Assembly (NCBI GenBank): GCA_016790285.1
Contig: JAEUPJ010000090.1
Location: 23,939 to 87,938, forward strand
Reading direction: 5' to 3'
Source: Roseateles sp.
GTDB lineage: Bacteria > Pseudomonadota > Gammaproteobacteria > Burkholderiales > Burkholderiaceae_C
Length of the DNA stretch: 64,000 nt
Positions within the stretch are counted from its first letter, which is position 1; every line of letters starts with the position of its first letter. The translations under genes were made by a program, and so were the position numbers. The notes beneath the pieces were generated by a model. That model saw nothing but the letters and a program-made list of their open reading frames with translations, searched no databases and was not told the DNA's origin. This document shows, piece by piece, positions 1 to 64,000 of this stretch.

Positions 1-219
1 GCCGGGCGCGTATGGATGCTCAGGTCCGCCGACGGATCGGCGGTGCTGGATTCGGGCGTGCCGGAATGCAGATCCATGCTCAAGTCGCGTGGGGGTCAGT
101 CAGCGTCCAAAAGCACCCGCGAAACTCGCCGTCAAACCCAAGGGATAACCCGAGGGCTTGGCATTCGGGCGGGGTGTGGTCAGGCATGGCGCAGTTTAGG
201 CGCGATGGCGTCCACAAAT
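1..219. other. left-edge stretch with no recognisable gene
   Basis: I see no credible coding region here. Two overlapping plus-strand frames run from about 12 and 16, but their translations are rich in Arg, Gly and Ser, resemble no family, and one of them runs on antisense across the whole hns gene. The stretch lies downstream of the hns terminator and may be the flank of a gene that starts or ends outside the window. Confidence 0.5.
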
Positions 220-247
220 GAAAAGGGCCATCCCGTAGATGGCCCTG
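220..247 (-). terminator. intrinsic terminator downstream of hns
   Basis: On the minus strand a perfect 8-bp stem (AGGGCCAT / ATGGCCCT) with a 7-nt loop is followed by TTTCATTT. It lies about 100 nt after the hns stop codon and has the form of a rho-independent terminator for hns. Confidence 0.75.
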
Positions 248-344
248 AGGTCGCCTCGTCGTCCGACGGGCGCTGGTGGCAAGACTGGAAACGTGGGCGG
301 AGGGTGTCGTCCGCGCCGTGCCCGGGCTTGCCGAAAATTGCCGG

Positions 345-641
345 TCAGACGGCGAAATCGGTGAGCTTGGCGCCGCCGGCAATCGCGGCCTTGAGCCACT
401 TGGGTTGCAGGCCGCGGCCGCTCCAGGTTTCGCCGGTGGCTTGGTTGCGGTATTTGGCGGCCACTTTGGACACCTTGGCCGGCTTGGGGGTGCGCATGCT
501 GAGGTCGGCCACCGTCAGGCCATATTCGCTCATCAGGGATTTGACCTTCGCCACCGCCTCGGCGCGCTCGCGCTCCTTGGTTTGGCTGATCTGTTCGTCA
601 AGCGCAGCGCGCTGGGCCAGGAGTTCCTTGAGATTGGACAT
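345..641 (-). CDS. hns: H-NS family nucleoid-associated protein
   Basis: A 98-residue histone-like protein expected to bind curved, AT-rich DNA, bridge it and silence transcription. The first 45 or so residues form a charged helical oligomerisation segment (MSNLKELLAQRAALDEQI...). The C-terminal third has the H-NS DNA-binding pattern: KYRNQATGETWSGRG followed by PKWLKAAI. The AT-hook-like basic residues sit just before it (PKPAKVSKVAAKY). The length matches the short H-NS form common in Burkholderiales. The start is supported by a GAGG ribosome site 7 nt upstream. It is transcribed alone and ends in a clear terminator. An H-NS-like paralogue (MvaT or Bv3F type) is the only real alternative name. 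Confidence 0.93.
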   Translation of the reverse strand: MSNLKELLAQRAALDEQISQTKERERAEAVAKVKSLMSEYGLTVADLSMRTPKPAKVSKVAAKYRNQATGETWSGRGLQPKWLKAAIAGGAKLTDFAV

Positions 642-873
642 GCTATTCCTCTTGCGAATTGACCGGTGAGACGCGCGATGCAGGGCATCGAAGTCTTGGA
701 GATGAAGGGCCTGCAGGTCAGGCCAATATCTCCGCGCTGCGAATTAAATCGCGGGAATCGAATTCAGGCAAGAGTTTTCGTTGGCGGGCGGCGACGGGTA
801 TCGAATTGCAAATGAGGGTTTGCCGATGCGCCATGACGGACGTGACGGCGCGCACTGCCGGCTTATCGCCGAA

Positions 874-1152
874 TCAGTTCGCCGGAGGCACGTAGCCGGC
901 CACGGCCTCGGCGCCGGTACCGAAGAAAAACTGGTCGGCCTGGCGCATGAGGTATTGGCGCGCCCGCAGGTCGGCAAGGTTCAGGCGGTTTTCATTGACG
1001 AGCATGGTCTGGTGCTTCATCCAGGCTGCCCAGGCTTCCTTGCTGACGTTTTCCCAGACCTTCTTGCCGAGTTCGGTGTGAACCGGATAGGGCGGGAAGT
1101 CCAGCCCTTCGGCTTCCTTCTTGAGATAGGCGCATTGGACGGTGCGGGGCAT
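874..1152 (-). CDS. yggX: Fe(2+)-trafficking protein YggX
   Basis: A 92-residue cytoplasmic protein of the YggX family, proposed to handle ferrous iron and protect Fe-S clusters from oxidants. The family start [18 protein letters not shown] is intact, with the conserved Cys at residue 7, then PYP and the [13 protein letters not shown] segment. The open frame extends 14 codons further upstream, but ATG 1152 matches the family start and has AGGAG 7 nt before it. It lies downstream of argA on the same strand, separated by a terminator-like hairpin, so it is probably mainly transcribed on its own. Confidence 0.95.
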
Positions 1153-1175
1153 GGCGGACTCCTGGAGCTGGCAAG

Positions 1176-1211
1176 AAAAGATAACGGCCGGCACTTTAGC
1201 GCGCCGGCCGT
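1176..1211 (-). terminator. intrinsic terminator between argA and yggX
   Basis: A perfect 9-bp inverted repeat (ACGGCCGGC at 1184-1192, GCCGGCCGT at 1203-1211) with a 10-nt loop is followed on the minus strand by TATCTTTTCTT. It lies about 20 nt after the argA stop and fits a rho-independent terminator for argA. Confidence 0.75.
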
Positions 1212-1231
1212 ATGGCAGGTGGGATCGGGGC

Positions 1232-2575
1232 TTAGTTGAATCTCTTGACCAGCACCAGCGAGCGCCGGTCCCAGTTGTATTTGCGCTTGCGTTCCTCGGG
1301 CAACCATTCGGGGTCGACCTGCTGGAATCCGCGCTTGATGAACCAATGCATGGTGCGCGTGGTCAGCACGAAGATGCTGTCCAGGCCCATGGCCTTGGCG
1401 CGCTGCTCGATCCGTTTGAGCAGACGGTCGCCGTCGCCCTGGCCCTGCACTTCGCTGGAAACGGTGAGCGCGGCCATCTCGGCCGTGCGGGCTTCCACGT
1501 AGGGGTAGAGCGCCGCGCATCCGAAGATGACGCCGTCGTGCTCGATGACGGTGTAAAGCTCGGCGTCGCGCTCGATCTCCGTGCGGCTGCGCTTGACCAG
1601 CGTGCCGTCGCGCTCGAAGGGTTCGATCAGCTGGATGATGCCGGCCACGTCGTCGGCGCTGGCCTCGCGCAGGCTCTCGAGCTTCTCGTCCACGACCATC
1701 GTGCCGATGCCGTCGTGGGTGTAGACCTCCTGCAGCAGCGCGCCGTCGACCGCGAACGGGATGATGTGCGAGCGCTCGACACCGGCGCGGCAGGCTTCGG
1801 CGCAGTGGCGCAGATAGAAGGTGACGTCGGTGGGCTCGGGCGTGGGGCTGGCGCTGGACAGCATGCGGTCGGCATCGGCCAGGGCCAGTTCGGTGTCGAT
1901 GGGGCTTTCCGGGTCGTTCGGGTTCTCCGGGACGCCGGCCACCTCGCACACGAACAGCAGCTTGTCAGCCTGCAGCGCGATCGCGGTGGAGGTGGCGACG
2001 TCTTCCATGCTCAGGTTGAACGCCTCGCCCGTGGGCGAGAAGCCGAAGGGCGACAGCAGCACGATGGCGCCGATGTCGATGGCGCGCTGGATGGCCGCGC
2101 CGTCGACCTTGCGCACGAGGCCCGAATGCTGGAAATCGACGCCGTCGACGATGCCGACCGGCCGGGCGGTCAGGAAGTTGCCGGAGACGACCCGCACCGT
2201 GGCGTTGGCCATCGGGGTGTTGGGCAGGCCCTGGCTGAAGGCGGCCTCGATCTCGAAGCGCAGCTGGCCGGCGGCTTCCTGGGCGCAGTCCAGGGCCACG
2301 GCATCGGTGATGCGCCGGCCGTGGCTGTAGCGCGGCACCTGGCCCTTGGCGGCGAGCTGCTCGTTGACCTGGGGGCGAAACCCGTGCACCAGCACGATCT
2401 TGATGCCCATGGCGTGCAGGATGGCCAGGTCCTGCACGAAGGCGTTCAGCTTGCCCGCGGCGACCAGCTCGCCCGGCATCCCTACGACGAAGGTCTCGCC
2501 CCGGTAGGCGTGGATGTAGGGCGCCACGGACCGGAACCAGGGCACAAAGGTATGGGGGAAGACGAGGCCGCTCAT
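1232..2575 (-). CDS. argA: amino-acid N-acetyltransferase (N-acetylglutamate synthase) ArgA
   Basis: A 447-residue enzyme that makes N-acetylglutamate from glutamate and acetyl-CoA, the first step of arginine synthesis. Residues 1 to about 290 form an amino-acid-kinase-like domain (start [20 protein letters not shown], then GIKIVLVHG). The last 150 or so residues form a GNAT acetyltransferase domain ([19 protein letters not shown] acetyl-CoA loop). This two-domain layout is the classical ArgA; the kinase-like part usually carries arginine feedback inhibition. I place the start at ATG 2575, where the family begins; the frame runs 20 codons further upstream with low-complexity sequence. It is divergent from the VOC gene, with an inverted repeat between them. 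Confidence 0.95.
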
Positions 2576-2586
2576 GGGGCGCGATT

Positions 2587-2613
2587 GTGACCCGTGACGA
2601 GGGTCACTTGACG
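2587..2613. promoter_or_regulatory. inverted repeat between argA and the VOC gene
   Basis: GTGACCC (2587-2593) and GGGTCAC (2601-2607) form a perfect 7-bp inverted repeat with a 7-nt spacer. It abuts TTGACG (2608-2613), a possible -35 element for the plus-strand VOC gene, though no good -10 follows. It could be an operator for either divergent gene or a chance hairpin. Confidence 0.35.
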
Positions 2614-2661
2614 GTCGGCAAGGCCCTGCGAGCATCGACGCCCCACCAATCGGAGACTGCG

Positions 2662-3054
2662 ATGAAGGCCTACCAGGACATCTACACGACGCCCGGCGCG
2701 TTCAGCTGGAACGAACTCTCCAGCCCCGACCCCAAGGCCGCGTGCGACTTCTACGCCGCGCTGTTCGGCTGGCGCTACGACGCCATGAACCTGGGCCAGG
2801 GCGACTACCACGTCGTCAAGGTCGGCGAGGTGGCGGTCGGCGGCATCATGACCCAGCAGCAGCCCGGGCCGGCGGTGTGGGGCGCGTATGTCACCGTGGC
2901 CTCCTGCGACGACACGGTCGCCAAGGCCCAGGGCCTGGGTGCGACGCTGTGCGCCGGCCCCTTCGACGTGCCCGGCGTGGGCCGCATGGCCGTGCTGCAG
3001 GACCCTCAAGGGGCCGTGATCCAGGTCATGAGCTACTTCCCGCCCGCGCAGTGA
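2662..3054 (+). CDS. VOC family (glyoxalase/bleomycin resistance-like) protein
   Basis: A 130-residue single-domain protein of the vicinal oxygen chelate fold. The pattern FSWNELSSPDPKAACDFYAALFGW is the usual first beta-alpha unit of VOC proteins, and the end shows the second module (VPGVGRMAVLQDPQGAVIQVM). The family includes metal-dependent lyases, dioxygenases and resistance proteins; the substrate cannot be told. The start at ATG 2662 has GGAG 6 nt upstream and matches the family N terminus; the frame is open 25 codons further upstream. hrpA follows 25 nt downstream on the same strand, so the two may share a transcript. Confidence 0.85.
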   Translation: MKAYQDIYTTPGAFSWNELSSPDPKAACDFYAALFGWRYDAMNLGQGDYHVVKVGEVAVGGIMTQQQPGPAVWGAYVTVASCDDTVAKAQGLGATLCAGPFDVPGVGRMAVLQDPQGAVIQVMSYFPPAQ

Positions 3055-3079
3055 GCGGGTGCGGGACAATCCCGCTCCG

Positions 3080-6000
3080 ATGAGTCCAGAACGATCCGAG
3101 AGCCGGTTGCCTCAACCGGCTCTTTCCATTTCCTTCCCCGAAAGCCTGCCGGTCTCCGCGCGACGCGATGAGATCATGCAGGCGCTGGCCGAGCATCAGG
3201 TCGTCATCGTCTGCGGCGAGACCGGCTCCGGCAAGACCACGCAGCTGCCCAAGATCGCGCTCGCGATGGGGCGTGGCCGCCTGAATGGCGGCGGCCTGAT
3301 CGGCCACACCCAGCCGCGGCGCATCGCCGCCAGCAGCGTGGCCAAGCGCATCGCCGAGGAGCTGAACACGCCGCTCGGCGACGTGGTCGGCTACAAGGTC
3401 CGCTTTCAGGACCGCCTTTCGCGCGACGCCTCGGTCAAGCTGATGACGGACGGCATCCTGCTGGCCGAGACGCAGAGCGACCCGCTGCTCAAGGCCTACG
3501 ACACGCTGATCATCGACGAGGCCCACGAGCGCAGCCTCAACATCGACTTCCTGCTGGGCTACCTGCGCGAGCTGCTGCCGCGCCGGCCGGACCTGAAGGT
3601 CATCGTCACGTCGGCCACGATCGACGCCGAGCGGTTTGCCAAGCACTTTGAGAGCGCCCGGGGGCCAGCACCGGTGCTGATGGTGTCGGGGCGCCTGTTC
3701 CCTGTCGAGCAGCGCTACCGCCCCTTCGAGGAAAGCCGCGAGTACGACCTCAACAACGCGATCTGCGACGCGGTGGACGAGCTCTGGCGCGAGGGCGGCG
3801 GCGACGTGCTCGTGTTCCTGCCCGGCGAGCGCGAGATCCGCGAGGCGGCTGAGGCGCTGAGGAAGCACCACCCGCCGGGCGTGGAGATCCTGCCGCTGTT
3901 CTCGCGTCTGTCCGAGGCCGACCAGAACAAGGTCTTCGAGCCCCACGGCGCCCGGCGCATCGTGCTGGCCACCAACGTGGCCGAGACCTCGCTGACGGTG
4001 CCGGGCATCCGCTACGTCATCGACCCGGGCCTGGCGCGGGTGAAGCGCTACAGCTACCGCAACAAGGTCGAGCAGTTGCTGATCGAGAACATCAGCCAGG
4101 CGGCCGCCAACCAGCGTGCGGGCCGCTGCGGCCGGGTGAGCAACGGCATCTGCGTGCGGCTGTACAGCGAGAAGGAGTTCAACGAGCGCCCGCGCTTCAC
4201 CGACCCCGAGATCCTGCGCAGCTCGCTGGCCGGCGTCATCCTGCGGATGAAGTCCCTGCACCTGGGTGATGTCGAGCGCTTCCCCTTCCTGGAGGCGCCG
4301 CGCCCCAAGGCCATTGCCGACGGCTACCAGCTGCTCAACGAGCTGGGCGCCACCGACGACGCCAATGAGCTCACGCCCCTGGGCAAGGAGCTGGCCCGCC
4401 TGCCGCTGGACCCGCGCGTGGGCCGCATGATCCTGGAGGCGCGCAGCCGCCAGGCGCTGACCGAGGTGCTCGTCATCGCCTCGGCCCTCTCGGGCCAGGA
4501 CGTGCGCGACCGGCCGCAGGAGCAGGCCCAGGCGGCCGACGAGAAGCACAAGAAGTTCGACGACGAGAAGTCGGAGTTCATGGGCTACCTCAAGCTCTGG
4601 AAGTGGCTCGGCGAGTCCCGCGGCGGCCACGGTCAGGAGCACAAGCTCTCCCACCGCAAGCACGAGGCCCTGCTGCGCGAGAACTTCGTCAGCCCGCGCC
4701 GCGTGCGCGAGTGGCGCGACGTGCACTCCCAGCTGCAGACGGTGGTGGCCGAGCACGGCTGGAAGCTCAACCAGAGCGAGGCCACCTACGAGCAGGTCCA
4801 CCTGTCGATGCTCGCGGGCCTGCTGGGCAACATCGGCCAGAAGAGCGACGACGAGGACTGGTACCTCGGCGCGCGCGGCATCAAGTTCTACCGCCACCCG
4901 GGCGCTCACCTGTCCAAGAAGCCGGGCCGCTGGATCGTGGCCGCCGAGCTGGTGGACACCTCGCGCCTGTACGGCCGGGGCCTGGCCAACATCGAGCCGC
5001 AATGGCTGCCCCCGATCGCCGGCCACCTGATCAAGACCCAGCTGCTGGAGCCGCACTGGGAGAAGAAGGCCGCCGAGGTCGTGGCGCTGGAGCGGGCGAC
5101 GCTCTACGGCATCGTGCTGTACAGCAACAAGCGCGTGAACTTCGGCCGTGTCGACCCGCAGGCGGCGCGCGAGATCTTCATCCGCGAGGGCCTGGTCAAT
5201 GACGACCTGCCCGAGGACCTGGTGCGCCAACTGCCTTTCATCGGCCACAACCGGCGCCAGATCGCCAAGGTCGAGGCCCTGGAGCACAAGTCGCGCCGCC
5301 AGGACGTGCTGGTGGACGACGAGCTCATCTACGCGTTCTACGACGACAAGCTGCCCGCCCACGTGTTCAGCGGCGCCACGCTGCTCAAGTGGTGGCGCGA
5401 GGCGAGCCGCGCCGACGACAAGCTGCTGCAGCTCAGCCAGGACGAGCTGATGCGCCACGAGGCGGCGGGCGTCACGAGCGAGGCCTTCCCCAAGGTCATC
5501 CGCCTGGGCGGCGTGGACTGCGCGGCGAACTACCTGCACCAGCCGGGCGACGCGCGCGACGGCCTGACCGTGACCGTGCCCATCTTTGCGCTCAACCAGG
5601 TCAGCGACGAGCGGGCCGAGTGGCTCGTGCCCGGCATGCTGGGCCAGAAGGTGACGGCCCTGCTCAAGAGCCTGCACCAGAAGCCTCGCGCCCGCCTCAC
5701 GCCGCTGCCGGACTTCGTGGCTGAGTTCATCGAGCTGAACCCCTTCGGGCAGGGCAGCCTGCTGGAGGTGCTGCTCAAGGCGGTGAAGGAGCGCACCCAG
5801 CTCGCGGTGCAGCGCAACGACTTCAAGCTCGAGCAGCTGGCGCCCCACCTGTTCATGAACTTCCGCATCGTCGACGAGCATGGTCGCCAGCTCGGCCAGG
5901 GCCGCCAGCTCGCGGCGTTGAAGGCGGAGCTGGGCAGCCAGGCGCGGTCGGCCTTCCAGGCGCTGGCGGCGCTGAAGCTGCCCGCCGCGGAGTCGCCCAA

Positions 6001-6931
6001 GCCGGCGCCCGCCCCCGCGCCGGTGGCGGGTCGTGGCGTGCGTGCGGAGGTCATCAAGAAGCCTGAGCCGGTGCGCGATGCCGCGCAGACCTACACCGAC
6101 TGGACCTTCGGCGAGCTGCCCGAGCTGCTGGAGGTGCGCAAGGGTGGGCAGACGCTGATCGGCTTCCCGGCGCTCATCGACCGCGGCGCGCATGTCGAGA
6201 TCGAGGTGTTCGACGAGCCCGAGGTGGCCGCCGCCAAGCACCGCGCCGGACTGCGCCGGCTGATCGCGCTGCAGCTCAAGGAGCCCTTGAAGTTCCTGGA
6301 GAAAAACATCCCCGACCTGCAGCGCATGTCGGTGCTCTACATGGGCCTGGGCACGGCCGAGGACCTGCGCGACCAGGTCATCGGCGTGGCGCTGGACCGC
6401 GCCTTCCTGGCCGACCCGCTGCCGACCGACGCGATGAGCTTCAAGAAGCGCGTCGAGGAGGGGCGCAGCCGGCTCAACCTGATCGCGCAGGAGGTGGCGC
6501 GCGCCGTGCACGCCGTGCTGCAGGAGCTGGCCAACGCCAGCCGCAAGCTCAAGGACGCGCGCCCGCCCAAGGACGTCGCCGACGACGTCGCGGCCCAGCT
6601 GCAGCGCCTGTGCCCCAAACGCTTCGCGCTGGACACGCCGTGGTCGCAGCTGCAGCACCTGCCGCGCTACCTCAGGGCCATCACCGCACGGTTGGACAAG
6701 CTGCGCGCCGACCCCGCGCGGGACGCCAAGCTGATGGCCGAGGTGCGACCGCTGGAGCAGCGCTTCACGCGCCGCCTGGCCGAACTCAAGGGCGCGCGCG
6801 ATGCCCGGCTGGACGACTTCCGCTGGCAGCTGGAGGAGCTGCGCGTGAGCCTCTTCGCCCAGGAGCTGCGCACGCCGCAGCCGGTGAGCGTGAAGCGGCT
6901 GGACAAGGTCTGGAGCCAGCTGGGCGGATGA
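3080..6931 (+). CDS. hrpA: ATP-dependent RNA helicase HrpA (DEAH family)
   Basis: A 1283-residue cytoplasmic DEAH-box helicase, the usual size for HrpA, a factor implicated in mRNA processing and rescue of stalled ribosomes. It shows Walker A GETGSGKTTQ (Lys about 52), DEAH near residue 146, SAT at motif III, and QRAGRCGR at motif VI. After the helicase core come the winged-helix/ratchet region, the OB-like region and the long HrpA-specific C-terminal domain (DUF3418). A Pro/Ala-rich linker (PKPAPAPAPVAGRG) lies near residue 975. I chose ATG 3080, which begins MSPERSES, over an in-frame codon 21 nt upstream. Confidence 0.96.
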   Translation: MSPERSESRLPQPALSISFPESLPVSARRDEIMQALAEHQVVIVCGETGSGKTTQLPKIALAMGRGRLNGGGLIGHTQPRRIAASSVAKRIAEELNTPLGDVVGYKVRFQDRLSRDASVKLMTDGILLAETQSDPLLKAYDTLIIDEAHERSLNIDFLLGYLRELLPRRPDLKVIVTSATIDAERFAKHFESARGPAPVLMVSGRLFPVEQRYRPFEESREYDLNNAICDAVDELWREGGGDVLVFLPGEREIREAAEALRKHHPPGVEILPLFSRLSEADQNKVFEPHGARRIVLATNVAETSLTVPGIRYVIDPGLARVKRYSYRNKVEQLLIENISQAAANQRAGRCGRVSNGICVRLYSEKEFNERPRFTDPEILRSSLAGVILRMKSLHLGDVERFPFLEAPRPKAIADGYQLLNELGATDDANELTPLGKELARLPLDPRVGRMILEARSRQALTEVLVIASALSGQDVRDRPQEQAQAADEKHKKFDDEKSEFMGYLKLWKWLGESRGGHGQEHKLSHRKHEALLRENFVSPRRVREWRDVHSQLQTVVAEHGWKLNQSEATYEQVHLSMLAGLLGNIGQKSDDEDWYLGARGIKFYRHPGAHLSKKPGRWIVAAELVDTSRLYGRGLANIEPQWLPPIAGHLIKTQLLEPHWEKKAAEVVALERATLYGIVLYSNKRVNFGRVDPQAAREIFIREGLVNDDLPEDLVRQLPFIGHNRRQIAKVEALEHKSRRQDVLVDDELIYAFYDDKLPAHVFSGATLLKWWREASRADDKLLQLSQDELMRHEAAGVTSEAFPKVIRLGGVDCAANYLHQPGDARDGLTVTVPIFALNQVSDERAEWLVPGMLGQKVTALLKSLHQKPRARLTPLPDFVAEFIELNPFGQGSLLEVLLKAVKERTQLAVQRNDFKLEQLAPHLFMNFRIVDEHGRQLGQGRQLAALKAELGSQARSAFQALAALKLPAAESPKPAPAPAPVAGRGVRAEVIKKPEPVRDAAQTYTDWTFGELPELLEVRKGGQTLIGFPALIDRGAHVEIEVFDEPEVAAAKHRAGLRRLIALQLKEPLKFLEKNIPDLQRMSVLYMGLGTAEDLRDQVIGVALDRAFLADPLPTDAMSFKKRVEEGRSRLNLIAQEVARAVHAVLQELANASRKLKDARPPKDVADDVAAQLQRLCPKRFALDTPWSQLQHLPRYLRAITARLDKLRADPARDAKLMAEVRPLEQRFTRRLAELKGARDARLDDFRWQLEELRVSLFAQELRTPQPVSVKRLDKVWSQLGG

Positions 6932-7063
6932 CGCCCCGGGTGCACGGCGCCGGGCGCGGTTCGTGAGCTGGTGCACACAAGCCGGTCTGGCGGGCAGCTG
7001 GGGTGGAAATCCGTCGCATTTCGGTGCATGGCGTTGCGGCCAGCGCTGTCAGGCTGGAGTCCA

Positions 7064-8893
7064 ATGCGGCTACAAGCTTTTGTTACATCCCGCCGCCCGC
7101 CGCCCGTGTCCGACACCAGCCCCGCCGCATCGCCGTTGAAGAGCTTCGGCCGTTTCGAGTTGCGCGCCCTCCTGTCCAAGAGTGCACGCAGCCTGATCTG
7201 GCGCGTCCACGACCCTCGCCACGGGCAGGAGCTGATGCTGTGCATGCCGCGCGAGAAGCCCAACAGCAAGCCGGCCCTGGACCACTGGCTGCGCATGGCG
7301 CACGGTGGCGAGCGGGTGCAGCACCCGAACGTGGCGCCGGTCTTCGAGATCGGCGAGGTCGAGAGCTGGCCCTATGTGGCGTATGACCGGGGCCTGGGCG
7401 AGACGCTGGAAGAGCGGCTGGCCCGGCAGAAGGCGCCGCTGCCCATCGACGCGGCCAACTGGATCGCCCAGTTGCTCGAAGGCCTGGCCTTCGCGCATGA
7501 GGCGGGGCACGCCCACCGCGACATCCAGACCGCCAGCCTCGTCATCGACGGCCTGGACAAGGTGCGCCTCATCGGCCTGGAAGTGGCCCAGGAGGTGTTC
7601 CCGGCGAATGTCGACTTCAACACCGTCAGCCGCCGCGCGGTGCGGGAATCGGCCGAGGAGGACGTGCTCTGCGTCGGCCTGATGCTCAACCGCATCTTGA
7701 GCGGCAAGCCGGTGCTGGAGGAAAACGACCTGCAGCACGTCGTGCAGCAGATGCAGCCCAACGGCCGCGAACTGGTGCGGCTGGGCTGGGAGACGCCGCA
7801 CCCCATCCCCGACCCGCTGCGCGCCATCTGCAACCGCGCGACCGACCGCCAGCTGCGCCAGCGCTACCACCTGGCCCGCAGCTTCTGGCGCGCGCTGGAC
7901 GGCTGGCGCCAGGCCGCGGCCTACGACAGCGGGGGCCCCATCGTGCTGCTGCTGGACAAGCTGCAGCGCGGCGGCCACCTGCCCACGACCATCTCCGGCC
8001 TGCACCGCTACACCTCGGGCTCCGGCCTGGAGAACCAGCATGCCAGCGCGCTGTCGGAGTTCGTGCTCAAGGACATGGCGCTGAGCCTGGAGCTCGTGCG
8101 CCGCGTGAACAACGCGCTCAAGCAGGCCGGCCATGCCGGCGAGACCGTGCTCAACATGCAGCGCGCCATCCAGATGCTGGGCCTGGACGGGCTGCAGCTC
8201 GCCGCCAACGCGCTCAAGCCCTGGCCGGGGCCGCTCGCGCCGGTGGCCGCCGAGATGCTGCGCCAGCTGATGGCGCGCGTGACCAAGGCGGCGCAGGTGG
8301 CCCAGGCGCTGCGCCCGGCGGGGTACGACGGCGAGGTCGTGCACCTCATCACGGTCATGCAAAACCTCGGCCGGCTGCTGCTGCAGTACCACTTCCCGGA
8401 CGACGCGCAGCAGATCCGCCAGCTCATGGTGCCGCCCGAGCCCACCGAGGACCAGCCCAACCCGCCCGCCCTGAGCGAGCAGGCCGCGGCCTACGCCGTG
8501 CTCGGCTGCGACCTGGAGGCCCTGGGTGCCGCCGTGGCCCGCCACTGGGGGCTGGGCGACGAGCTGCAGCAGATGATCCGCCGCCAGCCGCTGGACGCTC
8601 CCGTTCACCCGGCCCGCACGGACACCGACGCCATCCGGCTGACCTGCAGCTTTGCCAATGAACTCGTGGATGCCCTCGGCCTGCCCGAGTCGCGCCGCCG
8701 CCTGGGCGTGGAGATGGCCACGCGCCGCTACGGCAAGGCGCTGGGCGTGGGCCTGCGCGAAGTGATGGAGGCGCTCAACCCGGGTGCGCGCAAGCCGGGG
8801 GCGCCATCGCCGTCGGGCCGGGACGCCGATGCGCCGGCTGCGGCGCCCGCCTCGTCGTTGCGCGAGCGACTCACGTCCCGCAACGGTTCCTGA
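7064..8893 (+). CDS. kinase-like (pseudokinase) plus HDOD domain protein
   Basis: A 609-residue cytoplasmic signalling protein. Residues about 30 to 280 follow the Ser/Thr protein kinase fold but lack the active site. There is no glycine-rich loop (ALLSKSARSLIW) and no VAxK lysine (ELMLCMPRE). The catalytic loop reads HRDIQTAS instead of HRDLKPEN, and DFG is replaced by LIGLE. Residues about 290 to 500 form an HDOD domain (FVLKDMALSLELVRRVN, LNMQRAIQMLGLDGLQ). HDOD domains are non-catalytic relatives of HD hydrolases found in signalling and motility proteins. The start at ATG 7064 has GGAG 5 nt upstream; a GTG at 7106 is possible. It lies 12 nt before an active paralogue, so the two are probably co-expressed. 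Confidence 0.85.
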   Translation: MRLQAFVTSRRPPPVSDTSPAASPLKSFGRFELRALLSKSARSLIWRVHDPRHGQELMLCMPREKPNSKPALDHWLRMAHGGERVQHPNVAPVFEIGEVESWPYVAYDRGLGETLEERLARQKAPLPIDAANWIAQLLEGLAFAHEAGHAHRDIQTASLVIDGLDKVRLIGLEVAQEVFPANVDFNTVSRRAVRESAEEDVLCVGLMLNRILSGKPVLEENDLQHVVQQMQPNGRELVRLGWETPHPIPDPLRAICNRATDRQLRQRYHLARSFWRALDGWRQAAAYDSGGPIVLLLDKLQRGGHLPTTISGLHRYTSGSGLENQHASALSEFVLKDMALSLELVRRVNNALKQAGHAGETVLNMQRAIQMLGLDGLQLAANALKPWPGPLAPVAAEMLRQLMARVTKAAQVAQALRPAGYDGEVVHLITVMQNLGRLLLQYHFPDDAQQIRQLMVPPEPTEDQPNPPALSEQAAAYAVLGCDLEALGAAVARHWGLGDELQQMIRRQPLDAPVHPARTDTDAIRLTCSFANELVDALGLPESRRRLGVEMATRRYGKALGVGLREVMEALNPGARKPGAPSPSGRDADAPAAAPASSLRERLTSRNGS

Positions 8894-8905
8894 CGCCGCC
8901 ACGCC

Positions 8906-11299
8906 ATGGCCGACGAACTTCCTCCCCAGCTCGGCCGCTTCCGGCTGCTGCAGCGCCTGGGGGAGGGGGCACAGGCGACCGTGTGGCTGGCGCACGACCC
9001 GCTGCTGGACCGGGAGGTGGCCGTCAAGCTGCTCAAGCCGCAGGTGGCAGACGCCAGCGACCCCGGCACGGTTGACGAGTGGCTGCACGAAGCCCGCGCC
9101 GTCAGCCGCCTGACCCACCCCAACATCGTGCCCGTCTTCGAGGCGGACACGCAGGGCGGGCGCTCCTACCTGGTGTTCGAGTACGTCTCGGGCGGCACGC
9201 TGAGCCAGCGGTTGCGCCACCCGCCGCTGCCCACGGCCGCCGAGGCCGTGACGCTGATGCTGGGCATCCTGGACGGCCTGACCGCCGCCCACGCCGCCGG
9301 CCTCGTGCACCGCGACCTCAAGCCCAGCAACATCCTGCTGGACGCGCGCGGCCGCCCGCGCGTCATGGACTTCGGCATCGCCGTGCGCGTCTCGCCCGAC
9401 GCCAACCACCCCTCGCGCATCGTCGGCACGCCCGGCTACATCTCGCCCGAGGCCGCGCGCGGCGCGCCGCCGCACCCGCAGATGGACGTGTTCGCCGCGG
9501 CCATCATGCTGGCCGAGATGCTCAGCGGCCAGCGCCTGAACCACGACGCCGACCCCTGGCGCACCATCCAGCGCGTGCAGACGACCGACCTGCTGCTGCC
9601 CTCGGGGCTCGCGACGGAAGTCGACGACACGCTGCGCGCCATCGTGCAGCGCGGGCTCGCGCGCGACCCGGCGGCGCGCTGGCCGAGCGCGGCGGCCATG
9701 CGCGATGCGCTGGCGGCCTGGCTGCACCCCGTGGCGGAGCCCGACGCCGAAGCCCAGCAGGAGGCCCCGGTGCTGGACTTCCTGCTGCGCCGCATGCGCC
9801 ACCGCAGCGACTTCCCCGCGCTGTCCGACGCCATCGGCCGCATCCAGCGCCTGACACAGTCCGAGAACGAGAGCCTGGCGAGCCTGTCCAACGAGATCCT
9901 CAAGGACGTGGCCCTCACGCAGAAGCTGCTGCGCCTGGTCAACACCGCGGCCTACCGGCACACGGGTGGTGGCGGCATCAGCACGGTGTCGCGGGCGGTG
10001 GCGCTGATCGGCTTCGCGGGCATCCGCAATCTGGCGCTCAGCCTCGTGCTGCTGGAGCGCATGGAGAACAAGGGCCATGCGCAGCGGCTGCGGGAAGACT
10101 TCCTGCGCTCGCTGATGGCCGCGTCGCTGGCGCGGGAGCTGTGCCCCAATGCGCGCGAGGCCGAGGAGGCTTTCCTCGGCGCGATGCTGCACCACCTCGG
10201 GCGCACGCTGACCGAGTTCTACTTCCCGGAGGAGGCCGACGCCGTGCGGCGCTTGGTGACGCCGATGGAAGGCGGCCAGCCGCCGCTGTCCGAGGCCGTG
10301 GCGTCCACGCAGGTGCTGGGCATGAGCTACGAGGGGCTCGGCCTGGGCGTGGCGCGCCAGTGGGGCTTCCCCGACAGCCTGCAGCGGGCGATGCGCCGGC
10401 CCGGCGGCGAGGCGCCGGCCAAGCTCATCGAGGACAGTGGCGAACGCCAGCGCTGGCTGGCCCGCGCCAGCAACGACATGGCCGACCTCATCCTGCAGAC
10501 GCCGCCCGAGCAGGCCCACGCCAAGCTGCGTGCGCTGGCGCAGCGGCATGCGCGCGCGCTGGGCCTGAACGCCGAGACCTTCGAGCAGGCGGCCGACACC
10601 GCCCGGCGCCACCTCGCGCAGATGACCGAGGCGCTGGGCCTGCAGTTGCCGCGGGAATCTCGCGCGCAGCGGCTGCTGGCGCCGGTGATGCCTTCGGTGC
10701 AGGACTCCCTCACGGCGCACGAACTCGTGCCCACCCAGGTGCTGGAGCGCACCGAGGCTGGCGCCCAGCCCGCGGCCGCGGCGTCAGGCGACCTGCTGGC
10801 CGCGGGCATCCATGAGATCACCGATGCCATGGTCAATGGCTGCCAGCTCAACGCGGTGCTGCGCATGGTGCTGGAGACGATCTACCGGGCGCTCGGCGTG
10901 CGGCGCGTCATCTTCTGCCTGCGGGACTCGCGCGGGCAGACGCTGACGGGCCGGCTCGGCGTGGGCGCCGACGTGGAGCGGCTGGCGCCTGTGCTGCGCG
11001 TGGACCTCGCTGCGCAGCCGGCCGACCTCTTCGCCGCGGTGTGCCTGAAAGGGGCCGACACGCTCATCCAGGATGCGAGTGCCGCCAACATCGCCGCGCG
11101 CCTGCCCGCCTGGGCCAAGGGCGAGCTGCAGGCGCCCAGCCTGCTGCTGCTGCCGCTGATGGTGAAGGGCTCGCCGCTGGGCCTGATCTACGCCGACCAC
11201 GCCCGCGCGGGCGGCATCGTCGTGGACGAGAAAAGCCTCGCGCTGCTGCGCACGCTGCGCAACCAGGCCGTGATGGCCTTCCGCACGACGCCTACCTGA
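8906..11299 (+). CDS. Ser/Thr protein kinase with HDOD and GAF domains
   Basis: A 797-residue protein with three modules. Residues about 10 to 275 form a complete Hanks-type kinase: LGEGAQATVW loop, VAVK with Lys41, HRDLKPSN near residue 135, DFG at about 155 and GTPGYISPE in the activation segment. Residues about 290 to 500 form an HDOD domain (DFPALSDAIGRIQRLT, SNEILKDVALTQKLLRLVN). Residues about 630 to 790 resemble a GAF sensor domain (LRMVLETIYRALGVRRVIFCLRD, LLLLPLMVKGSPLGLIYAD). No membrane segment is visible, so it should act in the cytoplasm and sense a soluble ligand. It shares kinase-HDOD order with the inactive protein just upstream, which suggests duplication and a partner or substrate relation. 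Confidence 0.88.
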   Translation: MADELPPQLGRFRLLQRLGEGAQATVWLAHDPLLDREVAVKLLKPQVADASDPGTVDEWLHEARAVSRLTHPNIVPVFEADTQGGRSYLVFEYVSGGTLSQRLRHPPLPTAAEAVTLMLGILDGLTAAHAAGLVHRDLKPSNILLDARGRPRVMDFGIAVRVSPDANHPSRIVGTPGYISPEAARGAPPHPQMDVFAAAIMLAEMLSGQRLNHDADPWRTIQRVQTTDLLLPSGLATEVDDTLRAIVQRGLARDPAARWPSAAAMRDALAAWLHPVAEPDAEAQQEAPVLDFLLRRMRHRSDFPALSDAIGRIQRLTQSENESLASLSNEILKDVALTQKLLRLVNTAAYRHTGGGGISTVSRAVALIGFAGIRNLALSLVLLERMENKGHAQRLREDFLRSLMAASLARELCPNAREAEEAFLGAMLHHLGRTLTEFYFPEEADAVRRLVTPMEGGQPPLSEAVASTQVLGMSYEGLGLGVARQWGFPDSLQRAMRRPGGEAPAKLIEDSGERQRWLARASNDMADLILQTPPEQAHAKLRALAQRHARALGLNAETFEQAADTARRHLAQMTEALGLQLPRESRAQRLLAPVMPSVQDSLTAHELVPTQVLERTEAGAQPAAAASGDLLAAGIHEITDAMVNGCQLNAVLRMVLETIYRALGVRRVIFCLRDSRGQTLTGRLGVGADVERLAPVLRVDLAAQPADLFAAVCLKGADTLIQDASAANIAARLPAWAKGELQAPSLLLLPLMVKGSPLGLIYADHARAGGIVVDEKSLALLRTLRNQAVMAFRTTPT

Positions 11300-11476
11300 A
11301 CACACCGCGTGAAGCGGCCTCCTGTCTGTCGGGCAAGTCCCACACCGCTTGACGCCAACGGCTGACGGGTGGCGCGGGCGCCCTCACCAATACTGAGTTG
11401 CACGGCCAGGACGCTTCCTGGCACCGGCGCGCGCACCCTGTGCCGCACCGGCTCGATCAACCCAGAAGGAGTCCGT

Positions 11477-11839
11477 ATGACGTTCCACCCGATGCAAGGC
11501 AAGACCCTGCTTGCCCTCGCTGCCGCCCTCGCGCTGGCCGCATGCGCTTCGACCCCGCCTCCCAAGGAGCAACTGGCCGTCGCCAACTCGGCAGTGGACC
11601 AGGCCTCCAGCAACGCCGCCGATGCGCCGGCTGAGCTGGCCACCGCCCGCGACAAGCTGGCGCGCGCCAACGCCGCCATGGCCGCCAAGGACTACGTGGC
11701 CGCGCGCCAGCTGGCCGACCAGGCCGCCGCTGATGCGGCCCTGGCCCAGGCCAAGGCCCGTTCCAACCGCTCGGACCGCGCCCTGACCGAACTGCGCGAA
11801 AGCATCCAGGCCCTGCAGACCCAGCTCAACCGCTCGTGA
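11477..11839 (+). CDS. DUF4398 lipoprotein
   Basis: A 120-residue predicted outer-membrane lipoprotein. It has a lysine-poor hydrophobic signal with lipobox LALAACAS. The mature part is an Ala-rich helical DUF4398 region (DKLARANAAMAAKDYVAARQLADQA), likely a coiled coil in the periplasm. The start at ATG 11477 follows AGAAGGA and gives the shortest proper signal peptide. It lies 32 nt upstream of an OmpA-type gene that carries the same kind of helical segment, so the pair is probably an operon. The molecular role of DUF4398 is not known. Confidence 0.85.
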   Translation: MTFHPMQGKTLLALAAALALAACASTPPPKEQLAVANSAVDQASSNAADAPAELATARDKLARANAAMAAKDYVAARQLADQAAADAALAQAKARSNRSDRALTELRESIQALQTQLNRS

Positions 11840-11871
11840 CCCGAGTGAACGAACCCCAAGGAATCAAAGCC

Positions 11872-12807
11872 ATGAAGAAGCTCATCCCCACCCTGTCCAC
11901 CTTCGCTGCCGCCGCCTTGCTGGCCGCCTGCGCGAGTGCTCCCACCGTCACGCCGCAGCTGCAGCAGGCCCGCGACACCGTCTCGCGCGCGTCGGCCGAC
12001 CCGGCCGTCTCCAAGTACGCCGCGCTGGAGCTGAAGAAGGCGAGCGATTCGCTGCGCCGTGCCGATGAACTCAGCGCCAAGCGTGAGTCGCCGGCGGACA
12101 TCGACTCCGCGGCCTACATCGCCATGCAGCAGGCCCGCACGGCGTTGACGCTGGCCAAGGCCGCTTCGGACGAAGACGCCATCAAGGCCGCCGAGGCCGA
12201 GCGTGAGCGCGTGCGCGCCGACGCCAACGCCGCCGCAGCCGACCGCGCCCGCGGCCAGGCCCAATCCGCCCAGGCCCAGGCCGCCATGGCCAGCGCCGAC
12301 GCCAACAGCGCGCGTGCCCAGGCCGCCAACGCGCAGGCCGACGCCGCCACGGCCCAGGCCCAGGCCGCCAATGCGCAAGCCCAGGCCGCCGCGCTGCAGC
12401 GCGAACTGGCTGACATGCAGGCCAAGCAGACCGACCGCGGCATGCTGGTGACGCTGGGTGATGTGCTGTTCGAGTTCGGCCGCGCCGAGATCAAGCCGGC
12501 CGCCGAGGGGTCGCTGGGCAAGCTCGCCAACTACCTCAACCAGCACCCGGACCGCCGTGTGCTGATCGAGGGCTTCACCGACAGCGTCGGCAGCAACGCC
12601 GCCAACCTGACGCTGTCGCAGCGCCGGGCCCAGGCCGTGGCCGAGGCGCTGCGCGCCCGCGGCGTCGACACGTCGCGCATCGACACGCGCGGGTATGGCG
12701 AAGCCTTCCCGGTCGCCAACAACGACAGCACGTCCGACCGCGCCATGAACCGTCGCGTCGAGGTCTACATCTCGAACGACAACCAGCCGGTCCGCCAGCG
12801 CGGCTGA
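11872..12807 (+). CDS. OmpA family lipoprotein with DUF4398-like coiled coil
   Basis: A 311-residue lipoprotein (start MKKLIPTLSTF, lipobox LLAACAS). Residues about 25 to 120 are DUF4398-like. Residues about 120 to 195 are a long Ala/Gln-rich helix built from short repeats of QA and NAQA units. Residues about 200 to 308 form an OmpA C-terminal peptidoglycan-binding domain (GDVLFEFGRAEIKPAA, IEGFTDSVGSNAANLTLSQRRA). The protein should tether the outer membrane to peptidoglycan. ATG 11872 is chosen over an in-frame codon at 11836 because only it gives a signal peptide. It is flanked by a DUF4398 lipoprotein and a small secreted protein in the same direction. Confidence 0.92.
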   Translation: MKKLIPTLSTFAAAALLAACASAPTVTPQLQQARDTVSRASADPAVSKYAALELKKASDSLRRADELSAKRESPADIDSAAYIAMQQARTALTLAKAASDEDAIKAAEAERERVRADANAAAADRARGQAQSAQAQAAMASADANSARAQAANAQADAATAQAQAANAQAQAAALQRELADMQAKQTDRGMLVTLGDVLFEFGRAEIKPAAEGSLGKLANYLNQHPDRRVLIEGFTDSVGSNAANLTLSQRRAQAVAEALRARGVDTSRIDTRGYGEAFPVANNDSTSDRAMNRRVEVYISNDNQPVRQRG

Positions 12808-12842
12808 ACGGCGCCCGTCATCACCATCCCAAGGAGAGCGAG

Positions 12843-13268
12843 ATGACCTTGATCCGAAACCACCGATGTCGTGCCGCGGTCATGGCCGTGGGCCTGCTGG
12901 CCCTGGGCAGCGTTGCCCAGGCGGCCAGCCCCAAGCCGAAGAACGTCGACCCGCTGCGCATGCAGTACGAGCGTGAACGTGCGAACTGCATGACCGGTCA
13001 GACCAGCGAGCCGCGTGACGTCTGCCTGCGCGAGGCCGCCGCGGCCTATGCCCAGGCGCGCAAGGGCCGGCTCGTGAACGCCGGCGACGGCCCGGACCAG
13101 TGGGCGGCCAATGCGCTGCGCCGCTGCCAGTCGCAGCCGCAGGAAGACCGCGAGATGTGCGAGCGCCGGGTGCGTGAGGGCGTGGTGTCGGGCAGCGTGC
13201 AAGGCGGCGGTCAGCTGACCACGCTCACCGTGCGCTCGACGGACATTCCGAAGGAACCCGGCCGCTGA
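12843..13268 (+). CDS. small exported protein of unknown function
   Basis: A 141-residue protein not recognised as a named family. A cleavable signal peptide (AAVMAVGLLALGSVAQAAS) is followed by a charged mature domain with four cysteines in two C-x(9-12)-C pairs (CMTGQTSEPRDVCLREA and CQSQPQEDREMCERR). These could form two disulfides in the periplasm, and the similar spacing suggests an internal duplication of a CHCH-like helical hairpin. AGGAG lies 6 nt upstream of the ATG. It is third in line after the DUF4398 and OmpA genes, only 35 nt downstream. Confidence 0.7.
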   Translation: MTLIRNHRCRAAVMAVGLLALGSVAQAASPKPKNVDPLRMQYERERANCMTGQTSEPRDVCLREAAAAYAQARKGRLVNAGDGPDQWAANALRRCQSQPQEDREMCERRVREGVVSGSVQGGGQLTTLTVRSTDIPKEPGR

Positions 13269-13344
13269 GCGATCAGGACGCCCTGACGGGGCGTTCAGCC
13301 GGAAGCGTCGAAGAGAAGACGCTGAAGAAGACGGGGAGGGGGAG

Positions 13345-13445
13345 GGTGACGAGCCTTACCCCCGGCACTGGTTGCAACGCTTAGGGCTGCTTGGTTCCCC
13401 ACCTGACCCGGTTGGGCGCGCTTCCATGCGGGGAGGCCCGTCACC
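13345..13445 (-). ncRNA. ffs: signal recognition particle RNA, small bacterial (4.5S) type
   Basis: The minus strand of 13385-13408 carries the diagnostic SRP apical element: GGTCAGG, a tetraloop-side GGGGAAC segment, then AAGCAGCC. This is the part bound by Ffh. The two ends pair: GGTGACGGGCCT at the 5' end against AGGCTCGTCACC at the 3' end gives a 12-bp helix with one G-U pair. CCCC/GGGGG pairing continues inward. The resulting single hairpin of about 101 nt matches the bacterial small SRP RNA. It targets ribosomes making membrane proteins. A TAGAAT -10 element lies 4 nt before the 5' end. A small hairpin at 13304-13323 downstream could aid termination. Confidence 0.92.
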
Positions 13446-13449
13446 GACG

Positions 13450-13455
13450 ATTCTA
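13450..13455 (-). promoter_or_regulatory. -10 element of the SRP RNA promoter
   Basis: TAGAAT on the minus strand ends 5-6 nt before the first paired base of the SRP RNA. The -35 region is weak to the eye. The element overlaps the stop codon of the upstream sirB-like gene, so the promoter lies inside that coding region. Confidence 0.5.
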
Positions 13456-13839
13456 ACCCGGCAGGAGCTGCCGGTTGATCGAAAGGTCCATCGCGAGCGC
13501 CAGCAGGGCCAGTGCGGTGAGATAGCCCAGCAGGTGCAGGCGCGCCTGGCTCATCGCCCAGTGGCCGCAGACCGCGTAGCCGATGAGGGCGACGAGCTTC
13601 ACGCCCAGCCACCAGTCCCGCACGGGGTTGTAGCCGATGGAGCCCCACAGGCTCAGCCCCGTGACGACGAGGCAGGCGTTCACGCCGAACACCAGCACCA
13701 TCAGACGCGCGTCCTTGGCGATGTTCTGCAGAGTCGGCGTGCCGAACTGGAACAGCAGGCCGCGCGTGAAGAACAGCCCCACGCTGCACCAGGCCAGCAG
13801 CACGTGCCACTGGATCATCTGCGAGTAGTACCACGTCAT
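13453..13839 (-). CDS. SirB family integral membrane protein
   Basis: A 128-residue protein with four predicted membrane helices (QWHVLLAWCSVGLFFTRG, ARLMVLVFGVNACLVVTG, DWWLGVKLVALIGYAVCG, LLGYLTALALLALAM). The pattern matches SirB2-type proteins; Salmonella SirB was named for effects on invasion gene expression, but the biochemical role is unknown. The start at ATG 13839 begins MTWYYSQMIQWH as in the family; the frame runs 52 low-complexity codons further upstream. It follows the PurM-like gene by 16 nt on the same strand and is probably in one transcript with it. Its 3' end holds the SRP RNA promoter. Confidence 0.8.
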   Translation of the reverse strand: MTWYYSQMIQWHVLLAWCSVGLFFTRGLLFQFGTPTLQNIAKDARLMVLVFGVNACLVVTGLSLWGSIGYNPVRDWWLGVKLVALIGYAVCGHWAMSQARLHLLGYLTALALLALAMDLSINRQLLPG

Positions 13840-13855
13840 GGCGCGGCGCGCGGGC

Positions 13856-14968
13856 TCAGCGCAGGTGCAGGTCGTCTTCGCTGAAGCGGATGGACAGCGG
13901 CTCGATGAGCAGCTGCTTCTCGCCCGCCTCGACCGTGCCCGCGACCCAGGCGGCGATGCCGCAGTCGCGCGCGACCTGCGCCGTGCGCGCGGCATCTGCC
14001 GCCTTCACGAAGATCGCGAAACCGGCGCCCATGTTGAGCGTGGAGTAGGCCTCGCGGTCGTCCTGGCCGGCCTGCTTCTGGATGAAGTCGAGCACGGCCG
14101 TCTTGGGCGGCACGGTGTGGATGCGGTAGGTCAGGGCCGACGGGTGACGCAGCAGCTTGCGCCAGCCGTGCCCGGTGATGTTGGCGCAGTAGTGCGGCGC
14201 GATGCCGGCCTTCCACAGCGCTTCGGTGACGGGCGAGTACAGGGCCGTCGGCGCGAGCAGGGCTTCGCCGTAGGTGAGGCCGGGCTCGATCTCGGTCAGG
14301 TAGCCCTGCGGCAGCCGCTCGGCGAGCTTGCGCGCCAGGCTCAGGCCGTTGGCGTGGATGCCGCTGGAGGCCAGCAGCACGATGGCGTCGCCGGGGCCGA
14401 GCTTGTCGCCCACCGACAGGCGCTCCTTCGGGTTGATGAGGCCTGTGCAGGAGGCGGCCAGGTCGATGCGGCCGTCTTCCACGATGCCGGCAAGTGCAGG
14501 CGTCTCGCCACCGCCCCAGGCGACCTGGCAGGTGTCGCAGGCGGCCTTCCAGCCGGCCACGAGCGCCTGGGCGCGCTGCGCGTCGCCGAACCAGTCGCTG
14601 CCGCCGGCTGCCCAGTAGGCCTGCACGACCAGCGGCGTGGCGCCGACCGTGATCAGGTCGTTGACCGCCATGGCGATGGTGTCCTGCGCGATCCCGGCGA
14701 AATAGCTCTTGCCGGTCAGCCTGGCCATCTCGTCGGCAACCAGCGTCTTGGTGCCCAGGCACTCGACGATGGAGGCGACATAGAAGGGGCCCACGTCCAC
14801 GACATAGGCCGATTCGCCCCGCGAGGCCTTGACCTCGCTGAAGCCGTGGCCGGCAAGGTGGGAGGCGGTGGCGGCGGCGGCGCGCTGGGCGGTGACCTTT
14901 AGGGGGTCGATCAGGTCGTAGTTGACGCCGGCTTGGTCGTAGGTGAGGGGGGCAGCGGGGGAGGTCAT
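13856..14968 (-). CDS. divergent PurM-like AIR synthase-related protein
   Basis: A 370-residue member of the PurM superfamily. The motifs expected for aminoimidazole ribonucleotide synthase are recognisable but altered: LTYDQAGVNYDL at the N terminus, ECLGTKT, AVNDLITVGATPL, WGGGETP, SSGIHANGLSLAR and NITGHGW. PurM proper makes AIR from FGAM with ATP in purine synthesis. This version departs strongly from classical PurM, for example in the GTDGVGTK loop, and is longer than the usual 345 residues or so. It may be a functional variant or a paralogue with another substrate. It precedes the sirB-like gene and is divergent from an unknown gene. Confidence 0.7.
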   Translation of the reverse strand: MTSPAAPLTYDQAGVNYDLIDPLKVTAQRAAAATASHLAGHGFSEVKASRGESAYVVDVGPFYVASIVECLGTKTLVADEMARLTGKSYFAGIAQDTIAMAVNDLITVGATPLVVQAYWAAGGSDWFGDAQRAQALVAGWKAACDTCQVAWGGGETPALAGIVEDGRIDLAASCTGLINPKERLSVGDKLGPGDAIVLLASSGIHANGLSLARKLAERLPQGYLTEIEPGLTYGEALLAPTALYSPVTEALWKAGIAPHYCANITGHGWRKLLRHPSALTYRIHTVPPKTAVLDFIQKQAGQDDREAYSTLNMGAGFAIFVKAADAARTAQVARDCGIAAWVAGTVEAGEKQLLIEPLSIRFSEDDLHLR

Positions 14969-15031
14969 CCCTCAATTATCGGTGGGCGACGCGCGGCTAC
15001 CATCCGGCGCCTGTCCGAGGGAGAAAAACTC

Positions 15032-16201
15032 ATGCCCAGTCTGGTCATCGCCAACGGAGAACTCTGGCTTCACGCCGAGGGCGCTGCGCCGCTGCAGATC
15101 ACGTCGGCGTTCGCTCGCGAGGTCATCGAGCGGGACGAGCGCAGTCGTCGCAGCTCGTCCTGGAAGCACGCCCCGCGCGAGCAGCAGACCGGCGTCATCC
15201 CCAGCCATTCGCTGTGGGGCAGCCAGGCGGGCGGCATCACGGCGCCGCCAAAGTTCCTGCACGCCTGCTTCGGCCCCGATACGCAAACGGTCTACTACGT
15301 GCAGCGCGTGGGCGAAGCCGTGGGCCTGTTTTGCCTGCACCTGGCCGAGCAGCGCGAGGTGCGCCTCTTCCACAAGGCCAAGATCGACATCCGCGGCCTG
15401 GCCTACCACCCGGGGCAGCGGCACCTGATCCTGGGCGTCGGCCACGAGGACGGCACGGCCCAGATCGAGGTCTACGACGAAGAAGGCACGCTCAAGGGCG
15501 CGGTCACGGGGGGCGACAGCATCGATGCCGCGCCTTCCATCGTGCCGGGAGGGCATGCGACGCTGCTGTTCCAGAGCAGCGGGGTGGCGCGGCACGCGGA
15601 GCGCGGCTTCGTCACGGCCGTGGCCCACGCGACGCTGTGCCGCCTGGACTACCGCAGTGGCAACCTGGAGGTGCTGGCGGACGACGCCCGCTTCGACTTC
15701 CTGGCGCCGCGGCTGGACGCGACCGGCGCGCTCTACGCCATCCGCCGCCCGATCGAGAAACCCGCTGGCGAGCGCGCGGGCGGCGCGCTGATGGACACGC
15801 TGCTGTTCCCGGTGCGGCTGATCAAGGCGGTGTTCGGCTTCCTGAACGTGTTCTCGATGATCTACGGCAAGGAGCCGCTGCGCTCCAGCGGCGGCCCGCG
15901 CACGCCCGAGCTGGACCAGGACGTCGGCAAGATCTGGCTGCAGGGGCGGCTGATCGACCTGCAGCGCGTGCGCGACGACCCGCAGTACGCCGGCAAGCTG
16001 GTGCCGGCCTCCTGGGAGCTGGTGCGCCGCCGCGGACAGGGCGACTGGGAGGTCCTGGCGCGTCACGTGCTGAGCTTCGACCTGGGCGCCGACGGCACCC
16101 TCGCGTACACGAATGGCAAGGAAGTGCTGGTGCAGCGCGGCGACGCCGCACCGGCCCGCCTGGTGCAGCATGACCTCATCGAGGCGGTCAGCGTCGGCTG
16201 A
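15032..16201 (+). CDS. protein of unknown function, beta-propeller-like
   Basis: A 389-residue protein I do not recognise. Several stretches look like beta-propeller blades (KFLHACFGPDTQTVYYVQRV, IRGLAYHPGQRHLILGVGHEDG, DFLAPRLDATGALYAIRRPI, VLSFDLGADGTLAYTNG). A hydrophobic stretch near residues 250 to 280 (LMDTLLFPVRLIKAVFGFLN) may be a membrane-associated helix inserted between blades. No signal peptide is visible. The start at ATG 15032 follows GAGGGAGAAAA. It is divergent from the PurM-like gene and ends 40 nt before dnaX. A role as a cytoplasmic or peripheral membrane WD40/TolB-like protein is inference only. Confidence 0.65.
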   Translation: MPSLVIANGELWLHAEGAAPLQITSAFAREVIERDERSRRSSSWKHAPREQQTGVIPSHSLWGSQAGGITAPPKFLHACFGPDTQTVYYVQRVGEAVGLFCLHLAEQREVRLFHKAKIDIRGLAYHPGQRHLILGVGHEDGTAQIEVYDEEGTLKGAVTGGDSIDAAPSIVPGGHATLLFQSSGVARHAERGFVTAVAHATLCRLDYRSGNLEVLADDARFDFLAPRLDATGALYAIRRPIEKPAGERAGGALMDTLLFPVRLIKAVFGFLNVFSMIYGKEPLRSSGGPRTPELDQDVGKIWLQGRLIDLQRVRDDPQYAGKLVPASWELVRRRGQGDWEVLARHVLSFDLGADGTLAYTNGKEVLVQRGDAAPARLVQHDLIEAVSVG

Positions 16202-16241
16202 GCTTTCCGGCCTGCGCGCCGACCCTCCCTAAAATGCCTCC

Positions 16242-18164
16242 ATGAGCTATCAGGTCCTGGCCCGCAAATACCGTCCGCAGAGTTTCGAGCAGCTCGTCGG
16301 CCAGGAGCACGTCGTGCAGGCGCTGGCGAACGCGTTGACGCAGGGCCGGCTGCACCATGCCTACCTGTTCACGGGCACCCGCGGCGTCGGCAAGACGACG
16401 GTCTCGCGCATCCTCGCCAAGAGCCTGAACTGCACCGGCGCGGACGGCCAGGGCGGCATCACCGCGCAGCCCTGCGGCGTGTGCGCGGCCTGCCGGGACA
16501 TCGATTCGGGCCGTTTCGTCGATTACGTGGAGCTGGACGCGGCGTCCAACCGCGGCGTCGAGGAGATCTCGCAGCTGCTCGACCAGGCCGTCTACAAGCC
16601 GGTGGTGGGGCGCTTCAAGGTCTACATGATCGACGAAGTGCACATGCTCTCGAACACCGCGTTCAACGCGATGCTCAAGACGCTGGAGGAGCCGCCGGAG
16701 TACCTCAAGTTCGTGCTCGCCACGACCGACCCGCAGAAGGTGCCCGTGACGGTGCTGTCGCGCTGCCTGCAGTTCAACCTGCGCCCCATGGCCGCGGCGG
16801 ACGTGCAGATGCACCTGGGCAACGTGCTGGGCGCCGAGAACGTGCCGGCCGAGCCCGGCGCGCTGCGGCTGCTGTCGCGCGCGGCGCGCGGGTCGATGCG
16901 CGATGCCCTCTCGCTGACCGACCAGGCCATCGCCTTCGGCGCCGGCCAGCTGAGCGAGGCTGGCGTGCGCCAGATGCTCGGCAGCGTGGACCGCGGGCAT
17001 GTCGTGGCCATCGTCGATGCGCTGGCTGCCGCCAGCGGCGAAGCCGTGGTAGCCCAGGCCGATGCGCTGCGCGGCGCGGGCCTGTCGGCCGCCGGCACGC
17101 TGGAAGACCTGGCCACGCTGTTCCAGCAGATGGCCCTGGCCCAGGCGGCTCCGGCGGCGCTGGACGATGCCGACGCCGAGACGGCGGAGATCCGCCGCCT
17201 GGCGGCCGCGCTGCCGGCTGACGAGATCCAGCTGATGTACAGCATGGCCCTGCACGGCCGCGCCGAGCTGCACCTGGCGCCGGACGAATACGCCGGCCTC
17301 CTGATGGTGCTGCTGCGCATGCTGGCGTTCCGGCCCGCAGGCACCCAGCCCAAGCCGGTGAAGGCGGCGGCCCTGGTGCGCCCGACTGCGGTTGCCAAGG
17401 CGGCGGTGGCGGTGCCGTTGCCCAGGGTGGCGGCGCCGGCGCAGCCACCGGCTGCGGTGGTGGCACCCGTTCCTGTGGCGGCGCCTGTGGCTGCACCTGT
17501 GCCCACCACTGCACCCGCTCCGGTTGCCGTCGCGCTTCCAGCGCCAACCCCGGCCCCCGCCCCGGCCGCAGAACCCGCGGCCCCCAGGCTCAGCGACCGC
17601 CTGCGCCCGCGGCCGGTCGAGCCCCAGGCCGAGTCCGACGAGGACGACACGATGGCCTTCGACGGCGCGCCGCCCGACGACGCGCCACCGCCCTGGATGG
17701 ACGCCGACGACACGCCGCCGTCCCCGACCAACTCCCCGTTCGTCGAGCCCGAGGCCCCGCGCCGCGTCGCGCTGCGCGAGACGGCGCAAGGGGCGCAGTG
17801 GGCTGAGCGCATCGCCGGCGTCTCGCTCGTGGGCATGACGGGCGAGCTGGCTCGCCAGGCCCAGGCCCTGGGTTGCAGCACGGTGGAGGGCCGCGAGGTC
17901 TGGACGCTGCGCGTCGAGCGCGAGTCGCTGCGCGCGCCCGCGCTGGTGGCCAAGCTGGAAGCGGCTCTCAATGCCAAACTGGTGATCGAGGCTGGCGTGG
18001 CCGAAGACTCCATCGCGCTGCGCAACATCGCCCGCGCCCAGGCCCAGCAACTGGCCGCCGAAGAGCTCGCCGCGCAGCACCCGATGACGCGCACGCTGCT
18101 CTCCCAATTCCCGTCGGCACGCATCCTGCCCGGTTCGGTGCAGCCGCTGACACCCACACCCTGA
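16242..18164 (+). CDS. dnaX: DNA polymerase III subunits gamma and tau
   Basis: A 640-residue clamp-loader ATPase of the replicative polymerase. It has the AAA+ start [20 protein letters not shown], Walker [10 protein letters not shown] (Lys51), a zinc module ([12 protein letters not shown]), Walker B IDEVHMLS and sensor [17 protein letters not shown]. Residues about 370 to 450 are a Pro/Ala/Val-rich linker, and the end carries the tau domain that contacts the polymerase. I see no obvious A-rich slippery site of the E. coli type, so a separate gamma form is not evident. ybaB and recR follow in the same direction, a conserved order. Confidence 0.96.
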
Positions 18165-18178
18165 CCAAGGACAAGACC

Positions 18179-18505
18179 ATGATGAAAGGCCAACTCGCCG
18201 GCTTGATGAAGCAAGCCCAGGCGATGCAGGACAACCTCAAGAAGGCGCAGGAAGAGCTCGCCAACATCGAAGTCGAGGGCCAGAGCGGCGCCGGCCTCGT
18301 GAAGGTCGTCATGACCTGCAAGTACGAAGTCCGCCGCATCACCATCGACCCCAGCCTGCTGGCCGACGACAAGGACATGCTGGAAGACCTGGTGGCCGCC
18401 GCCTTCAACGACGGCGTGCGCCGCGCGGAAGCGACGAGCGCCGAGAAGATGGGCAAGCTGACGGCCGGCATGCCGCTGCCCCCCGGCATGAAGTTTCCGT
18501 TTTGA
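18179..18505 (+). CDS. ybaB: nucleoid-associated protein YbaB/EbfC
   Basis: A 108-residue DNA-binding protein ([20 protein letters not shown]...) with the YbaB fold: an N-terminal helix, a central sheet ([20 protein letters not shown]) and the C-terminal [11 protein letters not shown]. YbaB forms dimers that bind and bridge DNA. Two adjacent ATG codons at 18179 and 18182 are both possible starts. It lies 14 nt after dnaX, which supports co-transcription, as in many bacteria. Confidence 0.95.
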
Positions 18506-18541
18506 CCGGTCGGGTCTTGAGCCACCAGCCAACCAGAACAA

Positions 18542-18614
18542 AGCCACCGAGGCACAGAGACACAGAGGCCGTGCGCGTTGGTCGGTCTCTCTATGACTCT
18601 GTGCCTCTGTGGCT
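18542..18614. repeat. imperfect palindromic repeat between ybaB and recR
   Basis: AGCCACCGAGGCACAGAG (18542-18559) and CTCTGTGCCTCTGTGGCT (18597-18614) are complementary at 17 of 18 positions, with weaker pairing continuing inward. The sequence resembles the dispersed (C)ACAGAGGCACAGAG-type palindromes found in intergenic regions of many bacteria. It lies 36 nt after ybaB and 27 nt before recR, so it is transcribed with the operon and should form a strong RNA hairpin. Confidence 0.8.
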
Positions 18615-18641
18615 GTGTTGCTCGATGCATCGGGCGACGCC

Positions 18642-19229
18642 ATGCCGTTGAACGCACTTGACTCCCTGATCGAGGCGCTCAGGCGCCTGCCCGGCGTGGG
18701 CCAGAAGTCGGCGCAGCGCATGGCCTACCATCTGCTGCAGCACGACCGCCCGGCCATGAGCCGCCTGGCGGAGTCGCTGACGGCGGCGGGCGAGCGCATC
18801 AAGCACTGCCAGCGCTGCCACACCTTCAGCGAGACGGCGCTGTGCAGTGTCTGCGCCGACCCCGAGCGCGACGCGCGTCTGCTGTGCGTCGTCGAGACGC
18901 CGGCGGACCAGGCGGCGCTGGAGCGCACGGGCTCCTACCGCGGCTACTACTTCGTGCTGCTGGGGCGTCTGTCGCCGCTGGACGGCGTGGGCACGCGCGA
19001 GATCGGTGCGGCCGAGCTGCTGGCGCGCGCGGCGCAGGCCGGCGTGGAGGAGGTGATCCTCGCCACCAGCTTCACCGCCGAGGGCGAGGCCACGGCCCAC
19101 GTGCTGGCCGAGGCACTGCGCACGCGTGGCATCAAGTCCACGCGGCTGGCGCGCGGCGTGCCGGTGGGCAGCGAGCTGGAGTACGTGGACCTGGGCACCA
19201 TCGCCCACGCCCTCACCGACCGACGCTGA
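18642..19229 (+). CDS. recR: recombination mediator protein RecR
   Basis: A 195-residue protein that works with RecF and RecO to load RecA at gapped DNA. It shows the N-terminal helix-hairpin-helix ([20 protein letters not shown]), a zinc finger with Cys56, Cys59, Cys68 and Cys71, a Toprim domain ([15 protein letters not shown]) and the [13 protein letters not shown]-terminal motif. The length matches RecR. I choose ATG 18642; an in-frame codon at 18609 would put the start inside the palindromic repeat. It is third in dnaX-ybaB-recR. Confidence 0.95.
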
Positions 19230-19268
19230 CCGACTCTCATCGACCCTGACCGACGTTCGAGGACGCCC

Positions 19269-19661
19269 ATGACCATCGCCCAACTCTGCCTGCTCGTCGC
19301 CTGCCTGCTGCCCATCGGTTGTGCGGGGCTCGCCAAGTCCAAGGGTTTCGGCAAACGCCGTCGTGACGGTGGCTTCGACAACCACCAGCCGCGGGAGTGG
19401 CTGGCGAGCCTGCAGGGCTGGCAGGCCCGTGCGAACGCCGCTCAGGCCAACAGCTGGGAGGCGCTGCCGATGTTCGCCGCGGGCCTGTTCGTGGCCTACC
19501 AGCATCAGGCCGCGCAGGCGACGGTGGACGCGCTGGCGCTGGGCTTCATTGCCGCGCGCCTGGTGTTCATCGGCCTGTACGTGGCCGACAAGGCGAGCCT
19601 GCGCTCGCTGGTGTGGACGGCCGGCGTGGCCGCCTGCGTGGCGCTCTTCTTCGTGCGCTGA
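19269..19661 (+). CDS. MAPEG family membrane protein
   Basis: A 130-residue protein with four predicted membrane helices. The segment GGFDNHQPREWLASLQGWQARANAAQANSWEALPMF is typical in position and composition of MAPEG (membrane-associated eicosanoid and glutathione metabolism) proteins, with the NAAQANSWE core conserved. Eukaryotic members are glutathione-dependent enzymes; bacterial ones are mostly uncharacterised. The start has GAGG 6 nt upstream. It follows recR by 39 nt and ends 6 nt before the convergent mltD. Confidence 0.85.
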   Translation: MTIAQLCLLVACLLPIGCAGLAKSKGFGKRRRDGGFDNHQPREWLASLQGWQARANAAQANSWEALPMFAAGLFVAYQHQAAQATVDALALGFIAARLVFIGLYVADKASLRSLVWTAGVAACVALFFVR

Positions 19662-19667
19662 GCCCGC

Positions 19668-21275
19668 TCAAGGGGCCGCTGAGGCCACCACGTTGCCCCG
19701 GCCCTTGCCGCCGCTGGCCTTGGCCACGCTGCGGTTGGCGGGCTTGGCTGCCGCCGTACGCGTGGGCGCCTTGGCGCGCGTGGCGGCACGCTTGGCCGGT
19801 GCCGGCGTGGCCGCCTTGGCCATGACGGGCGGCGCAGCGCTGTACACCACGATGGCCTGGCCCGGCTTGAAGCGGGCGCCGCTGGCGAGCTTGTTCCACT
19901 GCGCCACCTGCTCGGCCTTGACCTTGTAGCGCGCGGCGATGCTGGCCACGGTGTCGGCCTTGCCGGCCTTGAGCGTGATCCTGCGCAGCGGCGGCGCGTC
20001 GGGCGCGAGGTTCAGCGATGCGGTGTCGGCCAGCCGCTCGGACACGTCGTCATGCACATGCTCGCCGCGCGGCACCAGCAGCGTGGAGCCGGCCTTGACG
20101 AGCATCTTGGGCGGGATCTTGTTGACCTCGCGCAGCAGGCTCTCGGGCATGCCGGCGCGCTTGGCGGCCTCGGACGGGCTCATCGTCTTGGGCACGACCC
20201 ACGCCGTCCAGCTCGCCATGGGGCCGCTGTGCCGCGCCAGGTTCTCGGCAAAGGCGCTGGCCTGGTCGTAGGGCAGCAGCACCTGCGGCGTGGCCGCGGC
20301 CAGGATGACTGGCTTGTTCATCTGCGGGTTGAACTGCTGGAAGGTCTCCAGCGTGATGCCGGCGAGCTGCGCGGCCAGGGCGACGTCGATGTCGCGCTCG
20401 ACCTTCACGCTCAGGAAATACGGGTGGTTGGCCACGACGGGCAGGGCCAGTGCATAGCGGTCCGGCGCGAAGACGATGTTCTTCACGGCCTGCAGCTTGG
20501 GCACGTAGTAGCGCGTCTCGTCGGGCATCTTGAGGCTGGCGTAGTCGGTCGGCAGGCCCAGGCGCTGGTTGCGCGCGATGGCCTTCTGCACGTTGCCCTG
20601 GCCCCAGTTGTAGGCGGCCAGCGCCAGATGCCAGTCGCCGAACTGCTTGTACAGCCGCCCGAGGTAGTCGAGGGCTGCGCGGGTGGAAGCGAGCACGTCG
20701 CGGCGGTCGTCGCGGAAGATGTTCTGCTTGAGGTCGAAGTCGCGGCCCGTGGCGGGCATGAACTGCCACATGCCGGTGGCCTTGGCCGACGACACGGCAT
20801 GCGTCACGAAGGCGCTCTCGACGAAGGGCAGCAGGGCCAGCTCGGTGGGCATGCCGCGCTTCTCGACCTCCTCGACGATGTGGAAGAGATAGCGGCTGCC
20901 GCGGGTGGTCATGCGCTCGACGTAGTCGGGCCGCGCGCTGTACCAGGCTTCGGCCTTGCGCACCCAGTCGTCGTCCAGGTCCTGCAGCTGGAAGCCCTTG
21001 CGCACGCGCGCCCAGAGGTCGGCGTTCACGTCCGGCGCGTTGAGGTCGATCTTCTCGCCGGGGCGCAGGTTGTCTTCCAGCAGGTCCGCGGCCATGGTGC
21101 GGACTTGCGGCGCAGCGGCGGGCACGACGGGGGCCGGTGCGACTTCGCTCGCGGGCGCCGCTTCCGGGGCGGGCGCGGCCTGCTCGACGGGCGGGGCGGT
21201 GGTGGCGCAGGCGCTCAGCAGCAAGGCCAGCGCCAGGGGGGTGAGTCGCAGGGGCAGTCGGGGATTGAGTTTCAT
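19668..21275 (-). CDS. mltD: membrane-bound lytic murein transglycosylase D
   Basis: A 535-residue outer-membrane lipoprotein (lipobox LLLSACAT) that cleaves peptidoglycan glycan strands. An Ala/Pro-rich tether to about residue 60 leads to a transglycosylase domain with catalytic Glu153 (LLPFVESAF) and the motifs SAKATGMWQFMPATGR and ALAAYNWGQGN. The C-terminal half has LysM-type repeats (ITLKAGKADTVASIAARYKVKAEQ...), and the end is a basic Ala/Lys-rich tail (AKAATPAPAKRAATRAKA). The ATG overlaps the gloB stop (ATGA), so the two are translationally coupled. Confidence 0.94.
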   Translation of the reverse strand: MKLNPRLPLRLTPLALALLLSACATTAPPVEQAAPAPEAAPASEVAPAPVVPAAAPQVRTMAADLLEDNLRPGEKIDLNAPDVNADLWARVRKGFQLQDLDDDWVRKAEAWYSARPDYVERMTTRGSRYLFHIVEEVEKRGMPTELALLPFVESAFVTHAVSSAKATGMWQFMPATGRDFDLKQNIFRDDRRDVLASTRAALDYLGRLYKQFGDWHLALAAYNWGQGNVQKAIARNQRLGLPTDYASLKMPDETRYYVPKLQAVKNIVFAPDRYALALPVVANHPYFLSVKVERDIDVALAAQLAGITLETFQQFNPQMNKPVILAAATPQVLLPYDQASAFAENLARHSGPMASWTAWVVPKTMSPSEAAKRAGMPESLLREVNKIPPKMLVKAGSTLLVPRGEHVHDDVSERLADTASLNLAPDAPPLRRITLKAGKADTVASIAARYKVKAEQVAQWNKLASGARFKPGQAIVVYSAAPPVMAKAATPAPAKRAATRAKAPTRTAAAKPANRSVAKASGGKGRGNVVASAAP

Positions 21276-22057
21276 CGGAATCCGTTCTTCCATTCGCGCA
21301 GGGTGGCGAACACATCGACCGGGCTGGGCGCGGCCGGCAGCTTCAGGGGGGCATGCCGGCGGGCCGCGTCGCGCAGGGCGGGCTCGGTGCAGCGCAGGAA
21401 TGGGTTGATGCGCAGCTCGGTGGCGAGCTGCGCGGGCAGGGTGGGGCGGCCGGCGGCGCGCTCGGCCTCGCACCAGGCGGTGTGGGCGGCCAGGGCGGTG
21501 TTGCCAGGGTCGACCTCGCGCGCGAAGCGCAGGTTGGACAGCGTGTACTCGTGGGCGCAGCACACGCGCGTGGCGCCGGGCAGGGCGGCCAGCGACTGCA
21601 GCGAGGCATGCATCTGCGCGGGCGTGCCTTCGAAGAGCCGCCCGCAGCCGCCGCTGAAGAGGGTGTCACCGCAGAAGAGCAGGGGTGCGGCACCCGGCAC
21701 GTCGGCGGCAAAGTAGGCGATGTGGCCGGCGGTGTGGCCCGGCACGTCCAGCACGGCCAGGCGCAGGCCGAGCAGCTCGACCACGTCGCCGCCGTGCAGG
21801 CGCTGAACCGGCTCGGGGAGTTTTTCGTGGGCGGGGCCGTAGACGGGGCCCTGCAGGCGCGGGCGCAGCGCGTTCACGCCACCGACGTGATCGCCATGGT
21901 GGTGGGTCAATAGAATGCCCGCGAGCGTCAGGCCCCGGGCATCCAGGGCCGCCAGCACCGGCGCGGCATCACCGGGGTCGACAACGATCGCCTCACGGCC
22001 GTTGTCGAGCAGCCAGAGGTAGTTGTCGTCGAATGCGGGGACAGGCGTGAGCGTCAA
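21272..22057 (-). CDS. gloB: hydroxyacylglutathione hydrolase (glyoxalase II)
   Basis: A 261-residue metallo-beta-lactamase-fold enzyme that hydrolyses S-lactoylglutathione to lactate and glutathione. The metal motif THHHGDHVGG is present, with later ligands GHTAGHIAYF and FCGDTLFSGGCGRLFEG, and the C-terminal glutathione-binding domain has CAHEYTLSNLRFA. No ATG fits. The TTG at 22057 gives a start of exactly the same length as the E. coli N terminus (M-x11-N-Y); TTG 22069 and GTG 22132 are other options, and the latter would overlap the divergent gene. Confidence 0.92.
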   Translation of the reverse strand: MTLTPVPAFDDNYLWLLDNGREAIVVDPGDAAPVLAALDARGLTLAGILLTHHHGDHVGGVNALRPRLQGPVYGPAHEKLPEPVQRLHGGDVVELLGLRLAVLDVPGHTAGHIAYFAADVPGAAPLLFCGDTLFSGGCGRLFEGTPAQMHASLQSLAALPGATRVCCAHEYTLSNLRFAREVDPGNTALAAHTAWCEAERAAGRPTLPAQLATELRINPFLRCTEPALRDAARRHAPLKLPAAPSPVDVFATLREWKNGFR

Positions 22058-22083
22058 ACTGAGCGTCAATGTGGCGCCAACCC

Positions 22084-22815
22084 ATGACAGATAAAGCGCC
22101 GAGTATAGATTTGGCAGCCTGGCTGCAGACACCGCCCGGGCGTCACCTGCTGGCCTGGGAACAGGCCCAGGTGGACGCGGCCGTGGTCGACCTCTTCGGG
22201 TTCCATGCGCTGCAGCTCGGCCTGCCCGAGCTCGACGGCCTGAAAACCAACCGCATGCCCCACCGCTGGCTGGTCGGGCGCGACCTGCTTTGCGACTTCG
22301 ACGCGCTGCCTTTCGAGAGCGCGAGCCTGGACCTCGTGCTGATGCCGCACGCGCTGGAGCTGGCCTGCGACGCGCATGCGCTGCTGCGCGAGGTGGAGCG
22401 GGTGCTGAGGCCCGAGGGGCGGCTCATCGTCTTCGGGCTGAACCCGGCGAGCCTGTGGGGCCTGCGCCAGAACCTGGGGCGGCTGCGCCGCCGCGGCGAG
22501 CCCTACCTGCCGCGCGACGGCGAGTTCATCGGCTACTGGCGGCTGCGCGACTGGCTCAAGCTGCTGAGCTTTGACGTCGAGGCTGCGCGCTTTGGCGTGT
22601 ACCGCCCGCCGATGCGCTCGGAGGCCTGGCTGCACCGCTGGCGCTGGGTCGACAGCGTCGGTTCGCGCTGGTGGCCGGTGCTCGGCGCGGTTTATTTCAT
22701 CCAGGCGGTCAAGCGCGTGCAGGGCACCCGCATGATCGGCCTGGCGCGCAATGCGCGGCTCGCGGGCAAGAAGGCTGCCGCGGTCGCCCTGAACAACAAC
22801 CACAAGAAACGATGA
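22084..22815 (+). CDS. SAM-dependent methyltransferase-like protein
   Basis: A 243-residue class I methyltransferase-like protein. The post-motif region is clear ([46 protein letters not shown], here as separate blocks). The usual glycine-rich SAM motif I is weak, so binding of SAM is likely but not certain. The substrate is unknown. It is divergent from gloB with 26 nt between the proposed starts, and its stop overlaps the rnhA start (ATGA). Neighbourhood of gloB, a methyltransferase and rnhA is common in Beta- and Gammaproteobacteria. Confidence 0.85.
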
Positions 22816-23297
22816 CGGAACCCACTTCACCTGCCCTGGCCATCAAGAGGCCCCAGGTCACGATCTACACCGACGGTGCCTGCAAGGGCAACCCGGGCCC
22901 CGGCGGCTGGGGCGCCTGGCTGTCCAGCGGCGGCCATGACAAGGAACTCTTCGGCGGCGAGCGCGAAACCACCAACAACCGCATGGAGCTGACCGCACCC
23001 ATCGAGGCCCTGGCCTCGCTCAAGCGCAGCTGCGACGTGGTCGTCTACCTGGACAGCGAGTACGTCCGCAAGGGCATCACCGAGTGGATCTCCAACTGGC
23101 AGCGCCGCGGCTGGAAGACGGCCGACGGCAAGCCCGTGAAGAACGCCGACCTGTGGCAGCGCCTGGACGCCCTGCGCAAGCTGCACCACGTCGAGTGGCG
23201 CTGGGTGAAGGGCCACGCGGGCGACCCCGGCAACGAGCGTGCCGACATGCTCGCCAACCGGGGCGTGGCCTCCCTCAGTAAAGTGCGCGCCACCTGA
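22812..23297 (+). CDS. rnhA: ribonuclease HI
   Basis: A 161-residue enzyme that degrades RNA in RNA-DNA hybrids. All catalytic residues are visible: Asp21 ([15 protein letters not shown]), Glu59 ([13 protein letters not shown]), Asp81 ([11 protein letters not shown]), His135 and Asp145 ([13 protein letters not shown]). The basic handle region [20 protein letters not shown] is present, so it should not need a separate hybrid-binding domain. It overlaps the methyltransferase gene by 4 bp and is probably translationally coupled to it. Confidence 0.97.
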
Positions 23298-23317
23298 ACC
23301 GCGCTGAAAGCCCGCTG

Positions 23318-25336
23318 ATGAAGTTGCTGCCCCCGCTGCTCGCATTGCTGCTGGCTTCGGCCGCCCAGGCCCAGACCTACACCGTGCTGTGCGTGAAGGT
23401 CGCCTGCGGCCAGTTGAAGGTCACGCAGGCCGCTGGCGAGATGGCGGTGGACTACAGCTACCGCGACAACGGCCGCGGGCCTGACCAGAAGGAGTCGCTG
23501 ACGGTGGCGCCCGACGGCAGCTGGCTCGCCTACCGCAGCGAAGGCGTCTCCACCTACGGCGCGCGCATCGACGACGCCTTCGAGCTCAAGGACGGCGTGG
23601 CCACCTGGCGCTCGCCGGTGGACCGCGGCGAGCGGCGCGCCGCCGGGCGTGACACCGTCTACCTGCCGGTGCACGCCAGCCCGGCGTGGGAAGGGCGCCT
23701 GGCGCAAACGCTGCTGCAGCGCCCCGCCGGCAAGGCCGCGGCGCTGCCGGTGGGGCAGGTGAGCATCGAGCGGCTGCAGGCGCTGCGGCCCGCCGGTGCC
23801 GCGTTCGACGTGGGCCTGTACGCCGTAGACGGCCTGGACCTGGAGCCCAGCTACGTCTGGCTGCGTGAGAGCGACAAGACGCTCTTCGCCCAGGTGTCGC
23901 CGGGCTGGGGCGGCACGCTGCTGCAGGGCTTCGAGGGCGAGTTGGACCGGCTGTCGGATGCACAGAAGGCCGCGCAGCTCGCGCGCCTGGAGCGCCTGGC
24001 CCGCACGCTGCCCCAGCCGCTGCCGGGCCTCACGGTCATCGAAGGCGTGCGCTGGTTCGACGCGCAGGCTGCCGTGATGCGCGGGCCGTCGGATGTCTAC
24101 CTGCTCGAAGGCCGCATCGCGGCCATCGTCAAGCCGGGCAGCATCCCGAATGCGGCGCCCGCCCAGCGCATCGCCGGCAAGGGGCGCACGCTGCTGCCCG
24201 GTTTCGTCGACATGCACGCCCACGTCGAGGCCAGCGGCCTGCTGCTGAACCTGGCCTCGGGCGTGACGGCCGTGCGCGACGTGGGCAACAGCAACGCCGA
24301 CCTGGCCGAGCTGCGCGGCCGCATCGACCGCGGCGAGCTGCTGGGCCCGCGCATTGCGGCCAACGGTTTCATCGAGGGCAAGAGCCCGTTCTCGTCGCAG
24401 GCCGACTTCGTGCCCGACAACCTGCCCGACGCGCTGGCCGCCATCGACTGGTACGCCGCGCACGGCTACCGCCAGCTCAAGCTCTACAACTCCATCCGCC
24501 CCGAATGGGTGAAGCCCATGGTGGCGCACGCGCGCTCGCTCGGGCTGCGCACGGGCGGGCACGTGCCGGCCTTCATGACGGCGCAGCAGGCCGTGCAGGC
24601 GGGCTTCGACGAGCTGCACCACATCAACCAGGTCACGCTGAACTTCCTCGTCAGCAAGGGCGACGACACGCGCACGCTGCTGCGCTTCAACCTGCCCGGC
24701 GACAAGGCGGCCGACCTCAAGCTCAACGACCGCCGCACGCAGGACTTCCTGGCGCTGCTGCGCAGCAAGGGCACGGTGGTGGACCCGACGATGGTGGCGT
24801 TCGAGGCGCAGTACACGCAGCGCCAGGGCCAGCCCAACCCGAGCTATGCGATGGTGGCGGCCAACCTGCCAGCGGTCGTGCAGCGCGGGCTGCTGGCCGC
24901 CGAGGTCGACATGGACGACGCCAAGGCCCGCCGCTGGGGGGCGAGCTGGCGCGTGATGATGGACCTGCTGCGGCGCATGCATGCGGCGGGCATTCCGCTC
25001 GTCGCGGGCACGGACGCCACCCCGGGGCTGGCCATGCAGCGCGAGCTGGAGCTCTACGTGCAAGCCGGCATCCCGGCGGCGCAGGCGCTCAAGATCGCCA
25101 CCTGGAATGGCGCCAGGTACAGCGACCGCCTGGCCGAGATCGGCAGCATCGAGCGCGGCAAGCGCGCCGACCTGGTGCTGGTGGACGGCGACCCCGTGGC
25201 CGACATCCGCGCCGTGCGCCGGGTGGCCCTGGTACTGCAGGCCCAGGGCAGCCAGACTCGCGCGCTGTCTCCCTCGGCGCTCTATCAATCTATGGGCATC
25301 CTGCCCTTCGTACCTTCGGCGGAGATCCTCAAGTGA
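23318..25336 (+). CDS. exported amidohydrolase family protein
   Basis: A 672-residue protein with a signal peptide (LLPPLLALLLASAAQAQ). The C-terminal two thirds form an amidohydrolase barrel with metal ligands in DMHAHVEAS, later His residues in GGHVPAFM and ELHHINQV, and Asp in AGTDATPG. The first 230 or so residues are a separate beta-rich domain. Such enzymes in the periplasm hydrolyse cyclic or acyl amides such as imidazolonepropionate-like compounds or acylated amino acids; the substrate is unknown. The last codons overlap the start of a solute-binding protein gene, so the two are probably made together. Confidence 0.85.
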   Translation: MKLLPPLLALLLASAAQAQTYTVLCVKVACGQLKVTQAAGEMAVDYSYRDNGRGPDQKESLTVAPDGSWLAYRSEGVSTYGARIDDAFELKDGVATWRSPVDRGERRAAGRDTVYLPVHASPAWEGRLAQTLLQRPAGKAAALPVGQVSIERLQALRPAGAAFDVGLYAVDGLDLEPSYVWLRESDKTLFAQVSPGWGGTLLQGFEGELDRLSDAQKAAQLARLERLARTLPQPLPGLTVIEGVRWFDAQAAVMRGPSDVYLLEGRIAAIVKPGSIPNAAPAQRIAGKGRTLLPGFVDMHAHVEASGLLLNLASGVTAVRDVGNSNADLAELRGRIDRGELLGPRIAANGFIEGKSPFSSQADFVPDNLPDALAAIDWYAAHGYRQLKLYNSIRPEWVKPMVAHARSLGLRTGGHVPAFMTAQQAVQAGFDELHHINQVTLNFLVSKGDDTRTLLRFNLPGDKAADLKLNDRRTQDFLALLRSKGTVVDPTMVAFEAQYTQRQGQPNPSYAMVAANLPAVVQRGLLAAEVDMDDAKARRWGASWRVMMDLLRRMHAAGIPLVAGTDATPGLAMQRELELYVQAGIPAAQALKIATWNGARYSDRLAEIGSIERGKRADLVLVDGDPVADIRAVRRVALVLQAQGSQTRALSPSALYQSMGILPFVPSAEILK

Positions 25337-26892
25337 AACGCATTGCCGCCTTGCTGCTGGCCCTGCCACTCCTGGTGCAGGCCCAGACCACGCTGCGCCT
25401 GTGCGCGGCCGGCAGCCCCAAGACCTTCGACCCCGCGATGACCGACAGCGGCATCGACCACATCGCGCACCTGCCGGTGTTCGGCACCCTCGTGGAGGTC
25501 AAGCGGGGCACCGACCAGCTCATCCCGGGCCTGGCCAGCAGCTGGGCCGTGAGCCCCGATGGGCTGGCGTACACCTTCGAGCTGCGCCGCGGCGTGAGCT
25601 GGCACACGGTCGAGGGCTTCAAGCCCACGCGCGAGTTCGATGCCGACGATGTGCTCTTCACCTTCGGCCGCCTGCTCAGCCGCGACAGCGCCTTCGCCAA
25701 GGCCTTCCCGAGCGTGTCGCCCTATGTCGTGTCGTTCGGGTGGGAGAAGCTCATCCGCTCGGTCGAGAAGCTCGGCAGCCACCAGGTCCGCATCACGCTG
25801 GCCGAGCGGGATGCGTCCTTCCTGTCGGCACTGAGCTTCGCGTTCACGATGATCCAGTCGGCCGAGCTCGGCGCTCAGTTGCTCAAGGCCGGCACGCCGC
25901 AGCGCATTGCGCAGCTGCCCGTGGGCACGGGCCCTTTCCAGTTCAAGAGCTTCCGGGCCGACAGCGTCATCCGCTACGTGAAGCACCCGACCTGGTGGCG
26001 CCAGGCCGAGCGGCCGCGCGCCGACCAGCTCGTCTATGCCATCACGACCGACGGCAGTGTGCGCGCCCAGCGCCTCAAGCGCGACGAGTGCGACATCGCC
26101 GTGCCCGTCGGGCCGGCCGACCTGGCGGAGCTGAAGAAGGACCCGTCCATCCAGCTCGCGACGGCGCCGGGCATGAACATCGGCATCCTGGCGTACAACA
26201 CGCGCCGCCCGGCGCTGGCCCGGCTGGAAGTGCGCCAGGCGCTGGACATGGCCATCGACAAGGCCGCCATCCTGCGCGCCGTCTACGGCGATGCGGGCAC
26301 GCTCGCCACGACGCCCATGCCGGCCGCCAACTGGGCGCACGACGCGACGATCAAGCCCGCGCCGTACGACCCGGCCAAGGCGAAGGCCTTGTTGCAGAAG
26401 GCCGGCGTGCTGCCGTTGGACATCACGCTGTGGGCGATGCCGGTGGTGCGGGCCTACAACCCCAACGGCCAGCGCATGGCGCAGATGATCCAGTCCGACT
26501 GGGCCAAGGTGGGCGTGAATGCGCGCATCGTCACCTACGAGTGGGGCGAATACCTTCGCCGCGTGGACGCGGGCGAGCACGATGCGGCGCTCAGCGGCTG
26601 GCTGGGCGACCCCGAGCCGGCGAACACGGCCGGCCAGCTGGCCTGCGGCGCGGCCAGCGGCACCTTCTGGTGCAATGCCGCCTACGACAAGCTGCTGGCC
26701 GAAGCCCGCCAGGCCATGACGCAGGCCGAGCGCAAGGTGCTGTACGGCAAGGCCCAGCGCATCGCCATGGAGCAGCTGCCCTGGACCCCCATCGCCTACG
26801 GCCGCCAGGCCGTGCCGCTGCGGGCGTCGGTCAAGGGCTTCGTGCTGGACCTGGACGGCAGCATCTATCTGGACGGGGTTCTGCCCCGCTGA
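25333..26892 (+). CDS. ABC transporter solute-binding protein, family 5 (peptide type)
   Basis: A 519-residue periplasmic binding protein with signal peptide (RIAALLLALPLLVQAQ). It has the family 5 features LASSWAVSPDGLAYTFELRRGVSW and the DADDVLFTFGRL segment, which mark DppA/OppA-like proteins that bind peptides, nickel or other solutes. The start is GTG 25333, overlapping the amidohydrolase stop as GTGA. No permease or ATPase genes adjoin it, so it must use a transporter encoded elsewhere or serve another role. An ATG further in would remove the signal peptide. Confidence 0.88.
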   Translation: MKRIAALLLALPLLVQAQTTLRLCAAGSPKTFDPAMTDSGIDHIAHLPVFGTLVEVKRGTDQLIPGLASSWAVSPDGLAYTFELRRGVSWHTVEGFKPTREFDADDVLFTFGRLLSRDSAFAKAFPSVSPYVVSFGWEKLIRSVEKLGSHQVRITLAERDASFLSALSFAFTMIQSAELGAQLLKAGTPQRIAQLPVGTGPFQFKSFRADSVIRYVKHPTWWRQAERPRADQLVYAITTDGSVRAQRLKRDECDIAVPVGPADLAELKKDPSIQLATAPGMNIGILAYNTRRPALARLEVRQALDMAIDKAAILRAVYGDAGTLATTPMPAANWAHDATIKPAPYDPAKAKALLQKAGVLPLDITLWAMPVVRAYNPNGQRMAQMIQSDWAKVGVNARIVTYEWGEYLRRVDAGEHDAALSGWLGDPEPANTAGQLACGAASGTFWCNAAYDKLLAEARQAMTQAERKVLYGKAQRIAMEQLPWTPIAYGRQAVPLRASVKGFVLDLDGSIYLDGVLPR

Positions 26893-26934
26893 GAATGGCG
26901 CCCCCCGGCATGGCCAACTGAAAAGGAAGACGCG

Positions 26935-27501
26935 ATGAGCATCAAGAGCGACAAGTGGATCCGCCGCATGGCCGAGCAGCACGGCATGATCGAGCCGTTC
27001 GAGCCGGGCCAGATCCGTGAGCAGAACGGCCGCAAGATCGTCAGCTACGGCACCAGCAGCTATGGCTACGACATCCGCTGCGCGCCCGAGTTCAAGGTCT
27101 TCACCAACATCCACTCCACGGTGGTCGACCCCAAGAACTTCGACGAGAACAGCTTCGTGGACGTCAACAAGGACGTCTGCATCATCCCGCCCAACAGCTT
27201 CGCGCTGGCACGCACGGTCGAGTACTTCCGCATCCCGCGCAACGTGCTGACGGTGTGCCTGGGCAAGAGCACCTATGCCCGCTGCGGCATCATCGTCAAC
27301 GTGACGCCCTTCGAGCCCGAGTGGGAGGGCTACGTGACGCTGGAGTTCAGCAACACGACGCCGCTGCCGGCCAAGATCTACGCGGGCGAAGGCTGCGCCC
27401 AGGTGCTGTTCTTCGAGAGCGACGAGGTCTGCGAGGTCAGCTACAAGGACCGCGGCGGCAAGTACCAGGGGCAGGTGGGCGTGACGCTGCCCAAGGCCTG
27501 A
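26935..27501 (+). CDS. dcd: dCTP deaminase
   Basis: A 188-residue trimeric enzyme that converts dCTP to dUTP for thymidylate synthesis. Characteristic blocks are [56 protein letters not shown] and the catalytic-region [18 protein letters not shown]. It is full length, and all core motifs are intact. AAGGAAG lies 8 nt upstream of the ATG. It is convergent with the SRPBCC gene, with 16 nt between stop codons. Confidence 0.97.
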
Positions 27502-27517
27502 TTCGGCGCCCCGCGCT

Positions 27518-28003
27518 TCAGCGCGCCTGGGCGGCGAGGTAGCTGGTGAGCCCCAGCCGGCCGGCCCGCATCACCCGCTTGTGGTTCCACCGGAACAAGG
27601 GCGCCAGCAGCGGCGCCAGCGTGCGCAGGATGCCTGGGGGCAGGGTGACGCGCCAGACGAAGGTGACGTCGGTGTGGCCGCCAAGTTCGGCCGCGGCCTG
27701 CTTCATCAGCCAGATGCCTTCGCCCGCCAGCGTGCCGCCCGCGCGGGCGCGCAGGCGCTCCTCGCGCAGCACCTCGGTCACTTCCAGCACCAGGTGCAGC
27801 CGGTAGCCCAGCCCCGTGCGGAAGCTGATCTGCTGCTGGCGCCCCACGCCCAGGGCGTCGCCGTCCACCAGCCGCTTGACGGCCACCACGCCCGGCCACC
27901 AGCGGGGCCAATGTTCGGTTTCCGTGATGGCGCGCCAGACGCGCGGCACCGGCGCATCCAGCCGCCAGTGGCTCACAAGGTCGAAATAGGCAATCGCAGA
28001 CAT
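27518..28003 (-). CDS. SRPBCC (START/polyketide cyclase-like) family protein
   Basis: A 161-residue single-domain protein with the start-domain pattern: FDLVSHWRLDAPVPRVWRAITETEHWPRWWPGV at the N terminus, followed by a sheet and a long C-terminal helix (RWNHKRVMRAGRLGLTSYL). Such proteins bind hydrophobic ligands in a central cavity. No signal peptide is present. The substrate is unknown. It is divergent from the cupin gene with 85 nt between starts, and convergent with dcd. Confidence 0.8.
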   Translation of the reverse strand: MSAIAYFDLVSHWRLDAPVPRVWRAITETEHWPRWWPGVVAVKRLVDGDALGVGRQQQISFRTGLGYRLHLVLEVTEVLREERLRARAGGTLAGEGIWLMKQAAAELGGHTDVTFVWRVTLPPGILRTLAPLLAPLFRWNHKRVMRAGRLGLTSYLAAQAR

Positions 28004-28088
28004 GCAGGCAGGGATACGCTGTGGGCCCCAGGGTAGATGCTAGGCATTACCTTGCATCCGGTCTTTCACCTGCTGCGTACACCCCGCC

Positions 28089-28496
28089 ATGACCTCGTCC
28101 GCCGCCACCCCCGCCCAGGCCCGCGCCATCCGCCGGCGCCTGCTGGAGCGCGTGGCCGACACCGACGACAGCCACCTGACCGTGCCGGCCGGCCCGGCGG
28201 GCTGGCAGCCGTACGGCGACGGGGTGCAGATCAAGGTGCTGCACGAAAGCCAGGGCTGCCTGAGCTACCTGCTGCGCCTGGCGCCCGGCGCCCGGCTCGA
28301 CGCCCACCGCCACCCGGTGGACGAGGAATGCCTGGTGCTGGAAGGCGTGCTGCGGGTCGGCAGCCAGCTGGAGGTGGGCCCAGGCGGCTACCACCTGGCG
28401 CGCGCCGGCAGCCTGCATGCCCCGATCAGCACCGCCTCGGGCGCGACCATCTTCCTGCGTGGCGCCGAGCCGCACGCGGACCAACTCCTGGTTTGA
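28089..28496 (+). CDS. single-domain cupin protein next to an ECF sigma factor
   Basis: A 135-residue cupin resembling the C-terminal domain of ChrR-type anti-sigma factors. The metal-binding motif is LDAHRHPVDEECLVLEG, and the second cupin motif is around GGYHLARAGSLHAPI. It lacks the N-terminal zinc-binding anti-sigma domain of ChrR. The gene begins a three-gene cluster with the sigma factor 9 nt downstream, so it may sense a signal for that factor. Whether it binds the sigma factor is inference. Confidence 0.78.
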   Translation: MTSSAATPAQARAIRRRLLERVADTDDSHLTVPAGPAGWQPYGDGVQIKVLHESQGCLSYLLRLAPGARLDAHRHPVDEECLVLEGVLRVGSQLEVGPGGYHLARAGSLHAPISTASGATIFLRGAEPHADQLLV

Positions 28497-28505
28497 GGTG
28501 AAGCC

Positions 28506-29216
28506 ATGACCCTCCCCCACCCACCGGACGGCGAAGCCCTCCCGCCGCCCGAGGCGCTGCTGCTGGACGACTTCGAGCTGGACGAAGACGACGCCCACGA
28601 CGTCGACGCCCCTGCGGCCAGCCCCCGGGCGACCGGCACGCCGCTGGACGACGAGCAGCTCGCCGCCTGGATCTCTGGCATCGTCGACCACGACGAGCGC
28701 GCGCTGATGGCGCTGTACGAGGCGACGCTGTCGCGCGTGTACGGCCTCGTGCTGCGCCTGGTGCGGCGCAGCCAGCTGGCCGAGGAGGTGGCCGAGGAGG
28801 TGTTCTTCCAGGTCTGGCGCCAGGCGCCGCGCTTCGACCCCGCACGCGGCCGGCCGCTGACCTGGCTGCTGGGCATGGCCCGTTCGCGCGCCATCGACGC
28901 CATCCGGCGCGAGGCGCGCTTCCAGCATGAGGAGCTCGACGAGGAATCGGCGCCGCTGTCCACCCCCGTGGCCGCCTCGGGCGACGAGCTCCTGGCCGTC
29001 GCCCAGGGCCACGCCGAGCTGCACCGTGCACTCCTCCTGCTCAAGCCTCAGCCGCGCCAGCTCGTGGCGCTGGCCTTCTTCAACGGACTCTCCCACGAGG
29101 AGATCGCGAGCCAGACCTGCCTGCCCCTGGGCACGGTCAAGTCCCAGATCCGCCGTGCCCTCATCACCCTGCGGGAAGCCTTGGGCGACACTGGCGCCCA
29201 CGCGCTGCCGGCCTGA
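28506..29216 (+). CDS. ECF-type RNA polymerase sigma factor with acidic N-terminal extension
   Basis: A 236-residue sigma-70 family protein. Region 2 (about residues 65 to 135) reads DERALMALYEATLSRVYGL, then AEEVAEEVFFQVWRQAP and LLGMARSRAIDAIRR. Region 4 (about 175 to 225) has LVALAFFNGLSHEEIASQT and LPLGTVKSQIRRAL. The first 60 residues are an unusual acidic, Pro-rich extension (DDFELDEDDAHDVD). It lies between two cupin genes with 9 and 10 nt gaps, as for ECF factors paired with ChrR-like regulators that respond to singlet oxygen or peroxides. Confidence 0.92.
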   Translation: MTLPHPPDGEALPPPEALLLDDFELDEDDAHDVDAPAASPRATGTPLDDEQLAAWISGIVDHDERALMALYEATLSRVYGLVLRLVRRSQLAEEVAEEVFFQVWRQAPRFDPARGRPLTWLLGMARSRAIDAIRREARFQHEELDEESAPLSTPVAASGDELLAVAQGHAELHRALLLLKPQPRQLVALAFFNGLSHEEIASQTCLPLGTVKSQIRRALITLREALGDTGAHALPA

Positions 29217-29226
29217 GGGGAACGCG

Positions 29227-30039
29227 ATGACGACCATGCCCCACTCCCCCGATTCCGAGAACGACGACCTGAGCCCCCTGCTCAGCGAGCCTTTTGCGAG
29301 CGCCTGGGACGCCCCCGTCGCCCCCGGCCCGCTGGGCGAGCGCCTGGGCGCGCGCCTGCAGCGCTCGCTGGATGCCGAGCGCGGCATGGTGACCGTGCGT
29401 CGCCGCAGCCACACCCCCGAAGCCCTGGGCGACGGCGCGCAAGGGCGCTGGCTGTACCGCGCCCCGGCGGGCCGGCCTCTGCGCCCGGGTGAGCCGCGCG
29501 CGGCCCTGGTCATCGAGCTGCAGGCCGGCGCCGAGGTTGCGCTGCCGGCCGGCGGTGTGCGCGAGTTCCTGGTCATGCGCGGCGACGCGCAACTGCACGC
29601 GGCCGACGGGGTCGACACCCTCGGCCTGCGCGACTTCCTGCTGCTGCCCGCCGGCCACGCCGTTCGCCTGGCCAGCCAGGACGGCGCCCATGTCTTCGTG
29701 CGCGAGGCCGACGGGGACGCGCCCGCGCGCACGCTGGTGCGCGACGTCGAGGCCGGCTGGCCCGAGTTCGCCCCGGGCATCCGCCGCCGCGTGCTGTGGA
29801 CGGCGGCCGGCCAGGCCTCGCTGCTGTACCGGGCCGACCCCGGCGCCAGCGTGCCGGTGCACAGCCACGGGCACGACGAGGAGTGCCTGATGGTGCAGGG
29901 CGAGCTCTTCCTGGACGACCTGCTGCTGCAGCAGGGCGACTACCAGCTGGCGCCGGCCGGCACCGGCCACCGCATCACCGAGACCGACACCGGCGTCATC
30001 CTGTACGCCCACGGCGACCTGGACCTGCAGTTCACTTGA
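29227..30039 (+). CDS. double-cupin protein, candidate anti-sigma factor
   Basis: A 270-residue protein with two cupin domains. The second has a full metal motif (VPVHSHGHDEECLMVQGE). The first (residues about 75 to 165) keeps the fold (IELQAGAEVALPAGGVREFLVMRG) but lacks the His cluster. The N-terminal 60 residues resemble neither the zinc-binding anti-sigma domain nor its H-x3-C-x2-C motif, as no cysteine occurs there. It follows the sigma gene by 10 nt and ends at a hairpin terminator. A role in restraining the sigma factor is suggested by position only. Confidence 0.78.
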   Translation: MTTMPHSPDSENDDLSPLLSEPFASAWDAPVAPGPLGERLGARLQRSLDAERGMVTVRRRSHTPEALGDGAQGRWLYRAPAGRPLRPGEPRAALVIELQAGAEVALPAGGVREFLVMRGDAQLHAADGVDTLGLRDFLLLPAGHAVRLASQDGAHVFVREADGDAPARTLVRDVEAGWPEFAPGIRRRVLWTAAGQASLLYRADPGASVPVHSHGHDEECLMVQGELFLDDLLLQQGDYQLAPAGTGHRITETDTGVILYAHGDLDLQFT

Positions 30040-30059
30040 GCGGCATGAGCGGCGGATAG

Positions 30060-30078
30060 GCCCGGCTTTTCGGGCTTT
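30060..30078 (+). terminator. intrinsic terminator after the cupin-sigma cluster
   Basis: GCCCG (30060-30064) and CGGGC (30071-30075) form a 5-bp stem with a 6-nt loop, followed by TTTAT. It lies 21 nt after the double-cupin stop codon. The short stem makes it modest as a terminator. Confidence 0.5.
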
Positions 30079-30147
30079 ATCCAGCCATCACGCGGCCGAG
30101 CCCCCGGCACCATGGCGACACCCGCCAGAAGTACGCCGAGGCCCGCC

Positions 30148-30516
30148 ATGCTCATTCCGCTGCACCTGATCCCCGTTCCCGCCGACGAACCCCGCGGCCT
30201 GGGCGACCCGGGCCACGCCTTCAGCGGCCTGAAGATCGCGCAGGGCGTGCACCTGGGCGACATCCGCGCGCTCGGGCTGACGGTGGCCGGTGCCACCAGC
30301 GGCCCGGTCAGCAGTGGTGACCTGCTGCGCTTCGGCCAGCTGATGAACGACGCGGGCCTGGCCATCAACCCCACGCGCATGCTCTACGACCGCCACTACG
30401 CCTACGAGCGCCTGGCCGACGGTTTCGGCAGCGACCACGCGGCGCTGCGCGAGCTCTCGCTGGACCTCTTCGAGGCCTACCAGGCGGCGGGCGAGTGGAT
30501 CGGCCTGGCCCATTGA
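30148..30516 (+). CDS. small protein of unknown function
   Basis: A 122-residue soluble protein I do not recognise. It begins MLIPLHLIPVPADE and contains Gly- and Leu-rich segments (GLGDPGHAFSGLKIAQG, FGQLMNDAGLAINPTRML). It has no signal peptide, membrane helix or cysteine. ATG 30148 has GAGG 6 nt upstream and is preferred over ATG 30112, which has none. It is separated from the cupin-sigma cluster by a terminator and from the S46 peptidase by 110 nt. Confidence 0.65.
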   Translation: MLIPLHLIPVPADEPRGLGDPGHAFSGLKIAQGVHLGDIRALGLTVAGATSGPVSSGDLLRFGQLMNDAGLAINPTRMLYDRHYAYERLADGFGSDHAALRELSLDLFEAYQAAGEWIGLAH

Positions 30517-30626
30517 CGCCAGCCTGATACAGGGCTTTCCCGAGGCCGAAGCCTGGCTTTCCTCACATCAGACATCCCAAGTTTTCGGGATAGGCTCGCG
30601 GTTTCGCCCTTTCGCGCAACCGCTCC

Positions 30627-32813
30627 ATGACCCGTCACTCCCTCACGCTGCTGGCCGCCGCCGCGCTGGCCGTCACCTCCGCCCATGCCGACGAAGGCAT
30701 GTGGATGCCCAAGCAACTGCCCCAGATCTCCAAGGCCCTGAAGGCCGGCGGGCTGGCGCTGGACCCGGCCAAGCTCCGTGAGCTGACCGACTTCCCGATG
30801 GGCGCCGTCGTCTCGCTGGGTGGTTGCACCGCCAGCTTCGTGTCGCCGCAGGGCCTGGTGGTCACCAACCACCACTGCGCCTACGGCAGCATCCAGTACA
30901 ACTCGCGCCCTGACCGCGACCTGCTCAAGAACGGCTTCTACGCCACGACGCTGGCCGATGAACTGCCCGCCGCCCCGGGCAGCCGCATCTACGTCACGGT
31001 GGACATGAAGGACGTCAGCGCCGAGATCCTGAACGACAAGACCCGCGCGCTCACCGGCAAGGCCCGCACGGACGCCATCGAGGCCACCGAGAAGCAGCTC
31101 GTGGCCGCCTGCGAGGCCGACAAGGGCCACCGCTGCAACGTCTACAGCTTCTTCGGCGGCCTGCAGTACCAGCTGATCAAGCAGCTGGAGATCCGCGACG
31201 TGCGCCTCGTGCACGCGCCCGCCACCGGCGTGGGCCTGTTCGGCGGCGACGCCGACAACTGGATCTGGCCGCGCCACACCGGCGACTACAGCTTCTACCG
31301 CGCCTATGTGGGCCCGGACGGCAAGCCGGCGGATTTCAGCAAGGACAACAAGCCCTACACCCCGAAGCACCACCTCAAGGTCGCCTCGCCCACGGCCAGC
31401 CCCCTCAACGAGGGTGACTTCGTCATGGTGACCGGCTACCCCGGCCGCACCAACCGCCACCGCCTGCCCACGGAGGTGGACTTCGCCTTCGGCTGGCAGC
31501 AGCCCACGCAGACCAAGGCGCTGGGCGAGGCCATCGACATCATCAAGGCCGAGACGGCGGGCCGCCGCGACGGCGAGATCAAGATGGCCGCCCGCATGCA
31601 GGGCCTGCAAAACGGTTTCAAGAACCTCAGTGGCCAGCAGCAGAGCTTCGAGGGCAGCGACATCCTTGCGCGCAAGCAGGCCGGCTTCGACCAGCTCAAG
31701 GCCTGGGTGAACGCCGACGCCAAGCGCCGCGAACGCTACGGCGCCGACCTCGGCGCCGCCGAGAGCCTCATCGCCGAGCGCCAGGCCATCGGCCGCGCCG
31801 AGATGCTGATGAACTTCACCTCGCCCGCGCTGCTGACATCCGCCCGCCAGCTGTACGAAGCCGCGCTGCAGCGTGCCAAGCCCGATGCCGAGCGCAAGGC
31901 CGGCTTCCAGGAGCGCGACGTGCCTCGCCTGCGCGCCTCGCAGCAGACGCTGGAGCGCCGCTACGACGAGCAGACCGACAAGCGCCTGGTAGCGCACTTC
32001 CTGGCCAAGTACCTGGCCCAGCCCGCCGGGACGCTGAACGCCGCCTGGCTGGACGCCTTCGGCCTGAAGGCCGGCCAGGACGAAGCCGCCGTGCGCGCGC
32101 AGATCGACAAGCTCTACACCGCCACCAAGCTCGCCGACACCGCGGCCCGCCTGGAATGGCTGGGCAAGGATGCCGCCGCCTTCAAGGCCAGCGACGATGC
32201 CTTCATCAAGCTCGCCGTGGCCCTGCACGACGACGACGAGCGGCGTGAGAACCGCGACAAGGAGCTCGCCGGCAAGCTGCAAAAGGCCTACGCCGGCGTG
32301 CAGCAGGCCATGATCGACTACCACGCCAGCCGTGGCGAAGCCGTCTACCCCGATGCCAACGGCACGCTGCGCATCAGCTTCGGCAAGGTGCAGGGCCGCA
32401 ACCCCGGCACCGACGGCAGCAACTGGACGGCCTTCACGACGCTGCGCGGCATCGTCGCCAAGCACCGTGGCCCGGACGAAGCGGGTGGCGAGTTCAACGC
32501 CCCGGCCGAGCAGCTCGCGGCCATCAAGGCGCGCAACTTCGGCAACTACTACGTCAAGGGCCTGGACTCGGTGCCGGTGAACTTCCTGGCCACGCTGGAC
32601 ACCACGGGCGGCAACTCCGGCTCGCCGGTGCTCAACAAGAAGGGCGAGCTCGTGGGCCTGCTCTTCGACGGCACCCTCGACGCGGTGATCTCGGACTGGG
32701 ACTTCAACCCCAAGATGGTTCGCAGCATCTGCCTGGACTCGCGCTACATGCTCTGGCAGATGAGCACCGTGGACAAGACCACGCGCCTGCTCGACGAGAT
32801 GGGCGTCAAGTAA
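30627..32813 (+). CDS. S46 family dipeptidyl-peptidase
   Basis: A 728-residue exported serine peptidase of the DPP7/DPP11 family, which removes dipeptides from the N terminus of peptides in the periplasm. A signal peptide (LTLLAAAALAVTSAHA) is followed by the chymotrypsin-like fold with an inserted helical domain. Visible triad residues are His in VVTNHHCAYGS (residues 82-83), Asp220 in RHTGDYSF and Ser666 in TTGGNSGSPVL. The length matches the family. DPP7 and DPP11 differ in preference for hydrophobic or acidic residues, and I cannot assign which applies. The gene is monocistronic and ends before a cluster of palindromes. Confidence 0.93.
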   Translation: MTRHSLTLLAAAALAVTSAHADEGMWMPKQLPQISKALKAGGLALDPAKLRELTDFPMGAVVSLGGCTASFVSPQGLVVTNHHCAYGSIQYNSRPDRDLLKNGFYATTLADELPAAPGSRIYVTVDMKDVSAEILNDKTRALTGKARTDAIEATEKQLVAACEADKGHRCNVYSFFGGLQYQLIKQLEIRDVRLVHAPATGVGLFGGDADNWIWPRHTGDYSFYRAYVGPDGKPADFSKDNKPYTPKHHLKVASPTASPLNEGDFVMVTGYPGRTNRHRLPTEVDFAFGWQQPTQTKALGEAIDIIKAETAGRRDGEIKMAARMQGLQNGFKNLSGQQQSFEGSDILARKQAGFDQLKAWVNADAKRRERYGADLGAAESLIAERQAIGRAEMLMNFTSPALLTSARQLYEAALQRAKPDAERKAGFQERDVPRLRASQQTLERRYDEQTDKRLVAHFLAKYLAQPAGTLNAAWLDAFGLKAGQDEAAVRAQIDKLYTATKLADTAARLEWLGKDAAAFKASDDAFIKLAVALHDDDERRENRDKELAGKLQKAYAGVQQAMIDYHASRGEAVYPDANGTLRISFGKVQGRNPGTDGSNWTAFTTLRGIVAKHRGPDEAGGEFNAPAEQLAAIKARNFGNYYVKGLDSVPVNFLATLDTTGGNSGSPVLNKKGELVGLLFDGTLDAVISDWDFNPKMVRSICLDSRYMLWQMSTVDKTTRLLDEMGVK

Positions 32814-32841
32814 ACAGCCCACCCCCTACGGCCTGACGGCC

Positions 32842-32894
32842 GCCCCCTGCAGGGGGCACTCCCGATGGACCGGCAAAGCCGGATCCACGGGAGT
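32842..32894. repeat. GC-rich palindromes between the S46 peptidase and YceI genes
   Basis: GCCCCCTGCAGGGGGC (32842-32857) is a perfect 16-bp palindrome. Directly after it, ACTCCCGATGGACCGGC (32858-32874) pairs with GCCGGATCCACGGGAGT (32878-32894) at 13 of 17 positions around an AAA loop. The context resembles short intergenic palindromes repeated in Burkholderiales genomes, but repetition elsewhere cannot be seen here. Confidence 0.7.
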
Positions 32895-32904
32895 TGCTGG
32901 AGGA

Positions 32905-32936
32905 GAAGAACGGCAGCCCATGGGCTGCCGTTCTTC
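32905..32936. terminator. perfect 32-bp palindrome, probable bidirectional terminator
   Basis: GAAGAACGGCAGCCCA (32905-32920) is followed at once by its exact reverse complement. Read either way it ends in TTCTTC, so it can end transcription from both the S46 peptidase (plus) and yceI (minus), whose stop codon lies 11 nt away. The lack of a loop between arms means the central bases form the turn. Confidence 0.7.
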
Positions 32937-32946
32937 GTTGCTTGGA

Positions 32947-33519
32947 TCATTCCTTGGCGACCGCCTCGACCTGGATGCGCAGGCCGACGTCCATCTTGAA
33001 GCCGTAGTCCTTGCCGGCACCGAGGCCGAAGTCGTCGCGCTTGAAACTGCCCGAGGCGTCGGCGCCGCACCAGTCGCGCTTGAGCAGCGGGTGGGGCATG
33101 CACTTGAGCTGGTGCACGGTCAGCGTCAGGGGCTTGGTGAGGCCGTTGAGCGTGAGCTCGCCCACCACGCGCGCGGGCACGCCGGCGCTGCCGCCTTCGA
33201 AGCGGCCCTTGAACGTGGCCGTGGGGCTGTTCTTCTCGAGGTTGAAGAACTGCGCGCCGCGGGCCCAGGCGTTCATGGCGTCCAGGCCGAAGTCGATGCT
33301 GGCCAGGTCCATCTGCACGTCCACGCTGCCGGCGCCGGTGGCCTTGTCGTACACGATGCTGCCGCTGTTCTTGTTGAGCTTGCCGCGCCAGACCGACAGG
33401 CCCATGTGGTCGGCCTCGAAGCTCGGGTAGGTGTGGGTGGGGTCGATGTCGTAGGTGGTCGGTGCGGCGGTGGCGCTCGCGCACAGCAGGGCGGCGCAGA
33501 TCAGGGGCAAGGCTTTCAT
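32947..33519 (-). CDS. YceI family periplasmic lipid-binding protein
   Basis: A 190-residue protein with a signal peptide (LPLICAALLCASATAAP) and the YceI lipocalin-like beta-barrel: YDIDPTHTYPSFEADHMG at the start, then VDVQMDLASIDFG and FKGRFEG, ending in the DDFGLGAGK region. YceI proteins bind polyisoprenoids or other amphiphiles, and some are induced by base or stress. Two Cys residues (CMPHPLLKRDWC) probably form a disulfide, as in one YceI subgroup. It is convergent with the S46 peptidase gene. Confidence 0.92.
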   Translation of the reverse strand: MKALPLICAALLCASATAAPTTYDIDPTHTYPSFEADHMGLSVWRGKLNKNSGSIVYDKATGAGSVDVQMDLASIDFGLDAMNAWARGAQFFNLEKNSPTATFKGRFEGGSAGVPARVVGELTLNGLTKPLTLTVHQLKCMPHPLLKRDWCGADASGSFKRDDFGLGAGKDYGFKMDVGLRIQVEAVAKE

Positions 33520-33614
33520 GCGGTCCTCGATGGAAAGGGGGCTGACGGCTTCACGACGAACCAGCTCGGCGGGTTTCGACAGACGGCGCGCAACGGCCCG
33601 TTAGTATCGTCAGC

Positions 33615-34406
33615 ATGCGCCGCTTCCTCCTGCACACGGTCGTGCCTTGCCTGCTGCTGGCCTTGGCCGGCTGTGCCAGCGCGCCGCCGCCTGCCGACCG
33701 CTGGCAGGCGCTGGCGCAGGGTGTGTCGCACCGGGCCTGGTCGCCGTGGCCGGGCAGCGAGGTGCAGGCGCTGCGCGTGGACCTGGCGCAGGTGCGGCTC
33801 GCGCTGTCGCCGCCCGCCGACGCCGGGCAGCCGCTGGACGCCATGCCCAGCGGCCGCGGGGCGGTCGCCAGCGTCAATGCGTCGTTCTTCGACCGCGAGT
33901 TCCGCCCGCGCGGGCTGACGGTGTCGGGTGGCCAGCCCTGGCCGGAGTTGCTGCCAATGGCCCGACCGGTGGCCGACCCGCTGCTGGCCTGCGACACCCG
34001 CTGCGTCATCCGCTTCGACCCGCCCGCGGCAGCCGGGCCGGGCTGGCAACTGGCCGTCAGCGGCACGCCCTGGCTGGTGCGCGACGGCCAACCGCGCACG
34101 GTGGACGACGACGCCACCTGCGCCCACCTGTGCGCCCAGACCCACCCGCGCACCGCCGTGGGCCTGGACGCGAGCGGCCGGCACCTGCTGCTGCTCCTGG
34201 CCGCCGGCCGGCGTGGCGAGGTGGCGGGGCTGACCCTCACCGAGACCGCCGCGCTGATGCGCGAGCTCGGCGCCGAGCAGGCCTTCAACCTCGATGGCGG
34301 CGGGTCGTCCACGCTGCTCATTGCGGGCGAGTCGCGCCTGCCACGCCCCTTCAACGAACCCGCGCTGCGCCGCGTGGCCAACGCCCTGCACCTGTTCACC
34401 CCATGA
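33615..34406 (+). CDS. NAGPA-like phosphodiester glycosidase family lipoprotein
   Basis: A 263-residue lipoprotein (lipobox LALAGCAS) of the DUF2233/NAGPA fold, related to the enzyme that exposes mannose-6-phosphate in animals. Bacterial members are thought to act on sugar phosphodiesters, such as those in exopolysaccharides or wall polymers. Motifs are AVASVNASFF, RTAVGLDAS and FNLDGGGSSTLL, the last forming the active centre in the family. The stop overlaps the start of the next lipoprotein gene (ATGA). The substrate is unknown. Confidence 0.85.
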   Translation: MRRFLLHTVVPCLLLALAGCASAPPPADRWQALAQGVSHRAWSPWPGSEVQALRVDLAQVRLALSPPADAGQPLDAMPSGRGAVASVNASFFDREFRPRGLTVSGGQPWPELLPMARPVADPLLACDTRCVIRFDPPAAAGPGWQLAVSGTPWLVRDGQPRTVDDDATCAHLCAQTHPRTAVGLDASGRHLLLLLAAGRRGEVAGLTLTETAALMRELGAEQAFNLDGGGSSTLLIAGESRLPRPFNEPALRRVANALHLFTP

Positions 34407-35737
34407 CACGACTTCGCCTGCTGCCAACCCTGGGCCTGGCGGTGCTGCTGGCCGCCTGCGCGCCGCTCAAGACCCAGCCGCCCACGCCCACCGCCGAGAA
34501 GCGCTACACCGCGCCCGAGCTGCTCGCCCTGCGGCCCGGCGACTTCAGCTGGCCGGCCACGTCCACCGACGGCGAGCGCGCCCTGCGCGAGGCTGCGGTG
34601 GCGGACATCCGCGCACGCCTGGCGCTGCCGCCCGGCCCCGAACGGGACGCCGCCTTGCCCCGGCTTTTCGACCTCGTGGCCCAGTACAACGCCGAAATCG
34701 ACGCCGCGCGGCCCCTGCTGCTGCAGGCCTTGCCGGGCCTGGGGGCGCGTGACGCCGAGTTCCAGCGCGCCTTGCTGACGGCCGCGCACACGCTCTACCC
34801 GGCGGACGCCGCGCCACTGCTGTGGCCGCTGCTGCCCCAGCTCACGGCGAGCAAGCCGTTTGCGATCGCCGCCTACACGCTGCTGCAGGCCGACCCCGGC
34901 GCGGCCGACCGCCTGCGCGAGCTCATCCCGCAGCAGTTCCCCGCCTGGGCGGACGACGCCCGCCTCACGGCGCTCACGCTGCGCCTCACGCCCACGGCGG
35001 TGGCGCCGCCGCCGCTGCCCGAGCTGCTGGCCGCGCCGCTGCGCGAAGGCTTTCCCGTCATCGTCAGCCTGCAGCGCCCGGGCCGGCAGGCCATGGGCCT
35101 GGCGCTGGTGCGCGGGGCGGACGGCCGCTTCCTGCGCGGGCCGGGCGGGGAGCTCTTCGCCCAGCCGCAACTCGCACTCGCGCGCACGGGGCTGCCCGGC
35201 ACCCTCACCAACGGCAACACCCCGCAGGGCATCTTCAGCATCGTGGGCGCCGGCACGGCCACCAACCCCAACATCGGCCCCACGCCGTACCTGCACAGCA
35301 AGCTGCCGGTGGAGGCGACGCCGGCTGAGTTCGAGCATGCGGACACCAGCCCCACGGCCACCTGGAGCGACGCGCTCTACGACAGCTTCCTGCCACCGAG
35401 CTGGCGCAACTTCGCGCCCATCCGCGAGGCCTGGCTGGCCGGCCGCGCCGGGCGGGACGAACTCCTCATCCACGGCACGACGATCAACCCGGCCTACTAC
35501 GCGGGCAGCCCCTACTTCCCCGGCACGCCGCAGCAGGGATGCCTGATCTCCAACGAAGACTGGCACCCGCCCACTGGCCAGCTGCTGGCCAGCCGGCAGC
35601 TCACGCTTGCCAAGGCCTATGCCGCGGCCGGCAGCCGGGCCGACCTGGCGGGCTATCTGGTCGTCGTCGACGTGCCCGGCGAGGGGCCTGTCACGCCCGC
35701 GCAAGCGTTGGCCCTCGTGACGGCGGCAGGGCGCTGA
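34403..35737 (+). CDS. lipoprotein with L,D-transpeptidase-like C-terminal motif
   Basis: A 444-residue lipoprotein (lipobox LLAACAP). Residues about 50 to 210 are helical repeats without a known family. Residues about 225 to 440 contain ELLIHGTTINPAYYAG and later PQQGCLISNEDW. This is reminiscent of the HGT...S/T-H-G-C motif of YkuD-type L,D-transpeptidases, which crosslink peptidoglycan or attach proteins to it. The usual His before GC is Gln here, so activity is uncertain. The start at ATG 34403 overlaps the NAGPA-like stop, and the two are probably translated together. Confidence 0.65.
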   Translation: MTRLRLLPTLGLAVLLAACAPLKTQPPTPTAEKRYTAPELLALRPGDFSWPATSTDGERALREAAVADIRARLALPPGPERDAALPRLFDLVAQYNAEIDAARPLLLQALPGLGARDAEFQRALLTAAHTLYPADAAPLLWPLLPQLTASKPFAIAAYTLLQADPGAADRLRELIPQQFPAWADDARLTALTLRLTPTAVAPPPLPELLAAPLREGFPVIVSLQRPGRQAMGLALVRGADGRFLRGPGGELFAQPQLALARTGLPGTLTNGNTPQGIFSIVGAGTATNPNIGPTPYLHSKLPVEATPAEFEHADTSPTATWSDALYDSFLPPSWRNFAPIREAWLAGRAGRDELLIHGTTINPAYYAGSPYFPGTPQQGCLISNEDWHPPTGQLLASRQLTLAKAYAAAGSRADLAGYLVVVDVPGEGPVTPAQALALVTAAGR

Positions 35738-35751
35738 GGCAGGATCGGCCC

Positions 35752-36312
35752 ATGCGCCTCACCCTTGCTGCCCCGGCCACCGTCTGCATCGCGTTGGCGT
35801 CTGTCGTGGCGGTGGCGGCCGAGCCGCCGCCGGGCCTGACCCTCAGCCCCGACGGGCAGGAGGTGCTGGACGTGTCCGGTGGCCACGCCTGGGCGCGCTG
35901 CGTGGAGGGCATGCGCTGGGACGGCCGCGCCTGCCAGGGCGAGCCGGCCCTCTTCACGCTGGCCGAGGCCCTGGCCATGGCGCGGGCCCGCAGCGAGACG
36001 TCGGGCCGTGGCTGGCGGGTGCCGCGCGTGCCGGAACTCAAGCGCTTCGGCGACCGCCTCGCGCACGCCGCGCAGCCCGCCACGCTGGCGCCGGCCGCGC
36101 CTGCGGGCTGGTACTGGACGAGTACCGTGCGCATCGACAGCGAGGCCGTGAACCCCTACGCCTACCGCAACGTGCAGCGCGGCGCCACCGAGAGCCGCGC
36201 CGACCGCCTCGTGCCCCAGGTGGGCTGGGCGGTGGACCCGCGCAGCGGCGAGGCCCGCGGCGACATGTCGCGGCGCGAGCGGCTGCCGCTCAGGCTCGTG
36301 CGCAGCCTGTAG
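35752..36312 (+). CDS. exported DUF1566 domain protein
   Basis: A 186-residue protein with a signal peptide (ATVCIALASVVAVAAEP). The mature domain has the DUF1566 pattern seen in fimbria- and surface-linked proteins: MRWDGRACQGEPALFTLAEALAMA, GWRVPRVPELKRF and GWYWTST, which together form the Lcl-type C-terminal fold. AGGAT lies 8 nt upstream of ATG 35752. It follows the transpeptidase-like gene by 14 nt and may be the third gene of that lipoprotein operon. Confidence 0.75.
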   Translation: MRLTLAAPATVCIALASVVAVAAEPPPGLTLSPDGQEVLDVSGGHAWARCVEGMRWDGRACQGEPALFTLAEALAMARARSETSGRGWRVPRVPELKRFGDRLAHAAQPATLAPAAPAGWYWTSTVRIDSEAVNPYAYRNVQRGATESRADRLVPQVGWAVDPRSGEARGDMSRRERLPLRLVRSL

Positions 36313-36324
36313 CGCGGCGGCGGC

Positions 36325-37890
36325 TCAGGCCAGCGCCGGCTGGGCCTTGAAGGCGGCGACGGCGTCGGAGAGCAGGCCAGCCTGGTGGCGCAGGCTGGTG
36401 GCAGCCGCAGCGGCTTCCTCGACGAGGGCGGCATTCTGCTGGGTGGTGGTGTCGAGCTGCTGCATGGCGCCGTCCATCTGCGACACGCCGGTGCTTTGCT
36501 CCGAGGCCTCCAGGGCGATCTGGGCAATGAGCCCGCTCACACTCTCGACCTGGCCCACCACCTCGCGGATGGTGTCGCCCACACCGGCGATCACGACCGA
36601 GCCGCCGTCGATGCGCTCCACCGATTCAGTGATGAGCTGCTTGATCTGCTTGGCCGCCTCGGCGCTGCGGTGGGCGAGGGTGCGCACCTCGCCGGCCACG
36701 ACCGCGAAGCCGCGCCCCTGCTCGCCCGCCCGCGCCGCTTCCACGGCCGCATTGAGCGCGAGGATGTTGGTCTGGAAGGCGATGCCGTCGATGACGCCGA
36801 TGATGTCGGCGATGCGGCGGCTGGCCTGCTGGATGCCGTCGAAGGTCTGCACGACGTTGCCCATGGCGTCGCCGGTGCGGCGCGCGACCTGCACCGCACC
36901 CTGGGCCAGGCGCTGGGCGTTCTGCGCGTTGCCGGCGGTGCTCTGGATGGTACTGTTGAGCTGCTCCATTGACGCAGCCGTCTGCTGCAGGCTGGAGGCC
37001 TGCTCCTCGGTGCGGGCGCTCAGGTCCTGGTTGCCCTGGGCGATCTGGCCGCTGGCCGTGGCCACGCTGTCCACGCCCTGGCGCACGGTCAGGACGAGGT
37101 TGTTCAGCGTGTGGCGCATGGATTGCATGGCGGCCATCACGCTGCCCTCGGGGGCTTCCCGCGTGAGAGCCTGGCCAGTCAGGTCACCCGAGGCCACGCG
37201 GTTGGCGGCGGCCGCCAGCTCGTGCGGCTCGGCGCCGAGCTCGCGGGTGATGCGGCGTGTGACGAGCAGCGTCGTCACCGTGGCCAGCACGCCGCTGGCC
37301 ATGCCCAGCAGCAGGATCAGCATCAGCTGGCGCTCGTTCTGGACGGTGGCCGACTCGTAGGTTTCCTTGGCGACGCGCACCTGCAGGTCCAGCAGCGCCT
37401 GCAGGCTGTCCAGCGCGGCGGGCGACAGCTTGCTGACCTGGTTGGCCAGCAGGCCGCGCGCGGTGGCGTAGTCCTGCCGGCGCAGGGCATCGGCAGCTGG
37501 CTGCAGGCCTTCATTGACGTAGGTGGCCATCTCGGCCACCTGCTGCTTGGCGAGCAAGGCCTCCTCCGGCGTGAGGTAGGTGGCCATGTACTCGGTCCAC
37601 CGTGCTTTGGCCTTGGCGCGGTTGCGCTCGTATTCGGCCAGGCGTTTCTCGGCGCGGGCGGCGTCCTCGCTCTGTGCAGCGTCGTTCAGGATGATGCGGT
37701 CGCGCGCGGCCAGGAAGCGGATGTCGCCGAGCTGGCCCATCGGCACCGTGCGGTCCTCGTAGACGCTCTTCATGGCGGCATTGGAGTTGTCCAGCGCACG
37801 CCAGGCGAAGGCGGCGATCATCAGCATCAGGGCCAGCAGCAGGCCAAAGCCCAGGGCCAGTCGTCGGGCGACAGTCATTTCACGGCGCAT
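36325..37890 (-). CDS. methyl-accepting chemotaxis protein
   Basis: A 521-residue inner-membrane chemoreceptor. It has an N-terminal membrane helix ([20 protein letters not shown]), a periplasmic four-helix bundle ligand domain of about 150 residues, a second membrane helix ([20 protein letters not shown]), a HAMP domain and a long cytoplasmic signalling coil. The hairpin tip [20 protein letters not shown] and [17 protein letters not shown] is intact. No C-terminal CheR-docking pentapeptide is visible. ATG 37890 has GAGG 6 nt upstream. No che genes lie nearby, so it is an orphan receptor whose ligand is unknown. Confidence 0.95.
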
Positions 37891-38064
37891 GTTGTTCCTC
37901 AGGTCGGGTGGGGCATGGGGGTGTCCCAGCCTCATGAGCCGAACACCGGCGAGCAGTGTAGTGGCATCTTTGGTGAATTTGGTTTAAATGATAAAAACGG
38001 TGGATGATGGCGTGAAAAACGCCTCATGTCGGTGCGCGCCGCTGCCTGTTCCAATGACGTCGCC

Positions 38065-38586
38065 ATGGCGACCCTGCACCTGACTCCACCCAGCCTCGAC
38101 GGCGCGGATGAACTCCTGCACTTCGAGACCGTCAACCGCGCCTTCTTCGAGGCCCGCATCAACTCGCGGCCCTCCGCCTACTACTCGCCCGACGGCGTGC
38201 GCGCGGCCATTGCCCAGGCGGAGCGTGAGGCGCTGGAGGACAAGGGCTACCAGTTCCTCGTGCGCGACGACGCCGGCGTGCTGGTCGGGCGCGTCAACCT
38301 CGTTGGCGTGAAGCGCAAGCACTTCCAGATGGCGGAGCTGGGCTACCGCATGGCCGAGTCCGCCTGTGGCAAGGGCTATGCGAGCGAGGCCGTGCGCCAG
38401 GTGCTGGCGCGCGCCTTCGGTGAGCTGGGGCTCATGCGCCTGGAGGCCGTCGCTCGCGTGGGCAATGAGGGGTCGATCAAGGTGCTGTTGCGCAACGGCT
38501 TTCGGGAGTTCGGCCGCACCACGCAGAGCTTCGAGCTCGGCGGCGTGTGGCACGACCGCCTGCATTTCGAGCGCCGCGCGCCCTGA
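38065..38586 (+). CDS. GNAT family N-acetyltransferase (RimJ/RimL-like)
   Basis: A 173-residue acetyltransferase of the RimJ/RimL type, which acetylates N termini of ribosomal or other proteins or small amines. Motifs are AELGYRMAESACGKGYASEAV for acetyl-CoA binding and RLEAVARVGNEGSIKVLLRNGF. Neither candidate start (ATG 38065 or 38026) has a good ribosome site; 38065 fits the family better. It is divergent from the chemoreceptor across an unusually AT-rich stretch (about 37970-38010) and is convergent with the ABC operon, 4 nt away. Confidence 0.88.
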   Translation: MATLHLTPPSLDGADELLHFETVNRAFFEARINSRPSAYYSPDGVRAAIAQAEREALEDKGYQFLVRDDAGVLVGRVNLVGVKRKHFQMAELGYRMAESACGKGYASEAVRQVLARAFGELGLMRLEAVARVGNEGSIKVLLRNGFREFGRTTQSFELGGVWHDRLHFERRAP

Positions 38587-38590
38587 CGAC

Positions 38591-39343
38591 TCACGCGGCT
38601 TCGTCGGCCGCCGCCACGAGCGAGCGCGTGTAGTCGTGCGCCGCCTCGCCCGCGCAGAGCGCATCGCGGCTCAGCGTCTCCAGGATGCGCCCGCGTTGCA
38701 TGACGGCGAGGCGGTCGCACAGGTGCGCGACCACGCCCAGGTCATGGCTCACCAGGACGTAGGTGAGGCCGTGGCGCGCGCGCAGGTCGGCCAGCAGGTT
38801 GAGCACCTCAGCCTGCACCGACACATCCAGCGCCGAGGTGGGCTCGTCCAGCAGCAGCAGGGGCGGGCGCAGGATCAGGGCCCGCGCGATGGCCACGCGC
38901 TGGCGCTGGCCGCCGGAGATCTGGTGCGGGTAGCGGAACCGGAAAGCCGGCGGCAGCCCGACCTGCTGCAGCGCTTCGTCGATGCGCTCGTCGATGCGAT
39001 CCAGCCCCTGCACGCGCAGCGGCTCGGCCAGGGCGGTGCGCACGGTGTGGCGTGGGTGCAGGGAGCCGTAGGGGTCCTGGAACACCATCTGCGCCCGGCG
39101 TGCATGCGCGGGGCTGCGCGTGCCGTCGTAGGGCTGGCCGTCGATGTGCACCTGGCCCTGCCAGTGGCGGTATTGCCCGGCCAGGCAGCGCAGGATGCTC
39201 GTCTTGCCCGAGCCCGACTCGCCCACGAGCCCGAAGGACTCGCCGCGTGCCACCTCGAAGCTCACGCCGTGCAGCACGGTGTGCGCATCCCGTCCCTCGC
39301 CGAAGGCCAGTTGCAGGCCCTGGACCGACAGCATCGTGCTCAT
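38591..39343 (-). CDS. Opp/Dpp-type ABC transporter ATP-binding protein (second subunit)
   Basis: A 250-residue ATPase of the OppF/DppF type. It has Walker [11 protein letters not shown]-loop [13 protein letters not shown], signature SGGQRQR, Walker [13 protein letters not shown] and switch His in VSHDLG. The C-terminal extension of many OppF proteins, with its Fe-S cysteines, is short here. It is the last gene of a six-gene operon and overlaps the preceding ATPase gene by 4 bp. It pairs with that ATPase to drive the two permeases. Confidence 0.94.
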
Positions 39344-40185
39344 GCGGCACTCCAGGCAGCGTCGCGCTGCAGCACGGGCAGGACGGCGCGCCGGTGCCGC
39401 AGGCTCGGCAGGGCGGCCATCAGGCCTTGGGTGTAGGGGTGCCGGGCCTGCGCGAGGTCAGCGGCGGCCAGCGTCTCGACGACGCGACCGGCATACATCA
39501 CCAGCACGCGGTCGCAGAAGCGCCGGACCAGGTTGAGGTCGTGGCTGATGAAAAGCAGCGCCAGGCCTTCCTCGGCGACCAGCTCGTCGAGCAGGCCGAG
39601 CACTTCTTCGCGAACGGCCACGTCGAGGGCCGAGGTCGGCTCGTCGGCAATGAGCAGTTGAGGGCGTTGCGCCAGCATCATGGCGATCATGACCCGCTGG
39701 CCCATGCCGCCGGACACCTCGTGCGGGTAGAGCGCCGCCACGCGCCCGGGCTCGTGGATGCGCACGCGCTGCAGCAGCGCCTCGACGCGCTCGGCGCATT
39801 CGGCGCGCGACAGCCGGTGGCCCCGCTGCACGGCCTCGCCGATCTGGCGGCCGATGCTCATGACCGGATTCAGCGAGTACTTCGGGTCCTGCATGATCAT
39901 CGACAGCCGCCGGCCGCGCAGCGCGGCCATGTCGCGCTCGGAGGCGGTGCGCAGGTCCAGGCCGTCGAACTGCAGCTGCTCGGCCGTCACGCGCGCCTGG
40001 CGGGGCAGCAGGCGCAGCAGCGCGCGGCCGACGGTGGTCTTGCCGGAGCCGGATTCGCCGACGACGGCGACCTTCTCGCGGCCGAGGTCGAAGGACACGC
40101 CGCGCACCACCGGCGCGGGCGCGTCCGGCGTGCCGTAGGCCACCTGCAGGCCGCGGACTTGAAGCAGGGCAGGGGCGGTCGTCAT
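39340..40185 (-). CDS. Opp/Dpp-type ABC transporter ATP-binding protein (first subunit)
   Basis: A 281-residue ATPase of the OppD/DppD type with Walker [11 protein letters not shown]-loop IMQDPKYSLNPVM, signature SGGMGQR, Walker [13 protein letters not shown] and switch His in ISHDLN. The frame is open much further upstream, but ATG 40185 matches the family start and overlaps the permease stop (ATGA). The Opp-type C-terminal oligopeptide/dipeptide motif (RHPYTQGLMAALPSL) is intact. Confidence 0.94.
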   Translation of the reverse strand: MTTAPALLQVRGLQVAYGTPDAPAPVVRGVSFDLGREKVAVVGESGSGKTTVGRALLRLLPRQARVTAEQLQFDGLDLRTASERDMAALRGRRLSMIMQDPKYSLNPVMSIGRQIGEAVQRGHRLSRAECAERVEALLQRVRIHEPGRVAALYPHEVSGGMGQRVMIAMMLAQRPQLLIADEPTSALDVAVREEVLGLLDELVAEEGLALLFISHDLNLVRRFCDRVLVMYAGRVVETLAAADLAQARHPYTQGLMAALPSLRHRRAVLPVLQRDAAWSAA

Positions 40186-41075
40186 GAGGCTTGGCGGGGG
40201 TCCAGGGCGTCGTTGAGGCCGTCGCCCAGCAGGTTGAAGGCCATGCTGACGGCCAGGATGGCGGCGCCCGGCGCGGCCACCGTCCACCAGCTGTCGAGCA
40301 TGTAGCGCCGGCCCTCGGAGATCATCGACCCCCATTCCGGCAGCGGCGGCTGGGCGCCCAGGCCCAGGAAGCCCAGGCCCGCGGCCGTGAGCACGACCGA
40401 GGCCATGTTCATCGTCAGCCGCACCAGCACCGACGGCAGGCACAGCGGCGCGAGGTGGCGCCACAGCACGCGCAGGTGGGAAGCGCCCTGCAGTTGCGCG
40501 GCGACGATGAAGTCGGCCTGGCGCAGCGTCATGGCCTCGGCGCGAGCCAGCCGCGCGATGGCCGGCCAGGCGGTGAGGGCGATGGCGAGCACGGCGTGAT
40601 CCAGCCCCGGGCCGAGGGCGGCGACGAAGGCCAGCGCGAGCACCAGGCTCGGGAAGGACAGGAACACGTCGGCCACCCGCATGCACAGCACGTCCACGCG
40701 GCCGCCGAAGTAGCCCGACACCACGCCGATGGCCATGCCCAGCGGGCCGACGACCACGGTCACGAGCGTGACGATGAAGAGCGTGATGCGCGTGCCGTGC
40801 ACGAGGCGGCTGTACACGTCGCGGCCGAACTCGTCGGTGCCGAACCAGTGAGCGCTGCTCGGCGGCTGCAGCGCCGCGCCGAGGTCCTGGCGCAGCGGGT
40901 CGTGCGTGGCGAGCCAGGGCGCCAGCAGCGCCACGGCCACCAGCAGCACGATGACGGCCACGCCGATGGCGGTCAGCGGGTTGGCCAGCAGCTTGCGCGC
41001 GGTGCCGGCGGCTTCGTGCCGCCAGGCTTGCCAGGCGCCCGACGGGGGCGGGCGGGACGTGATGGCGAGGGTCAT
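40182..41075 (-). CDS. Opp/Dpp-type ABC transporter permease (DppC-like)
   Basis: A 297-residue inner-membrane permease. The N-terminal segment leads into a membrane helix (GVAVIVLLVAVALLAPWLA), the OppC-type DEFGRDVYSRLVHGTRI motif and the EAA loop (ARAEAMTLRQADFIVAAQLQG region), which contacts the ATPases. The family domain OppC_N and five to six helices are recognisable. It overlaps both neighbours by 4 bp, so it is translationally coupled in the operon. Confidence 0.94.
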   Translation of the reverse strand: MTLAITSRPPPSGAWQAWRHEAAGTARKLLANPLTAIGVAVIVLLVAVALLAPWLATHDPLRQDLGAALQPPSSAHWFGTDEFGRDVYSRLVHGTRITLFIVTLVTVVVGPLGMAIGVVSGYFGGRVDVLCMRVADVFLSFPSLVLALAFVAALGPGLDHAVLAIALTAWPAIARLARAEAMTLRQADFIVAAQLQGASHLRVLWRHLAPLCLPSVLVRLTMNMASVVLTAAGLGFLGLGAQPPLPEWGSMISEGRRYMLDSWWTVAAPGAAILAVSMAFNLLGDGLNDALDPRQAS

Positions 41076-42079
41076 GTGCGGGCTCTCGGGTCGAACACGC
41101 GGTAGAGCGCGTCGGCGGTGAGGTTCAAGGCGACGAACAGCAGGCCGATGACGAGCACCGAGCCCATGACGGCGTTCATGTCACCCAGGAGCAGGCTGCC
41201 GGTGAGGTAGCTGCCGAAGCCGGGCCAGCCGAACACCGTCTCCACGAGCACGGCGCCCTCCAGCAGGCCGCCGTAGGCCAGGGCCAGGATGGTGAGCAGC
41301 TGCACCCGGATGTTGAGGAAGGCATGGCCCCACACCACCTGGCGGCGCGTCAGGCCCTTCACGCGGGCCGTGGTGATGTACTCCTGGCTGAGCTGCGCGA
41401 GCATGAAGCTGCGCGTCATGCGGCTGAGGTAGGCCATCGAGTGCAGGCCGAGCACGCAGGCCGGCAGCAGCAGGTGGCGCAGCGCGCTGCGGAAGGCGGC
41501 GCTGTCGCCAGCCAGCAGCGTGTCGACGAGCATCAGCCCCGTCACACGCGGCACGGCGCCCTCGAAGCCCAGTCCGATGCGGCCGATGCCGCCCGCCCAG
41601 CCGAGCCAGGCGTAGAACACGAGCAGCCCCATCATGCCGAACCAGAACACCGGCGTGGAGTGGCCGAGCAGGCCGAGGACGCGGGCGAGGTGGTCGGGCC
41701 AGCGCTTGTGGTGGCTGGCCGCCCACACGCCCAGCGGCACGCCGAGCAGCGCGCCGAGCAGGATGGCCAGCGTGGCCAGCTCCAGCGTGGCGGGCAGCAC
41801 CCGGGCCAGGTCTTGCGTGACCGGGCGGCCGGTGAGCAGTGCGCGGCCGAGGTCGCCCTGCGCCAGGTCGGCGAGGTAGCGCCCGAACTGCACCCACAGC
41901 GGCCGGTCCAGCCCGAGCTGGCGGTGCACCTGCTCGTAGGTGGCGCGGTCGGCGTCGGGGCCGACGATGGCGAGCACCGGGTCCAGCGGCATGACGCGGC
42001 CGATCATGAAGGTCAGCAGCAGCAGGCCCAGCAGTGCCAGGGCCGCACTGCTGCCGCCGCGAAGCCAACGGGCGGTCAT
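41072..42079 (-). CDS. Opp/Dpp-type ABC transporter permease (DppB-like)
   Basis: A 335-residue inner-membrane permease of the OppB/DppB type. It has the N-terminal helix (ALALLGLLLLTFMIGRVMPLD), the QLGLDRPLWVQFGRYL region, a central membrane domain, and the EAA loop (QEYITTARVKGLTRRQVVW). The C-terminal end has the coupling of the last helices with VFDPRART. It should form a heterodimer with the DppC-like permease, and overlaps it and the binding-protein gene by 4 bp each. Confidence 0.94.
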   Translation of the reverse strand: MTARWLRGGSSAALALLGLLLLTFMIGRVMPLDPVLAIVGPDADRATYEQVHRQLGLDRPLWVQFGRYLADLAQGDLGRALLTGRPVTQDLARVLPATLELATLAILLGALLGVPLGVWAASHHKRWPDHLARVLGLLGHSTPVFWFGMMGLLVFYAWLGWAGGIGRIGLGFEGAVPRVTGLMLVDTLLAGDSAAFRSALRHLLLPACVLGLHSMAYLSRMTRSFMLAQLSQEYITTARVKGLTRRQVVWGHAFLNIRVQLLTILALAYGGLLEGAVLVETVFGWPGFGSYLTGSLLLGDMNAVMGSVLVIGLLFVALNLTADALYRVFDPRART

Positions 42080-43698
42080 GCGCGGGCCTCCTTGTAGACC
42101 TCGCGCAGCCGCGTGGCGCCACTCGGGTGGCCTTGGTAGCCGCGCACGGCGCGGCGAAGCACCTGGGTGTCGAGCATCTGCGCAATCGGCTGGATGGCGC
42201 CCACGCTCGCATCGAAGCGGGCCTGGGCCTCGCGGTAGAGGGCGGTCTGCTCGACCGGGTCGGTGCTCAGCACGGCCTGCTCGATGAGGCGGTTGAGTTC
42301 GACATCGGCATAGCCTGTGCGCCAGCCCTGGAAGTTGCTCAGCCGGGCGCTGTCGCGGTTGTCGGGGTTGTAGACGAGGGCGCGCAGGCTGGAGTGCGGG
42401 TGGGCCTCGGCCCCGCCGCCGCCCCGGCCCACGATGATCTCGAATTTGCGCTCGCGCATGGCGCCATACACCTGGTTGCCCGTGCCCGGCAGGATGCTGG
42501 CGCGGATGCCCGCCTGCGCGAGCGTGGCCTGCACGCTGGTGGCGATGCCGGTGAAGGGCGCCTCGGCCACCACGCGGATGGTCGTCTCGAAGCCGTCAGT
42601 CAGCCCGGCTTCGGCCAGCAGCCTCCGTGCGGCAGCAGGGTCGAAGGTGTAGCCGGGCTGCGGCAGCGACGCGGGCAGGCCGGGCGGCACAGGGCGCATC
42701 TGCAGCTCACCGTAGTAGGGCAGCACGCCGCTGGCCACGCCCTGGAAATCGATCAGGTGGCGCAGCACCGCGCGGCGCACGCGTTCGTCGGCAAAGCGCG
42801 GGTGCCGGGCGTTCACGGCGACGTAGTACATCGTGGCGCGACGCACCTCTTCCACGACGAGTTCGGGCTGGCGCGCCAGTGCGCGAACGTCGGGGGCGGA
42901 CATGCCGCCGGCGATGTCCAGGTCGCCGCGCATCAGCATCAGGCGCAGCGTCTGCGACTCGGTCATGTGGCGGAACACCACCCGCCGCAGGCGCGCGGCG
43001 GGCTGCCAGTGGCGGGCGGCGCGGCGCATGGTGAGCAACTCTTTCGGCCGCCACTCCTCCAGCTCGAAGGCGCCGGAGCCGGCGGCATGCGTGGTGAGCC
43101 AGCCATGGCCCAGGTCGCCGCCCTCTTCGTGGGCCAGCACGGTGTCGCGGTCCAGCACGTAGGCGCTCATGGACGTGGCGAGCGTCATGAGCACAAGCGT
43201 GGGGTCGGTGGGCTGGGGGAGGTCGAGCACCAGCGTCTGCGCGTCGGGTGCGCGGATGTTCGTCCGCGCATTCGCGGCCGTGAAGCCGTAGCTCTTCCAG
43301 ACCGAGGCCTGGGCCAGGTTGAGCTGCAGCACGCGGTGCAGCGACCACGCCGCATGCGCCGCCGTCAGCGGCCGGCCGCTTGCGAAGGTCACGCCGCTGC
43401 GCAGGCGCAGCGTCAGCCGGCGCCCGGCCTCGCTCACGGTCCACGCCTGGGCAAGGCTGGCGCGCAGGCGGGTCGGGTCGGCGGCGTCCACCTCCAGCAG
43501 GCTGTCGTAGAGGTTGCAGGCGACGGTGGCGGCATCCAGCCCCGTGGCGGCGGCCGGGTCCAGCGAGAGCAGGTTGTTCATGCTCATGCCGATCAGGAGC
43601 TGGTCGTCAGGCGATTCGGCCTGCGCGAGGGTGCACGCGCCCGCGAGCAGCGCGGGCAGGTGGCGGCGGCGCAGGGACCACGCAGAGGCCGGGCACAT
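42076..43698 (-). CDS. ABC transporter solute-binding protein, family 5
   Basis: A 540-residue periplasmic binding protein for the adjoining transporter. The signal peptide (RRRHLPALLAGACTLAQAES) precedes the family 5 pattern: NNLLSLDPAAATGLD, LAQAWTVSEAGRRLTLRLRSG and the C-terminal EQTALYREAQARFD. The family binds peptides but also sugars, opines and other solutes; the adjoining dehydratase suggests a sugar-acid or hydroxy-acid ligand, which is inference. ATG 43698 is 1 nt after the dehydratase stop; the open frame continues upstream inside that gene in another frame. Confidence 0.9.
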   Translation of the reverse strand: MCPASAWSLRRRHLPALLAGACTLAQAESPDDQLLIGMSMNNLLSLDPAAATGLDAATVACNLYDSLLEVDAADPTRLRASLAQAWTVSEAGRRLTLRLRSGVTFASGRPLTAAHAAWSLHRVLQLNLAQASVWKSYGFTAANARTNIRAPDAQTLVLDLPQPTDPTLVLMTLATSMSAYVLDRDTVLAHEEGGDLGHGWLTTHAAGSGAFELEEWRPKELLTMRRAARHWQPAARLRRVVFRHMTESQTLRLMLMRGDLDIAGGMSAPDVRALARQPELVVEEVRRATMYYVAVNARHPRFADERVRRAVLRHLIDFQGVASGVLPYYGELQMRPVPPGLPASLPQPGYTFDPAAARRLLAEAGLTDGFETTIRVVAEAPFTGIATSVQATLAQAGIRASILPGTGNQVYGAMRERKFEIIVGRGGGGAEAHPHSSLRALVYNPDNRDSARLSNFQGWRTGYADVELNRLIEQAVLSTDPVEQTALYREAQARFDASVGAIQPIAQMLDTQVLRRAVRGYQGHPSGATRLREVYKEARA

Positions 43699-43699
43699 G

Positions 43700-44869
43700 T
43701 CAGTACGTCGCGACCGTGTGCCGGGCGATGTAGTCGAAGTTGATGTCTTCGCCCAACCCCGGCGCCTGCGGCAGCGCGACGAAGCCGTTGGCATCCATCG
43801 GGTCGACGAGGGCGTTCAGGTAGGCCGGCACTTCCTCATAGTCCAGGAAGGGGTGGAGCAGCCCGCGCTCGTACCAGCGGCAGTTGCGGATGGCGCCGCA
43901 CACGGCGAGGTTGGGCGCGCCGTTGCCGTGCACCTCGCAGTTCATGCCGAAGGATTCGGCCAGCGCGGCGACCTTCATCGTCGGGCCGATGCCGCCGCAA
44001 CCGGTGACGCCGGCGCGCAGGATGTCGCTGGCGCCGGCGGTGACCCAGCCAGCTCGCGCGTAGTGCTTGCCCGACAGGCTCTCGGGGCCGAGGATGGGCA
44101 CGTCGAGTTGATCGGCCAGCCAGGCGTAGGACGCCGTGCTCTGCTCGTTCATCATTTCCTCGAACCAGGCAAAGCCGAGCTCCTCCAGCGCACGGCCGAT
44201 GCGCAGGGCATCGGTGCGGCTGTACTCGTGGTAGCCGTCGAGCATCAGCTCGATGTCGGGGCCGACGGCACGGCGCACGGCCGTGCAGGCCTTGATGTCC
44301 ATGCCCGGGTCGGGTGCGAAGGACACCGGCGGCATCCAGGTGTGCAGCTTGATCGCCTTGTAGCCGCGCTCGACGAGCTGCAGGGCGAAGTCGGCGTACT
44401 CCTCGGGGGTCGAGAGGCCGCCCTTGAGTTCGTCGCCGCACATCGTGCTGCCGTAGGCCGGCACCTTGTCGCGATAGCCACCGAGCAATTGGTAGACGGG
44501 CGTGCCCAGCGTGCGGCCGATCAGGTCCCACAGGGCGCTGTCGACGGCGCCCAGGGCGCGGTCGGTCAACTGGCCGGCGCTGCCGCGCTGCCAGTGCTCC
44601 AGCTCGCACCAGAGCTTCTCGCGGTTCAGCGCATTGCCGCCCACCAGCACGCGGCGCACGAACTGCTCCAGCACGTGCGGGCGCACGACCTGGGGTGGGG
44701 CGAAGCAGTGGCCCTCGACGCCGTCGGTGCTGCGGATGCTGAGCAGCGCCAGGCGCCCGGTGCCCAGCGGCCCGGGGTGGGAGTGACCGGCAGCATCGAC
44801 CGAGCGGCGGGTGGGGTGCGTGAACTCGACGGCGCGCACGCTTTCGATCTTGATCATGGGTTTATTCAT
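43700..44869 (-). CDS. mandelate racemase/enolase superfamily dehydratase
   Basis: A 389-residue enzyme of the mandelate racemase group, which abstracts the alpha proton of a carboxylate with Mg2+. Metal ligands are Asp211 (LMLDGYH), Glu237 (WFEEMM) and Glu263 (GPESLS), spaced as in the family, with catalytic His314 (CEVHGNG). The KxK motif of mandelate racemase reads K174-L-H176, so the second base is probably His. Such enzymes usually dehydrate sugar acids. It heads an operon with a full Opp-type transporter, and the gene is divergent from a GntR regulator across two palindromes. The substrate is unknown. Confidence 0.88.
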   Translation of the reverse strand: MNKPMIKIESVRAVEFTHPTRRSVDAAGHSHPGPLGTGRLALLSIRSTDGVEGHCFAPPQVVRPHVLEQFVRRVLVGGNALNREKLWCELEHWQRGSAGQLTDRALGAVDSALWDLIGRTLGTPVYQLLGGYRDKVPAYGSTMCGDELKGGLSTPEEYADFALQLVERGYKAIKLHTWMPPVSFAPDPGMDIKACTAVRRAVGPDIELMLDGYHEYSRTDALRIGRALEELGFAWFEEMMNEQSTASYAWLADQLDVPILGPESLSGKHYARAGWVTAGASDILRAGVTGCGGIGPTMKVAALAESFGMNCEVHGNGAPNLAVCGAIRNCRWYERGLLHPFLDYEEVPAYLNALVDPMDANGFVALPQAPGLGEDINFDYIARHTVATY

Positions 44870-44870
44870 C

Positions 44871-44885
44871 AGTCGTCTGATGACT
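44871..44885. promoter_or_regulatory. putative operator 1 for the GntR/FCD regulator
   Basis: AGTCGTCTGATGACT is an imperfect 15-bp palindrome immediately before the dehydratase start. It matches operator 2 at 44992-45008 (shared core AGTCGTC-W-GA-Y-RACT). FadR/FCD-type GntR proteins bind palindromes of this size. Confidence 0.65.
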
Positions 44886-44980
44886 TGGAGTGTAGCGACG
44901 TTGGCGAGTTTGGCCAGTGGCTAAGCGGTTTGTTCCAGGAAACCCAGGGTTTCCGATGATCATCTTTGGCATTTGCTGCC

Positions 44981-45008
44981 TATACTGACGTAAGTCGTCA
45001 GACAACTT
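44981..45008 (+). promoter_or_regulatory. putative promoter and operator 2 of the GntR gene
   Basis: TATACT at 44981-44986 is a good -10 element for the regulator gene, though no clear -35 is seen at the right distance. AAGTCGTCAGACAACTT (44992-45008) is a palindrome of the same kind as operator 1, placed at the expected transcription start and 20 nt before the gntR ATG. The arrangement suggests autoregulation. Confidence 0.6.
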
Positions 45009-45028
45009 GACGACGCCGAGGACCTCCC

Positions 45029-45805
45029 ATGACCCAGCCCGCCCGCCACCTTGCAGCCCGCCCGGCCAGCCTCTCGCAGCGCGTCGTCGACGCCCTGTCG
45101 GCGCGCATCGAGGCCGGCGCGCTCAAGCCCAACGAGCGCGTGCCCACGGAGCCAGCGCTGATGCAGGAATTCGGGGTGAGCCGCAGCGTGGTGCGCGAGG
45201 CGATCTCGCGCCTGCAGGCGGCCGGCCTGTTGCGCACTCAGCAGGGCGTGGGCAGCTTCGTGCTCGCGCCCAAGGTGGACAGGGCGCTGCTGCCGCAGAC
45301 GCCTGCGGCCGAACTCAAGGTGCAGCAGAAGCTCGCCATGCTGGAGCTGCGCCTGAGCCTGGAGCCTGAAGCGGCGGCCCTGGCGGCGCAGCGGCGCTCA
45401 CCTGAGCAACTCGCGGCCATGGAGCGTGCGTTGAAGGACTTCGACGTGCAGCGCCAGACGGGCGAGGCCACCGCGGAGGCGGACTTTCGCTTCCATGAGT
45501 TGCTCGCGCAGGCGACCGGCAACGAGTACTTCGTCCATGTGCTGCATTCGCTGAGCAGCGCAACCATCCCGCGCCTGGGCGCACAGCATGCCCAGGGCGC
45601 CCCCGGCGCCCCGGCGCGTCGCGGGCGTCCGCCCGCCCGCTTCGGCGAACCATCGCCCGAGCTGCGCTCGGGCAAGGACATCACGGCCCGCGAGCACCAC
45701 GCCGTGCTCGAGGCCATCCGCCGCGGCGATGCCGCGGCAGCGCGTGCGGCCATGTTCCTGCACCTGAACAACAGCCGCGAACGCATGAGAAACGCCAGCT
45801 GCTGA
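45029..45805 (+). CDS. GntR family regulator, FadR/FCD type
   Basis: A 258-residue transcription factor. The winged helix-turn-helix (residues about 12 to 75) reads RVVDALSARIEAGALKPNERVP and then FGVSRSVVREAISRLQAAGLL. The FCD effector domain (about 95 to 250) has LELRLSLEPEAAALAA, ADFRFHELLAQATGN and REHHAVLEAIRRGDAAAARAAMFLHL, with the metal-binding Asp and His residues typical of sugar-acid and hydroxy-acid sensors. It is divergent from the dehydratase operon and probably represses it through the two palindromes until the acid is present. Confidence 0.93.
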   Translation: MTQPARHLAARPASLSQRVVDALSARIEAGALKPNERVPTEPALMQEFGVSRSVVREAISRLQAAGLLRTQQGVGSFVLAPKVDRALLPQTPAAELKVQQKLAMLELRLSLEPEAAALAAQRRSPEQLAAMERALKDFDVQRQTGEATAEADFRFHELLAQATGNEYFVHVLHSLSSATIPRLGAQHAQGAPGAPARRGRPPARFGEPSPELRSGKDITAREHHAVLEAIRRGDAAAARAAMFLHLNNSRERMRNASC

Positions 45806-45857
45806 ACCTGTGCTCAGCGGCCGGCGCCCACCCATAAGAACCATCCGGAGACACGAC

Positions 45858-48677
45858 GTGCGCCATCACCCTTCCCGTCCCACCGCCATCGCTGCCGCGC
45901 TGCTAGGCCTGGCGTCCACCGCCGCCCTCGCGCAGGACACCAACGTCATCGAGCGCGTGGAAATCACCGGCTCCATCATCCGGCGCACCGTCAACGACGA
46001 GCGTGCGTTGCCGGTGTCGTCCATGAAGGCGGTCGAGCTGGACCAGCGCCTGAACACCGAGCTCAAGGACATGATGCTGGAGCTCCCTCAGGCCAATTCC
46101 CTGGGCAGCTACGCCGGCACGGCCGGCCCGATGACGAGCCTGCGCGGCTTCGGCCCCATGCGCACCCTCACGCTGCTCAACGGCCGGCGCCTGGCCAAGG
46201 AGCCGCTGACCAACCAGTACGTCAGCGTCAACGTCATCCCGCGCATGGCCATGAGCTATGTGGACATCCTGCGCGACGGCGCCTCGTCCAGCTACGGCTC
46301 CGACGCCATGGGCGGCGTGCAGGCCTTCTACACGCACTCCAGCTACCGCGGCTTCGGGGCCAAGGTGGAGACCGTGCAACCGGCGCGTTCCGGCGGCGGG
46401 GCGACGCGTGCGGTGGGCCTCATCGGCGGCATCGGCGACCTCGGCAAGGACGGCTGGAACGTCTACGCCGCGCTCGACATCCAGCACCGCGACGTGCTGC
46501 CGCGCGCCGCCCGGCCGGAGCTGACGGACGGCTCCGCGCTCACGCAACTGGGCATCAGCACCGCGCCGGGCCTGGGTGCGAACGCCACGCCGGGCAACTT
46601 CACCGACCCGACCAACCCGACGGCGTCCCTGCGCACCGTGCGCTACAACCCGATGTACGCCAGCGGCTGCCTGCCGCCGTACTCGGTGCCGAGCACCTCG
46701 GGCGGCCGCCAGACCTGCTTCCTGGACGCCAACACCCAGTACACGACCTTCAACAACCGCAACGACATCCTCAACGTCTACGCGCAAGGCAAGCTGCAGC
46801 TGCCGGGCGACCACCTGCTGACGGTGGAGTTCAACCACAGCGAGTTCGAGGTCGACCAATACAACAACCCCGCGGCGCCCACCGTGCGGCTGACGAGCAC
46901 CCACCCCTACTACCCGGGCAACGGCAAGGTGCCGGCCGTGCCGGGGCTCAATCTCGGTGGTCGCCCGATCGACGTGCTGTGGTCGGTGGCCGACGCCGGC
47001 CCGCGCATCCGCAACGACGTCCACACCAACGACCGCGTCGTGCTGACCACCGAAGGCGCGTTCGGTGCCTGGGACTACCGCGCCGGGCTGAACTACGGCC
47101 GCTCGCAGCGCGACACCCAGGCCGGTGCCGGCTGGCTGCGCGTGAGCGGCATCGCCAGCGTGCAGGGCGCCACGTCGCGCACGCTCTTCCTGGACCCCAA
47201 GCTCAACCCCTTCGGTCTGCAGGACGCCGACGGCCTGGCGCTGCTGGACAAGGCGTCCTTGGAGGGGCAGACGCTGCGCCTGCACCGGGCCGAGAACGCC
47301 AGCATCGACGCGACCTTCTCGCGCCCGCTGATGAAGCTCGCCGGCGGCGACATGATGCTGGCGCTGGGCACCGAACTGCGGCGCGACACCTGGAAGGCCA
47401 TCGGCCAGGCCAGCAACGACCTCTCCACGGCGCTGAACGGCCAGATCGACCTTCTCGGTGGCGACAACATCGCCAGCGGGGCCAACTCCAGCACCAGCAC
47501 CCGCATCAGCCGCAACATCACCTCGCTCTTCGCCGAGCTGGACGCGCCCGTGCGCAAGGACCTGACGCTCAACGCCTCGGTGCGCGGCGACAAGTACGGC
47601 GACCTGCACGAGACCACAGTCAACCCCAAGCTCAGCGCACGCTGGACGCCGGTGGCCAACGTGGTTTTGCGTGCATCGGCCAACACCGGCTACCGGGCCC
47701 CGAGCCTGCCTGAGATCTACACGAAGGAGACCGAGCGCACGTCGATGTCAGTCTTCAACGACCCGCTGCTGTGCCCGACCGTGAACGGCGTACCCACGCC
47801 CAAGGCCGGCTACGCGCCGGAGCTGGTGTGCAGCCTCACGGGCTACACGCAGATCACCAAGGTGCCCAACAACGCGGGCGTCAAGCCCGAGACTTCTCGC
47901 AGCCTGACGTTCGGTGTCGCCTTCGAGCCGGTGAAGGACTTCACCCTGACGCTGGACTACTGGCGCACGCAGATCGACAGCGTCATCGGCAACCGCGCCA
48001 TCGACTACATCCTGGCCAACCCCTCGGTCTACCCGAACCTGTTCCTGCGCAATGCCGACAACACGCTGGGCGTCGTGAGCAGCTCGGGCTTCAAGGACGC
48101 GGTGGTCAACACGCCGTCCAACGTGGGCTCCATGCGCGGGGCGGGCCTGGACGGCAGCCTCAAGTACGCCACGCCACGGGCCGACTGGGGGCGCATCATC
48201 GCGGGCCTGGACGTGGCCTACCTGACGCGCTGGGACGCGCGCTCCGAGGGCGTCAACAACGGCGACTGGGTCTCGGCGCTCGGCTTCTTCAACGACGTGG
48301 TGCCGGTGAATCCCAATGCCGGCTTGTCCAACGCCACGCGGGGCCTGAACAACCGCTGGCGCCACACCGCGCAGGTGGCGTGGCAGAGCACTGACTGGCT
48401 GGTGCAGCTGTCCCAGCGCTACCAGAGCAAGATCTACGACCAGAACCTGTCGGCCGCCACGGGCACGGCGGGTCCGCGCTACGTCAGCCCGTACGAGCAG
48501 TTCAACCTGCTGGTGCGCTATTCGGGCATCAAGAACACGAAGCTGTCGCTGGGCGTCAGCAACCTGCTCAACGACCAGCCGCCGCTGACCAACCACAACG
48601 CCTACCGGGGCTATCTCACGAGCGTGGCCGACGTGCTCGGCCGGGCCTACGTGCTGACGGCGGAGTACCGCTACTGA
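45858..48677 (+). CDS. TonB-dependent outer-membrane receptor
   Basis: A 939-residue receptor with signal peptide (AIAAALLGLASTAALAQ) and TonB-box region VIERVEITGS. The plug domain has LNTELKDMMLELPQANSLG, MTSLRGFGPMRTLTLLNGRR and VDILRDGASSSYGSDAMGGV. The rest is a beta-barrel ending in YVLTAEYRY with the terminal aromatic residue typical of outer-membrane proteins. GTG 45858, with GGAG 8 nt upstream, is chosen over an in-frame codon at 45810 because only it starts at the signal peptide. It follows gntR by 52 nt and may import the ligand used by the operon. The substrate is unknown. Confidence 0.92.
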   Translation: MRHHPSRPTAIAAALLGLASTAALAQDTNVIERVEITGSIIRRTVNDERALPVSSMKAVELDQRLNTELKDMMLELPQANSLGSYAGTAGPMTSLRGFGPMRTLTLLNGRRLAKEPLTNQYVSVNVIPRMAMSYVDILRDGASSSYGSDAMGGVQAFYTHSSYRGFGAKVETVQPARSGGGATRAVGLIGGIGDLGKDGWNVYAALDIQHRDVLPRAARPELTDGSALTQLGISTAPGLGANATPGNFTDPTNPTASLRTVRYNPMYASGCLPPYSVPSTSGGRQTCFLDANTQYTTFNNRNDILNVYAQGKLQLPGDHLLTVEFNHSEFEVDQYNNPAAPTVRLTSTHPYYPGNGKVPAVPGLNLGGRPIDVLWSVADAGPRIRNDVHTNDRVVLTTEGAFGAWDYRAGLNYGRSQRDTQAGAGWLRVSGIASVQGATSRTLFLDPKLNPFGLQDADGLALLDKASLEGQTLRLHRAENASIDATFSRPLMKLAGGDMMLALGTELRRDTWKAIGQASNDLSTALNGQIDLLGGDNIASGANSSTSTRISRNITSLFAELDAPVRKDLTLNASVRGDKYGDLHETTVNPKLSARWTPVANVVLRASANTGYRAPSLPEIYTKETERTSMSVFNDPLLCPTVNGVPTPKAGYAPELVCSLTGYTQITKVPNNAGVKPETSRSLTFGVAFEPVKDFTLTLDYWRTQIDSVIGNRAIDYILANPSVYPNLFLRNADNTLGVVSSSGFKDAVVNTPSNVGSMRGAGLDGSLKYATPRADWGRIIAGLDVAYLTRWDARSEGVNNGDWVSALGFFNDVVPVNPNAGLSNATRGLNNRWRHTAQVAWQSTDWLVQLSQRYQSKIYDQNLSAATGTAGPRYVSPYEQFNLLVRYSGIKNTKLSLGVSNLLNDQPPLTNHNAYRGYLTSVADVLGRAYVLTAEYRY

Positions 48678-48731
48678 CCGGCGCCGCCATCCATCACCCG
48701 TTCCTGGTGTCTTCCAAGGCGAAGACCCTTC

Positions 48732-48761
48732 AGCCCCCGGCCCGTGGTCGGGGGCTTTTTT
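48732..48761 (+). terminator. intrinsic terminator after the TonB receptor gene
   Basis: AGCCCCCG (48732-48739) pairs with CGGGGGCT (48749-48756) around a 9-nt loop, followed by a run of T to 48761. It lies about 54 nt after the receptor stop codon and before the convergent dehydrogenase gene. Confidence 0.88.
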
Positions 48762-48782
48762 GTTGAATGGCGATGCCGCCGC

Positions 48783-49937
48783 TCAGGCGGTCGGGTAGGT
48801 GCCCGGCACGAGGATGTCGCGGGTCACGTTGGCCAGCTGGGTGTGGCCGCAGAAGGCCATGGTCACGTCCAGCTCCTTGTGCAGGATCTGCAGCGCCTTG
48901 GTGACGCCTTCCTCGCCCATGGCGCCCAGGCCGTAGGCCATCGCGCGGCCGATCATCGTGCCGCGCGCGCCCAGGGCCCAGGCCTTGAGCACGTCCTGGC
49001 CGGAGCGGATGCCGCCGTCCATCCAGACCTCGATCTGCGAGCCCACCTCGGCCGCGATGGCCGGCAGCGCGTGGATGCTGCTGGGTGCGCCGTCGAGCTG
49101 ACGGCCGCCGTGGTTGCTCACCACCAGCGCGTCGGCGCCGGCCTTCACGGCCAGGCGCGCGTCCTCCACGTCCATGATGCCCTTGAGGATGAGCTTGCCA
49201 CCCCACTGTTCCTTCACCCAGGCGATGTCGGCCCAGGACAGGCGCGGGTCGAACTGCTCGTTCGTCCACGCCGACAGCGAGCGCATGTCGCTCACGCCCT
49301 TGACGTGGCCCACGAGGTTGCGGAAGGTGTGGCGGCGCGTGCCGGCCATGCCCAGGCACCAGCGCGGCTTGGTCATGAGGTTGAGGATGTTGCGCACGGT
49401 GGGCCGCGGCGGGGCGGTGAGGCCGTTCTTCAGGTCCTTGTGGCGCTGGCCGATGACCTGCAGGTCCAGCGTGAGCACGAGGGCCGAGCACTGGGCAGCC
49501 TTGCAGCGCTGGATCATGCGGGCCATGGCGTCGCGGTCGCGCATCATGTAGAGCTGGAACCAGAACGGCGCGCTCGTGTGCTCGGCGATGTCCTCGATGG
49601 AGCAGATGCTCATGGTGGACAGCGTGAACGGGATGCCGAACTTCTCGGCCGCGCGCGCGGCGTGGATCTCGCCGTCGGCATGCTGCATGCCGGTGAGGCC
49701 TACGGGCGCGATCGCCACGGGCATCTTGGCGGCCTGGCCGACCATCTGTACGGCGGTGCTGCGGCCTTCCATGTTGACGGCCACGCGCTGGCGCAGCTTG
49801 ATGGCCTGGAAGTCACTCTCGTTGGCGCGGTAGGTCGTCTCCGTCCAGGAGCCGGAATCGGCGTAGTCGTAGAACATGCGCGGCACGCGCTTCTCGGCGA
49901 GTTGACGCAGGTCTTCGATGCAGGTGATGACGGGCAT
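48783..49937 (-). CDS. FMN-dependent alpha-hydroxyacid dehydrogenase/oxidase (LldD-like)
   Basis: A 384-residue enzyme of the L-lactate dehydrogenase/glycolate oxidase family, which oxidises 2-hydroxy acids to 2-oxo acids using FMN. Motifs are RVPRMFYDYADSGSWTE, PVAIAPVGLTGMQHADGE, FWFQLYMMRDRDAMARMIQ, LILKGIMDVEDA and the catalytic His in SNHGGRQLDG. The length matches LldD. Its place beside a sugar-acid uptake regulon and a LysR gene suggests a related hydroxy acid, but lactate is also possible. It is convergent with the TonB receptor and 71 nt downstream of the LysR gene. Confidence 0.92.
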   Translation of the reverse strand: MPVITCIEDLRQLAEKRVPRMFYDYADSGSWTETTYRANESDFQAIKLRQRVAVNMEGRSTAVQMVGQAAKMPVAIAPVGLTGMQHADGEIHAARAAEKFGIPFTLSTMSICSIEDIAEHTSAPFWFQLYMMRDRDAMARMIQRCKAAQCSALVLTLDLQVIGQRHKDLKNGLTAPPRPTVRNILNLMTKPRWCLGMAGTRRHTFRNLVGHVKGVSDMRSLSAWTNEQFDPRLSWADIAWVKEQWGGKLILKGIMDVEDARLAVKAGADALVVSNHGGRQLDGAPSSIHALPAIAAEVGSQIEVWMDGGIRSGQDVLKAWALGARGTMIGRAMAYGLGAMGEEGVTKALQILHKELDVTMAFCGHTQLANVTRDILVPGTYPTA

Positions 49938-50008
49938 GGCGCGGTGAGGGCGTGGAAGTCAGGCCGCGATGCTAGGGCCGCCAGCACCGCGGCGCGCCGG
50001 AAAAAACC

Positions 50009-50926
50009 TCAGGCGCCGGCGGAAGAGTTTTCCGCCTCCACCGCACGGCAGTGCGCGTGCAGCCAGCCGGCGAAGGCCTCGGCGGCGGCGCTCGCGCGGT
50101 GGCAGACCAGGCCATAGTGCCGCTCGGCCGGCACGGCCAGGGCAAAGGGCTGCACGAGGCGCCCCTCGGCCAGCTCACGCCGAGCCAGGCTCAGCCGGGC
50201 CAGCGCCACGCCCTGGGCGGCCAGCGCCGCGGCGAGCGTGAGGCCCAGGTCGACGAAGCGCGGGCCTTCGTCGGGCTCGGGCACGCCCGCGAGGCCCGCG
50301 GCGCGCAGCCAGGGCGCCCAGGGCTGCAGCGGGGTGCGCAGCAGCGGCAGCGCGAGCAGGTCGGCGGGGGTGGCCAGGGGCGGATGCTGCGCGAGCAAGG
50401 CGGGCGCGGCCAGCGGGGTGAGGCGGTCGCGCAGCAGCACCTGGGCGGGGGCGAGGTCGTCGGGCACCGCGCCGTGGCGGATTTCAACGTCAGCCCCCGC
50501 GTCGCCCTCGGCCAGCAGTGGCACGGACAGCGTCAGCTCCAGCTCCGCCTGCGGGTGGGCAGCGGCGAAGGCCGGCAGCGCGGGCACCAGCAGCTGGCGG
50601 GCGAAGGTGGGCGTGGAGCTCACCCGCAGCCGCTCGCGCGCCGGGCTCGTGCGCTGGTGCAGCGGCATGGCCTGCAGCAGTGCGAGGGCCTGGCGCACCT
50701 GGGGCAGGTATTCGTGCCCGGCGGGCGTCAGCGTGAGGCCGCGGGCGGGCTGGCGCAGGAACAGGGGCTGGTCCAGCCGCTCTTCCAGCCCGGCCACGCG
50801 CTTGGCCACCGCGCTGGCGGTGAGGGCCAGCTCGCTGGCGGCGGCTTCGAAGCTGCCCGTGCGGGCGACGGCCTCGAAGGCGAGCAGGGCGTCCAGCGAG
50901 GGCAGGCGGATGGGGCGCGGCGGCAT
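50009..50926 (-). CDS. LysR family transcriptional regulator
   Basis: A 305-residue regulator. The N-terminal helix-turn-helix (residues about 8 to 65) reads PSLDALLAFEAVARTGSFEAAASELALTASAVAKRVA, given here as the family block, and is followed by the linker helix and a periplasmic-binding-like effector domain. The pattern is closest to GcvA-type LysR proteins. It lies upstream of the LldD-like gene on the same strand, unlike the usual divergent placement, and may control it. The effector is unknown. Confidence 0.9.
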   Translation of the reverse strand: MPPRPIRLPSLDALLAFEAVARTGSFEAAASELALTASAVAKRVAGLEERLDQPLFLRQPARGLTLTPAGHEYLPQVRQALALLQAMPLHQRTSPARERLRVSSTPTFARQLLVPALPAFAAAHPQAELELTLSVPLLAEGDAGADVEIRHGAVPDDLAPAQVLLRDRLTPLAAPALLAQHPPLATPADLLALPLLRTPLQPWAPWLRAAGLAGVPEPDEGPRFVDLGLTLAAALAAQGVALARLSLARRELAEGRLVQPFALAVPAERHYGLVCHRASAAAEAFAGWLHAHCRAVEAENSSAGA

Positions 50927-50966
50927 GCGGGCATCCTACCCAGGCACCCCGGGCGAGCGGGCCGGA

Positions 50967-51758
50967 TCAGAAGTTCAGCGTCGTCGGCCCGGCATCGCGC
51001 GAGGGCGGGCGCAGCAGCTGGCCGAGGGTGCCGGCCATGGCGGCGACCACACCCACGGCCATGCGGCCGGCGTGGCGCAGGCGGCGGGGCTTGGCGGTGC
51101 TGGACGGGCCGGGTTGCCGGGCGGGCTGGGCCACGGCGTGCACCAGGGCCAGTTCCTGCTGGCGCTCCTGCACCAGGAAGAACAAGCGGTTGGGGTCGGC
51201 AAAGCGCTCGGCCAGCACCCGCACGATCTTGAGCTCACGGCGGCGCACCAGCACACCTTGCGGGCGCAGCGTGCAGCCGAGGTTGCGGGCACGCAGGTAC
51301 AGGGCCTTGGCGGCCAGGCGGTCGGGCAGGCAGCCCACGCCGGCGAACAGGCAGTTGGCGAGGTTGAACGTGGCCTCGGGGTGGCCCATGGAAGCGGCGG
51401 CCACGTAGGCGGTCAGGCCAGCGGCTTCGTCGGCGGGGCCGCCGCGGCCGGTCATCAGCACCCGGCCGAGCTGGAAGCGCCCGAGGGCGCTGCGACGCGA
51501 GGCGGCCTTGCGAAAGAGTTCCCGGGCCTGCACGGGGTCGGCCGGCGCGCCCAGGCCTTCGAGCAGGCACAGGCCCAGCATCGCCAGGCCCTCGCCGTCA
51601 CCGGCCTCCGCGGCGGCGCGGAACCAGCCGACGGCGCGCTCGTAGTCGGGCGGCGTCGCGTGGAAGAGCGCCAGGCCGTGCTGGAGCGGGTTGACGGGCG
51701 GCGCGGTCAGCGCAGCGGCAGCAGGGAGGGAGGCGGGGCCCCGGGGCTTGGCTTTCAT
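50967..51758 (-). CDS. Sel1-like repeat protein
   Basis: A 263-residue protein with about four tandem Sel1/TPR-like repeats (residues about 30 to 150), for example AVGWFRAAAEAGDGEGLAMLG and AAASMGHPEATFNLANCLF. Sel1 repeats form a superhelix for protein contacts. The C-terminal part is basic and Pro/Ala-rich with a possible short membrane helix (MAVGVVAAMAGTLGQLL). No signal peptide is seen. The ATG at 51758 lacks a good ribosome site. A partner is unknown. Confidence 0.78.
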   Translation of the reverse strand: MKAKPRGPASLPAAAALTAPPVNPLQHGLALFHATPPDYERAVGWFRAAAEAGDGEGLAMLGLCLLEGLGAPADPVQARELFRKAASRRSALGRFQLGRVLMTGRGGPADEAAGLTAYVAAASMGHPEATFNLANCLFAGVGCLPDRLAAKALYLRARNLGCTLRPQGVLVRRRELKIVRVLAERFADPNRLFFLVQERQQELALVHAVAQPARQPGPSSTAKPRRLRHAGRMAVGVVAAMAGTLGQLLRPPSRDAGPTTLNF

Positions 51759-51902
51759 CCGGTGGGAGACAAGGCGTATCCCTAGATTGTCAATGACAGC
51801 GCCGTCCCGGCCGCCCCCGCAGGAGGGTGGGCGCGCGGGCGAATTCCTGCAATACGCCACGGGCGAGCCATTTCTCTCAACGGCTTGATTGTTTAGCCCG
51901 CT

Positions 51903-52226
51903 TCAGCGCCGGTTCAAGGGGCTCGGCACGGTCCAGAGAATCAGCAGGGCCACCAGCGCCAGCCCCGCGAGCAGGTGGGCGGCATCAACAGGCCCCGGCC
52001 CCCCCGCCAGCAGCATCGCGGCGCCGCAGCCGGCCAGCGTGATGGCACCCCACTGCGCCCAGCGCAGCCATCGGGCCCGGCGGCGCTGCGCGGCAGACAC
52101 GCGCGGCGGCAGCGCCGCCATCACGCGCAGGCTGAAGCCGGCGTCGGCGGGTTCGTCGCCCGCCTGGAGCTGCTCGCGCAGGGCCTGCGCCAGCGGGGAG
52201 GGGTCGTGGAGGTCGGTGTCATTCAT
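51903..52226 (-). CDS. small membrane protein, candidate anti-sigma factor
   Basis: A 107-residue protein with a soluble N-terminal segment of about 50 residues (MNDTDLHDPSPLAQALREQL...) and two membrane helices (WAQWGAITLAGCGAAMLLAG and AHLLAGLALVALLILWTV). This layout, with a cytoplasmic N terminus and membrane helices, is typical of anti-sigma factors of ECF proteins. The ATG at 52226 overlaps the sigma gene stop (ATGA), and the GGAGAAC-type ribosome site is upstream. There is no zinc motif. The role is inferred from position and topology. Confidence 0.65.
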   Translation of the reverse strand: MNDTDLHDPSPLAQALREQLQAGDEPADAGFSLRVMAALPPRVSAAQRRRARWLRWAQWGAITLAGCGAAMLLAGGPGPVDAAHLLAGLALVALLILWTVPSPLNRR

Positions 52227-52768
52227 GGCGTGTTCTCCCAGGCCTGCAGCTGCGCGCGCAGCCGGGCCTTGGCGCGGAGCACCTGGGTCTTGACGGTGCC
52301 CAGGGGCCAGCCCAGCACCTGGGCGGCTTCGGCGTGGCTGAGGTCGGCGCCGTAGCACAGCAGCAGCGCGTGCCGCTGCGCGTCGCTGAGCGTGGCCAGC
52401 GCCCGGTCCAGGTCGATGCGCCAGTCGGCGCCCGGTGCGAAGTCGCCTTCGGCTTCCAGTTCCGGCGCGGCCTCCTCGGCCTGCGGCAGGGCCGGTCGCT
52501 CGGCCGACAGCGCGGAGTAGGCCAGCCGCGTGAGCCAGGTGCGAAACCGCGCCTCGCCGCGAAAACCCGGCAGCGCGCGCCAGGCTCGCACGAAAGCCTC
52601 CTGGGCGAGGTCGTCGGCGCGGCCCTGGTCGCCACGGCAGACGCGGCCCAGCAGCTTGCGCAAATAGCCTTGGTGGGCCTGCACCAGCGCGGCAAAGGCG
52701 GCGCGGTCGCCCGCCGCCGCGCGGGCGACGACGCGCGCTTCCGTCTCGGCAGCGTCGCCAGGCGTCAC
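52223..52768 (-). CDS. ECF-type RNA polymerase sigma factor
   Basis: A 181-residue sigma factor. Region 2 has RAAFAALVQAHQGYLRKLLG, DLAQEAFVRAWRALP and FRTWLTRLAYSALSAER. Region 4 has ALATLSDAQRHALLLCYGADLSHAEAAQVLGWPLGTVKTQVLRAK as consecutive elements. The start is GTG 52768, which overlaps the stop codon of the DUF6249 gene by 4 bp; the frame continues upstream inside that gene. It is sandwiched between a membrane protein and a candidate anti-sigma gene with 4-bp overlaps on both sides. Confidence 0.9.
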   Translation of the reverse strand: MTPGDAAETEARVVARAAAGDRAAFAALVQAHQGYLRKLLGRVCRGDQGRADDLAQEAFVRAWRALPGFRGEARFRTWLTRLAYSALSAERPALPQAEEAAPELEAEGDFAPGADWRIDLDRALATLSDAQRHALLLCYGADLSHAEAAQVLGWPLGTVKTQVLRAKARLRAQLQAWENTP

Positions 52769-53172
52769 TGCGGCTGCTGCTTGCGCTCGAAGGCCCAGTA
52801 CACGCCGAGCGCGCAGCCGATGAACAGCGGCAGCAGGCCGATGCTCCACAGCCATGCGCCCGGCATCATCAGCGAGAACATGCCCATCAGGCCCAGGCCC
52901 ACGGCGATGTTGATGAGCGCGGGCACCAGGATCTTGTTGGGGTTGGCCGCATCGCGCCGGGCGCGGTGCCAATCGCTGTCCTGCGCCGCCTCGGCCAGCA
53001 GCTCTGGCGGAATGGGCTGCCCGGCGCGGGCGATCTCGCGGATGGTCTCGTGGCGCTGCCGGTCGCTGTGTGCCTTGCCGAGGTAGTGCGAGACGATGGC
53101 CACGATGGGGATCAGCAGCGCCAGGATGGGAATCATCAGCGGCAGCCAGGCTTGGAAGTTCTCGAAGAACAT
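52765..53172 (-). CDS. DUF6249-like membrane protein
   Basis: A 135-residue protein with an N-terminal membrane helix (LPLMIPILALLIPIVAIVSHYLG), a charged cytoplasmic segment of about 55 residues (RQRHETIREIARAGQPIPPELL) and a hydrophobic C-terminal pair (LVPALINIAVGLGLMGMFSL and WSIGLLPLFIGCALGVYWAF). The pattern matches DUF6249 proteins, which often sit next to sigma factors. It is the first gene of the three-gene operon. Its function is not known; a sensor or scaffold for the sigma pathway is possible. Confidence 0.7.
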   Translation of the reverse strand: MFFENFQAWLPLMIPILALLIPIVAIVSHYLGKAHSDRQRHETIREIARAGQPIPPELLAEAAQDSDWHRARRDAANPNKILVPALINIAVGLGLMGMFSLMMPGAWLWSIGLLPLFIGCALGVYWAFERKQQPQ

Positions 53173-53264
53173 GGGATGGGCTCCAGGTCAGGGGAAGGAA
53201 GAGGGTGGATGCTTCCTTGGAGCGCTGAGGCGCGCGGTTTGGATTCACCCGGGCCCAAAAATCG

Positions 53265-55598
53265 TCACTGCACCTCCCACCAGGCCGGCAGCAGCGCCCG
53301 CACGTCGGGCCGGGCGTAGCGGCGGTCCAGCAGCCAGACCCAGCCGCGGTCGTCGGCCGAGCGCAGCACGCGCCCGGCGGCCTGCACGACCTTCTGCAGG
53401 CCGGGCACGAGGTCGGCGTAGCCGTGGTCGGCGCCGAAGAGGCTGTCCAGGCGCTCGCGGATCATGTCCTGCAGCGGCGACACCGGCGGCAGGCCGAGCG
53501 TGGCGATGAAGGCGCCGATGAGCCGCGTGCCGGGCAGGTCCACGCCTTCGGCGAAGGCGCCGCCCAGCACCGCGAAGCCGATGCCCCGGCCGTCGGGCAC
53601 GAAGCGGTCGAGGAAGGCGCGCCGCGCGCCGTCGCCCATCGCGCGCGACTGGCTCCACTGCGGCAGCTGCGGGTGTCGCCGGGCCAGCCGCGCGGCGGCC
53701 TTGTCGAGGTAGTCGAAGCTGCTGAAGAAGGCCAGGTAGTTGCCGGGGTGCTCCTCGAACTGCGTGGCAAGCAGGTCCACGAGGGCGTCCAGCGAGGCCT
53801 CGCGGTGGTCGTAGCGCGTGGACAGCCGGTGGGCCACGCGCACGCTCAGGTGCTCGGGCGGGAAGGGCGCGGGCACGTCGATCCAGGCGGTGTCCTCGGG
53901 CAGGCCGAGCAGCTGGCGCGGGTAGTCGGGCGGGCCGAGCGTGGCCGAGAAGAGCGTGACGCTGGCCAGCGCCTCGAAGCGCTCCTTCAGGAAGTGCCCG
54001 GGGACGATGTTGCGCACCGACAGGACCACGTCGCGCCCGGGGTCGGCCGCGGCGTCCCCGGGCAGCAGCGACAGGGTGGCCGGCGCGGCGGTCGCAGCAT
54101 CCGCGGGCGCGGCGCGGCGCTGCAGGTCGCACAGGGAATGCGTGTCGAAGCGGTCCAGCAGCCGCTGCAGTGCGAGCACCTCGAAATAGAACTGCAGCAT
54201 CGGCCCCACGTCCAGCGGGTGGTTTTGCACGTGCTCGGCCAGCGCCGCGTTCACGCGCTGCAGCGCGTCGGCGAGGTCGTCGGGGATTTCCTTGAGCGGC
54301 TCGAAGTCGGCGCTCTGGCTGGCGGCCAGGTCGGCCAGCTCTGCGGCCAGGCGGCGCAGCGGGGCGCGCAGGGCCACGGGCGCCTCGGCCAGCACCTCCC
54401 GCACGCGGGTGAGGCTCAGCGCGGTGCTGTACATGTCGCGCGTGCGGTCGATGAGGTTGTGGGCCTCGTCCACCAGCAGCGCGAGCTGCCAGCCCTGCGA
54501 CTGCGCCAGGCCGTAGAGCTGGCCGTGGGGGTCGAAGGCGTGGTGCACGTCGCCCACCACCACGTCAGCCCAGCGCAGCAGCTCCTGGCCGAGGTAGTAG
54601 GGGCACAGGCCGTGCTGCAGCGCGATGCGGCGCTGGGCGGCAGCGTCCAGCCAGCCGGCGGCCACGGCCTCGGCGCGCGCGGCGGGCAGCTTGTCGTAGA
54701 AGCTGCTGGCCAGCGGGCAGGCGTCGCCATGGCAGGCCAGCGTCGGGTGCTCGCAGGCCTGCTCCTTGGCCACCAGCGTCATCACGCGCAGGGCGCGGCC
54801 GGGCGTGTGCTCGCGCAGCGCGTGCAGGGCTTCCAGCGCGGTGATGCGCCCGGTGCCCTTGCAGGTCATGTAGCCGATCTTGTCGAGCTGGCGGCCCGGC
54901 ATGGCGCGCAGCAGCGGGTAGAGCGTGCCCAGCGTCTTGCCGATGCCCGTGGGCGCCTGGGCCAGCAGGCAGCGACCATTGGCGGCCACGCGGTAGACGG
55001 CCTCGGCCAGCAGGCGCTGCCCCGGGCGCAGCTCGCCGAGCGGGAAGGGCAGGGCGGCGAGGCCCTGGTCGCGCGCGCTGCGGTGAGCGGCTTCCTGCTG
55101 CGCCCAGGCCTCGAAGGCGCGGCAGCGCGCTTCGAAGCTGGCCTGCAGCGTGGCGGCCGTGGCCTTCTGGCGCAGCACCGTCTCGTTCTGCGTGTCGGCA
55201 TCCACGTAGACGAGGGCCAGCTCCAGCTCGGCCAGGCCGCGTTCGGCGGCAATCAGTGCGCCGTAGGTTTCCAGCTGCGCCCAGTGCAGGGCCTGGCGGT
55301 TCTCCGGGATGCGCTCGACCGGGCCGCGGATGGTCTTGATCTCTTCCAGCCGGTTCACATCGGCTTCAAAGCCGTCGGCGCGGCCGCGCACGCGCAGCGA
55401 GCCCCACTGGCCTTCCAGCGGCAACTCGGTCTCGTAGCCGGGCGAGCGCCGGGCGTAGACGGCCATCTGGCCGGCCTGGCCCTCCAGCGCGGTGGCCGAG
55501 GGCGTGAAGCGCCGGTCGAGGTCGCCGCGCTTGGCGGTGAACTCGCACAGGCTGCGCACCGAGACGGTGTAGGTCCAGTCGCTCATCGGCAGGGGCAT
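53265..55598 (-). CDS. DinG/XPD-type helicase with N-terminal RecB/Cas4-like nuclease motif
   Basis: A 777-residue protein. Residues about 1 to 125 show the PD-(D/E)xK pattern: Asp75 (RGRADGF), E86-I-K88 (EEIKTIRG) and Q108-x3-Y112. Residues about 190 to 777 form an iron-sulfur superfamily 2 helicase with Walker A APTGIGKT, four cysteines at 282, 289, 294 and 332 in the XPD-type insertion, DEAH (VDEAHNL) and motifs FSATLG and QAAGRVLR. The whole may unwind and cut branched or damaged DNA. Starts at ATG 55598 and 55586 both have weak ribosome sites. Confidence 0.85.
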   Translation of the reverse strand: MPLPMSDWTYTVSVRSLCEFTAKRGDLDRRFTPSATALEGQAGQMAVYARRSPGYETELPLEGQWGSLRVRGRADGFEADVNRLEEIKTIRGPVERIPENRQALHWAQLETYGALIAAERGLAELELALVYVDADTQNETVLRQKATAATLQASFEARCRAFEAWAQQEAAHRSARDQGLAALPFPLGELRPGQRLLAEAVYRVAANGRCLLAQAPTGIGKTLGTLYPLLRAMPGRQLDKIGYMTCKGTGRITALEALHALREHTPGRALRVMTLVAKEQACEHPTLACHGDACPLASSFYDKLPAARAEAVAAGWLDAAAQRRIALQHGLCPYYLGQELLRWADVVVGDVHHAFDPHGQLYGLAQSQGWQLALLVDEAHNLIDRTRDMYSTALSLTRVREVLAEAPVALRAPLRRLAAELADLAASQSADFEPLKEIPDDLADALQRVNAALAEHVQNHPLDVGPMLQFYFEVLALQRLLDRFDTHSLCDLQRRAAPADAATAAPATLSLLPGDAAADPGRDVVLSVRNIVPGHFLKERFEALASVTLFSATLGPPDYPRQLLGLPEDTAWIDVPAPFPPEHLSVRVAHRLSTRYDHREASLDALVDLLATQFEEHPGNYLAFFSSFDYLDKAAARLARRHPQLPQWSQSRAMGDGARRAFLDRFVPDGRGIGFAVLGGAFAEGVDLPGTRLIGAFIATLGLPPVSPLQDMIRERLDSLFGADHGYADLVPGLQKVVQAAGRVLRSADDRGWVWLLDRRYARPDVRALLPAWWEVQ

Positions 55599-55673
55599 GC
55601 GCCCAATGCCCTGCTGCCCCGCAGACTTGGGGGTGGCGGCATGATGGGGCTTGGATCAACAGGCAGGTGGCGC

Positions 55674-56051
55674 ATGACGGCGATGAATGTACTGGGCACG
55701 CCTTTGCAGGCCTGCTCCTTCGACCCCCTGACGGGCTTCCTGCGCGACGGCTGCTGCACGGCCGACGAGCACGACCGCGGCACCCACCTGGTCTGCGCGC
55801 GGGTGACGGCGGAGTTCCTCGACTTCTCCCAGGCGCGCGGCAACGACCTCGTCACACCGCGTCCGCAGTGGCGTTTCGCCGGCCTGAAGCCCGGCGACCG
55901 CTGGTGCCTGTGCGCCACGCGCTGGCTGGAAGCCCACGAGGCCGGCGTGGCGCCGCCCGTGGTGCTGGAGGCGACGCATGCGCTGGTGCTGCGCCTGATC
56001 CCGCTGGCGACGCTGCAGGCCAGCGCACTGGCGCCGCGCGAGGCACGCTAG
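55674..56051 (+). CDS. DUF2237 family protein
   Basis: A 125-residue soluble protein of the DUF2237 family. Conserved blocks are NVLGTPLQACSFDPLTGFLRDGCC, DRGTHLVCARVTAEFLDFSQARGNDL and FAGLKPGDRWCLCATRW. It has several cysteines, among them CC and CLC, that may be metal-binding or redox-active. The family has no assigned function. It is divergent from the helicase and convergent with the amidase, with 2 nt between stop codons. Confidence 0.92.
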   Translation: MTAMNVLGTPLQACSFDPLTGFLRDGCCTADEHDRGTHLVCARVTAEFLDFSQARGNDLVTPRPQWRFAGLKPGDRWCLCATRWLEAHEAGVAPPVVLEATHALVLRLIPLATLQASALAPREAR

Positions 56052-56053
56052 CG

Positions 56054-57835
56054 TCAAAAGCCGGGCGGCCGCTCACCGGCCACGCCCGCGGCCCGCTCCA
56101 GCGCCAGGCCGGCCTGGGCCAACACGCCTTCCTCGAACAGCCGCCCGATCAGCGTCACGCCGTGCGGCACGCGCCGGGGCGAGGCGAACTTGGGCGCCGG
56201 CCGCGCCGGGTCGGGCGCCCAGTCGCTGCGGGCCTCGGTGACGGTGGTGAAGCCGGTGCGCAGCGTGAGGCTGGGGTGGCCCGTGTGGTTGGAGAGGGTG
56301 AGCATCTCCTCGCGCATCGAGGGCACGAGCAGCAGGTCCACCTCGCCCATGAGGCGGGCCATCTCCTGCGCCACCATGCGGCGCAGCCGGTCGGCCTGCA
56401 CGAAGTCGACCGCCGACAGGAAGCGCGACATCCGGAAGAAGTTGGGCCAGGCGTCGGGCAGCTGCATGCCGAGCTGGTCCACCCCGTGGCTCAGCGTGAG
56501 GTCCTCGAAGGCCGCGGCGGCCTCGGCGAACAGGATGAGGTTCAGGCTGTCGTAGGGCCAGGCGGGCAGTTGCACGGGCACGGGCTGCATGCCGAGCTGG
56601 CGCACCATCGCGAGGGCCTGGCGGTCGACGTCGATGGCTGGGGCCTGGTCCATCCAGGCCGGCACGTAGCCCACCTTCAGGCCCTTGACCGACGCCCGCG
56701 CGTCGAAGTGCAGCCGCGCGGGTACTGAGCCGGTGTCGCCGGCATCCGGGCCGCTGATGGCCTGCAGCACCAGCATCGCGTCCTCGACGCTGCGGGTCAT
56801 GGGGCCGAGCTTGTCGAGCGACCAGCACAGCGTCATGGCCCCGGTGCGCGGCACGCGGCCGAAGGTCGGGCGCAGGCCCGTCAGCCCGCAGCGCATGCTC
56901 GGGCCGATGATGCTGCCGCCGGTTTCGCTGCCAATGGCAAAACCCACCAGGCCGGCCGCCGTGGCCGCGCCGGGGCCGGCGCTGGAGCCGGACGAGCCTT
57001 CCTCCGGCAGCCACGGGTTCATCGTCTGGCCGCCGAACCACACGTCGTTCATGGCGAGCGCGCCCAGGCTCAGCTTGGCCAGCAGCACGGCGCCGGCGGC
57101 CTGCAATCGCTTCACGACGACGGCATCGGCGGCGGGCACGCGGTGGCGGAAAGGCTCGGCGCCGTAGGTGGTGGGGATGCCGGCGGTGTCCAGCAGGTCC
57201 TTCAGCCCGTAGGGAATGCCGTGCAGCGGGCCCCGGTAGCGGCCGGCGGCAATCTCACGGTCGGCCTGGGCGGCCTGGGCGAGGGCATGGTCGGCGGTGA
57301 GCGTGATGACCGAGCGGAGCTTGGTATCGAGCCGCGCGATGCGGGCCAGATACAGGCGGGTGAGGCGTTCGGACGTGATCGCGCGGGTCTCGATCCAGCG
57401 CGACAGCAGCGTCACCGGGGCGTGGGCGATGTCGGCGTCGTCGGCCGGCAGCGGTGGCACCGGGCCGGCCGAGCGCACGAACCGGTTGCGCGCCGGGCCG
57501 AGGCCCGTGCGGCCGAGTGCCGGGTTCCATTGCGACGCGGGTGCCACGGTCTCGGGGATGGTGATGCGCCGCGGCCCGTCGCGGCGGTCGGCCAGGCCGG
57601 CCAGGCTGCTCGGCCAGGTCGAGGCCGCGAGCGCGCGCTCGGCCTCGCTCAGCTGCACCCGCATCAACTTCTCGGCCTCGGCGAAGGTGGCGCTCGTCAC
57701 CGCAGGCCCCGCGGCCGGCGCCGTGCCGAAGGTGGGCGGTGTGCCGGGTGGCGGCGGCGTCTGGGCGCTGGCCAGGGCGGTGGCGCCGATGAGGCCGGCG
57801 GGGGCATGCGCGAGAAAGTGTCGACGTGAGGACAT
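56054..57835 (-). CDS. exported amidase signature family protein
   Basis: A 593-residue amidase with an apparent Tat-type signal (MSSRRHFLAHAPAGLIG). The Ser-cisSer-Lys centre is visible: Lys in YGLKDLLDTAG, the Gly/Ser-rich stretch GSSGSSAGPGAATAAGLVGF and IGSETGGSIIGPS. The family hydrolyses linear amides, among them aryl amides, urea-like compounds and peptide amides. The long N-terminal segment before the signature domain is unusual. The substrate is unknown. Confidence 0.92.
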   Translation of the reverse strand: MSSRRHFLAHAPAGLIGATALASAQTPPPPGTPPTFGTAPAAGPAVTSATFAEAEKLMRVQLSEAERALAASTWPSSLAGLADRRDGPRRITIPETVAPASQWNPALGRTGLGPARNRFVRSAGPVPPLPADDADIAHAPVTLLSRWIETRAITSERLTRLYLARIARLDTKLRSVITLTADHALAQAAQADREIAAGRYRGPLHGIPYGLKDLLDTAGIPTTYGAEPFRHRVPAADAVVVKRLQAAGAVLLAKLSLGALAMNDVWFGGQTMNPWLPEEGSSGSSAGPGAATAAGLVGFAIGSETGGSIIGPSMRCGLTGLRPTFGRVPRTGAMTLCWSLDKLGPMTRSVEDAMLVLQAISGPDAGDTGSVPARLHFDARASVKGLKVGYVPAWMDQAPAIDVDRQALAMVRQLGMQPVPVQLPAWPYDSLNLILFAEAAAAFEDLTLSHGVDQLGMQLPDAWPNFFRMSRFLSAVDFVQADRLRRMVAQEMARLMGEVDLLLVPSMREEMLTLSNHTGHPSLTLRTGFTTVTEARSDWAPDPARPAPKFASPRRVPHGVTLIGRLFEEGVLAQAGLALERAAGVAGERPPGF

Positions 57836-57860
57836 GGGCGGGTGGCTCCGGCAGTCGGGC

Positions 57861-59069
57861 TCAGAAGAGCGGCAGATTCTCCCGTGCCGGCTCTTGCCCC
57901 TTCGGCGCGCTGGGCGCTGCGGCCGCCACCTCGCTGGCGTGCACCAGGTTGCCCACGCGCACGCCCATCAGGCGCAGGCGCTTGTCGAAGGTCACGCGCT
58001 TCAGGCACTGGCCCACGGCGCGGCGGATGTCGGCAGCGCCGGCCACGGGCGACTTGAGCGTCTGGTCGCGCGTGACGGTCACGAAGCCCTCGAAGCGCAG
58101 CTTGATGCCCACCGTCTTGCCGGCGTAGCGTTTGCGCGCCAGGTCCTGCGACAGGCGCTCGCACAGGTCGTCCATGATCTGCCCGAGCAGCTGCCGGTCG
58201 TGCACGGCGTGCAGGTCGCGCTCGAAGGTGGTCTCGCGGCTGACCGACACCGGCTCGCTGTGCGTGACCACCGGCCGCGCGTCGCGCCCGTGGGCCGCGT
58301 TGTGCAGCCAGTGGCCGTAGCTTTCGCCGAACTGCTCCACCAGCCAGGCCGGGTCGGCGGCGGCGATGTCGCCCACGGTCTGCAGGCCGAGCTTGACGAG
58401 CTTCTCCCCCGCCTTGGGGCCGATGCCGTTGATCTTGCGCACCGCCAGCGGCCAGATGCGGTTGGGGATGTCGTCCAGTGTCAGCACGGCAATGCCGTCA
58501 GGCTTGTCGAGCTCGCTGGCGATCTTGCTGAGCAGCTTGTTGGGCGTGATGCCGATGGAGCAGGTCAGGCCCGTGGCGCGCCAGACCGAGTTCTTGATCT
58601 CGCGGGCCACCGCCTTCACGCCACCCAGCGGGTCATGCCCGACGGCGTCGCGCACGCCCGGCACGTCGCTCAGGTCGATGTAGATCTCGTCGATGCCGCG
58701 GTCCTCGATGACCGGCGCGACCTCGGCCACCGCCGCCTTGAACAGGCGCGAGTACTTGCGGTAGCTGTCGAAGTCGGCGGGCAGCAGGATGGCGTCGGGC
58801 GCGCGCAAGGCCGCCTTCATGAGGCCCATCGCGGAGAACACGCCGAGGTCGCGCGCGGCGTACGTGCTGGTGGTGACGACGCCGCGGCCGGTGTAGTTGC
58901 GCAGCCGGGCGTACTCCCAGCTGCCGTCCTCGCGCTGGCGCGGCGCGTCGGCCCGCCGCCCGCCGATGACGACGGCCTCGCCCTTGAGCTGCGGATAGCG
59001 CAGCAACTCGACGGACGCGTAGAAGGCGTCCATGTCGAGGTGGGCGATCCAGCGATCGGGCAACTGCAT
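57861..59069 (-). CDS. dinB: DNA polymerase IV (Y family)
   Basis: A 402-residue translesion polymerase. The catalytic acids are in AHLDMDAFYASVE (Asp12 and Asp14) and in the DEIYIDLSD segment. Further blocks are STYAARDLGVFSAMG, SIGITPNKLLSKIASELDKPDG and KINGIGPKAGEKL of the helix-hairpin-helix. The little-finger domain and a short C-terminal tail follow; no obvious canonical clamp-binding peptide is evident at the end. It extends lesions with low fidelity. It is divergent from the patatin gene. Confidence 0.94.
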   Translation of the reverse strand: MQLPDRWIAHLDMDAFYASVELLRYPQLKGEAVVIGGRRADAPRQREDGSWEYARLRNYTGRGVVTTSTYAARDLGVFSAMGLMKAALRAPDAILLPADFDSYRKYSRLFKAAVAEVAPVIEDRGIDEIYIDLSDVPGVRDAVGHDPLGGVKAVAREIKNSVWRATGLTCSIGITPNKLLSKIASELDKPDGIAVLTLDDIPNRIWPLAVRKINGIGPKAGEKLVKLGLQTVGDIAAADPAWLVEQFGESYGHWLHNAAHGRDARPVVTHSEPVSVSRETTFERDLHAVHDRQLLGQIMDDLCERLSQDLARKRYAGKTVGIKLRFEGFVTVTRDQTLKSPVAGAADIRRAVGQCLKRVTFDKRLRLMGVRVGNLVHASEVAAAAPSAPKGQEPARENLPLF

Positions 59070-59156
59070 GGGGTGGAATTGTGGGGCGCTGTCATGTCAG
59101 CGGCTGGCAGCATGGGCAGAATGCGCCGGCCGCCACCTTCCTGCGAGAGACGCCCG

Positions 59157-60539
59157 ATGCGCGCCCTGCTGCTGTCCTGCCTGTGCCTGCTGCTGGCCGC
59201 CTGTGCCGGCTCGCCGCTGAACCCGCCGCGCAACCAGCCGGCCGTGGCCGAGCCGATGCAGCGGGCGCCGCGCTCGGACACGCCGCAAACGGCCGTGGCG
59301 TTGAGCTTCAGCGGTGGCGGCCTGCGGGCGGCGGCGTTTGCGTACGGCGTGCTCGAGGGGCTGCGCAGCGAGCCGGCCGCGGGCGGGCGCAGCCTGCTGG
59401 ACGAGGTGACCTTCATCACCAGCGTGTCCGGCGGGTCGATCACGGCGGCTTATTTCGGCCTGCACGGTGCCCAGGGCCTGCAGGAGTTTCGGGACAAGGT
59501 GCTGCTGCGCGACGGCGAGGCCGGGCTGCGCTTCAGCCTGGCCAACCCGACCAACCTGATGCGGCTGTTCGCGGGCGGGCTCAACGACCGCAGCAACCTC
59601 AACGACTGGCTGGAGCGCGACGTCTTCAAGGGCGCCACCTTCGCCGACATGCTCAAGCGCGAGCGCCCGGCCGTGTGGATCAACGCCACCAACGCGCAGT
59701 ACCGGCTGGCCTTTCCCTTCCACGAGCGCGCCTTCGAATCCATCTGCAGCGACATGGCGAGCTTCCCGGTGTCGGAGGCGGTGGCGGCGTCGATGGCCGT
59801 GCCGCTGTTCTTTGCGCCGGTGGTGCTGGAGAAGTTCCCCGAGGCCTGCCGGCAGCCGCTGCCGCCGGGCCTCTCGCGCCGCGGCGCCGAGCGGGATGAC
59901 CTGCACCGCCTGCGACTGGCCTTGAAGCGCGCGCTGCAGGATTTCCGCGACCCGCGCACGGGCCGCTACCTCAAGCTCGTGGACGGCGGCGTGACGGACA
60001 ACCTGGGCCTGGTGAGCATCCTGCAAAGCCGTGTGCTGCTGGACACGCCCTACGGCCCCATCAGCGAGCACGACGCGGCCAACCTGCGCCGGCTGCTCTT
60101 CATCGTGGTGGATGCCGGGCAGGGGCCGAGCGCCGACTGGGGCCGCGAGGTGGCCGGGCCATCGGGCGTGGACATCGCCACGGCTGCGGTCGACACCGCC
60201 ATCGAGAGCACCATGCGCATGAGCTACGCCTACTTCGTGCCGATGATGCGGGCCTGGGAGCGCGACCTCGTCACCTGGCGCTGCTCGTTGCCCGAGGCGC
60301 GCAAGGCCGAGTTGCGACAGAAGAACCCCGATTGGCGCTGCGAGGACCTGCGCTTTGCCGTGACGCAGATCAGCTTTGCCGACCTGGCCGAGGCCGACGA
60401 GGCCGCGCTCAATGCCATCCCGACGCGGCTGAAGCTGCCGGCCGACCAGATCGACCGGCTGATCGCCGCCGGCCGCGAGGCGGTGGCGCGCGACGCGGGC
60501 GTGCAGCGCTTCTCGTCCGCGCTGCGCCGCGGGGAGTGA
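59157..60539 (+). CDS. patatin-like phospholipase lipoprotein
   Basis: A 460-residue lipoprotein (lipobox LLLAACAG). The patatin domain begins with the oxyanion motif SFSGGGLRAAAFAYGVLEGL and has the catalytic Ser in SVSGGSITAAYFG (GxSxG) and the Asp in VDGGVTDNLG. Such proteins cleave acyl esters of phospholipids. The C-terminal region (residues about 330 to 460) is a helical extension. A lipoprotein location suggests action at the outer membrane. It is convergent with the aldo/keto reductase gene, with no gap between stop codons. Confidence 0.92.
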   Translation: MRALLLSCLCLLLAACAGSPLNPPRNQPAVAEPMQRAPRSDTPQTAVALSFSGGGLRAAAFAYGVLEGLRSEPAAGGRSLLDEVTFITSVSGGSITAAYFGLHGAQGLQEFRDKVLLRDGEAGLRFSLANPTNLMRLFAGGLNDRSNLNDWLERDVFKGATFADMLKRERPAVWINATNAQYRLAFPFHERAFESICSDMASFPVSEAVAASMAVPLFFAPVVLEKFPEACRQPLPPGLSRRGAERDDLHRLRLALKRALQDFRDPRTGRYLKLVDGGVTDNLGLVSILQSRVLLDTPYGPISEHDAANLRRLLFIVVDAGQGPSADWGREVAGPSGVDIATAAVDTAIESTMRMSYAYFVPMMRAWERDLVTWRCSLPEARKAELRQKNPDWRCEDLRFAVTQISFADLAEADEAALNAIPTRLKLPADQIDRLIAAGREAVARDAGVQRFSSALRRGE

Positions 60540-61520
60540 TCACCAGAGCGCGTGCACCTGCGGCGCGATGCGGCGCTGGTAGAGGTCGGCCAGGGCCTGC
60601 ATCAAGGGCGCCGGCAGTGCGGCGAGGTCGGCGGCGCTGACGTTCTCGTCCACCTGGGCGGGTGTGCGGCCCCCGGGGATGGCGCAGGTGACGGCCTCGT
60701 GCATGAGGATCCAGCGCAGCGCCAGCCGGGCCATGCTCACGCCCTCGGGGAGCAGGGCGCGCAGTTCCTCGACGGCGGCCAAGCCCTCCTCGTAGTCGAC
60801 ACCGGAGAAGGTCTCGCCCTTGTCGAAGGCCTCGCCGTGGCGGTTGAAGCCGCGGTGGTCGTCTGCGCCGAAGGTGCTGCTGCGCGTGAACTTGCCGCTG
60901 AGCATGCCGCTGGACAGGGGCAGCCGGGCCAGCACGCCGACCTGGGCCTGTTGGGCCGCCGGCAGGAAGTCGGTCGCGGGCCGCTGGCGGAAGAGGTTGA
61001 AGATGATCTGCACCGACTGCACGCCGGGGTAGGCGAGCGCGGCCAGCGCCTCGTCGATGCGCTCCACGCTCACGCCGTAATGGCGCAGCTTGCCCTCGCG
61101 CACGAGGTCGTCCAGCGCGCCGAAGACCTCGGGCATGCCATAGACGGCGCTGGGCGGGCAGTGCAGTTGCAGCAGGTCCAGCGCATCGGTCTCGAGGTTG
61201 CGCAGGCTGCGCTCGATGAAGGGGCGCAGGTCGCGGTAGCCGTCGGCCACGTGCGGGTTGAGCCGCCTGCCGGCCTTGGTGGCGACGTGGAAGGCGTCGC
61301 CCGGCCGTTCACGCTTCAGGCGGGCGAGCAGCCGCTCGCTGTGGCCGTCGCCGTAGACGTCGGCGGTGTCGAAGAAGTTCACGCCGCGGTCCAGCGCCCG
61401 GTGCAGGGCGGCCATGGCCGCGGTGTCGTCGGTGTCACCCCAGGTGCCGCCGATGGCCCAGGCGCCGAAGCTGATGGCGGAGACGTTCCAGCCGGTGCGG
61501 CCGAGAGGGCGGTAGATCAT
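60540..61520 (-). CDS. aldo/keto reductase
   Basis: A 326-residue NAD(P)H-dependent oxidoreductase. The start MIYRPLGRTGWNVSAISFGAW is typical. The catalytic tetrad is spread over NFFDTADVYGDG (Asp and Tyr), ATKAGRR (Lys) and LLQLHCPP (His). The C-terminal part has cofactor-binding residues in AIPGGRTPAQVDEN. It belongs to the bacterial group of diverse aldo/keto reductases. The substrate is unknown. ATG 61520 is preferred over an in-frame codon 21 nt upstream. Confidence 0.93.
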   Translation of the reverse strand: MIYRPLGRTGWNVSAISFGAWAIGGTWGDTDDTAAMAALHRALDRGVNFFDTADVYGDGHSERLLARLKRERPGDAFHVATKAGRRLNPHVADGYRDLRPFIERSLRNLETDALDLLQLHCPPSAVYGMPEVFGALDDLVREGKLRHYGVSVERIDEALAALAYPGVQSVQIIFNLFRQRPATDFLPAAQQAQVGVLARLPLSSGMLSGKFTRSSTFGADDHRGFNRHGEAFDKGETFSGVDYEEGLAAVEELRALLPEGVSMARLALRWILMHEAVTCAIPGGRTPAQVDENVSAADLAALPAPLMQALADLYQRRIAPQVHALW

Positions 61521-61590
61521 GGTCAGGCCAGGAGGCAGCAAAGGGTGGGCGATGGTAGCGCAACCACCGCCCGCCAGCGCCTCGCGGGGC

Positions 61591-61905
61591 TTAGCCGCCG
61601 GTCTTCTTCTCCCAGGCGTTGCACCAGCCCTTGGCCAGCACGTCCTTGCCGTAGAACAGGGCGCAGCCGCCCGAGGGCTTGTTGCCGTCGGGGGCGTAGA
61701 GCTGGCAGTTGGCGCAGGTCTGGCCCTTGGCGAACTTGGGGAACTTCTTGGCGTCGACCTTGGCCGCGTCGGCGTGGTAGCCCACGGCCTTGGCTTCGTC
61801 GTCGCCCTCCTGCAGCAGCGACTGCGACTGGGCGGCGGCCAGCCCCGGCCCCAGCAGGGGCACGAGCTGGATGAGGCGGCGCCGGGTGAGCGAGGCCATG
61901 GGCAT
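61591..61905 (-). CDS. high-potential iron-sulfur protein (HiPIP)
   Basis: A 104-residue exported protein. The Tat-type signal TRRRLIQLVPLLGPGLAAAQ precedes the mature domain, in which Cys64, Cys67, Cys81 and Cys95 bind a [4Fe-4S] cluster (CANC, GGCALF, GWCNAW). HiPIPs carry electrons in the periplasm, for example from cytochrome bc1 to a terminal oxidase or photosynthetic reaction centre. ATG 61905 or 61899 are both possible starts. It is 8 nt downstream of the PhoH gene on the same strand, and likely co-transcribed. Confidence 0.95.
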   Translation of the reverse strand: MPMASLTRRRLIQLVPLLGPGLAAAQSQSLLQEGDDEAKAVGYHADAAKVDAKKFPKFAKGQTCANCQLYAPDGNKPSGGCALFYGKDVLAKGWCNAWEKKTGG

Positions 61906-61913
61906 CTGCGGCG

Positions 61914-63683
61914 TCAGAGCACTTCGGAGGCGAAGTCCGCCAGCCGCGAGCGCTCGCCGCGTGCGAGCGTGACGTGGCCGCTGTGGGCCCAGCCCTTGAA
62001 GCGGTCCACGGCGAAGGTGAGGCCCGAGCTGCCCTCGGTGAGGTAGGGCGTGTCGATCTGGGCGAGGTTGCCCAGGCAGACGATCTTGGTGCCGGGGCCG
62101 GCGCGCGTGATCAGCGTCTTCATCTGCTTGGGCGTCAGGTTCTGCGCCTCGTCGATGAGCACGAACTTGTTGAGGAACGTGCGCCCGCGCATGAAGTTCA
62201 GGCTCTTGATCTTGATCTTGGCGCGCACGAGGTCGTTGGTGGCGGCGCGGCCCCACTCGCCGGCACTGCTGTCGCTGCGCGCCAGCACCTCGAGGTTGTC
62301 GTCGAGCGCGCCCATCCACGGGCCCATCTTTTCCTGCTCGTCGCCGGGCAGGAAGCCGATGTCCTCGCCCACGGGCACCGTGACGCGGGTGACGATGATC
62401 TCGCTGTAGCGCCGCTCGTCGAGCACCTGCGCCAGGCCCGCGGCCAGCGTCATCAGCGTCTTGCCGGTGCCGGCCGTGCCCGCGAGGGTGACGAAGTCGC
62501 ACTCCGGGTCCATCAGCAGGTTGAGGGCGAAGTTCTGCTCGCGGTTGCGCGCCGTGACGCCCCACACCGCGTTCTTGCCGTGGGTGTAGTCGCGCAGGGT
62601 CTTCAGCACGGCCGTCTTGCCGGTGATCTCGGTGACGCGGGCGTACAGCGGCGTTGCGCCGGGCGCCTCGAGGTAGACGAACTGGTTGATCAGCAGCACC
62701 GGCACGAGCGGCCCGCTGATGCGGTAGAAGGTATGGCCGCCCTGCTGCCAGCTCTCCATCGTCTTGCCGTGCCGCTCCCAGAAGTCGGCCGGCAACGGCA
62801 GCACGCCCGTGTACAGCAGGTCGCCGTCCTCGAGCGTCTTGTCGTTGGTGTAGTCCTCGGCAGGCAGGCCGAGCGCGCGCGCCTTGACGCGCATGTTGAT
62901 GTCCTTGGACACCAGCACCACGTCGCGGCTGGGCTGCTGTTCGCGCAGCGTCTGTACCACCCCCAGGATCTGGTTGTCGGCCTTGCCCTGCGGCAGGCCG
63001 TCGGGCAGCTTGATGTCGAAGAGCGTGGTCTGGAAGAACAGCTTGCCGCCGGCTTCTCGATGCCCCGTCTTGGCCAGCTGGATGCCCGCCCGGGGGTCGA
63101 AGGCCGGCAGCGGTGCGCCGTCCCGCCCGTCCAGCGTGCCGGAGCGCACGAGCGCGTCGAGCTCGCGGCTGACCTGGCGCGCGTTCCGCGCCACCTCGCT
63201 CATGCCCTTCTTGTGGTCGTCGAGCTCCTCCAGCGTGATCATCGGCAGGAACACGTCGTGTTCCTCGAACCGGAAGAGGCAACTGGGGTCGTGCATCAGC
63301 ACGTTGGTGTCGAGCACGAAGAGCTTCGCGGGGCCCGAGCTGCCGTTCGTGCGCGCCCTGCGCGGCCTGGGCGTGGCCTGCGGTGGCGGCGCCGCGACGC
63401 GAACCGGCGCCGTGGGCAGCGGCGGCAGCGCCACGCTGGCAGGCAGGTCGGTCCCGGCCGCCGGGGCGTTGGGCGCACGCTGGGGCTGGAACAGGCGCGC
63501 CGCCGGGCGCGCAGCCGGGTTCGACGTGGCGTCCAGGAGGTCCAGCGCGGCCTGCGAGGGCTCTTCGGCCGCCGCGGCCCGGGGCTTCACGGTCTTCTTG
63601 TCCGCCCGGGGCGCGGCCTGGGTTTCGAAAGCGGCTGCCGGGAGCAGGTCGCCAGGGCGGGCAGGGGGCTTGGGCAGGGGCAT
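61914..63683 (-). CDS. PIN-PhoH family protein
   Basis: A 589-residue protein of the PhoH2 type. An Ala/Pro-rich extension of about 110 residues is followed by a PIN RNase domain (residues about 112 to 260: LFVLDTNVLMHDPSCLFRF, VFLPMITLEELDDHKKGMSE). The ATPase domain (about 355 to 585) has Walker A GTAGTGKTLMTLA (Lys408) and VLIDEAQNLTPKQMKTLITRAG. PhoH2-type proteins are RNA helicase-nucleases. It lies between a peroxiredoxin gene and HiPIP, all on the minus strand. Confidence 0.94.
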   Translation of the reverse strand: MPLPKPPARPGDLLPAAAFETQAAPRADKKTVKPRAAAAEEPSQAALDLLDATSNPAARPAARLFQPQRAPNAPAAGTDLPASVALPPLPTAPVRVAAPPPQATPRPRRARTNGSSGPAKLFVLDTNVLMHDPSCLFRFEEHDVFLPMITLEELDDHKKGMSEVARNARQVSRELDALVRSGTLDGRDGAPLPAFDPRAGIQLAKTGHREAGGKLFFQTTLFDIKLPDGLPQGKADNQILGVVQTLREQQPSRDVVLVSKDINMRVKARALGLPAEDYTNDKTLEDGDLLYTGVLPLPADFWERHGKTMESWQQGGHTFYRISGPLVPVLLINQFVYLEAPGATPLYARVTEITGKTAVLKTLRDYTHGKNAVWGVTARNREQNFALNLLMDPECDFVTLAGTAGTGKTLMTLAAGLAQVLDERRYSEIIVTRVTVPVGEDIGFLPGDEQEKMGPWMGALDDNLEVLARSDSSAGEWGRAATNDLVRAKIKIKSLNFMRGRTFLNKFVLIDEAQNLTPKQMKTLITRAGPGTKIVCLGNLAQIDTPYLTEGSSGLTFAVDRFKGWAHSGHVTLARGERSRLADFASEVL

Positions 63684-63756
63684 TCGAGGCGGAGTGAGCG
63701 CGCCGGCGCGTGCCGGCGCAGGCTGGGCGTGCTGGCGGACGGAGGCAGCGCGCCCG

Positions 63757-64000
63757 TCAGGCGGACTTCTTGAGCGCCTTGACCGCCTTGAGGACTTCCT
63801 CGACGTGACCGGCCACCTTGATGCCGCGCCACTCGGCCCGCATCACGCCGGTGGCGTCCATCAGGAAGGTGCTGCGCTCGATGCCCTTGACCTTCTTGCC
63901 GTACATGATCTTGTTCTTGACCACGCCGAACATGTGGCAGAGCTTCTCTTCGGTGTCGGCGATCAACTCGAAGGGCAGCTCGAGGTTGCTCTTGAACTTC
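63757..64000 (-). CDS. bcp: peroxiredoxin, Bcp/AhpC-TSA type, 3' part (cut by window edge)
   Basis: The last 80 codons of a gene that starts beyond the right edge. The visible part reads KFKSNLELPFELIADTEEKL, then MYGKKVKGIERSTFLMDATG and ends in a helix with EVLKAVKALKKSA, as in bacterioferritin comigratory proteins, thiol peroxidases that reduce hydroperoxides. The peroxidatic cysteine lies in the missing 5' part; CH in EEKLCHMFG may be the family's non-resolving cysteine. The gene is upstream of phoH on the same strand. Confidence 0.85.
   Translation of the reverse strand, partial: KFKSNLELPFELIADTEEKLCHMFGVVKNKIMYGKKVKGIERSTFLMDATGVMRAEWRGIKVAGHVEEVLKAVKALKKSA

Follow-up and report, generated by a model that had tools for sequence, protein, structure and literature searches.

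A conserved pseudokinase-HDOD gene beside an intact kinase-HDOD-GAF gene in Roseateles and its relatives

Introduction

What role could a kinase-fold protein play once it has lost catalytic residues, when its gene lies directly in front of that of an intact sister kinase? This question is raised by two neighbouring genes, here called A and B, in a 64,000-nucleotide stretch of Roseateles DNA (the window). A conserved pseudokinase in an apparent operon with a catalytically intact sister occurs here in cultured Roseateles, and relatives that carry A alone or B alone provide natural controls, so that control of live kinases by dead ones becomes testable in bacteria.

Organization of the locus

Genes A and B lie on the forward strand, the stop codon of A ending at 8893 and the ATG of B beginning at 8906, which leaves the spacer of 12 nt (8894-8905) described in the original prediction. 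A gene for an hrpA-type helicase (DEAD, HA2 and DUF3418 domains; 3059-6931) precedes A, DUF4398/OmpA genes come after B, and beyond these lies a convergent purM-type gene with AIRS domains. The nearest named relative of the A protein in the window is that of Roseateles puraquae, with 91% identity. Spacing between the two genes was also measured in named loci, using a simple rule to pick the start of B and 74 of 76 values. The genes overlap by 4 nt in 15 of these loci and by 1 nt in one, are separated by 1-100 nt in 54 and lie further apart in four, with a median distance of 12 nt. A and B form an apparent operon and would be co-transcribed.

Gene A (7106-8893, + strand) encodes a pseudokinase-HDOD protein of 595 amino acids, as assigned by Pfam and by comparison of its start with those of relatives. 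The start had been placed at the ATG at 7064; a GTG at 7106, 14 codons downstream, is likelier. Eight of ten close relatives carry GTG at the codon aligned to 7106 and the other two carry it two codons upstream, while two of the ten have an in-frame stop between the position of the ATG and the GTG. From these alignments, GTG 7106 is most likely the translation start.

The kinase-fold domain of A covers residues of about 15-272 (7148-7921, + strand, ends approximate), as judged from Pfam, an AlphaFold model and Foldseek. The Pfam Pkinase match has an E-value of 3.3e-10 and is limited to profile positions 53-252. It is followed by an HDOD domain (PF08668) at residues 309-494 (8030-8587, + strand; E-value about 7.5e-12 to 7.8e-12), which scores 45.5 bits against a Pfam cut-off of 22.9. 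All 47 aligned members of the A family have the HDOD match, and 45 of them have the Pkinase match. Chance matches are excluded for A because both domains exceed their Pfam cut-offs and the arrangement is conserved. The AlphaFold model has a mean pLDDT of 88.4 and a pTM of 0.78, and its best PDB matches in Foldseek are bacterial Hanks kinase domains (6b2p, a PknB entry, E-value 2.6e-11, TM 0.68 by target length). The best sequence match of A is PknB (2.2e-28).

Gene B (8906-11299, + strand; open reading frame and Pfam) encodes a Hanks kinase-HDOD-GAF protein of 797 amino acids. Its kinase domain (8942-9700, + strand; Pkinase, 5.6e-43) has an intact K41, HRD at 135-137 and DFG at 155-157, and is followed by an HDOD domain (9815-10396, + strand; 1.5e-32, 113.1 bits against a cut-off of 22.9) and a GAF domain (PF01590; 10847-11278, + strand; 5.1e-7, 30.7 bits against a cut-off of 22.4). 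With K41, D137 and D155 in place and the HDOD and GAF matches over their cut-offs, the description of the second gene as a full Hanks kinase with a GAF domain holds. Among aligned B rows with letters at these positions, the Lys is present in 59 of 60, the HRD Asp in 59 of 61 and the DFG Asp in 61 of 61; in 78 named loci, after exclusion of L181 and L194 as matches to the A gene, the counts are 78, 78 and 77. By its sequence, B is a Hanks-type kinase. The model of B has a mean pLDDT of 84.0 and a pTM of 0.47, so the arrangement of its domains is unsure. The two proteins had been assigned the same order of domains. The kinase-like domain followed by HDOD is indeed shared, but no GAF match was found in A by Pfam.

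Several variants of B were observed. In genome G147, a diverged member of the B family with no A neighbour (L109) retains the DFG Asp, but its beta3 Lys, HRD Asp and catalytic Asn are gone. HDOD-GAF proteins related to B, in which the kinase domain is absent or a remnant, occur at L112-L116 (G022, G057, G071, G092 and G051) and elsewhere; in G071, G092 and G051 the HDOD-GAF protein is encoded on a different contig from a solitary A gene.

Loss and retention of catalytic residues in A

The motifs of A were counted in two sets. The family sample comprises 59 A genes from genomes of the genus and family, 57 of which, window A included, span the kinase motifs. The named loci are the best 80 of 289 relatives, mostly from Roseateles, Rubrivivax, Rhizobacter, Piscinibacter and their kin. 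In 24 of the 80, the A stretch is identical to one in the genus and family sample, and the two sets are not independent.

The Lys of beta3 (VAIK) is absent throughout (0/57 in the family sample and 0/80 in the named loci), its position being occupied by Cys in the window (7241-7243, + strand). Likewise, GLE replaces DFG (7574-7582, + strand), and the DFG Asp was found in 0/57 and 0/80. The catalytic loop survives as a remnant, HRDIQ (7514-7528, + strand), in which the HRD Asp is kept (54/57 and 77/80) and the Lys of HRDxK is replaced by Gln (50/57 and 79/80). The catalytic-loop Asn occurs in 4/57 and 2/80. By eye, the segment from DFG to the helix-F Asp is about 10 residues shorter in the A of the window than in its B, and no APE motif was seen in window A. 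In PMC12599244, a pseudokinase is a protein from which the beta3 Lys, HRD Asp and/or DFG Asp has disappeared, and A, which lacks at least one of the three, is a pseudokinase on the evidence of its sequence. The first gene had been described as having no active site, which is borne out for the beta3 Lys, the HRDxK Lys and DFG, but not for the HRD Asp.

Conserved sites specific to A number 31, of which 13 fall at residues 204-266 in the C-lobe of the kinase fold, a grouping made by eye after seeing the data. The residue equivalent to Leu33 of PknB, which serves back-to-back dimers, is His in 22, Leu in 20 and Ser in 17 of the 80 named loci, with other residues in the rest, and the Leu is kept in B in 78 of 78. 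Given that role of Leu33, its retention in B and not in A argues mildly against a back-to-back geometry for an A-B complex.

The region upstream of A

Between hrpA and A, at 6960-7090, the window shares conserved non-coding blocks with 15 close relatives. Their core, GTCCAATGC, is present in 16 of the 16 aligned sequences, and GAAATCCGTCGCATTTC in most of them. The same alignment defines an element, TGGAGTCCAATGC...TGTTAC, at 7055-7086 (+ strand), the full pattern of which occurs once in the genome of the window. Both the blocks and this element are perhaps promoters or operators. The leader folds no better than shuffled sequences (z 0.05), and a search of it for a sigma-70-like site revealed none.

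Distribution of A and B

Gene A was found in 20 of 20 genomes of the same genus, including that of the window. Among the 80 named loci, B directly follows A in 78; one locus has no B, and another stops at the contig edge. The adjacency therefore extends beyond one strain. These named loci exaggerate the strictness of the link between A and B, since they were the top matches among 289 relatives and include 24 that duplicate sampled genomes.

A wider view is given by 150 family genomes, in which A was found in 51 and kinase-B in 52 (including two diverged members, G147 and G158), with both in 37 and neither in 84; the counts were made by hand from the top 6 or 8 candidates in each genome, and misses are possible. 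The two genes are adjacent and co-directional in every one of the 37 genomes that have both, and their co-presence has a Fisher p of 4.6e-12, a value that ignores phylogeny. The pair had been proposed as a two-protein signalling unit. A strict form of that proposal is not supported, since 14 of the 51 genomes with A have no kinase-B and, conversely, 15 of the 52 with kinase-B have no A, and the pair is not an obligate unit. When the 14 A-only loci were inspected, no B was found beside A, and purM lay within about 1.4 kb in 10 of them, as in paired loci, so that A has a use independent of B. On the A tree, the absence of kinase-B entails at least nine changes of state, five of them forced by starred branches, with gain and loss indistinguishable. 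Neighbour clustering of the 15 B-only loci revealed no gene other than B that was common to more than a few.

In one B-less genome, A and purM are separated by a gene that weakly matches putAbiC, a putative phage abortive infection domain (L079:7431-8438; 8.7e-6). Spread of A on plasmids was considered and rejected, with no match among 72,556 plasmid records at an E-value of 1e-20.

Origin of A

In a tree of 79 kinase-HDOD sequences, all 24 A rows form one clade with an SH-aLRT of 100, separate from B and from the relatives in other families; the tree is unrooted, comes from a quick search and has some long branches. The single A clade, the domain order that A and B have in common and their common location in the genome make an early tandem duplication the simplest account. 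Among the matches listed from 200 genomes of the order, with the best 6 candidates taken per genome, no A was seen outside the family of the window, because the best match outside it scores 325 bits, against 895 for window A and 362 for window B.

The kinase-HDOD-GAF architecture of B is, by comparison, widespread and ordinary. Full-length profile matches were found in 13 of 274 genomes of the class outside the family, and such matches are numerous in the order sample too. These B-type proteins share the architecture of B and have mostly intact motifs, and no family name was found for them. Unlike the B of the window, those outside the family had no A-type neighbour in the loci examined. Tandem kinase-HDOD copies also occur elsewhere, with intact motifs in both copies at L241 and L242. 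In another family, the second copy of a tandem pair (L243:4436-6232) has NFG for DFG, at a contig end where its GAF part may be cut off, and its sequence is perhaps that of an independent step towards a pseudokinase.

Constraint on A and its possible function

Selection on the pair was estimated by comparing the window with nine close relatives. The dN/dS of A is 0.08-0.18 in the pseudokinase domain and 0.07-0.23 in HDOD; that of B is 0.08-0.19 in the kinase domain, 0.08-0.21 in HDOD and 0.13-0.29 in GAF, where constraint on the pair is weakest. Values for hrpA are 0.10-0.20. The kinase-like domain of A is under selection similar to that on the kinase domain of B. The reading frame of A is unbroken across both domains in 57 of 59 genes, the two split genes (G074 and G122) being possible sequencing errors, and 27 columns are invariant in 47 diverse members.

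These data were used to construct a model of the pair. Early in the history of the family of Roseateles, Rubrivivax, Piscinibacter, Rhizobacter and their relatives, tandem duplication of a kinase-HDOD-GAF gene probably gave rise to the pair. One copy, A, would have lost the GAF domain, the ATP-binding Lys, the DFG Asp and a portion of the activation segment; strong purifying selection would then have maintained this non-catalytic protein. B is predicted to be a catalytically active Ser/Thr kinase of the cytoplasm, with HDOD and GAF domains that tune its output. A would serve as a regulatory or docking subunit. In most hosts it would do so for B, in a hetero-complex with contacts via HDOD and/or the kinase C-lobe; in others it may serve a different partner. 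In line with the original prediction, A may be a scaffold, an allosteric partner or a substrate of B, and B may sense a soluble ligand through its GAF domain. A role directed at B is suggested by the adjacency, the short spacing, the co-presence and the density of A-specific sites in the C-lobe, and the hypothesis, though reasonable, is weakened by the A-bearing genomes without kinase-B. We consider the chances about even that this model holds. In the reading favoured by the data, A is a non-catalytic regulator that is probably co-expressed with B and works in part through it.

Three other explanations were weighed against this model. The loss of catalytic residues, and a pocket no better conserved than its surroundings in the domain, could mean that A is a decaying duplicate without function. 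Such decay is extremely improbable and was set aside on dN/dS, as the pseudokinase domain is constrained like hrpA; the unbroken frames and invariant columns also speak against it. A more serious alternative, which we regard as possible though doubtful, is that A and B are independent paralogues, adjacent through tandem duplication and a common promoter, with A serving a partner of its own through HDOD. Genomes that hold one gene without the other (14/51 and 15/52) fit this explanation, as does the retention of HxDQ in 10 of the 14 A proteins from B-less genomes. Tests of co-evolution likewise single out no link between A and B. In mirror-tree analysis, the partial correlation of A with B was 0.63 given purM (33 loci) and 0.35 given hrpA (52 loci), and that of B with hrpA given A was 0.66 (52 loci), so that the outcome varies with the control gene. 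In rate comparisons, terminal branches of A were longer in B-less genomes (p 0.009), with no difference in length from root to tip (p 0.28) or in the purM ratio (p 0.83). These comparisons used 26 rows (10 B-less and 16 paired), or 18 (10 and 8) for the purM ratio; the Roseateles-side clade was represented by G080 only, and six rows at the base, of which four are B-less, were set aside. Against independence, B sits directly behind A in 78 of the 80 named loci, the two being closely spaced or overlapping, which goes beyond what independent genes would require, and A and kinase-B were found apart in none of the 37 sampled genomes that have both.

The remaining explanation holds that the pocket of A is rewired and not dead, binding nucleotide or performing atypical chemistry without the beta3 Lys and DFG, and that A serves B in this way as its sensor or switch. 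In the 80 named loci, the pocket retains a Gly-loop Lys (K25 in the window; 7178-7180, + strand) in 80, a second Gly-loop residue, Arg, in 72, Pro-Arg after beta3 in 80, and HxDQ with its His in 80, along with the Asp and Gln counted above. Precedents are described in PMC4718504, where basic residues elsewhere replace the lost ones: STRAD-alpha binds ATP independently of cations, ROP5B has a Gly-loop Arg, and in WNK a Lys is supplied from beta2. A like suggestion exists for the DLHK bacterial pseudokinases (PMC12599244). However, the named loci are close relatives, and in the wider family sample the Gly-loop Arg falls to 37 of 57, with Lys in 50 and Arg in 5 at the Gly-loop Lys position (55/57 together). 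The Arg after beta3 is also the commonest residue there in B. Moreover, conservation of the A pocket is 0.67 against 0.63 for the rest of the domain (p 0.19), compared with 0.85 against 0.67 in B. Since the pocket, taken together, does not stand out from its domain in conservation, nucleotide binding by A is kept as a rival only, and a rewired pocket seems decidedly unlikely. The boldest version of the regulator model is also rather unlikely. It would make A an ancient dedicated subunit whose pocket, with its Gly-loop Lys, HxDQ and GLE, was rewired for metal-free nucleotide binding and which switches B via HDOD and the C-lobe, as an independent bacterial counterpart of STRAD/LKB1.

Comparison with known systems

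The original prediction knew of no described system with this exact pair, and among the matches listed from the open-licence PMC literature, the scope of the search, no kinase-HDOD pair of this kind is described. The new part is the conserved pseudokinase sister beside B, the architecture of B being already ordinary. A was compared with the DLHK and GLW pseudokinases by their published descriptions. As described in PMC12599244, the proteobacterial DLHK pseudokinases are nearest to A in motif logic among the families compared, with the HRD Asp kept and VAIK and DFG degraded, as in A. They differ from it in three respects. The catalytic-loop Arg constrained in DLHK, read as the fifth letter of Hrdlrpas in PMC12599244, is the Gln described above in A (79/80 and 50/57). 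The catalytic-loop Asn of DLHK is missing from A, where Asn occurs in 2/80 and 4/57, although the Pseudomonas aeruginosa member in the table of PMC12599244 itself ends in s. Finally, A carries HDOD, while DLHK carries helicase/DNA2 in the description of PMC12599244, a review whose main text does not contain the word HDOD. In the GLW pseudokinases, GLW replaces HRD (PMC12599244), whereas A has HxDQ and so falls outside that group.

The HDOD proteins SadB, GsmR and HdpA are described in PMC6543031 as using HDOD as a non-catalytic signalling domain, which is also how it would act in A, and SadB is reported there to bind c-di-GMP. In contrast to A, they are described there with no kinase or pseudokinase domain. 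For the pairing of a non-catalytic kinase-fold protein with a live kinase, STRAD-alpha/LKB1 (PMC4718504) and ROP5/ROP18 (PMC3493473), as described in these sources, provide a working analogy to A and B. Both of those pairs are eukaryotic; A-B is a likely candidate for a bacterial instance in which a dead kinase controls a live one.
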